Positions 1 through 39,044 of a stretch of 39,044 nucleotides of DNA are shown here, piece by piece. This stretch comes from Candidatus Neomarinimicrobiota bacterium (GTDB lineage: Bacteria > Fidelibacterota > Fidelibacteria > Fidelibacterales > Fidelibacteraceae), in NCBI GenBank assembly GCA_021157965.1, contig JAGGVO010000055.1, forward strand, positions 1 to 39,044, written 5' to 3'. How positions within the stretch are numbered: the first letter of the stretch is position 1; every line of letters begins with the position of its first letter. The position numbers and the translations under genes were made by a program. The notes beneath the pieces are model-generated. The model saw only the letters and a program-made list of their open reading frames with translations, did not search any database and was not told the origin of the DNA.

Positions 1-30
1 ACCGAAGCCCGGGGCTATACCACGCCCTCT

Positions 31-133
31 AAACGCCTGAACACCTAAACGTCTAAACGTCTAAACGCCTAAACGTCTAAACGTCTAAACGTCTAAACGT
101 CTGAACGCCTAAACGTCTGAACGTCTAAACGTA
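31..133. repeat. Tandem octamer array (unit AAACGTCT, about 13 copies)
   Basis: Thirteen consecutive 8-base units read AAACGTCT or one- to three-base variants (GAACGCCT, AAACGCCT, GAACACCT) with no phase slip; the last copy is incomplete. The array ends about a dozen bases before the -35-like hexamer of the TetR promoter. It has no coding potential. It resembles the heptamer tracts found in other intergenic spaces of this window but has an 8-base period. Confidence 0.93.
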
Positions 134-144
134 AAAAATTCCTA

Positions 145-174
145 TTGACTAATATAACCTGTTTTCTTTAACAT
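145..174 (+). promoter_or_regulatory. Candidate sigma-70-like promoter of the TetR operon
   Basis: TTGACT (145-150) is followed after 18 bases by TAACAT (169-174). Both are close to the -35 and -10 consensus. A start site would then fall near 180-182, inside the palindrome at 179-196. The call rests on motif similarity and on its position upstream of the first gene of the operon. Confidence 0.5.
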
Positions 175-178
175 TAAT

Positions 179-196
179 TGACTGACCAGTCAGTCA
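179..196. promoter_or_regulatory. Palindromic TetR-type operator
   Basis: The sequence TGACTGACCAGTCAGTCA has two perfect 8-base inverted arms (179-186 and 189-196) around a CA centre. TetR-family operators are commonly palindromes of this size. Its place directly after the -10-like hexamer and before the ribosome binding site (AAGGAGA, 204-210) is what is expected for autorepression by the TetR protein encoded at 216. Confidence 0.7.
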
Positions 197-215
197 TGTT
201 AAAAAGGAGAAAATC

Positions 216-866
216 ATGTCGGCAATGCCGAAAGACAGCAGCAAAAAAGCGCGGATCATCAAAGCGGCCATGGATGTATTCGCCCGGGACGGGCTCCAAA
301 AAGGGACGGTAGATAAAATCGCCCGGCAGGCCGGAGTGGCCAAGGGGACGGTCTACGAGTATTTCCCCAGTAAAGAATCCATCTTTGAAGGAGTCCTGTA
401 TGAATTCTTTCTGAGCACATCCAAAAACATGAAGAAGGCTTTGGAAAAAGAATCCGATCCCGTCCAACGCTTTGATAACATGGTGGATCTCATGTTCGAC
501 CAGTGGGATTACATCATTACACACCCGGATGAATATGAGTGGATCATCCTGTATGAAATCTTCCTCTACATCCTCCGAAAAAAAAGAAACGGACATTCCC
601 ACTCACTTCTGGAAGATATTACAGATCAAATGTTTACACTCTTTGAACCGATGTTTGAAATCATACCCGGTTCACAAGAGCAAGATCAGGACATCACCGA
701 TACCAAATTAAAAAGTTACCTGCTTCTTTCCGCCCTTGATGGAATCACCAATTACTATTTTATGTTGCATACACGGTACGATCCCATAAAAATGCGTGAA
801 ATCACCAAAAAATTTTTAAAACGGGGACTGGGCATCGAAAACCGGTCCCGGGAGGAAAAATCATGA
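216..866 (+). CDS. TetR/AcrR-family transcriptional repressor
   Basis: A 216-residue one-component regulator that probably represses its own operon. The N-terminal helix-turn-helix spans about residues 12-57; the recognition part reads GTVDKIARQAGVAKGTVYEYF (split as GTVDKIARQAGV and AKGTVYEYF), a clear TetR signature. The helical ligand-binding domain fills the rest and is rich in aromatic residues, as in regulators of hydrophobic ligands. The start at 216 has AAGGAGA five bases upstream. The stop overlaps the next start by ATGA, so the LolA-like gene is translationally coupled. Expected ligands are substrates of the downstream MMPL pump; this is inferred from context only. Confidence 0.95.
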   Translation: MSAMPKDSSKKARIIKAAMDVFARDGLQKGTVDKIARQAGVAKGTVYEYFPSKESIFEGVLYEFFLSTSKNMKKALEKESDPVQRFDNMVDLMFDQWDYIITHPDEYEWIILYEIFLYILRKKRNGHSHSLLEDITDQMFTLFEPMFEIIPGSQEQDQDITDTKLKSYLLLSALDGITNYYFMLHTRYDPIKMREITKKFLKRGLGIENRSREEKS

Positions 867-1615
867 AAAAACGAACAGTCGCAATCCTTGTTTTTTTACT
901 ATCGGCATCCATACTGCCGGGACAGGATATGACGGGACCTGAAATCCTGGATAAAATGATGGAAGTGATGAATCCTGAATTCTCCCACGCGAAAATGAAG
1001 CAAACCATTCTCACCACAACGGGGAAAAACCGGACACTGGAATATGAGTCCTTCTCCGGCCAGGGCGGAAAAAATGTGATCATGCGCTACCTGGAACCGG
1101 CCCGGGTCCGGGGAAATGCCATGATGATGACGGATTTTTCCGATAATATCTGGATGTACAACAAAAGGACAAACCGTGTCCGGAAACTTGCTTCCCACGC
1201 CCGGAAACAAAAATTTGAAGGCTCTGATTTCACCTACGAAGATATGGGCAGCGGAGACACCTGGAAAGAGGATTACGAGACAATCCTTAAGGGAATGGGA
1301 AAAGCAGAGGGAGAACCCTGCTATGTGCTGGAAATGACAGCCAAATCAAGCAACCAGACCTATCAGAAACTCATTTGCTTTGTGGGACAGGAAGATTTCT
1401 GTCCCCGCCGCATCGATTATTACGAGGACCCGTCCATCCTGTTGAAATCATTAATCCTCTCCGATATTGAAATAATTCAGGATATCCCGACACCAATGAA
1501 AATGACAATGAAAAATCACCTGGAATCCTCTGAAACCACCATGGAATACACCGAAGTCACCTACGACGTGGAATATCCCGAATCATTTTTCAGCGAACGG
1601 AATCTTGTAAAATGA
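863..1615 (+). CDS. Outer membrane lipoprotein-sorting (LolA-like) periplasmic protein
   Basis: A 250-residue exported protein with a signal peptide (about residues 1-20, ending LPG before QDMTGPE). The mature part begins with the EILDKMMEVMNP segment typical of LolA-like proteins that accompany RND/MMPL transporters (PF17131 group). LolA folds are half-barrels that hold lipid in the periplasm. It overlaps the TetR stop by four bases and has GGAGG eight bases before its ATG. With the barrel protein and the MMPL pump downstream it probably forms a route for moving lipid or a hydrophobic molecule between the inner and outer membranes. The substrate cannot be read from sequence. Confidence 0.85.
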   Translation: MKKRTVAILVFLLSASILPGQDMTGPEILDKMMEVMNPEFSHAKMKQTILTTTGKNRTLEYESFSGQGGKNVIMRYLEPARVRGNAMMMTDFSDNIWMYNKRTNRVRKLASHARKQKFEGSDFTYEDMGSGDTWKEDYETILKGMGKAEGEPCYVLEMTAKSSNQTYQKLICFVGQEDFCPRRIDYYEDPSILLKSLILSDIEIIQDIPTPMKMTMKNHLESSETTMEYTEVTYDVEYPESFFSERNLVK

Positions 1616-1712
1616 TCCTTCCACAAAGGGCACAGAGACTCAGCATCTCGATGCGACCGCCTGAGGCATTCTACTCGATGACCGGGGAAGGATGGGAGAT
1701 TGGATGATTGGG

Positions 1713-1760
1713 GCCTGCCCCGTGAAATGAGCGCAGCGTATCTCACAGGGGATTGGATGG
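1713..1760. repeat. REP-like stem-loop element, copy 1
   Basis: A 48-base segment identical to 1903-1950. It can fold: CCCCGTGA (1719-1726) pairs with TCAC-A-GGGG (1742-1750) with a bulged A, extended by AT pairs around a loop of AGCGCAGCG. Short GC-rich stem-loops repeated in intergenic DNA are the hallmark of REP elements. Only two copies are visible here, so genome-wide abundance is unknown. Confidence 0.75.
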
Positions 1761-1767
1761 TAAGTAT

Positions 1768-1830
1768 CGAGGTGCGAGGTGCGAGTATCGAGGTGCGAGG
1801 GGCGAGTAGCGAGGGGCGAGGGTCGATGAT
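1768..1830. repeat. Degenerate heptamer tract (CGAGGTG)
   Basis: Nine consecutive 7-base units start with CGA: CGAGGTG twice, CGAGTAT, CGAGGTG, CGAGGGG, CGAGTAG, CGAGGGG, CGAGGGT, CGATGAT. The phase is constant across the tract. It lies between the two REP-like copies. Confidence 0.85.
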
Positions 1831-1863
1831 TACAGACCAGCTGTTTTTTTCTCAACCCCTTTC

Positions 1864-1891
1864 TTACACGTTACGCGTCACGCGTTACTTG
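1864..1891. repeat. Short heptamer tract (TTACGCG)
   Basis: Four units in phase: TTACACG, TTACGCG, TCACGCG, TTACTTG. It sits immediately before the second REP-like copy. Confidence 0.6.
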
Positions 1892-1902
1892 AAAAGATGA
1901 TT

Positions 1903-1950
1903 GCCTGCCCCGTGAAATGAGCGCAGCGTATCTCACAGGGGATTGGATGG
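1903..1950. repeat. REP-like stem-loop element, copy 2
   Basis: An exact 48-base copy of 1713-1760, in the same orientation and 190 bases downstream. It has the same foldable CCCCGTGA / TCACAGGGG arms. A short GATGATTG segment precedes both copies, with a two-base difference in spacing. Confidence 0.75.
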
Positions 1951-1956
1951 TTGGGA

Positions 1957-1991
1957 GTCACTGCCGACTGTCAACTGTCAACTGTCGACTA
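1957..1991. repeat. Heptamer tract (TCAACTG)
   Basis: Five units in phase: GTCACTG, CCGACTG, TCAACTG, TCAACTG, TCGACTA. It ends a few bases before the AAAGGA ribosome binding site of the barrel-protein gene at 2008. Confidence 0.7.
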
Positions 1992-2007
1992 AAATAAAGG
2001 ATATAAA

Positions 2008-3261
2008 ATGAAGGCGCCAAAAATACTATTCGTCCTCCTGCTGACAGCAGGGATGACCTATGCTGGTGTAAACTGGTACGGTTATTTTGAAAGTCAGGCA
2101 GATGGGGCCATCCTTCAGAGCGAATCCATTCTGTATGGCTATCACAAACTCCGGGCGGACCTGGAAACCAATCCCGGGGAAAATGTCCGGATCGGTGTCA
2201 ATGTCAATGCCAAACACATGTGGGGAGAAACAACCTTCAACTTGTTAGACTATCTTCCTGAGGGACTTTTAACTCCTCCGGCGCAGGATTCAACATCAAC
2301 CTATCCCGGCGAAATTCCCTATACATTCCGGGATACCGTCTATCTTGACAATATGTTTCTCCAACTCTACGGGAATAAATTCAGACTCACCCTGGGGAAA
2401 CAGCAAATCTCTCCCGGAACCGGCTATGTCTGGAATCCCACCGATATCTTCAATGTAAAAGATATCATGGATCCGGGATATGAACAAACGGGAGTTATGG
2501 CGTTAGGACTGGATATTTACCCGAAAACAGGAAACAGTATTTTTATTGCAGTCCGGCCGAAAGAGGATTTGGATCATACCACCTGGTATGCCCGGATCCG
2601 CCAGACTACAGCCGCCCTGGATGTAAGTCTGAATATTGCACAATATGCCTGGACGGAAACGGGATTTTATGAACCCTATTTCTTCCCCTGGGAGCAGACC
2701 TATAAACGGTTTATGGCGGGAACGGCCTTTTCGGCCGATATTGCGGGCATAGGCCTGCACGGTGAATATGCCTACAACCGGCTCAACAATCCGGCTTTTT
2801 CCATACAGAAACCCGAAGGTATCAAAATGCCATTCTTCCCTGAACAAACGGTACGATTTACATCCGGTGAGCACTACATTGAATATCTGCTGGGTATTGA
2901 TTATACCTTTGATAACTCCCTTTTTGTCATGGCCGAATACTTTCACAGCGACTTTGGCAAAGAAAAAAACGAACTTGTTTTTAACGACTTTATTCAATAT
3001 ATATCCGGCACAACCCGCAGCCTTAACCGGGATTACCTCTTTTTCCAGGCCATGTATCCTGTGACGGATCTGACAACCTCCACCGCCTTTATCATCAGCA
3101 ATCTCAATGATCAAAGCACAGTCCTGAACTTCCAATTGTCCACAACCCTCGGCAACAACATAGAGACGGACATTCTGGGCTCCTGGTTTGTAGGTGACGA
3201 GGACACGGAATTCGGCGCCCAGAAAGCGGCCGCCCGAATCCGTCTGAAAGTTTACTTTTAA
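2008..3261 (+). CDS. Outer-membrane beta-barrel protein of the RND operon
   Basis: A 417-residue protein with a signal peptide (about residues 1-19, cleavage near TYA/GVNW). The mature part has alternating hydrophobic and polar residues typical of amphipathic strands, many aromatic girdle residues, and a C-terminal segment ending RLKVYF. A terminal phenylalanine is the usual BAM-recognition feature. The segment LYGNKFRLTLGKQQIS resembles barrel proteins encoded with LolA-like/MMPL pairs. AAAGGA lies six bases before the start. A role as outer-membrane partner of the export system is inferred from position; I cannot name the exact family. Confidence 0.75.
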   Translation: MKAPKILFVLLLTAGMTYAGVNWYGYFESQADGAILQSESILYGYHKLRADLETNPGENVRIGVNVNAKHMWGETTFNLLDYLPEGLLTPPAQDSTSTYPGEIPYTFRDTVYLDNMFLQLYGNKFRLTLGKQQISPGTGYVWNPTDIFNVKDIMDPGYEQTGVMALGLDIYPKTGNSIFIAVRPKEDLDHTTWYARIRQTTAALDVSLNIAQYAWTETGFYEPYFFPWEQTYKRFMAGTAFSADIAGIGLHGEYAYNRLNNPAFSIQKPEGIKMPFFPEQTVRFTSGEHYIEYLLGIDYTFDNSLFVMAEYFHSDFGKEKNELVFNDFIQYISGTTRSLNRDYLFFQAMYPVTDLTTSTAFIISNLNDQSTVLNFQLSTTLGNNIETDILGSWFVGDEDTEFGAQKAAARIRLKVYF

Positions 3262-3305
3262 ATAACTCCATATCATGATCATGTGGCACTGTAAGGAGAT
3301 TCTCC

Positions 3306-6065
3306 ATGATTAACCGACTTTTAAAAGCAACCGGACGCTTTGCAGCGTATCATCCCTGGATCCTTTTCGCCGTTATCCTTCTCCTGACCGTTGTTTTCGG
3401 CATCCTTTCTTCCCGGATTCAAATGAATATGAACATGAATATTCTTCTTCCTGAAGATGAACCCATTGTGGAAGAATACAACCTGATCATGAAAGAATTT
3501 GAAGGGGCATCAAATATTATCGTGACGGCTCAGGGAAATCCGGATGATCTGATCGCCTATGTGGAACACGTGGTCCCTAAAATTGAAAACTTTGACAGTT
3601 GGATTGTCACCGAAGCATCCGATAAGGTCCGTCGGCAACATGAGCAGGCTCTCGAAAAAGTCAGAAAAGGGTTCACGGATCCCAAACCGGAAGGGTATTT
3701 TCAACGGGTGGATTACAAAGTGCCGCCGGATTTCCTCCAAAATCACGGACTCATGCTCATCAAGCCAAAGGATATGGAAAACAGTCGGGGGCTCTTTTTA
3801 AATCCGGGACTTGGAGAATTTCTCACGAACCTGAATAATTCTCTGGAAAAGGAATATATCCAAAGCGAAGAAAAAATATCCACGACCCTGCGGGAACAAC
3901 AAGCTGTTGCGTTTCTGGATGAAATTGAACTGTTTACCGACGCCCTTGAAGACGGGCTTTTCGGAAATGAACCGGAAAAGCAGGCACAATTAGCCGTGGA
4001 TGCCATAACAACCGGTTCTCCCTATTTTTTTTCTCCCGAACGGGATCTGCTTTTATTCATGGTTATTCCCTCCTTTAATATCTTGGATATGGACTGGCTT
4101 ATGCCGGCGGTAAACGGGCTGGAAGAACTGCTGGAAAAGGAAGCTGAAGACTATAATGTCACTGTCGGGCTTACCGGCTCCATGACACTGGGGCGGGATG
4201 AAATGGATGCCGCAATGGAGGATTCCATGACGCTGACGATGATTGCCATTGTCGCTGTCCTTCTCCTCTTTATGGTTTCATTCCGTATGGTCAGCGCGCC
4301 TGTCCTGGCTGTGATCAATCTGCTGATCGGTGTAATATGGGCGATGGGGCTCTCATACCTGATGGTGGGCATTCTCAATATGTTTACAGCTATGATGGCT
4401 ATTATTCTTATCGGCCTGGGCATCGACTTTTCGGTCCATATTATCAGTGTTTACACGGAACTGCGAAACCTGGGGGTCAAAGCGGAAGAAGCCATCATCA
4501 GCACTTTGGAAAAAGTCGGGAAAGGGATTATCACCGGCGGACTCACTACCGCTGCCGCTTTTCTGACACTGATGATCGGCAGGAGCCGGGCTTTTACCGA
4601 ATTCGGACTGGTCTGTGGAATCGGATTGATTATTATCATGATCTCTACCATCCTTACTCTGCCAACCCTTCTCATGATTCAGAACAAAGTGTGGCTCCGC
4701 AGAAAGAAAGAACACCGGATTTCCCGGGATATTACCTACGGCTTTATCGGAAGACTGGCCAAAACCATTCACAATCACCAGCGCTTCAGCATAGGAGCCC
4801 TGATTGTGGTGACCGGCCTTTTCATCTGGCAGACAACCCGGTTGAAAACAGATTATAACTATCTGAATTTGGAACCGGAGGGATTGAAATCCATCATGCT
4901 TCAAGACACCCTTATCAAGAAATTCAACATGAGCATGGATATGGGGAATATCACGGCAACCACCCTCCAGGAAAATGAAATCATTACCGAAAAAGCCAGA
5001 GCCTTAAACAGTGTGAGTTTTGTGGAATCCCTCACCGATTATATTCCACCAAAGGAAAACCAGATGAAACGGGCGGAAATTGCATCGGGAATCCGGACTA
5101 TCATGAAATCTGCTTCACCCGAGGGCTTTGTAGGTCCTGATGAGTATGATGCCTTTCTGGAAGAATTGATGAGACTGGAAATGAACATTATTGAGATGCA
5201 GGATATGGCTTTTGTGGGAGGACAGGATCTGTTGGATCGGAAAGCCATGAGACTGGTAGGACACCCCACGAAAGAAAACATAAAAGGGAATTTGTCACAA
5301 CTTATCTCCAGCCTGAGTGAAATGGAAAGCATGCCGGATAACCTGATACCTTTTTCACGCACCTTCCGACGCCAGTATCGTGAACGGGTGATTCGTATGG
5401 CCAACCCGGAGAAAATCACGCTGGATATGCTTCCCCCCATGATCCGGGAGAAATACGTTAATGACGACCAAAACCTCTTTCTTATCACCATTTATCCCAA
5501 GGGAAATATCTGGAATGAGCAAAACATTAAGAATTTTTCCCGGGAACTGCAGGAGATATCCCCCCGTATTTCCGGGTTACCACTCCTGATGAACCGGCTG
5601 ATGATCATTATGGGGAAAGACGGCAAACGGGCAGTCTTGCTCACACTGGGTATTGTCTTTCTTTTACTGCTTCTGGATTTCGGCCGTTTCCGGGATGCCA
5701 TTTTGGCCATGACACCCATGGTAGTCGGCATTCTGTGGACGACCGGACTCATGGGGCTTCTGGGACTGAAGATCAATCTTTTAAATATCATGGCCATTCC
5801 CCTCATCGTCGGAATCGGAATCGATGACGGTGTCCACCTGATCCACCGCTGGCATATCGAAAAAAATATCTATCACGCCTTCGCCAGTACAGGGAAGGCG
5901 GTTATCATTACAAGCCTTACCACCATGCTCAGTTTCGGCAGCCTGGTTTTTGCCACCTACCGGGGATTCGGCAGTTTCGGCATAGCCCTTTTCATAGGGA
6001 CAGGCATGTGCTTATTGGCTTCTATACTGATTTTGCCGGGATTCCTTAAAAAAAATGATGAGTGA
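3306..6065 (+). CDS. MMPL/RND-family transporter
   Basis: A 919-residue inner-membrane pump with the duplicated RND layout. A first transmembrane helix (about 17-37) leads to a large periplasmic domain and a block of five helices (about 308-460). The same pattern repeats in the second half, with helices near 495-515 and 775-915. Each half has the MMPL signature in its helix 4 region: GLGIDFSVH near residue 370 and GIGIDDGVH near residue 836. The acidic residues there are expected to carry protons. Lengths and motifs fit the HpnN/MmpL-like branch that exports lipids rather than the larger drug pumps. AAGGAG lies seven bases before the start. Confidence 0.92.
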   Translation: MINRLLKATGRFAAYHPWILFAVILLLTVVFGILSSRIQMNMNMNILLPEDEPIVEEYNLIMKEFEGASNIIVTAQGNPDDLIAYVEHVVPKIENFDSWIVTEASDKVRRQHEQALEKVRKGFTDPKPEGYFQRVDYKVPPDFLQNHGLMLIKPKDMENSRGLFLNPGLGEFLTNLNNSLEKEYIQSEEKISTTLREQQAVAFLDEIELFTDALEDGLFGNEPEKQAQLAVDAITTGSPYFFSPERDLLLFMVIPSFNILDMDWLMPAVNGLEELLEKEAEDYNVTVGLTGSMTLGRDEMDAAMEDSMTLTMIAIVAVLLLFMVSFRMVSAPVLAVINLLIGVIWAMGLSYLMVGILNMFTAMMAIILIGLGIDFSVHIISVYTELRNLGVKAEEAIISTLEKVGKGIITGGLTTAAAFLTLMIGRSRAFTEFGLVCGIGLIIIMISTILTLPTLLMIQNKVWLRRKKEHRISRDITYGFIGRLAKTIHNHQRFSIGALIVVTGLFIWQTTRLKTDYNYLNLEPEGLKSIMLQDTLIKKFNMSMDMGNITATTLQENEIITEKARALNSVSFVESLTDYIPPKENQMKRAEIASGIRTIMKSASPEGFVGPDEYDAFLEELMRLEMNIIEMQDMAFVGGQDLLDRKAMRLVGHPTKENIKGNLSQLISSLSEMESMPDNLIPFSRTFRRQYRERVIRMANPEKITLDMLPPMIREKYVNDDQNLFLITIYPKGNIWNEQNIKNFSRELQEISPRISGLPLLMNRLMIIMGKDGKRAVLLTLGIVFLLLLLDFGRFRDAILAMTPMVVGILWTTGLMGLLGLKINLLNIMAIPLIVGIGIDDGVHLIHRWHIEKNIYHAFASTGKAVIITSLTTMLSFGSLVFATYRGFGSFGIALFIGTGMCLLASILILPGFLKKNDE

Positions 6066-6431
6066 TGTCCCTCGATATAGTTGCTTTCAACAGCCCGCTC
6101 TGTCACTGTGCTGAGTTGGGGTTGAATTCAGGGGTTTATGAATTCATGGATTTATGGAGTCATGGGTTGGGTCAATACATAGGAAATACATATTCATAAA
6201 ATTCTTATCTCACTATATAGGAAGATGATTATGTGTGTGAGCCCCCGGGGATAAAATAATCCCGCCGGCAATCAAATGCAAGATTATATTATTTTTAATA
6301 TATCTTGTTTTTATTCCTTCGTATTTTCGCACCCTCACCTCCTCTCTCCTCTTCACTCTTTCACTCCTCCACCTCTCCCATTAACCTTTTCCAACAATCT
6401 GTGTCAAACAATTGAGCAGCAAAGGATGGCA
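6066..6431. other. Intergenic region upstream of the ECF sigma gene
   Basis: A 366-base gap between the MMPL gene and the sigma factor gene. The open frame of the sigma gene continues upstream to 6276, but that stretch encodes low-complexity sequence (Pro/Ser/Leu-rich) from a pyrimidine-rich heptamer tract (6331-6379), so I treat it as non-coding. AT-rich DNA at 6170-6310 could hold the promoter; no hexamer pair stands out. Confidence 0.6.
6331..6379. repeat. Pyrimidine-rich heptamer tract
   Basis: About seven loosely matching 7-base units: ACCCTCA, CCTCCTC, TCTCCTC, TTCACTC, TTTCACT, CCTCCAC, CTCTCCC. The periodicity is weaker than in the other tracts, so simple pyrimidine bias is an alternative. 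Confidence 0.45.
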
Positions 6432-6905
6432 ATGCGTAAAAAAGAACAATTTGAGATCTGGCTCAGGGAGTATTATGATATGATCTACAGCACAGTGATC
6501 CGCATTACAGGCAACGAAGATGACACACTGGATTGTGTACAGGAGGTTTTCATCACGGCCTGGAAAAAGATGCACACCTTTCGCGGTGAATCCTCTCCTG
6601 CAACCTGGCTCAGACGGATTGCCATGAATAAAGCATACAATTTTGTCCAACGGGATCAGTCCGGACGCTGGAACGAGTTTGAAGAGAGAAGCTTTGAAAA
6701 TCTTCCCGAGACAAATGAAGATGCACTCCCTGATTTCAAAGAGGAATGGCTAAGCTTGCTTTCCCCCCTTGAACGCAGTGTGCTCACGGCCCGGATGGAC
6801 GGATTATCATACAAAGAGATTGCAACACTGTTTTCAACCACGGAAAACAGTGCCAAAGTTTCGTATCACAAGGGTATACAAAAATTAAAGAAGGTGCTGA
6901 CATGA
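6432..6905 (+). CDS. ECF-type RNA polymerase sigma factor (sigma-70 family)
   Basis: A 157-residue ECF sigma factor with only regions 2 and 4. Region 2 (about residues 10-75) includes DCVQEVFITAWKKMHTFRG and the WLRRIAMNKAYNF segment that binds core polymerase and the -10 element. Region 4 (about 105-155) includes LSPLERSVLTARMDGLSYKE (helix-turn-helix for the -35). I start at 6432 because AAAGGA (6421-6426) is five bases upstream and family members begin near here. ATG 6426 is possible, and the longer frame from 6276 is unlikely. The stop overlaps the next gene by ATGA, the classic coupling with an anti-sigma factor. Confidence 0.93.
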   Translation: MRKKEQFEIWLREYYDMIYSTVIRITGNEDDTLDCVQEVFITAWKKMHTFRGESSPATWLRRIAMNKAYNFVQRDQSGRWNEFEERSFENLPETNEDALPDFKEEWLSLLSPLERSVLTARMDGLSYKEIATLFSTTENSAKVSYHKGIQKLKKVLT

Positions 6906-7279
6906 AACAGCAGGACCAATACATCTTAAGCAAACTGGATAAGGCCCTGAATAATGCCTTTCCCTGTCCTCCCGGTTCAGCAGAACATTGCGATGAAATA
7001 CTGAATCAGGTAAACCGCATACACCGGCGGACTTTTCTTCAGCGCGTCAGTCTTGGCGCTGCAACGGCAGCTGCCGTTCTTGTCCTCACCCTGACAAAAC
7101 CGTGGAATCCACAGCATTCTTCGTGGGACATCCCTTCCGAACTGGCAGGTTACTACTATCCGGAAGCAACACAAACCATTGAATTCGATGTGTCCCGCGA
7201 AGCCATTCTGGAATACCTGGTTGAAACGGAAAACATCTATCAACTGGATGAGTTGATGGATGAATACACCATAAATTGA
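6902..7279 (+). CDS. Putative membrane-anchored anti-sigma factor
   Basis: A 125-residue protein with a cytoplasmic N-terminal part (about 1-45), one transmembrane helix (about 49-65, after the basic stretch RIHRRTFLQR) and a short acidic periplasmic tail. Size, topology and the four-base overlap with the sigma gene match anti-sigma factors. No zinc-type HxxxCxxC motif is present, although Cys22, His29 and Cys30 lie in the N-terminal part. I do not recognise the exact family. The role is inferred from topology and gene order. It probably holds the sigma factor until a periplasmic signal, perhaps through the Spy-like proteins, releases it. Confidence 0.7.
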   Translation: MKQQDQYILSKLDKALNNAFPCPPGSAEHCDEILNQVNRIHRRTFLQRVSLGAATAAAVLVLTLTKPWNPQHSSWDIPSELAGYYYPEATQTIEFDVSREAILEYLVETENIYQLDELMDEYTIN

Positions 7280-7287
7280 GGTGAAAT

Positions 7288-7764
7288 ATGAAAACATCTG
7301 TAAAAACCATTCTGTTGATTATGATTCTTTCCCTCCCACTGGCGGCACAAATGCATCATCCCATGATGCCATCTAATCCACGGATGGAAAGTATGATGAT
7401 TTATCACATGACGGAATATCTTGAACTCAGCCCCGAACAGGCCGAGACGTTTTTTCCCATGATGCGCAGCCATCAGGATAAAATGGAAGCCTGCTATGAT
7501 AAAATTCGGGCCTTGTGTGATAAAACCAATCAGGAGGCCGGGAGTGATACCTATTCGGAAAAAGATCTGGAAACCACTCTTTCAGCGCTTCAAAATATTG
7601 AAAAAGAAATTCTGGAAGAAAAGGAAAACTTTATCCTGGAGCTGAAACCCGTTTTAAGTCCTTCTCAAAGGGCAAAACTCCTCTTTTTTGACGAGGAATT
7701 CCGCAAACAGCTCCGGATGAGATTAAAACAAACTGAACACTATAATAAAAGGAGAAGACCATGA
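7288..7764 (+). CDS. Spy/CpxP-like periplasmic protein (LTxxQ type)
   Basis: A 158-residue exported protein with a signal peptide (about 1-21, cleavage after LAA). The mature N-terminus is rich in Met and His (MHHPMMP, then more Met), which suggests metal contact. Two LTxxQ-like motifs, LSPEQ and LSPSQ, flank a long helical, charged middle. This is the layout of Spy, CpxP and CnrX-type chaperone or metal-sensing proteins. A GAGGTG ribosome site precedes the start. The stop overlaps the next Spy-like gene by ATGA. Probable job: stress chaperone or periplasmic sensor for the sigma/anti-sigma pair; the exact signal is unknown. Confidence 0.75.
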   Translation: MKTSVKTILLIMILSLPLAAQMHHPMMPSNPRMESMMIYHMTEYLELSPEQAETFFPMMRSHQDKMEACYDKIRALCDKTNQEAGSDTYSEKDLETTLSALQNIEKEILEEKENFILELKPVLSPSQRAKLLFFDEEFRKQLRMRLKQTEHYNKRRRP

Positions 7765-8246
7765 AAAAAATCACCATCCTCATGATCACCCTGCTCACCG
7801 TAACAACGGTCTGGGCCCAGGGAATGGGCAAGATGCAGGGAATGAAAAGCGGACAACCGGGAACGGGAATGATGATACAAGAGCGACTGAATCTGACCGA
7901 TGAACAGGTTACAAAACTTCAGGAACTCCGGCTGGATCATCAGAAGGAAGTGATTCCTTATCACAGCGACCTGAAAATCAAAATGCTCGAATTGCGGGAA
8001 ATGATTACAAAAGGTGAAAGTGAAAAGGCGCTGCTGAAAAAAAACAAGGAAATCAATGAGATAAAAACCAAACTCAGCGATCTTCGTTTGAAACACCAAT
8101 TGAAAGTCCGGGAAATCGTTGGCAAGGAAAACTACAAGCTCATGGGAATCGGGCATCGAGCCAAAGGAGCCGGCATGGGTAATCGCTTCATGGGCGGACC
8201 CAAAGGGTTCGGCAGACACGGAAGAGGACACGACTGGGACGATTAA
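7761..8246 (+). CDS. Spy/CpxP-like periplasmic protein (second copy, Gly/Met-rich)
   Basis: A 161-residue exported protein with a signal peptide (about 1-20, cleavage near VWA/QGMGK). It has a Gly/Met-rich linker (GMGKMQGMKS), a LTDEQ motif of the LTxxQ family, a long Lys/Glu-rich helical region (about 45-125), and a Gly/His/Arg-rich tail (FGRHGRGHDWDD). It is translationally coupled to the previous gene. The two proteins differ enough to be separate partners rather than a recent duplication. An intrinsic terminator follows, so it closes the sigma-factor operon. Confidence 0.75.
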   Translation: MKKITILMITLLTVTTVWAQGMGKMQGMKSGQPGTGMMIQERLNLTDEQVTKLQELRLDHQKEVIPYHSDLKIKMLELREMITKGESEKALLKKNKEINEIKTKLSDLRLKHQLKVREIVGKENYKLMGIGHRAKGAGMGNRFMGGPKGFGRHGRGHDWDD

Positions 8247-8266
8247 ATTCTCACCTACATACCCGG

Positions 8267-8300
8267 AAAAGGCGATCTCATCAGACCGCCTTTTCTTTTA
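8267..8300 (+). terminator. Rho-independent terminator after the sigma/Spy operon
   Basis: AAAAGGCG (8267-8274) and CGCCTTTT (8287-8294) form an eight-pair stem with a 12-base loop, followed by CTTTTA. It lies 20 bases after the stop of the second Spy-like gene and separates that operon from nadC. Confidence 0.75.
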
Positions 8301-8383
8301 CCTGAACAAATTACATTCCTTCTGATCTTTTATCCTCCTGCAAGATTTATTAAATTGATTCGATAAAAAAACAGGATTTTATC

Positions 8384-9238
8384 ATGATGAATATGTTCAT
8401 GGAAACTTCTTCTCTGGAATCGATGATCGGTGATGCACTGGCAGAGGATATTCAGGACGGTGACATCACATGTGAGGCACTGGATATTCATCATGCGGCT
8501 GAAGCACACATTGTGTCTAAACAACATGGGATTTTATCCGGTATTAACGTTGCCCGCAAGGTCTTTCAATTTTTGGACCCCGACCTTTCGGTCATTTGTC
8601 TGAAAGAGGACGGGGACACCCTTCATTCCGGAGAGAAGGTCCTGACGTTAAAAGGCTCCGCGTCCTCAATTCTTTCGGCCGAACGGACTGCTTTGAATTT
8701 TATGGGTCACCTTTCCGGCATTGCCACTCTCACCCGTGCCTTTGTCCGGGAAATTTCACATACAAAGTGCCGTATATTAGACACCCGAAAAACAACACCC
8801 CTGTTCCGGTCCCTGGAGAAATATGCCGTGACCTGCGGCGGGGGAAATAACCACCGGGGCGGACTGTGGGACATGATTCTGATCAAAGAAAACCATATCC
8901 GGGCAACAGGTGATCTTGAAATCGCCCTGAAAAAAGCTCTGGCATGGAATCAGAAAAGACCCAATCCTGTCAAAACAGAAATTGAGGTGACACACCTTGA
9001 AGAGTTTCAGAAAGCCTGCGCTTATCCCGTCGATATGATCATGCTGGATCATTTTTCCCTTGAGGACATGAAGGAAGCCGTCCGTATGTGTCCGGCTTCC
9101 ATCGCCCTTGAAGCCTCCGGAAATGTAACCCTGAAAACAGTCCGGGCCATTGCGGAAACAGGTGTCCACTTTATTTCATCCGGTTCTCTCACCCATTCGG
9201 CACCCCAGTTTGATTTTAGCTTGTTATTTGATGAATAA
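8384..9238 (+). CDS. nadC: Nicotinate-nucleotide pyrophosphorylase (quinolinate phosphoribosyltransferase)
   Basis: A 284-residue enzyme that makes nicotinate mononucleotide, CO2 and PPi from quinolinate and PRPP in de novo NAD synthesis. Visible signatures are EDIQDGDIT near residue 22, ERTALNFMGHLSGIAT (from Glu100), DTRKTTP (from Asp133) and CGGGNNHR followed by LIKENH. The C-terminal barrel part includes ALEASGNV and ISSGSLTHSA, the phosphate-binding end. Length matches the family. AGGA is seven bases before ATG 8384; a second ATG follows directly. It stands alone here: no nadA or nadB is in the window, and it is bounded by a terminator upstream. Confidence 0.97.
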   Translation: MMNMFMETSSLESMIGDALAEDIQDGDITCEALDIHHAAEAHIVSKQHGILSGINVARKVFQFLDPDLSVICLKEDGDTLHSGEKVLTLKGSASSILSAERTALNFMGHLSGIATLTRAFVREISHTKCRILDTRKTTPLFRSLEKYAVTCGGGNNHRGGLWDMILIKENHIRATGDLEIALKKALAWNQKRPNPVKTEIEVTHLEEFQKACAYPVDMIMLDHFSLEDMKEAVRMCPASIALEASGNVTLKTVRAIAETGVHFISSGSLTHSAPQFDFSLLFDE

Positions 9239-9325
9239 ATGTGAGTCTATGGGATATCCCGGCACTGCTTTATAGCATTCAAATAGTTCATGGGCTCATA
9301 CGTTAGAAAATTGGAGGATAGTAAT

Positions 9326-11821
9326 ATGAAAAGATTGATGACTTTGGTGGGAATTATAGGTTTACTGACAACACTGAACGGACAAGTTCGATTTGAAACC
9401 CATGAAACGACACAATTCGGGCCTGGAATGGTGTATAAACGCATCGTCGCCCCGAAAGTCCCCTGGAGTCTGGATGTAGTTGAAATAGATCTGACCCATC
9501 CGGCTGTATCCGTAGAGACAGCCAAAGCCAATGATCAAATCAACGGATATGAAACAACCAGCTCCATGGCAGCGCGGAAAAGTTATGAGGGTCATCAGGT
9601 TTTGGCTGCTGTCAATGGGGACTTCTACGGTTCAGGGGGGATTCCCATTAATCCTCAGGTCGCTGAAGGACAAATTGTCCGCGCTCACACAACCCCCCGA
9701 AGCAATCTTGCCGTCACAGAAAACAATAAACCGTTTATCAGCATTATTCAATTCTCCGGGAGCGTCATAAAAGACACCCTGACCAATCCGGTCCACAGAG
9801 CGAACGATATCCGCTATACCGATGAACTGGTTTTTTATAACAGCTTTTACGGCTCCAACACAGGCACCAATGAATGGGGAACGGAAATCCGGGTTGAACT
9901 GGCGGAAGGTTCCCGCTGGGCTGTCAACGATACCCTGACTGTCATTGCCCGTGAAAAACGCATGAATGTGGGAAGTATGGCCATTCCGAAAGGAGAAGGC
10001 GTATTGTCCGGCCACGGCACATCCAAAACCTGGCTGGAAAATTATGTGTCGGTGGGTGATACGCTTCAACTGATCCTGAATATGACACCCGGTCTGCCCA
10101 ACGTTACCGCCCTCATGGGGGCCTATCCCCGAATTGTGAAAAACGGACAAAATTATGCCGTACAGGGTTATACAGAAGAGGGAGGTCCCAGTCATGCACC
10201 GGACCGGCATCCCCGGACAGCCGGCGGATTTTCGGAAGACAGTACAAAATTTTTTCTGGTGACTGTCGATGGACGGTCTTCTCACAGCATCGGAATGAAT
10301 CTGACACAACTGGCGGATTTTTTGATTCAGGAACTGGGAGTTTATCAGGCGGTAAATTTCGACGGCGGGGGCTCAACCACCATGATTGTGCGGAATGAAG
10401 TTAAAAACACACCTTCCGACGGAGGGGAACGGTCTGTTGCCAATGCCGTGCTCGTTGTGTCATCTGCCGATAAGGATACAGTGTTGAATACGATTCAAAT
10501 AAGCCCCGATTATCTGCGCCTTTTTAAAGGCAATGTGAAAGCCCTGAAAACCACGGGCTGGAGCAGACACTTTGATCCGTTGGCACTAAACCCTGAAAAA
10601 CTGATATATCAGGTCGATGAACGCCTGGGTTCAATCAATGAAAACTTCCAGTTTATTGCAGAAGGTGTCGCGGACAGCGGATACATTTATGTGAATTATG
10701 AAGGGTTCAAAGATTCGGCTTTTATCTATCTGAAAAAAATCGATTTGATCCGTTTGGCACCGGACCAGGTTGTAACCGACAACACCCGTCCCCTTACCCT
10801 GACCATACAGGCAGTGGACGAAGATGGCATAACACAGGATATCCCACCCACGGACTATATTTTTACGTCTCTGAATCCGGAAATCGGATCGGTGGATTCC
10901 ACAGGTGTTTTCAGGGGACTCGCTGAAGGCTTCTGCCAGGTTACAGCACGTTACGGAACGCTTGCAGATACTGTCACCATAGAGGTTCAGATCGGATCCG
11001 GCCGGCTTATCCTGGACGAATTATCATCCGTAGGCGGATGGACCTTAGACGGGCTGTTAATCAACAAAGAAAGTTGTCAAATATCATTCGACAGCACCCG
11101 GGGAATTTCAGGAGACGGATGTATGAGAGTGGACTATGCCTTCACTGCGTCGAATACCGAGCGTAGTTACCTGTATCTGAAAAAATCCATTCCCATTTAT
11201 GCCGTACCCAAAGCCATTGAAGCCGATTTCAAATCCGACGGTTATCGCCACCGCATCTATTTTGTCGTCAGTGACGACAACGGTGAATACTTCCGAACTT
11301 ACGTCCCCGGCGATCAGAAGGATTCAACCCAATTTGTCACCGTTCAGGGACTTACAGAAAATTTCGGTCCCCTCGAAGCAGGATTTGCTTTCAACTACCC
11401 CATACAATTCGAAGAAATTCGTATCCGGCTGGGTATCAGCGAAGGAATTGGCGTGGTAAATTCCGGTTCCCTCTATTTTGATGACCTGAGAATTTTATAC
11501 CCGGATTACGTCCACACAATCCCCCTTGATGAGAAAAACATGCCTGAGACCTTAACTCTTTCACAAAATTATCCCAACCCTTTTAACCCGGTTACACATA
11601 TCCGCTACACTCTTCCGGAAAAGGGGCATGTCTCACTCATCCTCTATGATATTCGCGGTCATGAAATTGCCAGACTCATAGACAGTGAACAAGGTGCCGG
11701 CAATTATGAGTATGAACTGGATACGTCTGTTTTAAATAAACCCTTGTCGTCAGGTATTTATATTTACCGTCTGACCAACGGGAACCGCCAGATATCACGT
11801 AAACTACTCCTGCTAAAATAA
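9326..11821 (+). CDS. Secreted phosphodiester glycosidase (NAGPA)-domain protein with type IX tail, paralogue 1
   Basis: An 831-residue secreted protein. A signal peptide (about 1-20) leads to a NAGPA domain (PF09992, about 60-385) with AVNGDFYG, RHPRTAGGFS, LVTVDGRSS and NFDGGGSTTMI, the conserved acid-rich active-site motifs. A Big-like Ig domain follows (SLNPEIGSVDSTGVFRGLAE), then a beta-sandwich that may bind carbohydrate, and a C-terminal NYPNPFNPVTHI tail with an FlgD-like fold that routes proteins to type IX secretion in FCB bacteria. The family cleaves sugar-1-phosphate phosphodiesters. I start at 9326 because GGAGGA (9313-9318) precedes it and the signal peptide begins there; the frame extends to 9290. 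The paralogue starts 12 bases after its stop. Confidence 0.88.
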   Translation: MKRLMTLVGIIGLLTTLNGQVRFETHETTQFGPGMVYKRIVAPKVPWSLDVVEIDLTHPAVSVETAKANDQINGYETTSSMAARKSYEGHQVLAAVNGDFYGSGGIPINPQVAEGQIVRAHTTPRSNLAVTENNKPFISIIQFSGSVIKDTLTNPVHRANDIRYTDELVFYNSFYGSNTGTNEWGTEIRVELAEGSRWAVNDTLTVIAREKRMNVGSMAIPKGEGVLSGHGTSKTWLENYVSVGDTLQLILNMTPGLPNVTALMGAYPRIVKNGQNYAVQGYTEEGGPSHAPDRHPRTAGGFSEDSTKFFLVTVDGRSSHSIGMNLTQLADFLIQELGVYQAVNFDGGGSTTMIVRNEVKNTPSDGGERSVANAVLVVSSADKDTVLNTIQISPDYLRLFKGNVKALKTTGWSRHFDPLALNPEKLIYQVDERLGSINENFQFIAEGVADSGYIYVNYEGFKDSAFIYLKKIDLIRLAPDQVVTDNTRPLTLTIQAVDEDGITQDIPPTDYIFTSLNPEIGSVDSTGVFRGLAEGFCQVTARYGTLADTVTIEVQIGSGRLILDELSSVGGWTLDGLLINKESCQISFDSTRGISGDGCMRVDYAFTASNTERSYLYLKKSIPIYAVPKAIEADFKSDGYRHRIYFVVSDDNGEYFRTYVPGDQKDSTQFVTVQGLTENFGPLEAGFAFNYPIQFEEIRIRLGISEGIGVVNSGSLYFDDLRILYPDYVHTIPLDEKNMPETLTLSQNYPNPFNPVTHIRYTLPEKGHVSLILYDIRGHEIARLIDSEQGAGNYEYELDTSVLNKPLSSGIYIYRLTNGNRQISRKLLLLK

Positions 11822-11833
11822 AAGGAAGTCAAC

Positions 11834-14356
11834 ATGAGAAAAATTTTTCTGGGTGTTCTTATCCTGCTGACAGGAACCTGTCCCCTTATCTCAGAACATC
11901 ATTTTATTACTCTTTCCACAACCCGGGTGGGTCCCGGAGCAATTCACCGAAAAATCATTGAACCCACCGTACCGTGGACCCTCGATGTGCTGGAGCTGGA
12001 TATGACCCGGGCACCGGGTTTCACTCAACCCTATACTGAAATTCATGCGGTAAAAATCGGGGTAAAATCCCAAACTCACACTGTTTCATCCTATGCGGCA
12101 GAATATGGAGAAAGGGCCATCGGAGCCATAAACGGGGATTATTTTAATGCAAGCGGCAGCATTAATAACCAGGTTTTCGACGGCATCATGGTAAAGGAAG
12201 AAAATCTCAATCCGGCAGATCCGGTATACTGGTCCGCCTTCAGCCTGAACCGGGATAATAAACCGGCTATTTCAACCAACCGGTTTCATGCCTGGATTAC
12301 AAACGGGACCGACACATTAAACATCCATGGCATAAACCGGACATCCGGCGGGGATGAAATCATTCTTTACAACCGGTTTTATGGTTCAAATCCTCCGGCC
12401 GTTTCATCAGGTTACGGGCTTCTTGTAAAACCCTCTGATACAGGTAACGGCTGGCAGATAAACGCAGAAGTTATCTGTCAGGTATGGGCGGTAAGTCCCA
12501 ATCCTTCGTCATTAACTCTAAGCGACACAATGGCCGTTATATCGGCAACAGGTACCCAGGCGGCAGCCTTGGAGGCTCTGGCAAGCAGCGGTGAGACCGT
12601 CAGCATTTGGCTTGGCCTGGATGGCGCCCTGGCGAATACAATCCAGCTGATCGGGGGATTTCCACGGATTGTGAAAGACGGCCAAAACCGGGCTCTGGAG
12701 GGATACCGCGAAGAAGGCGGTAGTGCAACCTTTGCCACAGATTACCATCCCAGGACGGCTGTCGGTTTTTCCGCAGATAGTACCCGTGTCTTTTTTATAA
12801 CGGTCGACGGCCGCCAGTCCTTCAGCCGGGGAATGAGTCTGCCCGAATTAGCCGATTTTATGATATCGCAGGGTGTAGCCTGGGGTATGAATCTTGACGG
12901 CGGCGGCTCAACGGAAATGTGGGTCAGAGGAAACATTGAAAACAGTCCCTCCGACGGCAGGGAACGATCCGTTGTGAATGCCCTGGTGGCGGTAAGCAAT
13001 ATTCCGCCGGGTGAAAAATTGGCCCATATTCAGATCCGTCCCGATTATCACAATTTATTTTACCACGAAACCCTCTCATTCAAAGCCGGCGGATGGACCT
13101 CAAACTTTTTCCCATCGGACATCGCACCGGAAAATATTCGTTTCTATTCAACTGACACCACACTTATAAAACAGGTTTCCGACAACACTTTTGAAGTTTT
13201 GGGCTTTGATACAACGGTATGTATCATCTCTGAATATGAAACAGGCAGCCTTACTCTGAAAGATACAGCCTCCATCCGTATGAAACAGGCCACCGGCATC
13301 GCCCTCTCCCCTGCCCTGGCCATGGCTGATACCATCAACCCACTGAATTTTAAGGTCCGTATCTATGATGAATGGAATATAGCCCACAGCATCCCCGGTA
13401 CAGAATACCATTGGCGTGTGACAGATCCTGATGTGGGACAGATTGATTCCACCGGGACTTTTTATGGAATCAGCGAAGGGGTGACCGATGTGATTGCCTG
13501 TTTTAAAGACTGGTCCGATACGGCCCGGGTAACCGTAAAAATATGCGAAGGAACCGTCGTTCTTGATCCCATGGATCAAATCAGCGGATGGCAGGTTTCC
13601 GGTGATTTTATCGATATGGATTCCACAAAGATCAGTATTGAACCCTCACCTTTGGGGGACAGGGACGCCGTAATCCGGGCGGATTACGGATTTATCCGCC
13701 TGAGTACTGAACGAAGCTGGCTCTACCTGAATACGGATATTTTTGTCAACGGCATTCCCGATTCCTTTGTAGTAGATATCCTCTCCGACGGAGAAAGACA
13801 TAAGCTGTATCTGATTGTGGAGGATGTAAACGGAAATCTCTTCAGAACCTACGTTTCCGATTACGCCATGAATGCTACGCAATTTGTACCCATGGCCTTT
13901 CCATCTGACAAATTATCGGCAGTAGACGGCGATTATGAAATCACCTGGCCTGTCCGGATCAAACAGATACAAGTCCGCCTGGGGACCACCGTGGGTGCAG
14001 ATGAAATGGCAACGGGTACCTTGTGGTTTGACAATCTCCGTGTCATATATCCGCCGGTCACATCTATTGATAATCCGGGCGTTACAATCCCTGATACGCC
14101 GGTCCTCTATCCCAACTATCCTAATCCCTTTAACCCGGAAACCACTTTGTCATTCTCCATTCCCAAAGCGCAACAGGTCTCCCTCACGATTTACAATGTC
14201 CGGGGAGAAGAAATAACGACACTTCTGAACAACTTCTTAGAGGCCGGTACCTACAGCATTCCCTTTAATGCTTCACACTACAGCTCGGGCATCTATATCT
14301 GTAAGATGACTGCCGGAGGAGTCATAAAAACCCGCAAAATGGCGCTAATAAAATGA
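11834..14356 (+). CDS. Secreted phosphodiester glycosidase (NAGPA)-domain protein with type IX tail, paralogue 2
   Basis: An 840-residue paralogue with the same architecture: signal peptide (about 1-20), NAGPA domain, Big-like domain (DPDVGQIDSTGTFYGISEG), beta-sandwich and a C-terminal NYPNPFNPETTLSF tail ending KTRKMALIK. Active-site motifs are retained as AINGDYFN, YHPRTAVGFS, FITVDGRQS and NLDGGGSTEMW. Identity between the two is moderate and spread over the full length, so the duplication is old and both copies look functional. AAAGGAAG precedes the start. The two are likely cotranscribed and secreted together. They may differ in linkage preference, since the segment after the signal peptide contains an insertion relative to paralogue 1. 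The substrate is unknown. Confidence 0.88.
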   Translation: MRKIFLGVLILLTGTCPLISEHHFITLSTTRVGPGAIHRKIIEPTVPWTLDVLELDMTRAPGFTQPYTEIHAVKIGVKSQTHTVSSYAAEYGERAIGAINGDYFNASGSINNQVFDGIMVKEENLNPADPVYWSAFSLNRDNKPAISTNRFHAWITNGTDTLNIHGINRTSGGDEIILYNRFYGSNPPAVSSGYGLLVKPSDTGNGWQINAEVICQVWAVSPNPSSLTLSDTMAVISATGTQAAALEALASSGETVSIWLGLDGALANTIQLIGGFPRIVKDGQNRALEGYREEGGSATFATDYHPRTAVGFSADSTRVFFITVDGRQSFSRGMSLPELADFMISQGVAWGMNLDGGGSTEMWVRGNIENSPSDGRERSVVNALVAVSNIPPGEKLAHIQIRPDYHNLFYHETLSFKAGGWTSNFFPSDIAPENIRFYSTDTTLIKQVSDNTFEVLGFDTTVCIISEYETGSLTLKDTASIRMKQATGIALSPALAMADTINPLNFKVRIYDEWNIAHSIPGTEYHWRVTDPDVGQIDSTGTFYGISEGVTDVIACFKDWSDTARVTVKICEGTVVLDPMDQISGWQVSGDFIDMDSTKISIEPSPLGDRDAVIRADYGFIRLSTERSWLYLNTDIFVNGIPDSFVVDILSDGERHKLYLIVEDVNGNLFRTYVSDYAMNATQFVPMAFPSDKLSAVDGDYEITWPVRIKQIQVRLGTTVGADEMATGTLWFDNLRVIYPPVTSIDNPGVTIPDTPVLYPNYPNPFNPETTLSFSIPKAQQVSLTIYNVRGEEITTLLNNFLEAGTYSIPFNASHYSSGIYICKMTAGGVIKTRKMALIK

Positions 14357-14416
14357 ATACTGAATACTGAATGCTGAGTGCTGAATTGAATGAATAATGA
14401 ATGAATTTGGGTTGAG
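14354..14416. repeat. Heptamer tract (TGAATAC) starting in a stop codon
   Basis: The TGA stop of paralogue 2 is the first three bases of a heptamer run: TGAATAC twice, TGAATGC, TGAGTGC, TGAATTG, AATGAAT twice, then decay. The tract fills the first half of the gap between convergent genes. Confidence 0.8.
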
Positions 14417-14440
14417 TGGGTCAATTAACGCACCTATCCA

Positions 14441-14496
14441 AACTCTCAACTCAAAACTCCAACTCACTACTCATCACTCTCCACTCTCAACTCATT
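14441..14496. repeat. Heptamer tract (ACTCNNN) running into the AGE stop codon
   Basis: Eight units in phase: AACTCTC, AACTCAA, AACTCCA, ACTCACT, ACTCATC, ACTCTCC, ACTCTCA, ACTCATT. The last overlaps the stop of the minus-strand AGE gene at 14492. Together with 14354-14416 it occupies most of the intergenic space. Confidence 0.8.
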
Positions 14497-16294
14497 TCAT
14501 CATTACCATCGTTCTTGTTCCGGCATGTCGGCCATTTATTCTGAGCTGATACACGTAAATACCCGAAGCGACATCCCGACCGGAAGCATCGGTCCCATTC
14601 CAGGTAAAAGTCTGTTCACCGGCGGATCGTGTACATAATATCCGTTGAACAAAAGTTCCGTCCAGTTGATAAATCGTCAGTTCTGCCTGCCCTTCTTTAT
14701 CCATCGTGAACGGAATCACCGTAGTAGCATTAAACGGGTTGGGATAATTTTGCTGCAGGGCATAATGCCTGGGCCGGTATATCTCACGGGTTCCCACATA
14801 CTGTACCGTACTATCGGGAGAAAAGGTCACGGTAAACACATCTCCCGGTTCTGCGTGACTGAAATCCACAAAATCTTTTCCAAATGTTTTCCAGGATTCG
14901 CCATTTCTTTCCACGGCCGTTATCCACAGTCGGTCATCCTCAATGGCTAAGGGTTTGAGTTTCTGACAGTTCAAAGCAGATTCATGGGGGCGGAAATGAA
15001 GTGTAACGGGTCGGTTCAAATTTAACAGAGATTGATACAGATACACATAATAGGCATATTCCGACGAGTGATAGCCTGCTTTCCATCCGCCGCCTTTCCC
15101 ATCGTTTATAATGGTCCGCCCGTCATTGCTCACCTCGGCAAATACTCCTCCGTATTGATGATCCACGAGAAAGCGTGTATAAAAATGAAGGGTGGAATCG
15201 GCCATTTGCAGATAGACATCTTTTCCCGTCAGATCGTAGAGTTGCAAACCGGCCATTACCGCCTGCTGCTGTTCCCACCAGGACTTATTCCAGTTCCAGT
15301 TCGGCAGATTTGTCGAACGGTTGAAAGCTCCCCACATACCCCCGTGTTCATTGTCAAATGCATAGTCATACATATTCCCGGTAATCAATTCCGCTGCCTC
15401 CAGATAGGCTTCCTGGGGATTAAACCGGTAAAGTCTGGCCAGGCACCATGAAGCTTTATTCATGTGACCGCTGTTGCCCCATTCCTCCCGGTTGGGATCG
15501 GTGCTTCCATCTCCCCAGGAAGAACTGAAATATTCCTTGAAAAAGGGCGCATCCGGTGTAATGGTAGGAACCAGCTTTGTAAGAATCAACTCTGTCTGTT
15601 CAAGCCAGCGGGACATATACCGGCTTTCGGGGTCGTACATGGAGAAGGTTACCAGATGTGTCGTGATGGCATCTACAATGCCGTTGAAACTTTTGTCCTT
15701 GGGATAAGACCAGTTGGCATTGGCATATTCAAAATAGCCGTCATGCAAGGTATCCCACATCCTGTTTTCCAGTACATCAAAGGTTTCGTCAATCCAGCTT
15801 TTGATTTCAGGATCCCGGGTACATTCCCAGTAAGCGGTGAGGCCAAGAAGGGCATACAGGTTTTGGAAAATGGTTTTTCGGTCGTTGGGATAGGGGACCG
15901 ATCCGTCCATTTTTACCACCGTATACCACCCGCCCCGGCTTTCATCCCAGGCATGAGCCCGCATGAAACGGAGTGCCCTTTCAGCCATGTTTAAATAACT
16001 TGTATCGCCGTTCACCATAAAAATCCGGATCATGGCATAGGCATTTCGGCTTTGAGTCAGGGTGCTTGCATAATCAGCCGTACCCCACTTGGTTTCAATA
16101 TCTCCATTGCGCTTTATTTCTGTATAAAAAGCACCTTTCTCCGTGTTGAAGGTCCCTTCCCAGAACATGGCCAGACTGTCCAGATGGGGACGTGTATTTT
16201 CAGGGTCAGTCAGCCAGGGATGGGTTGGGGTATATGCATGTAAAAAAACAGCCCAAACAAAGAAAGCAGCGAATACTCCGCGAAAAAATTTCAT
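14492..16294 (-). CDS. Secreted AGE-family (N-acylglucosamine 2-epimerase-like) protein with type IX tail
   Basis: A 600-residue protein: signal peptide (about 1-20), an alpha/alpha barrel of the AGE family (about 35-435) and a C-terminal NYPNPFNATTVIPF tail with FlgD-like fold ending RTMVMMK. AGE-type motifs include LTQSRNAYAMIR, YLNMAERALRFM, GGWYTVV, NSGHMNKASWCLARL, KSWWEQQQAVMAG and WKAGYHSSEYAY. Known AGE enzymes epimerise GlcNAc/ManNAc or free sugars and are usually cytoplasmic, so an exported copy with a secretion tail is unusual; a glycan-cleaving role is possible. AAGGAG lies seven bases before the start, 11 bases after the PhoH stop, so the two are probably cotranscribed. Confidence 0.85.
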   Translation of the reverse strand: MKFFRGVFAAFFVWAVFLHAYTPTHPWLTDPENTRPHLDSLAMFWEGTFNTEKGAFYTEIKRNGDIETKWGTADYASTLTQSRNAYAMIRIFMVNGDTSYLNMAERALRFMRAHAWDESRGGWYTVVKMDGSVPYPNDRKTIFQNLYALLGLTAYWECTRDPEIKSWIDETFDVLENRMWDTLHDGYFEYANANWSYPKDKSFNGIVDAITTHLVTFSMYDPESRYMSRWLEQTELILTKLVPTITPDAPFFKEYFSSSWGDGSTDPNREEWGNSGHMNKASWCLARLYRFNPQEAYLEAAELITGNMYDYAFDNEHGGMWGAFNRSTNLPNWNWNKSWWEQQQAVMAGLQLYDLTGKDVYLQMADSTLHFYTRFLVDHQYGGVFAEVSNDGRTIINDGKGGGWKAGYHSSEYAYYVYLYQSLLNLNRPVTLHFRPHESALNCQKLKPLAIEDDRLWITAVERNGESWKTFGKDFVDFSHAEPGDVFTVTFSPDSTVQYVGTREIYRPRHYALQQNYPNPFNATTVIPFTMDKEGQAELTIYQLDGTFVQRILCTRSAGEQTFTWNGTDASGRDVASGIYVYQLRINGRHAGTRTMVMMK

Positions 16295-16305
16295 GTAAAG
16301 CTCCT

Positions 16306-17649
16306 TTATAACAGATTTGAGGCAAGCTCGGCCAGTTCCGACCGTTCGCCTTTTTCCAGGTTGATGTGCGAATAAAGCGGTTGACCTTTCATTCGGTCGA
16401 TGAGAAAGCTGAGTCCGTTACTCTGACTATCCAGATAGGGATGATCAATTTGGTAAATATCACCGGTAAAAACCAGTTTGGTCCCTTCTCCTGCCCGGGT
16501 AATGATGGTTTTAATTTCATGAGGAGTCAGGTTCTGGGCTTCATCAATGATAAAATAGATTTTTTGCAGGCTCCGTCCCCGGATGTATGGCAGAGGTGTG
16601 ATAATCAGTTTTCCCAGTTCCAGGAGTTCTTTAATCTTCTCATTTTGTTTATCTTTGTCGTCAAACTGATTCTGAATCACTTTCAAATTATCCCAAAGAG
16701 GCTGCATATAGGGGTCCAGTTTGCTTTTCACATCTCCCGGCAGAAACCCCAGGTCCCGGTTGCTCAGGGGAATAATTGGTCGTGCAAGGTAAATCTGGCG
16801 ATAACTTCTTTTACATTCCAGGGCGGATGCCAATGCCAGAAGAGTCTTGCCCGTCCCTGCCTTTCCGGTCATGGTTACCAACGAGACCTCATCATTTAAC
16901 AGGGCATGGATGGCAAATGTTTGTTCCGCATTCCGGGGATTCACTCCGTACGCATGAACCTTGTCCACCCGTTGCACAACGTCTTTCCCTGCATGATAAT
17001 GGGCCAGTACGCTGTGATTTTCCGTCTTGAGGATGAAATATTTGTTCGGGATAGGCGGTTCGGTGGAATATTTTTTCGTATTGTCGGAAGGAATCTCGTA
17101 GGGTGGTTTATAAAGCCTGTCTATCTCATCAGCGGGATACCCGATAATCAGCTCCTTGCCGGTATACAATTCGTCCACACTGGCAATCCGGTCCGTTGTA
17201 TAATCTTCGGCATGGAGTCCCAGGGCTTTGGCTTTCATCCGCAAATTGACATCCTTGCTGATCAGAACCACGGTATTCCGGCGGGATGTTTGCGCCTCCT
17301 GAATTTCCAGGGCCGCACTTAAAATCCTGTGATCGGCATTGTCCTCCTTAAAAACGGCTCGGAGTATGGGGTGAAGTTCACGCGTCATGGTAATTCGGAC
17401 TTTCCCCCGTTTATCACCCAAAGGGATTCCGGCCTTGAAGATCTGCGAACCAGTGATAGTGTCCAGAAAACGGGTGAATTCCCGGGCATTCAGATTAATA
17501 ATCTGGTTCCCTCGCTTAAAATTGTCCAGCTCCTCCAGCACGACAATCGGAATGACCACATCGTGCTCCTGCAAATTCTGAATACAGGTGGAATCATGGA
17601 GGATCACATTCGTATCAAGGATAAATGTTTTCTTTTGTGATGCGGACAT
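16306..17649 (-). CDS. PhoH-family protein with N-terminal PIN domain (PhoH2 type)
   Basis: A 447-residue cytoplasmic protein joining a PIN RNase domain (about 8-145; LDTNVILHD with Asp12, then VLEELDNFKRG) to a PhoH ATPase. The ATPase part has Walker A GKAGTGKT (about 257-266) and Walker B FIIDEAQN (about 364-372), then FTGDIYQID. PIN-PhoH proteins are RNA unwinding and cleaving enzymes often linked to toxin-like or stress RNA turnover. All key residues seen are intact. GGAGA sits a few bases before the start. It is the first gene of a two-gene unit with the secreted AGE protein, an odd partner for which I see no functional link. Confidence 0.95.
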   Translation of the reverse strand: MSASQKKTFILDTNVILHDSTCIQNLQEHDVVIPIVVLEELDNFKRGNQIINLNAREFTRFLDTITGSQIFKAGIPLGDKRGKVRITMTRELHPILRAVFKEDNADHRILSAALEIQEAQTSRRNTVVLISKDVNLRMKAKALGLHAEDYTTDRIASVDELYTGKELIIGYPADEIDRLYKPPYEIPSDNTKKYSTEPPIPNKYFILKTENHSVLAHYHAGKDVVQRVDKVHAYGVNPRNAEQTFAIHALLNDEVSLVTMTGKAGTGKTLLALASALECKRSYRQIYLARPIIPLSNRDLGFLPGDVKSKLDPYMQPLWDNLKVIQNQFDDKDKQNEKIKELLELGKLIITPLPYIRGRSLQKIYFIIDEAQNLTPHEIKTIITRAGEGTKLVFTGDIYQIDHPYLDSQSNGLSFLIDRMKGQPLYSHINLEKGERSELAELASNLL

Positions 17650-17680
17650 AGACTCTCCGATTTTTCAGAATATACAAAAT

Positions 17681-17729
17681 TGAGTGATGAATGATGAGCA
17701 ATGAATTAAATGATGATTTATGAATTCGA
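17681..17729. repeat. Heptamer tract (TGAATGA)
   Basis: Seven units in phase: TGAGTGA, TGAATGA, TGAGCAA, TGAATTA, AATGATG, ATTTATG, AATTCGA; the last three are strongly decayed. Confidence 0.65.
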
Positions 17730-17908
17730 TTGGACGGGTTAATTGATGCACAATATCATACCTGGCTATATATCACGAATCCCTAACTCGAACAATATTC
17801 CCAATAAAACGGCAATGTGTGAACCCGGTCATTACGCAGGTCACAAAACGGATATGACGAGATACTCATTACAAATCAGATTGTCACATGCAAGCGCATC
17901 AAGATACT

Positions 17909-17957
17909 ATTCTCAATTTTCAATTCTCCAATCTCCATCATAAATTCTCATAAACTC
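17909..17957. repeat. Heptamer tract (ATTCTCA)
   Basis: Seven units in phase: ATTCTCA, ATTTTCA, ATTCTCC, AATCTCC, ATCATAA, ATTCTCA, TAAACTC. It ends directly at the ribosome binding site of the dehydrogenase gene. Confidence 0.7.
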
Positions 17958-17967
17958 CGGAGGCTTT

Positions 17968-19125
17968 ATGCGACCCTTTACATTACATATCCCCACCCGA
18001 TTTGTTTTCGGTTGGGGTGATCTGGACCGTATCGGACGGGAAACAAAGCGCATTGCCCATAAAGTTCTGATTGTCTGTTCATCCGGAAGTGCCGTACGGA
18101 CAGGTACCTTGGAGCGGGTACTTAAATCATTGTCCCGGGAAGGGATTGAAGTGGATGTTTTTGACCAGGTAACCCCCAATCCCCGTGTCAGCATGGTCAA
18201 CCGGGCGGGCGAACTGGCCCGGGATCTGAATGTTCATGCAGTTATAGGACTCGGCGGCGGATCGGCCATGGATTCGGCGAAAGGGGCGGCCATTGTAGCG
18301 GCAAACGGTGGCTCTATTTGGGACTATGTCCACATTCACCGGACAGTCAACAATGCCCTGCCTGTCATCGCAATCCCCACGTTAAGTGCCACCGGTTCGG
18401 AAGGAAATGCCTATGGAGTAATCACCCACGATGAGACGCTGCAAAAAGCCGGTTTTGTCTGCTATGCTGCCCGTCCGAAAGTGGCTCTGATCGATCCGGA
18501 ACTGACTCTGAGTGTCCCTGAGGATTATCTGAAAGATGGTGCCGTAGATATCATCTCCCACGCTTTGGAAGCCTATTTTACAACACGCGACGAAGCCCCT
18601 TTGAACGACGGGCTCTCCCTTTTACTGGCCCGAACAGCAGCAGAAGCCATACGGGATATTTTAAAGGATCCGACAGCCCGCCTTCCCCGGGAGACCTTTG
18701 CCTGGACAGCCACGCTGGCTTTATCGAACCTGAACGATGCCGGGCGGGAAGGTCCCTATGCCATGCACGCCCTGGCTCACCCCCTGAGCGGTGTCTATAA
18801 TATATCCCACGGACGAGCACTGGCCTTTGTGATTCCCCGCTATTTGAAAACCTTTGAGGATGTGTGCCGGGAAAAATTGCTGAAACTGGGAAAAGTTTTC
18901 GGCTACAACGGGACCGATTCCCGGGGAGCACTCAACACCTTTACCGCGTTTTTAAAAAGTATTGACCGGGACCTGTCCTGGAAAGATTTACAAATCCAGA
19001 ACCCGGATATTGACATGCTGACCGATCATGTATTTTCTTTGAATCAGAACCGGAAAGGGTTTGTCCAGGGTCCCCGTTCCATGAACCGTGACGATGTGAA
19101 AACAATCTATTCCCTGTCTTTATGA
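17968..19125 (+). CDS. Iron-containing alcohol dehydrogenase
   Basis: A 385-residue group III alcohol dehydrogenase that interconverts aldehydes and alcohols with NAD(P)H. The nucleotide site reads GGGSAMDSAK (from about residue 95). Metal ligands are Asp194 and His198 (GAVDIISHALE), His267 (AMHALAHPLSG) and His281 (NISHGRAL). His271 is at the usual catalytic position; spacing matches FucO-type enzymes. The N-terminal segment FVFGWGDLDRIGRE and the ARPKVALIDPELT block place it nearest the BDH/YqhD-like branch. CCGGAGG lies just before the start. It appears monocistronic, between a repeat-rich promoter region and the patatin gene. Confidence 0.95.
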   Translation: MRPFTLHIPTRFVFGWGDLDRIGRETKRIAHKVLIVCSSGSAVRTGTLERVLKSLSREGIEVDVFDQVTPNPRVSMVNRAGELARDLNVHAVIGLGGGSAMDSAKGAAIVAANGGSIWDYVHIHRTVNNALPVIAIPTLSATGSEGNAYGVITHDETLQKAGFVCYAARPKVALIDPELTLSVPEDYLKDGAVDIISHALEAYFTTRDEAPLNDGLSLLLARTAAEAIRDILKDPTARLPRETFAWTATLALSNLNDAGREGPYAMHALAHPLSGVYNISHGRALAFVIPRYLKTFEDVCREKLLKLGKVFGYNGTDSRGALNTFTAFLKSIDRDLSWKDLQIQNPDIDMLTDHVFSLNQNRKGFVQGPRSMNRDDVKTIYSLSL

Positions 19126-19203
19126 CAACGGGATCTTACATTTTAAAAGATTTAATTCCAGTCAGAAACCCTGTATATTTTCACAATTGTTTAAGGATTA
19201 ATA

Positions 19204-21390
19204 ATGTGTAGACAAGGATTCAGACTCCTTTTTCTTATCTTGCTGTTTAGCGGTATACTTCAGTCTGGTCAGTCAAAATTAGGACTCGTCCTCAGTGGAG
19301 GCGGTGCAAGGGGATTGGCCCACATCGGGGTCATCAAAGTCCTGGAAAAAGAAGGCATCCGGCCGGATATCATCACGGGAACCAGTATGGGCAGTATTAT
19401 AGGCGGGCTCTATGCCATGGGGTATGATGCCGACGCTCTGGAACGTATTGCCCGTGAGATGGATTGGGAACTCATGTTTTCAGACTGGATTTCCCGAAAA
19501 AACATTGCCATTGAAGAAAAGGAAGACGCAGAAAAATTTATTGCCACCTTTCCGTTGAAAGAAGGGAAAGTGACCTTGCCGCTGGGACTCATTGCCGGAC
19601 ATAATATTTCCAACAAACTTTCCAATCTTACATTACCTGTCCACCATATCGAGGATTTCAATGAACTTTCTATCCCCTACCGTTGTATTGCCACGGATAT
19701 AGAAACCGGTGAAGCTGTTGTGCTAAAAGACGGCTATCTTGCAGATGCTCTCCGGGCCAGTATGGCGGTTCCTTCGATCTTTACCCCGGTGGAAATAGAC
19801 GGCAGGCTCCTGGTAGACGGCGGCATTGTGAGAAATCTCCCCGTCTCCGATGCCCTGGAAATGGGTGCGGATGTCACGATCGCCGTAGATGTGGCCACTC
19901 CTCTTTTTGACAGATCCCAGCTCTCTTCGGCGCTGCTTATTATGGGGCAAACCGCCCTTTTTCAAAGCAATGCCAACAATAAAATTGAGCAGAAAAAGGC
20001 AGATATTCTCATCGAACCCGCCATTGGAAAACTCACAGCGGCAAATTTTACAAATGAAGCTGTGGATTCCCTGATCCGGGTTGGAGAAAAAGCCGCCCTG
20101 GAGGCCTTGCCACAGATAAAAGCGTTGACGGATTCTCTGAATATCCGGCAGAAAGAGGGAATCCGCTTTATTCCAACAACACAAATTGAACGCCTGTATG
20201 TCCGGGATTTATCCCTGAAGGGACTTAAAGATGTATCTGAGGATGTTATTCTGAGCAAACTTCGCATTTCACCTCCCCAGTGGATTACACCGGAAGAGTT
20301 AAAAAACGCCATTGACCGGGTATACGGCAGCCGGTTTTTTGAACAGGTGAATTATAAACTGGAACCCATGAGTGCCGGCGGTGTCCGGTTAATCGTCAGG
20401 GTCGTGGAAAATTCGGCGAACTTCCTGAAAGTGGGTATTCACTACGATGACCATCTGAAATCGCTTCTGTTGCTGAATTTAACCTTCAGAAATTTTCTTA
20501 TCGACGGATCTAAATTTACAACGGACCTGATGTTGGGGGGCAATCCGGCCCTGACAAGCAGTCTTTTTTACTACACATCCTGGAAATATGCCCCGGGCGT
20601 GGGAATAAACATTCAGCTTCAGAATTTTACCGCCTATCTATATGAAAATCATAAACGCACACAGGAAATAGATCTCCGGAGCGCCTTTGCAGCCATGATG
20701 CTCCATTCCAGTCCTGCTGACAATATGTATATTCACCTGGGCATTCAGAATGAACTGACCCGTATCAAAACAATTATCGGATCATATCCCGAATCGACTT
20801 TCAATATTCCTTTCGCTTTTTTTCACCTGCATCACGATTCCTACGACGACCGTTTTTTCCCCGATGAAGGGGCTTATGCCGATGTGTTCATCCGGCGAAT
20901 TGTGGGTTCGGTCTATTCCAGTGATCAAAGTTTCCATTACAATCCCTACTCAACATTCACGTTGCGCATTGACAAAGCCATTCCCCTGAATAAAAACGCC
21001 GTTATTATCCGTTCACTTAATTTTGGATTTTCCGATACAAAACATATCCCGGATTTGCACAAATTTTATATGGGAGGATCGGGCGTTCAAAGCCTGAATT
21101 TTATTCCCCTCTTTGGCTTTCAGGTTATGGAATTGACGGGAACTCAATTGTCTGCTTTCTCTTTTTCCCTCCGGAACAGGCTTTCCAAAAATAACTACAT
21201 TTTTACCACCCTGAGCAGTGGAATGATCTCAGAAGAGATATCCCAACTAATAAAATTCGGCAAATATCATTACGGAATCGGATTATCCTACGGATATAAC
21301 AGTCCCATCGGTCCTGTCATACTCACCATCGGCAAGAATTTTGAGCGATCGGATATCATGACGCATGTTAGTATTGGATATCCTTTTTAG
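19204..21390 (+). CDS. Patatin-like phospholipase with POTRA and outer-membrane barrel (PlpD-like, type Vd secretion)
   Basis: A 728-residue protein. After a signal peptide (about 1-23) comes a patatin domain with oxyanion loop GGGARG (32-37), nucleophile Ser61 in GTSMG and Asp205 in DGG, an intact Ser-Asp dyad. A POTRA-like segment (about 315-395: LYVRDLSLKGLKDVSED, then VVENSANFLKVGIHYDD) leads to a C-terminal Omp85-type barrel ending HVSIGYPF with terminal Phe. This is the layout of PlpD-type autotransporters, in which the barrel moves the lipase across or onto the outer membrane. AAGGA precedes ATG 19204. In FCB bacteria related proteins can stay attached; whether this one is released is unknown. 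Confidence 0.93.
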   Translation: MCRQGFRLLFLILLFSGILQSGQSKLGLVLSGGGARGLAHIGVIKVLEKEGIRPDIITGTSMGSIIGGLYAMGYDADALERIAREMDWELMFSDWISRKNIAIEEKEDAEKFIATFPLKEGKVTLPLGLIAGHNISNKLSNLTLPVHHIEDFNELSIPYRCIATDIETGEAVVLKDGYLADALRASMAVPSIFTPVEIDGRLLVDGGIVRNLPVSDALEMGADVTIAVDVATPLFDRSQLSSALLIMGQTALFQSNANNKIEQKKADILIEPAIGKLTAANFTNEAVDSLIRVGEKAALEALPQIKALTDSLNIRQKEGIRFIPTTQIERLYVRDLSLKGLKDVSEDVILSKLRISPPQWITPEELKNAIDRVYGSRFFEQVNYKLEPMSAGGVRLIVRVVENSANFLKVGIHYDDHLKSLLLLNLTFRNFLIDGSKFTTDLMLGGNPALTSSLFYYTSWKYAPGVGINIQLQNFTAYLYENHKRTQEIDLRSAFAAMMLHSSPADNMYIHLGIQNELTRIKTIIGSYPESTFNIPFAFFHLHHDSYDDRFFPDEGAYADVFIRRIVGSVYSSDQSFHYNPYSTFTLRIDKAIPLNKNAVIIRSLNFGFSDTKHIPDLHKFYMGGSGVQSLNFIPLFGFQVMELTGTQLSAFSFSLRNRLSKNNYIFTTLSSGMISEEISQLIKFGKYHYGIGLSYGYNSPIGPVILTIGKNFERSDIMTHVSIGYPF

Positions 21391-21415
21391 AGTGGAGGGT
21401 TAGAGTTTTGAGTAG

Positions 21416-21438
21416 GGGCGACACATTTGTCGCCCTTT
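21416..21438 (+). terminator. Hairpin GGGCGACA/TGTCGCCC at the start of the minisatellite
   Basis: GGGCGACA (21416-21423) and TGTCGCCC (21428-21435) form a perfect eight-pair stem with loop CATT, followed only by TTT. It lies 25 bases after the patatin stop. It may act as a weak terminator; the right arm belongs to the 36-base repeat that follows. Confidence 0.4.
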
Positions 21439-21620
21439 CACCATAAAAACCTACTGACACATTTGTCGCCCTTTCACCATAAAAACCTACTGACACATTT
21501 GTCGCCCTTTCACCATAAAACCTACTGAGACATTGTCACCCAATTATCATAAGAACCCACATCTCCATGGGTCGCTCATTTAAAAAATAAACTCCATACA
21601 CCTGTGTCACCCTTTTAATT
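21420..21620. repeat. 36-bp minisatellite between convergent genes
   Basis: Two 36-base copies (21420-21455 and 21456-21491) are identical, and a third (21492-21526) is one A shorter. Three more (to about 21620) are progressively degraded. The unit starts GACACATTTGTCGCCC and ends with ACCATAAAAACCTACT. Copies abut without spacers, so it is not a CRISPR array. It sits between the ends of the patatin (+) and rluB (-) genes. Confidence 0.9.
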
Positions 21621-21643
21621 TGATTTGGACATTCTATAAAGAG

Positions 21644-22357
21644 TTAAGAATTATTAGTTATGGATTTTAAATGTTTTATTTCCGCGGGTGTCAGTTTTTT
21701 CCATTTCCCTTCCGGGAGATCATCCACCCGTATACCGGCAAATTCAAAACGGTGTAACCGAATGACCCGGGTTTCGAAATAGCGAAATATCCGTTTTATT
21801 TCCCTTTTTTTACCTTCCCTGAGTATCACAATGTAATGGGTTTTTTTACTGTTTTGAGGATAGGCTTCACCCTGTACCCGGTCTCCGTTTTCAAGAACAA
21901 TTCCCCGGGGTAAATCTTGCTCCGGTTCGCCACTGCCCGGAGGCCATTTCAGCCACACTTCATATTTTTTTTCCACTTCGTGCCTGGGATGGGTAAGCTT
22001 GTGAAGTAAATCCCCGTCATCCGTCATGAGGAGCACACCTGTCGTATCCACATCCAGACGCCCCACGGGACGCACATCCAGGATACGGGGCAGCAGATCC
22101 ATGACGGTGCGGTCGTGGTGGGGGTCTTTCCGGCTCGTGATATATCCGGCTGGTTTGTGAAGTTTGATGTATGTATACGCCTTTTTCAACTCTACCCGTT
22201 CACCATCCACCGTCACAACATCCTTATCAGGATCTACATCGGTTCCGGGTTCTTTAATCACCGTCTTGTTAACTGTTACCCGTCCCTGAAAAACCAGTTC
22301 ATCACACATCCGCCGAGATCCGGCTCCGCTGTGGGCTAAAAATTTATTCAGTCTCAT
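21644..22357 (-). CDS. rluB: Ribosomal large-subunit pseudouridine synthase B
   Basis: A 237-residue RsuA/RluB-family enzyme that isomerises a uridine in 23S rRNA. An S4 RNA-binding domain (about 1-60, MRLNKFLAHSGAGSRR) leads to the catalytic domain with the GRLDVDTTGVLL motif; Asp102 is the expected catalytic residue. The late block REGKKREIKRIFRYF is typical for the family. AAAGGA precedes the start, 12 bases after the scpB stop, so it is the last gene of trpS-scpA-scpB-rluB. The RluB/RluE/RluF branch cannot be fixed beyond doubt by eye, but neighbours scpA and scpB favour rluB. Confidence 0.93.
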   Translation of the reverse strand: MRLNKFLAHSGAGSRRMCDELVFQGRVTVNKTVIKEPGTDVDPDKDVVTVDGERVELKKAYTYIKLHKPAGYITSRKDPHHDRTVMDLLPRILDVRPVGRLDVDTTGVLLMTDDGDLLHKLTHPRHEVEKKYEVWLKWPPGSGEPEQDLPRGIVLENGDRVQGEAYPQNSKKTHYIVILREGKKREIKRIFRYFETRVIRLHRFEFAGIRVDDLPEGKWKKLTPAEIKHLKSITNNS

Positions 22358-22369
22358 GGTGCATCCTTT

Positions 22370-23008
22370 TTAACTGTCGGAAGCGGTTTTTTCGCCGTCG
22401 TCTCCGTTCTTTTCTTTCGGGATATTGATCATTTCTTCAGGGACATCTTCCCGGTATGCGTAATTCTCTGAATGGGCCTGAAGGATTTCTTTCAGTTCTT
22501 TCAGTCTGGGCAGGTCCGATGTAGAATTCAATCCGAAATACCGGAGAAATTCCTGAGTCACACTATACAGCAAAGGTCGTCCCGGTGCGTTACTCCTTCC
22601 CTGGACCGATATCAGATCCCTTTCCAGCAGGGTACTGATGACACCTTCTGAATTGACGCCCCGGATGGCGTCGATATCAGGCCGGCTGACGGGCTGTTTA
22701 TAGGCAATGATGGCCAGCGTTTCCAAGGCGGCATAGGACAGGCGGATTCTGCCGGAACGGTTGAGGAAGCGGCGAATGTATCCTTCATAATCTTTTTTTG
22801 TGACTAACTGATATCCTCCGGCCACTCCCTTGATAAAAAAACTGTGTCCATGATCCTCATAAAGATCATTGAGATAATTCACAGTCTCCTCTAAGTCTAT
22901 CTGGTGTCCCTTATCCAGGCATTCATTTAGTCTGGACTGGGTCACCGGTGTTTCAGACGCGATAAGCAGCGCTTCCACGATACGGGCATTCAGTTCTGTC
23001 ATATCCAT
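22370..23008 (-). CDS. scpB: Segregation and condensation protein B
   Basis: A 212-residue winged-helix protein that, with ScpA and SMC, forms the bacterial condensin. The N-terminal segment NARIVEALLIASETPVTQ and the middle LETLAIIAYKQPVSRPDIDA with LLERDLI are hallmark ScpB sequences. I start at ATG 23008; the frame extends to a TTG at 23017 that overlaps the scpA stop (23014). GGAG lies 11 bases before ATG 23008. The acidic C-terminal tail (KEKNGDDGEKTASDS) is variable in the family. Confidence 0.95.
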   Translation of the reverse strand: MDMTELNARIVEALLIASETPVTQSRLNECLDKGHQIDLEETVNYLNDLYEDHGHSFFIKGVAGGYQLVTKKDYEGYIRRFLNRSGRIRLSYAALETLAIIAYKQPVSRPDIDAIRGVNSEGVISTLLERDLISVQGRSNAPGRPLLYSVTQEFLRYFGLNSTSDLPRLKELKEILQAHSENYAYREDVPEEMINIPKEKNGDDGEKTASDS

Positions 23009-23013
23009 GCTTG

Positions 23014-23745
23014 TCAAGACTCCACTTTTTCAAGGATAAAATCATCAAAAATACCTTCCTGATAAACCCGGATCTGCTGAGAACGGATCATTTCCAGGAT
23101 GGCCAGAAAAGTTACGATCAACACGATTCGTTTCTGAATTCCCCCGGCCAATTCGGAAAAACGGATTTTGGATTTTTTTATAAAATGACTGTAAATGTAC
23201 TCTGTCTGCTCTTTGATGCTCACTTCCAGTTTATTGACCTGATGTTCGGCAGGCCCCTCGGGCAGACGATCCAGCACTTTTTTAAACGCGGCCAGAATAT
23301 CGAAGAGGGTCACTTTTTGCAGCACTTCCTCTGCATCGATTGATGTATCAATATGGCTCAGGTCCGGTTTCCGCGGAAAATGTCCGATGGATTGACTCTC
23401 AAGCTGGCGCAGTTCTTCACCCAGTTCTTTGAATTGCTGATATTCAACGAGTCTCCGGACAAGTTCGGTTCGGGGATCTTCCACATCCTCATCTTCAGGA
23501 TTGGAAAAGCGGGGTAAAAGCATCCGCGCCTTGATCTGCATGAGTGTACTGGCCATGGCGACAAATTCCCCGGCAACCCGCAGGTTCAGGGTCTGCATCA
23601 AATCCAGATATTCTAAGTACTCCCGCGTGATTCTGGCAATGGGAATATCATAGATGTTGATTTCATCACGCTTGATGAAATAAAGCAACAGGTCCATGGG
23701 GCCTTCAAAAACATCCAGCTCGATGTTGTAATTTTCCAGGGGCAT
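23014..23745 (-). CDS. scpA: Segregation and condensation protein A (kleisin)
   Basis: A 243-residue kleisin that bridges the SMC heads. The N-terminus, with FEGPMDLLLYFIKRDEINIY followed by ITREYLEYL, is diagnostic. AGEFVAMASTLMQIKARMLL marks the central helix, and the C-terminal winged-helix region ends the protein. The gene is seven bases after trpS and nearly touches scpB, a conserved pairing. Length is normal. Confidence 0.96.
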   Translation of the reverse strand: MPLENYNIELDVFEGPMDLLLYFIKRDEINIYDIPIARITREYLEYLDLMQTLNLRVAGEFVAMASTLMQIKARMLLPRFSNPEDEDVEDPRTELVRRLVEYQQFKELGEELRQLESQSIGHFPRKPDLSHIDTSIDAEEVLQKVTLFDILAAFKKVLDRLPEGPAEHQVNKLEVSIKEQTEYIYSHFIKKSKIRFSELAGGIQKRIVLIVTFLAILEMIRSQQIRVYQEGIFDDFILEKVES

Positions 23746-23752
23746 TCAGTAC

Positions 23753-24763
23753 TCACATATAAAAGGTGTTTACACCAATGGCTTTGCGGATTCGTGCCAC
23801 GGTGCGGGATGCAATCTGCCGGGCTTTTTCCGATCCCTTTTTCAGTATCCGGTCGATCTCATCCTTGTTTTCCATAATGGAGAAATACTTTTCCCGCATG
23901 GGCTTCAAACAGGCATCCATCACTTCAAAGAGTTCCTGTTTTGCCTCACCCCATCCCATGCCGCCGGCCCGGTAGCGCGCGGCCAGTTTTTCCTGCTGCT
24001 CCGGTGTGGCAAACAGCTTATATAAGGCAAAGATACTGCACGTGTCCGGATTTTTCGGTTCTTCAATCCCCTGGGAATTGGTCACAATTTTCATGACGGT
24101 TTTCCGGAGTTTTTTCTGAGGCAAAAAGAGGGAAATGGTATTGTTGTAACTCTTGCTCATTTTCCGTCCATCCATGCCCACGACTGTCTGGGCTGATTCG
24201 CTGATCATGGCTTCCGGAACAACCAGAAGTTCTTTCCCGTAGGTATGATTCACACTTTGAGCTATATCCGCCGTCATTTCAACATGTTGTTTCTGGTCTT
24301 TTCCCACCGGAACCACATTGGTATCAAAAAGCAGGATATCCGCCGCCATGAGCACGGGATAGGTGTATAATCCCATATTAATGCCGTCATCGGGATCCTT
24401 GCCTGCCGCTTCATTTTCCTGAACGGACGCCTTATACGCATGAGCCCGGTTCATGAGTCCCTTGGGAGTGAATGCCATGAGGATGGTCGTTAAATCAAAG
24501 GTTTCCGGCACATCGGACTGGCGGTAGAAAAGGACCTTTTCGGGATCGAGTCCGGCCGCAAGCCAGGCCGCCGCAACTTCATATACCATCTCTTTTAAAT
24601 GGACCGGATCCTTTATGGAATTCAAAGCATGATAATCAGCGATGAAATAGCGGGCTTCGTACTCCTTTGCCAGTTCCAATGCCGGCCGGATAGCACCAAA
24701 ATAATTACCTATATGAGGAATACCCGTAGGCTTAATACCTGTCAGAGAAACTTTTCTTTGCAT
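23753..24763 (-). CDS. trpS: Tryptophan--tRNA ligase
   Basis: A 336-residue class I aminoacyl-tRNA synthetase that charges tRNA-Trp. The HIGH-type box reads PTGIPHIGN (12-20) and the KMSKS loop is intact (about 200-204, GRKMSKSYNN). Internal signatures ADYHAL and VPVGKDQKQHVEM match the family. It heads the trpS-scpA-scpB-rluB operon. A TTCTGAA-type heptamer tract lies just upstream (24802-24862), inside the promoter region. Confidence 0.97.
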   Translation of the reverse strand: MQRKVSLTGIKPTGIPHIGNYFGAIRPALELAKEYEARYFIADYHALNSIKDPVHLKEMVYEVAAAWLAAGLDPEKVLFYRQSDVPETFDLTTILMAFTPKGLMNRAHAYKASVQENEAAGKDPDDGINMGLYTYPVLMAADILLFDTNVVPVGKDQKQHVEMTADIAQSVNHTYGKELLVVPEAMISESAQTVVGMDGRKMSKSYNNTISLFLPQKKLRKTVMKIVTNSQGIEEPKNPDTCSIFALYKLFATPEQQEKLAARYRAGGMGWGEAKQELFEVMDACLKPMREKYFSIMENKDEIDRILKKGSEKARQIASRTVARIRKAIGVNTFYM

Positions 24764-24801
24764 TCACAAACTCCTTTGGTTTCTGGCGAAATATAAAGAA
24801 T

Positions 24802-24862
24802 AATTCTGAATTCTAAGTTCTGAATTTTGAATTGAATTCTGAATTGCCTGAACTGTTGATTG
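24802..24862. repeat. Heptamer tract (AATTCTG) upstream of trpS
   Basis: Units AATTCTG, AATTCTA, AGTTCTG, AATTTTG keep a 7-base phase, then AATTG, AATTCTG and AATTGCCTG follow with slips of a few bases. It lies in the gap between trpS and the end of the histidine kinase gene. Confidence 0.6.
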
Positions 24863-24917
24863 TGTTTTAATTCTTTGATATAGAAATTGAAATCCGGATG
24901 CTTAATATTTACTTAAT

Positions 24918-26975
24918 TCAGGGTAGTGGAAAACTTATTTCAAATTGGGTTTCTTCATGCGTACAAATTTTCAGGGTACCGTTCAACTGCTGGGTAAGCA
25001 TGGAAACAAGCCGAAGACCAAACCCCTGAGATTTCTCAATGGAAAAATCCTCCGGCAGACGTTTCCCGTTGTTCCGGATCACATACTCCGCCTTCCCGTT
25101 TATCCGGCGAAACCGGATCTGTAGCAACCCCTCTTTCTCCGATTCAAACCCGTATTTCATGGCGTTGGTTACAAGTTCTGTCGTGATAATCCCCAAAGGT
25201 GATAAAATATCCACCGGTAACATAATATCCTCTATTTCCGTCTCGATCTGCACTTTCTCACGATTGGGGAACACGGCTGCGATCTCTTCCACAAGATTGG
25301 GGATATATTCACGAGCTGACAATGTCCGGATATTCTCAGACCGATAGATCTTGTCGTACAGGAGTCCCATACTCCGGATCCGTGAACCGGCATCCTTCAG
25401 CACTTCCGCCGCTTTTGCATTCTTTATTGTTTTGGCCTGCAACGACAAGAGGCTTTTGATCGTGTTCATATTATTCTTGATTCGGTGGTGTACCTCTTTC
25501 AATAGCAGTTCTTTATCCTGCAAAAGTATAGCAATCTGTTTCTCCGCACGCCGGCGTTCTTCGTTCTCCTTTTCAAGTCGCCGGATCAGATCCTCTTTTT
25601 CTTCATTCATCTTCAGAATCTCTGCGTTCTGACGCTCCAAAGCGATGTTCGTCCGCTTCAGTATACGGCTTTGATAAAAGATAAAAAACAAGATGACAAG
25701 CGCAAACACCGATCCGGCGATCAGGGAGATACGGATAACCCGTTCTTTGCGGATCTGTAAGCTCTGTATTTCGTTCTTCTGGCGGAGCAGTTCATTCTCC
25801 CGATTCTGTTTCTCCATATTGTAGCGGATCTGAAGTTCCGTGAATTTGGCAATCTTTTCCTTGTTAAAAATGGAATCGTTCACCGAGGCGGCGATTTTGA
25901 AGTAATCCAGGGCCTTATTCAGATTCCCTGATTCCTCTTCCAGGCGGGATAACAGGTAGTAGTTGTCCCGGGTTACCTTATCATATCCCATCTCACGGGA
26001 TGTGTTCAGGCTGGTGGCGATATAGTAGCGCGCCGAGTCGACCCGGCCCGTTTCCGCATAGGTTTTCCCCAGAGAGTACTGGGCATAGGCCATCCGGAAT
26101 AAATTTTTCACTTTTTGCCCATCCTTCAGGGCCTGGCGATAATAGACTGTTGCCTTATTCAAATCCCCTTTTTTATAATAAATGTCCCCCATACTCCGCA
26201 GGGCCAAAGATGTGGCACCGCCTTCGCCCACATCTTCAAGATAATCATCATACGCTTTCCTGTAGGCATCGAGAGCCCGTTCTAATTCTCCTAATGCTTC
26301 AAAACAAAGACCCAGATTATGGTAAGAATAGGCCCTGGCAAAAAGAAAGTCTGTTTCTTCGGCCAATGCCAAAGCTTTGCGGTGGTATGCAAGAGCTTCA
26401 TCAAACAACTGCCATTCCTGGTAAACCAAGCCGATATTGTTGATGATGAGGGCCATGCTTCTCGGGTGTCCCAATTCAGTACGAATGGCCAGTGATTCCT
26501 TATATAATTCCAGGGCTCCGTTATAATCACTCAGTCCCCAATAAACCGCTCCCAGATTATTTGCCACACGAGCTATCCAATAGGGCAAATCTAATTCCCG
26601 GAATATTGCAAGGGCTTCAGAATAATAGTCTACTGATTCTTTAAAAAAACCAAGTAACCAGTTGTAATAACCGATCATATTGAAGGCTTTTCCGCGCCCG
26701 TAATCATTATGGATGCCCGTGAAAAGTTCCAGCGCTTCTTTAGCATATTCAATGGATTGGTGAAGATCTGCCCGTTCATAAACTGACCCGATTGCCAGCA
26801 TAATTTCCGCCCGGCTTGAATCATCTTCTGTGTGTTTCAATACTTGCTGAAGACTGTCTATTTGAGCACTTTGTGCCAGAAGGACACGATTAAACGGGAG
26901 TAAAAGAATTAAAAAAAACAGTACAATAAAAAAATTGCGGAAAATATATTTTCTGTGATTTTCCTTATCATGCAT
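24918..26975 (-). CDS. TPR-repeat sensor histidine kinase, HisKA_2 type (orphan)
   Basis: A 685-residue membrane kinase. An N-terminal hydrophobic segment (about 12-35) exports a periplasmic domain of about seven TPR repeats (LEQSIEYAKEALELF-type helices, about 60-370). A transmembrane helix (about 420-440), a coiled coil (to about 485), an HHRIKNNM phosphoacceptor box (first His at 496) and an ATPase domain with ELVTNAMKYGF follow. In the G1 box the usual D-N-G-x-G reads NNGKRLP, losing the Asp and second Gly. AAAGG is seven bases before ATG 26975; the frame extends upstream to 27035. No response regulator is adjacent. Confidence 0.88.
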   Translation of the reverse strand: MHDKENHRKYIFRNFFIVLFFLILLLPFNRVLLAQSAQIDSLQQVLKHTEDDSSRAEIMLAIGSVYERADLHQSIEYAKEALELFTGIHNDYGRGKAFNMIGYYNWLLGFFKESVDYYSEALAIFRELDLPYWIARVANNLGAVYWGLSDYNGALELYKESLAIRTELGHPRSMALIINNIGLVYQEWQLFDEALAYHRKALALAEETDFLFARAYSYHNLGLCFEALGELERALDAYRKAYDDYLEDVGEGGATSLALRSMGDIYYKKGDLNKATVYYRQALKDGQKVKNLFRMAYAQYSLGKTYAETGRVDSARYYIATSLNTSREMGYDKVTRDNYYLLSRLEEESGNLNKALDYFKIAASVNDSIFNKEKIAKFTELQIRYNMEKQNRENELLRQKNEIQSLQIRKERVIRISLIAGSVFALVILFFIFYQSRILKRTNIALERQNAEILKMNEEKEDLIRRLEKENEERRRAEKQIAILLQDKELLLKEVHHRIKNNMNTIKSLLSLQAKTIKNAKAAEVLKDAGSRIRSMGLLYDKIYRSENIRTLSAREYIPNLVEEIAAVFPNREKVQIETEIEDIMLPVDILSPLGIITTELVTNAMKYGFESEKEGLLQIRFRRINGKAEYVIRNNGKRLPEDFSIEKSQGFGLRLVSMLTQQLNGTLKICTHEETQFEISFPLP

Positions 26976-27122
26976 TAACATACCTTTAAATTGGTGCATC
27001 AAAAAATACAAAATAATGTATAAATTTTCCAACAATAAAAGCCTTCTGAATTCATCGTGTGATCATACAACTAAAATCTGCTGGTCTGAGCTTGTTCTTT
27101 GCTTTTAATTTAATAAACTCTT

Positions 27123-27878
27123 TTATTCTGAAAGGAATGGATACATTGCACGTATAGAAGAGCTTTTTTCTGGATTTATTTCGACAATTTCTACACCTTC
27201 CACCTCATTCATATGGCACACTACCTTTCCCAAAGGGTCTACAGCCATGGAATCACCGCTGTACCGGAACCCTGAACTGTCCATACCGACCCTGTTCACA
27301 CCTATAACCCAGCACTGGTTTTCGATTGCTCTGGCCTTCAACAGGCACATCCAGTGATCTCTCCGTTGTTCCGGCCAGTTGGCAATGACACACATCATGA
27401 CCACATGTGGCGCAACCTGCCTGAATTCTCCGGAGAAGCGCAAATCATAGCAGATGAACAGGGAAGTTGGATATCCCTGAAGACGGAAAATGACTGGTTC
27501 CGTACCTGGAACAACATACTTTTCTTCGTGCCCGTAGATAAAGAGATGTATTTTGCGATATTCTGTTTGACACAATCCATCAGGTGTATAGACCAGGGCC
27601 ATATTGTACATTTTTCCTCCGGATGCTTCATCCCCGCACCCTGCCATGATGGACACTCCATGCTTCACCGCAAGCGCAGATAAAGTCTTTCGTGTCTCGG
27701 GTCCCCATACCGGTGCGGCGGCTGTCGCTTTGTCCGCTGGAAACCCTGTAGAAAAAAGTTCGGGAAATACAAGCACATCCGCTCCTCCGGCCATGGCTTC
27801 CGAACACAGGTCTTCCGCCCGGTTCAGGTTTTCCCGGATGTCTTCTCCGATTGCCATTTGCACAAGGGCAATTTTCAT
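27123..27878 (-). CDS. Carbon-nitrogen hydrolase (nitrilase superfamily, omega-amidase-like)
   Basis: A 251-residue nitrilase-fold amidase with the catalytic triad intact: Glu40 (FPELFSTGF), Lys109 (YRKIHLF) and Cys143 (FICYDLRF). Sequence around them resembles omega-amidase Nit2/YafV, which hydrolyses alpha-keto acid amides to clear transamination by-products; the substrate is inferred. I start at ATG 27878, two bases after the YbjQ stop; a GTG six bases upstream is an alternative. It is the last gene of the nagX-to-amidase leftward cluster. Confidence 0.9.
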   Translation of the reverse strand: MKIALVQMAIGEDIRENLNRAEDLCSEAMAGGADVLVFPELFSTGFPADKATAAAPVWGPETRKTLSALAVKHGVSIMAGCGDEASGGKMYNMALVYTPDGLCQTEYRKIHLFIYGHEEKYVVPGTEPVIFRLQGYPTSLFICYDLRFSGEFRQVAPHVVMMCVIANWPEQRRDHWMCLLKARAIENQCWVIGVNRVGMDSSGFRYSGDSMAVDPLGKVVCHMNEVEGVEIVEINPEKSSSIRAMYPFLSE

Positions 27879-27880
27879 GG

Positions 27881-28195
27881 TCACTTCACAAACTTAACGG
27901 CTGTCCCGTAAACCATGACTTCTGCCGATCCGGCTTTAACAGCCGTTGATGAATAGCGAATATTCACTACAGCATCAGCTTCCATTTCACCTGCATTTTC
28001 CACCATCCGTTTGGTGGCTACAGCCCGTGCTTCATTAATCATCTCCGAATAACTGGTCAGTTCACCTCCAAACATGGCTTTTATGCCGTTGGCAATATCA
28101 TGCCCCAGATGTTTGGCCCTTATGCAGGATCCTTTAACAAGCCCCAAATGTTCTATTTTTTTTCCCTGGATGGTTTCAGTATTGACTAAGATCAT
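27881..28195 (-). CDS. YbjQ/UPF0145-family putative heavy-metal-binding protein
   Basis: A 104-residue protein that is almost entirely the YbjQ domain (PF01906): VNTETIQGKKIEHLGLVKGS at the N-terminus, then NEARAVATKRMV and GADAVVNIRY-like EADAVVNIRYSSTA. The family forms pentamers and has been called heavy-metal binding, but its biochemical role is not firmly known. AAGGAGG lies six bases before its ATG, so despite overlapping the previous gene by 20 bases it has its own strong ribosome site. Confidence 0.92.
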   Translation of the reverse strand: MILVNTETIQGKKIEHLGLVKGSCIRAKHLGHDIANGIKAMFGGELTSYSEMINEARAVATKRMVENAGEMEADAVVNIRYSSTAVKAGSAEVMVYGTAVKFVK

Positions 28196-28403
28196 CTTTT
28201 TCCTCCTTTTTTATTTCACGGATTCTCCGGATAAATATGACTGTCACAACGATGAGTATCATCAGGAGCGCCAGCATTATCATAATGCGAACCAGGGGGG
28301 ATATCATCGTGTTGAAGCTTGAGCTCCATGCCAACAGGTTCATGAGAATTGTCAGAACGAGAAAAATAAAAACCAGAATCGGTCCCCAATATTTTTTCAT
28401 CAT
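28176..28403 (-). CDS. Small two-helix membrane protein (hypothetical)
   Basis: A 75-residue protein with two predicted transmembrane helices (about 7-26 and 36-58) and a charged cytoplasmic tail RRIREIKKEEKDD. It is 15 bases after rsgA and overlaps the YbjQ gene by 20 bases, with a GGGGAAAG ribosome site. Coding is supported by this tight packing and clean topology. I do not recognise a family; a membrane partner of the YbjQ-like protein is possible. Confidence 0.65.
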   Translation of the reverse strand: MMKKYWGPILVFIFLVLTILMNLLAWSSSFNTMISPLVRIMIMLALLMILIVVTVIFIRRIREIKKEEKDDLSQY

Positions 28404-28418
28404 CTTTCCCCTTCGCCT

Positions 28419-29441
28419 TTATTTCCGGGTTGTTTTCCAGGCTTTCTCCGCCACCTGCCGAATATAGTATTCATATTCCTGCCGCAGGTTGATATAATTT
28501 TCGTATTGCCGTGCATCAAGTATTTTGTCATCTACAGCTTTTTTCACGGCGCAGTCCGGTTCACGGGTATGGGTACAGTCATCAAAGCGGCATTCTTCCG
28601 CCAATTGGATGATCCGGGTAAAAGTTTTTTTAAGACCTTCTTCCGCATCGGCGATACCGATTTCCCGAAGTCCCGGCATATCGATTAAAATCGCCTTGTT
28701 TTTTAAAATATGAAGCTGTCGCCGGGTGGTAACGTGTATTCCCTTTGCGGTGGCCCGGCTTATATCACCCGTTTCGGCCAGATTTTCACCGGCAATAGCA
28801 TTGATGAGGGTGGATTTTCCCACACCCGAAGATCCCACAAGGCAAAAGGTGAGTCCCGGTTTTAAAAAAGCACGGATTTCATCGACACCTTTTCCGTTGA
28901 GGGCAGAGGCAGAAAACACAGCCGTCTCCGGAAACCGGTTTTTCACCGCATTAAAAAAGAATCGGGGCTCTTCATCTTTTAACATATCCGCTTTATTTAA
29001 AACAACAGCAGGTGTGATATTTCCGCTATATACTACGGTCATATATCGTTCCAGTCTATTCAGATTATAGTCCCTGTCCAATGCCTGAACAATAAAAGCC
29101 ACATCCACATTGGCCGTCAGGACCTGCTTTTCAGAAGTGCGGCCGGCGGTTTTCCGTGTCAGGACGGATTTTCTTGGTAAAACCCGGCGAATCAGCACCT
29201 GATTCCCGTCTCCTGAAACCGCCACCCAATCCCCCACAACGGGCAAATCAAGCGGCGATGTGGCCCTGTGTTTCACGCGACCCGAAAGGTCACCTTCCAC
29301 AAGTCCACCGGGGGTTTTTATAAGATATCGCTTTTTATGCGTTGTAATAACCCGTCCGGGTATCCAGCTCCCCGGGAGGGTAGAGAATAGTTTTTCCCAA
29401 TATTCATTGGACCCGGCTTCTTTTAATCCGGTAAAGTTCAT
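28419..29441 (-). CDS. rsgA: Ribosome small-subunit-dependent GTPase A
   Basis: A 340-residue circularly permuted GTPase that checks late 30S assembly. An OB fold (about 20-90) leads to the GTPase motifs in permuted order: NKAD (G4), GSSGVGKST (G1) and DMPGLREIG (G3). The zinc finger CRFDDCTHTREPDC follows near the C-terminus. I start at ATG 29441 (MNFTGLKEAG), which aligns with family N-termini; the frame continues to a TTG at 29492. The ribosome site is weak. It lies between namZ and a small membrane protein in the same direction. Confidence 0.95.
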   Translation of the reverse strand: MNFTGLKEAGSNEYWEKLFSTLPGSWIPGRVITTHKKRYLIKTPGGLVEGDLSGRVKHRATSPLDLPVVGDWVAVSGDGNQVLIRRVLPRKSVLTRKTAGRTSEKQVLTANVDVAFIVQALDRDYNLNRLERYMTVVYSGNITPAVVLNKADMLKDEEPRFFFNAVKNRFPETAVFSASALNGKGVDEIRAFLKPGLTFCLVGSSGVGKSTLINAIAGENLAETGDISRATAKGIHVTTRRQLHILKNKAILIDMPGLREIGIADAEEGLKKTFTRIIQLAEECRFDDCTHTREPDCAVKKAVDDKILDARQYENYINLRQEYEYYIRQVAEKAWKTTRK

Positions 29442-29531
29442 GCTATGACACCCGGGTTTGTTCCAGGCGCAATGCAAAAACCCTTCTGACAAAACTTTGA
29501 ATCGTTCAAATGGCTTGAAAGCCTCTTTTCA

Positions 29532-30773
29532 CTACCGGTACAGATAATATTTTTTCGACAAGTTCCGGAAAGATTCCACATCTTTTTCCAGAATCGGTTT
29601 AATATCTTCAAAGCGGTATCTTTCAGTGAATTTCTTCCGGATTTCATCTGTCCCGCAAACTTTGTCAAACATAGCCAGGCGGTGGGGATTGATACTGAAG
29701 ATATCCATATCAGGATACATTTTGTGGAGGACTTCCATAAAGCGGAACTGTACATACATAAGTTCTGTTTTCTCAAAATCCGCAATGTGCAGTTGAACGC
29801 CTTTCATTGTTTTCCCCTGATAGGTCCGGTAAAATGGTTTATAAACAATGGGACGGAATTTCATACCTTCGATTCCCAGGGCATTCATGCGTTTTGCCAG
29901 TTCAAAGGGATTATTAATCCATTCGGCACCATACAATTGAAAAGGAAGGGTGTATCCCACACCTTCGTCCACCACTTTCAGTTCACCCAGAATTCCTGTC
30001 GCAACATAATAGGCAGCTGAATAGGCATGAGGTATGTGGGGGGATGTGGGAACCCAGGGGAGCCCTGTATCTTCAAAGGTCATATTCCGTTTCCAGCCTC
30101 CCATGGGGATAACCGTCAACTTGCATTTTTTATCTGTATCCAACCAGCCTTCCTCGTTGATCATCGTGGCGAGTTCACCGGGTGTGAGTCCATATACATA
30201 AGGAATAGGATATGCACTGACAAAAGAGAAAAAACCTTCCTCCGCCACATTCCCTTCAATTTTATTTCCCGTCAGGGGATTGGGACGGTCCAGCACCACA
30301 ATTTCAATGTCATTTTCAGCGGCAGCAGCCATAATATTACCCATACTGCTGATATAGGTATAAGATCGGCAGCCAATATCCTGAATATCATAGACAATAA
30401 CATCCACATTTTCCAGCATGTCCGGTGTAGGGATGCGGGTCTTCCCATAGAGGGAATAAACCGGGAGTCCCGTCTGTTCATCTATATAATTGCCCACATA
30501 ATCCCCGGCATCAAAATCCCCGCGGACGCCGTGTTCGGGGCCATATAAAGCCACTAGATTTACTTCGGAGGCTTCCCAGAGAATATCAATGGTGGATTTC
30601 AGGTTTCTGTCGACGCCGGTGGGATTTGTCAGCAGTCCGACCCGTTTTCCTTTCAGTACATCAAATCCACGGTCTTTCAGAACCTCGATCCCCGGTTTTA
30701 CCACCGGTTTTCCCGCTGAAACACATCCGGCTGCAAATACAATCAGAAGTGTTATCGCAAGTATTTTTCTCAT
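29532..30773 (-). CDS. namZ: DUF1343/NamZ-family exo-beta-N-acetylmuramidase
   Basis: A 413-residue exported protein whose N-terminus ends with a lipobox-like AAGC (Cys17), so it may be a lipoprotein. Family signatures include RVGLLTNPTGVDRN, YGPEHGVRGDFDAGD, YDIQDIGCRSYTY, DRPNPLTG and LPWVPTSPHIPH. Members characterised in Bacillus and Tannerella release MurNAc from the non-reducing end of peptidoglycan fragments. It follows the NagX-like gene by 11 bases, which supports joint use in cell-wall sugar recovery. Both a recycling and a scavenging role are possible. Confidence 0.9.
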   Translation of the reverse strand: MRKILAITLLIVFAAGCVSAGKPVVKPGIEVLKDRGFDVLKGKRVGLLTNPTGVDRNLKSTIDILWEASEVNLVALYGPEHGVRGDFDAGDYVGNYIDEQTGLPVYSLYGKTRIPTPDMLENVDVIVYDIQDIGCRSYTYISSMGNIMAAAAENDIEIVVLDRPNPLTGNKIEGNVAEEGFFSFVSAYPIPYVYGLTPGELATMINEEGWLDTDKKCKLTVIPMGGWKRNMTFEDTGLPWVPTSPHIPHAYSAAYYVATGILGELKVVDEGVGYTLPFQLYGAEWINNPFELAKRMNALGIEGMKFRPIVYKPFYRTYQGKTMKGVQLHIADFEKTELMYVQFRFMEVLHKMYPDMDIFSINPHRLAMFDKVCGTDEIRKKFTERYRFEDIKPILEKDVESFRNLSKKYYLYR

Positions 30774-30784
30774 GATTACCTCCT

Positions 30785-31936
30785 TTAAATTTTAATGTAA
30801 ATCTTCCGTTTATAGAGTTCCCGCAGGATGAGCCAGTATATGAAAATATGCATAAGGGCAAAAAGCAGGGATCCGTTTGGACTATCTCCTAACAGGGGGA
30901 CACAGATTGACTGATAAATCCACCGAAGGCCTGTCATCACGGTACCGTCTTCCGAAGTCCACCGGACAATTCGGGAGAGTGTTTTCACCCAAAAGACAGA
31001 CAAAATAAATAGGAACAGGGGATTCATCCCAAAAACCCGTAAAGGGTAGGTCCATTTCCGGTACCCTTTCACATCAATGATAAGGATAAAGAGCGCCAGA
31101 ACCATCATGGCAAGTCCGCCTGTATACAGAACATACGAGCTGGTCCAGATGGGTTTGTTGATGGGGAAAAACTGTCCCCACACATAGCCTGCAAAAAGGG
31201 CGGCAGCACCATACAGGTACAGGTCATTGACCAGCTCCGGTCGGGACTTTGCCCGGGTAATCATGCGCCCGGTTTCATATCCAATCAGGACGGTCACAAT
31301 GGCCGGCAGGGTGCTGAACAATCCCTCCGGGTCAAAGGGGATACCGAAGCCTTTATACACATGGCTTTCTCCGAAGAAAAACAAATCCACTTTCCGGGCG
31401 AAATTATCCGCCAGTGAAAAGGGTTCGGGCCCACCGAGCCAGCGCATGAGAAGCCAGTAAGCAACCAGAATCCCCGCACCGGTCCAGAGCCAGGTTTTCC
31501 GTTTGAATTTCAGAACAAGGAGGGATGCAATCCCGTAAGCCAGGGCAATGCGTTGTAATACACCCATGATGCGCAAATTTCCGTAATATTCGGCCAATTC
31601 CTGTCCGAAAGTCAGTTCCGGGTTAAAACGGATAAAGGGATAGGCATTTAAAAGAACACCGATAATAAAAATGAGGGCTGTGCGTTTCAGAACTTTTTTA
31701 ATGGCTTCCGGAGTAGCGGCATGATCGTATTTGCGGAATGAAAACCACATGGCGACCCCGACAATAAAGAGGAAAAAGGGGAAAACAAGGTCTGTGGGTG
31801 TACATCCATGCCACGAAGCATGGCGCAGGGGGGCATAAATCTGTCTCCAGCTTCCGGGTGTGTTCACCGTAATCATAAAAGCAATAACCAGCCCGCGAAA
31901 GGCATCCAGTGATATCAGCCGTTTTGAAGGATCCAT
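30785..31936 (-). CDS. NagX/HGSNAT-like (DUF5009) multi-pass membrane acyltransferase-family protein
   Basis: A 383-residue protein with about 10-11 transmembrane helices. It starts with the family mark RLISLDAFRGLVIAFMITVN and PTDLVFPFFLFIVG; the end reads RVFGMNPLFLFILS. Relatives include HGSNAT, which acetylates glucosamine residues, bacterial NagX, and a MurNAc transporter described in Tannerella. AAGGAG precedes the start, and it is immediately upstream of namZ. Uptake or acetylation of muropeptide-derived amino sugars is the best guess; sequence alone does not decide between them. Confidence 0.85.
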   Translation of the reverse strand: MDPSKRLISLDAFRGLVIAFMITVNTPGSWRQIYAPLRHASWHGCTPTDLVFPFFLFIVGVAMWFSFRKYDHAATPEAIKKVLKRTALIFIIGVLLNAYPFIRFNPELTFGQELAEYYGNLRIMGVLQRIALAYGIASLLVLKFKRKTWLWTGAGILVAYWLLMRWLGGPEPFSLADNFARKVDLFFFGESHVYKGFGIPFDPEGLFSTLPAIVTVLIGYETGRMITRAKSRPELVNDLYLYGAAALFAGYVWGQFFPINKPIWTSSYVLYTGGLAMMVLALFILIIDVKGYRKWTYPLRVFGMNPLFLFILSVFWVKTLSRIVRWTSEDGTVMTGLRWIYQSICVPLLGDSPNGSLLFALMHIFIYWLILRELYKRKIYIKI

Positions 31937-32048
31937 ATCGTTACTCCTTATTGTTTTAAGTCAGCGCGCAGATAATGTACAGGAATGATAAAGTCCTGAT
32001 ATTTACTGAGAAAATTTAAAGAGACTTTCCCTGTGAATCAAAAGAGAA

Positions 32049-32084
32049 AGAAAAACAAAAACGGCCGGAACAAGGCCGGCCGCA
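32049..32084 (-). terminator. Strong Rho-independent terminator (minus strand)
   Basis: On the minus strand CGGCCGG (32082-32076) and CCGGCCG (32068-32062) make a seven-pair all-GC stem with loop CCTTGTT, followed by TTTTTGTTTTT. It lies about 35 bases after the stop of the P-loop protein gene and separates that operon from nagX. Confidence 0.88.
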
Positions 32085-32116
32085 TTGATGATATTCACAT
32101 GTAATGAAAGAACTGA

Positions 32117-32836
32117 TTATGAATTCCGGATCTCCCACAGGCGACTGAAAAGCTTATCCAGTGCAGGGCCCAGAAGTTCCGGGTCATCGGTCTGTGAAGG
32201 CATATTATGAAAAACCACATAGGGCACGGAAATTCCGCGGACCTGGATATATTCGGGATCATCCCCTTTAAAAGTCTCCCAGTCCACTTCGTAGTACATT
32301 TTTTTCAGTTTTTCATCCGGAAGTCCGTGCTCAAGGATGGAATCTGGGCGGTCGGGATTGAAGCGCTTCCGGTTTTTCCGGAGGGATTCCTCAAAGGGAA
32401 CGTCAATATAAAGGATGGCCGCCTTTTTCAGGATTTTTTCTGAAAGATGCTGAAAGGCGGATTGGTAGCCGCCGTGTTCCGAGCCCCGGCTGAATTCGAT
32501 GATTGTTGTCATTTTGTCATGATAATTTGCATCTCTCAAACGCTTGTCATACTCCAGTGAAATCCGTTCAATCAGGAGATCCCATTGATACTGATAGAAA
32601 AAATATCCTTCTTTATCCGAATGCATTCGGGGTTTATTCATGATTTTTTCCAGGATAGCATCTTCTTCAAACCATGTCCACAACATGGGGAAATCGTCAA
32701 TTTCCTCAAAATGATTGATATGAAAGCGTTTCAGCCGTTCTTCTACCGGCGTTTTTTTCAGGTAATCGATCACTTCGGACTTCCCGGCAGCAGGGCGGCC
32801 CATCAGGATAATCACATCAAAATGATTTTTACTCAT
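32117..32836 (-). CDS. P-loop ATPase/kinase-like protein of unknown function
   Basis: A 239-residue soluble protein with an N-terminal Walker A motif GRPAAGKS (13-20) at the end of the first strand (VIILM). A later strand AAILYIDVPFEESLRKNRKR resembles the lid and base-binding region of nucleoside or shikimate-type kinases. Acidic clusters (HFEEIDDFP, EFSRGSEHGGY) could bind substrate. The specific family is not recognised, but a small-molecule kinase is plausible. It starts eight bases after the stop of the DMT-like transporter gene, with which it shares an operon, and a strong terminator follows. Confidence 0.75.
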   Translation of the reverse strand: MSKNHFDVIILMGRPAAGKSEVIDYLKKTPVEERLKRFHINHFEEIDDFPMLWTWFEEDAILEKIMNKPRMHSDKEGYFFYQYQWDLLIERISLEYDKRLRDANYHDKMTTIIEFSRGSEHGGYQSAFQHLSEKILKKAAILYIDVPFEESLRKNRKRFNPDRPDSILEHGLPDEKLKKMYYEVDWETFKGDDPEYIQVRGISVPYVVFHNMPSQTDDPELLGPALDKLFSRLWEIRNS

Positions 32837-32844
32837 TATAAACC

Positions 32845-33930
32845 TCAGATTTCATGTTTTATTTTCAGTTCGGCAATGCGCTTTCGTTCAGCTTTCGTCA
32901 TAAACCAGACAGCTACAAAGATAAAGAACAGACTGATCCAGTCTACCACAGACGGCCATCTTCCGCCCCAGAACAGGGCAAAGAGCAATGTGGAGGTCGT
33001 TCCGGCGATGAGAGAAGTGAGCCGGTTTACCAGTCCGGCAAAAGTGGCGGTTCTTCCTTTGAACATGAAAAGAAAGACAGAGAAAAAAGCCACAATCCCG
33101 AAAGCACATCCCCAAAACATCACCCATCCAAACCCCGGGACCGGATGAGTAAAGGATTTGACATAGGGAGTAATCCGCTCACCGCTCCAGCCGTTCTTGG
33201 TGGCCAGGAGTAAAATAACAAGAGCCACAATCCAAATTGTCAGTGTGGAGGCGATTTGTTCTATGGCAAAAAAAGCTTTATTGTTATCCACCCGACTGTC
33301 TTTGGGGCGGGTATTCTTGTAATAATTCATGAGGTAAATGCGGATGGTATAGGCAGTGATATAGCTGAAAAAGATTACCATCACCGGAACACTGGTCAGG
33401 GGGTTGGCTCCACCATCCCGACCGCCGGTCAAAACCTTGAGCCCAACGGCAATCACGGCAAAAACCACACCCATGTTTTCTTCCAGATAGACCTTTTTAT
33501 TCAGGATGCCCTTCTTGATCTGGATGGCATCCACAATCCGGCCGATAATAATAACCGACCCCCGCATGACGGTCATAGCCACCATGACGGAAATCCCCTT
33601 GAAACTGTACATCAGGGTCGTTGTGGGGACAACCACGGCGGTCATCACACCGGAAGGAATGATGTAAAGCAACTCTGACGGGAATGTAAACGGTCCCCAC
33701 GTAGTTAAGCGAATGGACTGAAGCTTATACCAGCGGAGTACAAGAACAACCGACGTTGCCACAAGCGTGGAGCTGGCGGTACTGTACACCAGATACTCCA
33801 TGCTGTGCATTCCGGCGATATTCTGAAAATACTTGACACTCAGACCTGTAATGACATAAAAGAAAAAGTATCCAAAAACCAACTGAAGTAACCTGCCGGT
33901 ACTTCCATTTTCTGTTTTAAGATTCCACAT
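32845..33930 (-). CDS. DMT/EamA-like ten-helix membrane transporter
   Basis: A 361-residue protein with about ten transmembrane helices arranged as two five-helix halves, the DMT-superfamily pattern shared with EamA and nucleotide-sugar transporters. The signature segment SFKGISVMVAMTVMRGSVII and the late block TFAGLVNRLTSLIAGTTSTL fit helices 4 and 9 of the fold. I start at ATG 33930, with GAGGG seven bases upstream; the frame extends to 33954. The downstream P-loop protein is coupled closely. The substrate is unknown; one processed by the adjacent kinase-like protein is an inference. Confidence 0.75.
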   Translation of the reverse strand: MWNLKTENGSTGRLLQLVFGYFFFYVITGLSVKYFQNIAGMHSMEYLVYSTASSTLVATSVVLVLRWYKLQSIRLTTWGPFTFPSELLYIIPSGVMTAVVVPTTTLMYSFKGISVMVAMTVMRGSVIIIGRIVDAIQIKKGILNKKVYLEENMGVVFAVIAVGLKVLTGGRDGGANPLTSVPVMVIFFSYITAYTIRIYLMNYYKNTRPKDSRVDNNKAFFAIEQIASTLTIWIVALVILLLATKNGWSGERITPYVKSFTHPVPGFGWVMFWGCAFGIVAFFSVFLFMFKGRTATFAGLVNRLTSLIAGTTSTLLFALFWGGRWPSVVDWISLFFIFVAVWFMTKAERKRIAELKIKHEI

Positions 33931-34013
33931 GTTTTTCCCTCTCGTATATGGCATGATTGATTATGAAGGACTTGAAATTTAATAAAACATCTGACCAGGA
34001 AAAACATTTTTTG

Positions 34014-34033
34014 CCCCGGACGGAAGTCCGGGG
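34014..34033. repeat. Perfect stem-loop CCCCGGAC-GGAA-GTCCGGGG
   Basis: Eight perfect GC-rich pairs close a GGAA (GNRA-type) tetraloop. It sits in the 147-base gap between divergent genes, about 45 bases upstream of the Smr gene. It lacks a U tract on the side needed for a terminator of either neighbour. A similar half-element (GAAGCCCGGGG) stands at positions 4-14 of the window, so it may be a dispersed REP-like unit. Confidence 0.65.
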
Positions 34034-34077
34034 TTATCCGCTCTTCCTATCTTCCTCATTCCATCCTAAATTCCGAT

Positions 34078-34530
34078 ATGAAACTATGCGAGGTATGTGG
34101 TAATCCTATTCCGGATCATTATCACCGGTGTCCTTATTGTGAGTGTATCCAATCCGGAAATTCGCGGGCCCGAAGCAGGGAAATAATCCGTACGATCAAT
34201 CTTGAAGAGGGTATGCCGACCGTGGAGGAGTCCCTGATCAAGCTGGAACGGGAGCTGAATTATGCCATCAGTGCCGGTGTCTGCCTGGCCCGAATCATTC
34301 ACGGATATGGTTCGTCCGGGGTTGGCGGGGATATCCGAAATGCCTGTCACCGGTATCTCCGGGAAGCTTACCAGAAAGGGAGAATCAGGGGCTTCATTCC
34401 CGGTGAATTATTGAGAATTTCCACAAAGCAGGGACATATCCTCCTAACCCGGTATCCGGAACTGAAAAACGACGAGAAAAACCGCGGGATCACCATCATT
34501 GAATTATCACACAGCAAAGGGATTACATGA
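34078..34530 (+). CDS. Zinc-ribbon plus Smr-domain protein
   Basis: A 150-residue protein. An N-terminal zinc ribbon (Cys4, Cys7, Cys18, Cys21) leads to an Smr domain (about 39-115). The core reads RIIHGYGSSGVGGDI, the conserved HGxG loop of the MutS2-C-terminal/Smr nicking or RNA-binding fold. The ribosome site is weak. Its stop overlaps the CPBP gene by ATGA. Stand-alone Smr proteins in bacteria act in DNA processing or in rescue of collided ribosomes; the zinc ribbon suggests nucleic-acid or ribosome contact. The precise role is unknown. Confidence 0.85.
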   Translation: MKLCEVCGNPIPDHYHRCPYCECIQSGNSRARSREIIRTINLEEGMPTVEESLIKLERELNYAISAGVCLARIIHGYGSSGVGGDIRNACHRYLREAYQKGRIRGFIPGELLRISTKQGHILLTRYPELKNDEKNRGITIIELSHSKGIT

Positions 34531-35348
34531 CAAATAGTCACTGCAATTCGAAACAAACCCTGATCTCTTTTTTTATCATCACCTTCCTCTTTTCATGGTC
34601 CTTCTGGCTGATTGCCGTCCTGGCATCTTTTGGTTTTTTCGCACTTCCTGTTAATAAAATCATTCTCGTGGGGATCGGTGCCCACGGGCCTCTGGTCTCT
34701 GCCTTATGGCTGACCGGGAGAAAAGACGGGTGGACCGGCATAAAAAGACTCCTCCGCTCCGGTTTTAATCTTCGCCTGTCCCTGTATCACTGGTTACTGA
34801 TCCTCCTTCTGCCAGTAGTTCTGGCCGGACTTTCTGTTCGGTTAAACATGATGCTGTCCTCGTTTCGTCCTGATGTAACCCTTTTAAACAGCCCGCTTAC
34901 TATTCTTCCGGTTTTTCTCTTTATGTTTTTCCTCGGAGGCTCCGTCCAGGAAGAATTCGGCTGGCGGGGATTTGCCCTCCCCCGGCTTCTGAAAAAATGG
35001 AGCCCGATATGGGCAGGTTTGATTCTGGGACTAATATGGGGAATCTGGCATTTTCCCCTGTTTTATATTTCCACCCTGAGCCAGTCATACATGAATTTTG
35101 GACTTTTCATCATACTGACCTTGTGTTTCAGTCTTCTCATAACTCATTTTTATCTTCAGTCAAATAAGAACTTATTTACAGCCTTGCTGTTCCATACGGC
35201 GGTGAATACATCCTTATCCCTCTTCCCGCCCATCGAACAAAATTCCGGCGGAAACCAGCAGGCTTTCACGTTCATGACACTTTTTTACATATTTGTCACG
35301 GCTGTTGTTATCCTAAAAGAACGAAAAACTCTTTTCCAATCAAGCTAA
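34527..35348 (+). CDS. CPBP-family intramembrane glutamic endopeptidase
   Basis: A 273-residue multi-pass membrane protein of the CAAX-protease/bacteriocin-processing (CPBP) group. Active-site motifs are intact: EEFGWRGF (Glu142, Glu143, Arg147), WGIWHFP (His175) and LLFHTAVN (His223). About eight transmembrane helices surround them. Roles in the family include prenyl-protein cleavage and peptide immunity; the substrate is unknown. It is translationally coupled to the Smr gene. Bases 35123-35222, which carry His223, recur almost exactly at 38816-38915. Confidence 0.92.
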   Translation: MTNSHCNSKQTLISFFIITFLFSWSFWLIAVLASFGFFALPVNKIILVGIGAHGPLVSALWLTGRKDGWTGIKRLLRSGFNLRLSLYHWLLILLLPVVLAGLSVRLNMMLSSFRPDVTLLNSPLTILPVFLFMFFLGGSVQEEFGWRGFALPRLLKKWSPIWAGLILGLIWGIWHFPLFYISTLSQSYMNFGLFIILTLCFSLLITHFYLQSNKNLFTALLFHTAVNTSLSLFPPIEQNSGGNQQAFTFMTLFYIFVTAVVILKERKTLFQSS

Positions 35349-35866
35349 AAAGTATGATGAAAAACCATGTACCGAAGGAAGATACACGGGTAAAATATGA
35401 CTTTAGCGAAAAAAATACTATTTGCAGCTCTTATTTACTGAGTGAATTGTTTGAATTTCTTTTGAGGATTCTATTTTACCAGGATCATTTTATGTTTATC
35501 AATCACTTTCCCGTCTGCTTTCAGGATGTACGTATACACACCCGAGGCAAGGGATTCTCCGCTAAAGCGCACCGTATGGATTCCCGGTCGCGGACCGGGG
35601 TGGATATCTGATTCCCCGGTGTGTTATAACACCGTTAATTCCACAAAAGCCTGATGAAACAGGGTGTACTTAATCGTCGTCGAGGCATTGAAAGGATTGG
35701 GATAATTCCGGGAAAGAGTGAACTGCTCCGGATATGTGTCGGGATCCAGACTGTTACCGGTACCGACATAAATTACAGCTCACAATAAATCAGGATAATA
35801 TCTGAATAACAACTGAATGCCCTGCGAACAGTTTTTTTAGCCGTTGAAACAATTATTATTTTCGTG
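35349..35866. other. Intergenic region holding a decayed secretion-tail remnant
   Basis: This 518-base region lies between the CPBP gene (+) and the second histidine kinase (-). It contains the pseudogene at 35471-35779. The rest (35354-35470 and 35780-35866) is AT-rich and shows no gene; the apparent 85-residue plus-strand frame at 35354-35611 overlaps the remnant and looks random. Confidence 0.75.
35471..35779 (-). pseudogene. Remnant of a type IX-secreted protein: C-terminal FlgD-like tail only
   Basis: Translation of the minus strand gives YPEQFTLSRNYPNPFNASTT and IKYTLFHQAFVELTV, then an in-frame TAA at 35624-35626. The expected next motif, YNTPGNQISTPVRDRE, is in the +1 frame. The original frame returns near 35585 with PGIHTVRFSGESLASGVYTY and ends DKHKMILVK plus stop at 35471. 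Two compensating one-base indels therefore break the tail. Upstream only about 17 residues remain before a stop, so the whole functional body of the protein is lost. Confidence 0.85.
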
Positions 35867-38110
35867 TTATTCTTCTTCACTCTTACTCACTGGAAATACA
35901 ATTTGAAAACGGCTTCCATTTTGACGATGCACAGTTAGAACACCATCAATTTGTTTAGTTAATATTGTAATCAATTGAAGTCCCATGGAATCCGGATTGG
36001 TGAAATCAATCTTGCCGGGCAGTCCTTTGCCATCGTCTTCCACAATCATTTCGTATTGCTTATTTTTTAACCGGCAAAATGAAATTTTTAATTTGCCCTT
36101 CGAACGCCCCGTCCATGCATGCTTTAATGCGTTGGTTATCAATTCATTCAGAATTAAACCACAGGGTATCGCAATGTTGATATCTATCGAAAGGTCATCA
36201 ACAGATATTTGTTGATCGATTTTCATGGTCGGAGAAGCATAGATACCCATCAGGTATCGGGCAAATGTTTCTATATAATCTTTAATATAAATTTCCGCGT
36301 ACAAATCGGATTGATAGAGCTTTTCATGAACCATGGACATGGCATAAATACGATTTTTACTCTCTTTGAAAGCATCCAGAGCCTGTTGTTTTGTATTGAT
36401 GTGCCTGGCTTGCAAGTTGAGCAGGCTAATTATGATATTCAGGTTATTTTTTACACGGTGGTGAATTTCTTTCAGCAACACTTCTTTTTCTTTAAGGTTC
36501 TTGCGGATTTGGTTTTCCGCCTGCCTGCGTTCGGTGATGTCTTTGACAAATTCAACCACACCGGTTATTTCACCTGAATTCCGATCTTTCATGGGATAAC
36601 TAAAAAGTTCAATATATTCTACAGGCGAACCGGGAAGACCTGGAACAATATCATACTCAGTTTGCCCGGATTTTAAGCAACGACTTGCCGGGCAGGGATC
36701 GCACGGTTTGTCGGAATTATGATAAACCTGATAGCAAAGTTTACCTTCCAACGGCAGGTTTTTCGCATACCACCGCTTCATCACCCCGTTGACAAGCCGA
36801 ATGGTCATGTCCGGATTCAGAACGCTGACGCCGTCTTGAACGCTCTCAATTAAAAGAGTCAGAAATTGTTCATTTTTCTGAAGATCTGTTTTTGTTTGTT
36901 TAAGTTCATTGATTTTTTGTTGCAACTCCCGCGTCCGTTCCATCACTAAACCTTCTAACAATAGATTCGTTTTTTTCTTTACCCAATAGCGATAATAAAT
37001 AAAAAAAGCAATTATCAGAATAATCAATAAACCTATGATAAGCCGCAATCTCAATGACCGCGCTTTTTCCAACTGCAGCTTATAGGTTTGATTTTCTATT
37101 TCCTTTTTCTCGGTTTCATATTTTATTTGCATTTCTGTGATTTTTTCGAAGAGTTCTTCAGAAAAGAGATTTTTCGTTAATTCAGCATAATCTCTCTGAT
37201 ATTTGAGTGCCTTTTGATAATCTCCTTTTAATTCGTAATACAATGAAAAATTATACAAATTATCTCTAATCAGTCCTTTATTTTCAAGATATTTTGCTAA
37301 TTTTTGAGATTCCAGAATATATGGATAGGCTTTTTCCGGCTCTTTGTTTAATAGAAAATATTCGGCAATATTATAGGTGATAAGAGCAATTTCCCACTTA
37401 TCACCAAGTTCCCGAACAATCTGCAATGATTTCAAGCGATATTCCAAAACGCGGTTTACTTCACCAGACTCTAGATATACGTTTCCGATGTTATTATATA
37501 ACTGGGAAATACCCATTTTGTCATTGATTTCATTGCTAATTTTCAAAGCCTTGAAATAATAATCCAATGCTTTATCATATTTTCCCATTTTACTCATTAC
37601 ATTCCCGATTGTGTTCAGTGCCTGAGAAATATTTTTTTTATCACCGATTTGAGATCTCAAGTTTAAATTCTTCTGAAAATATTCCAGCGCTTTATCAAAA
37701 TTGTTAAGGTAGAAATTTGCCTGACCGATATTTAAATAAGAATCTGCAATTCCGCTTTTATCATCGATTTGTTCCATGATTTTTAAAGCCTTCAGGAAAT
37801 AATCCATGGATTTAGGGCTGTCGCCCAGATTATTATAAGCAACTCCCAGATGATTGAAAGCATCGGCTTTGGATTTATAATCATGGAATTCTTCCGATAA
37901 ATCAACAGCCTGTTCCGCAAACGCAATTCTCTCATTGGGCGTTAATTCCCAGTAGGCTCCCGCCAACTTATTTAATACAACGATTTTCTCCTGATCGGAC
38001 AAACTTTCCAACCGGTTTTTCAACGAATCTATCTCGCCACTGTAAGCTGGAAACACGCCCAAACTTATAAGAATAATTATAAATATAAAGGCCTCTTTTC
38101 TAATATTCAT
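35867..38110 (-). CDS. TPR-repeat sensor histidine kinase with PAS domain, HisKA_2 type (orphan)
   Basis: A 747-residue membrane kinase. A signal/anchor (about 5-22) leads to a periplasmic array of about six to seven TPR repeats (to about 330), a transmembrane helix (about 360-380) and a coiled coil. A PAS domain (about 410-530) follows, with a Cys-rich insert (CYQVYHNSDKPCDPCPASRC), then HHRVKNNL and a complete ATPase domain (ELITNALKHAW, DDGKGLPG, MGLQLITIL). AGGAGG five bases upstream fixes ATG 38110; the frame extends to 38155. It resembles the kinase at 24918 without its G1-box defect. No response regulator is nearby. Confidence 0.9.
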   Translation of the reverse strand: MNIRKEAFIFIIILISLGVFPAYSGEIDSLKNRLESLSDQEKIVVLNKLAGAYWELTPNERIAFAEQAVDLSEEFHDYKSKADAFNHLGVAYNNLGDSPKSMDYFLKALKIMEQIDDKSGIADSYLNIGQANFYLNNFDKALEYFQKNLNLRSQIGDKKNISQALNTIGNVMSKMGKYDKALDYYFKALKISNEINDKMGISQLYNNIGNVYLESGEVNRVLEYRLKSLQIVRELGDKWEIALITYNIAEYFLLNKEPEKAYPYILESQKLAKYLENKGLIRDNLYNFSLYYELKGDYQKALKYQRDYAELTKNLFSEELFEKITEMQIKYETEKKEIENQTYKLQLEKARSLRLRLIIGLLIILIIAFFIYYRYWVKKKTNLLLEGLVMERTRELQQKINELKQTKTDLQKNEQFLTLLIESVQDGVSVLNPDMTIRLVNGVMKRWYAKNLPLEGKLCYQVYHNSDKPCDPCPASRCLKSGQTEYDIVPGLPGSPVEYIELFSYPMKDRNSGEITGVVEFVKDITERRQAENQIRKNLKEKEVLLKEIHHRVKNNLNIIISLLNLQARHINTKQQALDAFKESKNRIYAMSMVHEKLYQSDLYAEIYIKDYIETFARYLMGIYASPTMKIDQQISVDDLSIDINIAIPCGLILNELITNALKHAWTGRSKGKLKISFCRLKNKQYEMIVEDDGKGLPGKIDFTNPDSMGLQLITILTKQIDGVLTVHRQNGSRFQIVFPVSKSEEE

Positions 38111-38782
38111 CTTCCTCCTCGCTATGTACCTCAGCCATTTCAAATTGTCAAACAATGTTGGAAGAGGGTTAAAGTTTGTGGAGACTTACCGGCAGGCCTT
38201 ATATTTTTTAGATGCTTTCTCCATAATTTATACAATTTTTAAACATCGTTAGGGACAGAGCCCGGAAACAAGAATAATTTTCTTACGTCTATCTCTCGTT
38301 CATTGCCTATCATTTTGTAAGTCATCTTTTATTCTTTACATGCTTCCTATACGTTGTGTAAAATAGAAAAAAACTGAATTATTAAAAGCTCTATGCAAAA
38401 AGAATGAAAATTCTTGTCGTAATGCTTCCGTCTCCATTCTATTTTTTTCCGGACAGGCTTTGTTGCGACATTTTCGGTCACAACACAGAGCATTGTGGTC
38501 AGATTTTGCAAAATAAGATACATTGTTTATATCGATTCCCAATCTTCATTTTATTTATTCCTGAATCCAACCGTTAAGCATCACTTTCTTCTGACTCTCG
38601 TTTCCTGCCTCCTTTTATCACTTCACTCAACCCGACAAATACGCAACTCGTGATTTGTGAATCCGGCTTAAGTCAAGTGATATTATAACCTTCCAGAAAA
38701 AGGCTCTCATTTTTCTAATTAACTATATATTGATAGTTTATTTTGATAAATGCAAGAGGGAATATATTATCACTTTTTGGGT

Positions 38783-38811
38783 GGTAGAGTAATTTTTTTT
38801 AAGTAAAAAGG
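38783..38811. repeat. 29-bp unit, copy A (GGTAGAGTAATTTT...GTAAAAAGG)
   Basis: It matches 38920-38948 at 25 of 29 positions. Both begin GGTAG[A/T]GTAATTTT and end GTAAAAAGG. It directly precedes a second GGTAGTGT that is interrupted by the CPBP fragment. Confidence 0.75.
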
Positions 38812-38815
38812 GGTA

Positions 38816-38915
38816 GTGTTTCAGTCTTCTCATAACTCATTTTTATCTTCAGTCAAATAAGAACTTATTTACTGCCTTGCTGTTCCATACGGCGGTGAAT
38901 ACATCCTTATCCCTC
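38816..38915 (+). repeat. 100-bp copy of part of the CPBP protease gene
   Basis: Bases 38816-38915 equal 35123-35222 at 99 of 100 positions with no gaps. The one change (A35180 to T38873) is synonymous in the parent reading frame (Thr). The copy includes the codon for active-site His223 but no start or full domain. GGTAGTGT lies at both edges (38812-38819 and 38920-38927). Confidence 0.95.
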
Positions 38916-38919
38916 ATCC

Positions 38920-38948
38920 GGTAGTGTAATTTTCTTTCTGTAAAAAGG
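38920..38948. repeat. 29-bp unit, copy B (GGTAGTGTAATTTT...GTAAAAAGG)
   Basis: Second copy of the 29-base unit. It starts at the right-hand GGTAGTGT and runs into CTCAAAG. It could be one end of an insertion sequence whose body lies past 39044; the window does not show enough to tell. Confidence 0.7.
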
Positions 38949-39044
38949 CTCAAAGTTTTTCAAATTCAGGTAAAGAACAAATGAAAAACAATGAGCCTGG
39001 AAAAAAGTGATTAAAGAGCTAATGAAACTATTAATTGAATACGG

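Follow-up and report, generated by a model that had tools for sequence, protein, structure and literature searches.

How did a piece of a protease gene come to lie a second time in the same bacterial chromosome, between two copies of the octamer GGTAGTGT? The locus is situated near the right-hand end of contig C55, whose full 39,044 bp are referred to here as the window, in a draft genome of 2.3 Mb (61 contigs, 96% complete). The preliminary description had proposed that a 100-base gene fragment was inserted into a tandem pair of 29-base units, either with an 8-base target duplication or by microhomology-driven template switching. The features on which the analysis relies are the following.

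34527–35348: CPBP/Rce1-like gene, 273 aa, intact (PF02517, E 1.1e-13)
35123–35226, + strand: parent stretch in the CPBP/Rce1-like protease gene, 104-nt direct repeat
38783–38811, + strand: unit 1, degenerate IS left terminal repeat, 25/29 to the left terminal inverted repeat (IRL), found at no other site of the genome
38812–38819, + strand: first GGTAGTGT copy, identical to the outermost 8 bp of the IS left end, its last 4 bases (GTGT) common to the parent gene
38816–38919, + strand: copied gene fragment, 102/104, of which 38820–38919 is the part outside the IS octamer
38873, + strand: difference 1, T in the copy against A in both the parent (35180) and G004, the copy having the derived state
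38916, + strand: difference 2, A in the copy against T in both the parent (35223) and G004, at 4 nt from the right junction
38920–39044, + strand: left end of an IS256-family element, truncated where the contig stops, 88% match to the full-length 1299-bp copy in G004
38920–38948, + strand: IRL with subterminal TGTAAA (motif according to PMC7780238)

The copied fragment and its parent gene

The stretch 38816–38919 matches 35123–35226 at 102 of 104 bases, forming a direct repeat in the same orientation with 3.7 kb between the copies. In the whole-genome search, this match is far above chance (E 4.8e-46). The gene-fragment copy that had been reported 3.7 kb from the CPBP gene is therefore real, but its register was off by four bases: 35123–35222 pairs with 38816–38915, at 99/100 identity, and not with 38820–38919. 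Similarly, the earlier statement that the sole difference is synonymous holds within the first 100 bases, where A to T at 38873 (ACA to ACT) is silent in the parent frame, but the full 104 bases carry a second change, T to A at 38916 (TTC to ATC), which replaces F by I in that frame.

The direction and relative age of the copying can be read from G004, a genome from the same genus assembled as one contig, whose ortholog is 87% identical to the CPBP gene over its length. At all nine sites distinguishing the two genes, the copy carries the base of its own genome. The two copy–parent differences fall at positions at which the parent, which has been retained intact, agrees with G004, so that these changes are derived in the copy. 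Together, these observations place the copying in the lineage of this genome after its split from G004, which supports the earlier view that a coding fragment was copied recently. Promoter/terminator and ORF scans of 38150–39044 revealed nothing persuasive, and the fragment most likely neither encodes a product nor has a function. Directly after the CPBP gene, the minus strand of 35349–35860 resembles the broken coding end of a C-terminal sorting domain, with a 78% match in another genome (G005, contig C257).

The neighbouring IS256-family element

The DNA to the right of the fragment is the end of an insertion sequence (IS), which went unrecognised in the preliminary description. The complete element, of which two copies could be read in G004, measures 1,299 bp and encodes one 411-aa ORF, a Mutator-type transposase (Transposase_mut, PF00872, E 1.3e-109), between imperfect ends (IRL GGTAGTGTAATTTTCTTTCTGTAAAAAGG, IRR GATTAAGCAACGTTTTTTCTGTAAAAAGG) with a subterminal TGTAAA. 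Members of the IS256 family, as described for ISCth4, possess a subterminal TGTAAA with variation confined to the outer ~14 bases, duplicate 8 bp of their target and insert in A/T-rich targets (PMC7780238). Judged from its sequence, the element at 38920–39044 belongs to this copy-out/paste-in family, with which it shares the Mutator transposase and ~30-bp imperfect ends that contain TGTAAA and vary mostly in the first 14 bp. The element does not include the copied fragment. In contrast to the family pattern, no 8-bp target duplication was seen at the genus copies with both ends visible. The window contains only the first 125 bases of the element, in which the beginning of the transposase gene is damaged by small deletions and a premature stop; the coding part is more decayed, while the first 50 bases match other copies. 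No complete transposase of this IS was found in the draft genome.

When the genome was searched with the locus, six additional places were found, all of which match the right flank only. Regarding the 29-base pair, the positions 38783–38811 and 38920–38948 and their agreement at 25 of 29 bases stand (best of 1,000 shuffles, 20/29). They do not, however, form a free-standing tandem repeat: the right unit is the IS terminal inverted repeat and the left one a degenerate version of it. Even when up to three mismatches are allowed, unit 1 has a single site in the genome, and no similar remnant was detected upstream of the 19 other IS ends examined.

An 8-bp target duplication was not found at the ten genus copies with both ends visible, many of them old or rearranged, and the window copy shows one end only. 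These ten copies are L070 and L071 in G004, L075 and L076 in G003, and L044, L049, L052, L055, L058 and L061 in G002. The two G004 copies are 99.3% identical and still lack the duplication. One of the G004 copies borders a multi-kilobase block that is duplicated near the other (L102, 10029–13671; L103, 8876–12518), consistent with an IS-linked segmental duplication. In the draft genome itself, 'solo' left ends of ~54–99 bp, truncated at different points and with no adjacent right end seen, occur at L015 (C39), L014 (C32), L012 (C6) and L016 (C59). Furthermore, two internally deleted derivatives, L009 (C9, 1503–1971) and L010 (C27, 1–154), have the same deletion joint (~316/931 of the element), which suggests a mobilised non-autonomous form of the IS.

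Junctions of the fragment

The two GGTAGTGT octamers had been placed correctly, at 38812–38819 and 38920–38927. Since the IS itself begins with GGTAGTGT, the octamer is not a plain chromosomal target duplication. At the left junction, the flank and the parent share a 4-nt microhomology, GTGT, confirming an earlier remark and accounting for four of the eight octamer bases; as both already have GTGT, GGTA is all that the left octamer requires in addition to the copied DNA. At the right junction, which coincides exactly with the IS terminus, there is 0 nt of microhomology, with a mismatch 4 nt inside. The fragment has neither inverted repeats at its ends nor other transposon ends. The apparent target duplication is better read as the IS terminus copied twice, and the proposed insertion with an 8-base target duplication is poorly supported, because the octamer belongs to the adjacent IS end and the parent already supplies half of it.

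The length of the duplication equals that of the target duplication of the IS256 family (PMC7780238), and a transposase-made 8-bp stagger is therefore the main mechanistic alternative at this site. Here, the transposase would have cut the IS terminus with an 8-bp stagger, a loose gene fragment would have been joined in, and gap filling would have duplicated GGTAGTGT; the position of the right junction exactly at the IS terminus fits as well. We nevertheless consider this capture quite unlikely, as the fragment lacks terminal repeats and the presence of half of the octamer in the parent would be a 1/256 coincidence. Moreover, other IS ends, in the same genome and in G003 and G004, adjoin no short near-identical duplicated fragment, ten genus copies with both ends visible lack an 8-bp duplication, and GGTAGTGT is not A/T-rich, unlike the targets of the family in PMC7780238.

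The exact abutment of the fragment on the IS terminus is also what would be expected of IS flanking DNA. It is conceivable that the IS formerly resided in the CPBP gene after 35226, and that its left end together with 104 bp of flank was moved by one-ended transposition or IS–IS recombination. However, the CPBP gene is free of the IS both here and in G004, only chance would place the left boundary at GTGT with GGTA preceding it, and the IS fragment is a decayed copy. Such a carry-over is accordingly improbable.

A further alternative is an assembly or library artefact, a chimeric molecule near the contig end. Amplification chimeras likewise use short homologies, and the copy is situated 125 bp from the end of C55, which breaks inside the repeated IS; several other contigs (C12, C9, C52, C22 and C27) break in the same IS. 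Against such an artefact, two junctions would be required in one molecule. Copy and parent differ by two bases, which excludes a simple re-use of parent reads, and their longest exact common stretch is 57 nt, so that longer k-mers separate them. We therefore regard an artefact as unlikely.

Search for further copies and for the empty site

In a background sample of 436 kb (four contigs including the window, about one fifth of the genome), no dispersed copy apart from the fragment reaches both 50 nt and 95% identity; the one remaining match belongs to a local tandem repeat within the window. No other copies of the fragment were found in the same genome, the genus, 60 relatives, phages or plasmids, and the junction pattern did not occur in viral contigs. 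The search for other such inserts, which the preliminary description had called for, thus yielded none beyond 38816–38919 in this genome and 60 relatives, and no second complete CPBP gene was found in this genome or the relatives searched. The empty site could not be found in relatives either: the left flank (38600–38783) matched none of them, and the intergenic and kinase region preceding the site is not shared at synteny. Since no relative preserves the flank, the empty site is deduced and not seen.

The flanks of six other IS-end sites in this genome contain no near-identical fragment adjoining the IS but only diverged repeats, the best being 45 nt at 93%, located 75 bp away from the C52 end. 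In G003 and G004, no captured fragments were found at IS ends except for the one long duplicated block in G004. A general capture of short chromosomal fragments by IS256-family ends, in which transposase nicking followed by template switching would seed gene fragments genome-wide, is very improbable.

With respect to the machinery encoded in the draft genome, no Ku gene was detected, which makes Ku-type end joining less likely; a ComEC gene is present, and a reverse-transcriptase fragment lies at the end of contig C26. None of the three decides the mechanism. The reverse-transcriptase fragment and the coding nature of the copied stretch would be compatible with a copy made from RNA. However, the junctions bear no tail or other retro-signature and the DNA-level microhomology already explains the entry, leaving this route extremely improbable.

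Other repeats were observed as well. Arrays of 8-bp tandem units (CTAAACGT / CTCAACGT) are short in the window (21–140) and long in contig C27 (L010). An exact 49-nt direct repeat (GCCTGCCCCGTGAAATGAGCG...) is present at 1713–1761 and 1903–1951 of the window, 190 bp apart, and a similar motif upstream of the IS in contig C9 may point to a dispersed palindromic repeat.

Proposed mechanism and relation to known events

Combined, these data favour a one-off templated insertion at the left end of the IS, produced in the course of replication or repair by a template switch or by illegitimate capture, to which we assign a probability of roughly 0.6. Among the two earlier proposals, microhomology-driven template switching is the better one, given GTGT on the left, the lack of terminal inverted repeats and the lack of a second insert. 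Replication or repair would have been under way at the left end of the resident IS256-family element, and a DNA end that had copied GGTAGTGT would have paired via GTGT with the CPBP gene 3.7 kb away. Approximately 100 nt would then have been copied before a return to the start of the IS end, so that the eight outermost IS bases would stand on both sides of the fragment. The capture of a short single-stranded fragment of the CPBP gene by illegitimate joining would be an equivalent route. A switch via GTGT with subsequent return explains the whole sequence apart from one or two point changes, while the exit junction without microhomology argues against a templated insertion. The structure, the identity of the IS, the 4-nt entry microhomology, the singleness of the event and the polarity and relative age of the copy follow from the sequences themselves. 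The enzymology is inferred, and IS activity, in the form of nicking at the end, may have been the trigger.

Microhomology-mediated template switching, which gives rise to templated insertions and filler DNA, is best described in eukaryotes. The present locus resembles it in the nearby template, the same orientation, the short entry microhomology, the mismatch near a junction and the intact source, but differs in its exit without microhomology. Short-patch templated insertion in bacteria has reportedly been the subject of 'short-patch' work in Acinetobacter baylyi. Double illegitimate recombination has been described in the same species (Hulter and Wackernagel 2008, as referred to in PMC8116780). 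In natural transformation, such recombination depends on single-stranded DNA taken up by the cell. As in that process, a short segment of other origin is bounded by two illegitimate junctions, at least one of which uses a few matching bases. In contrast, here ~100 nt were added and not substituted, the site is an IS end, and the event is a natural relic in a draft genome.

The fragment insertion beside the IS256-family end is a genuine-looking, recent and single event of a known kind, and the copying most likely represents a rare but ordinary DNA-copying error. If the right flank of the IS began with CCTCATCC, the IS would have inserted after the fragment was already in place. The copy leaves the picture of any gene, system or mechanism unchanged. 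It is nevertheless a clear case from nature in which a bacterial chromosome has copied a short piece of its own coding DNA and in which the polarity and the two junctions can be read, and it shows how the ends of an IS can mimic a target-site duplication flanking an insert that has nothing to do with the IS.
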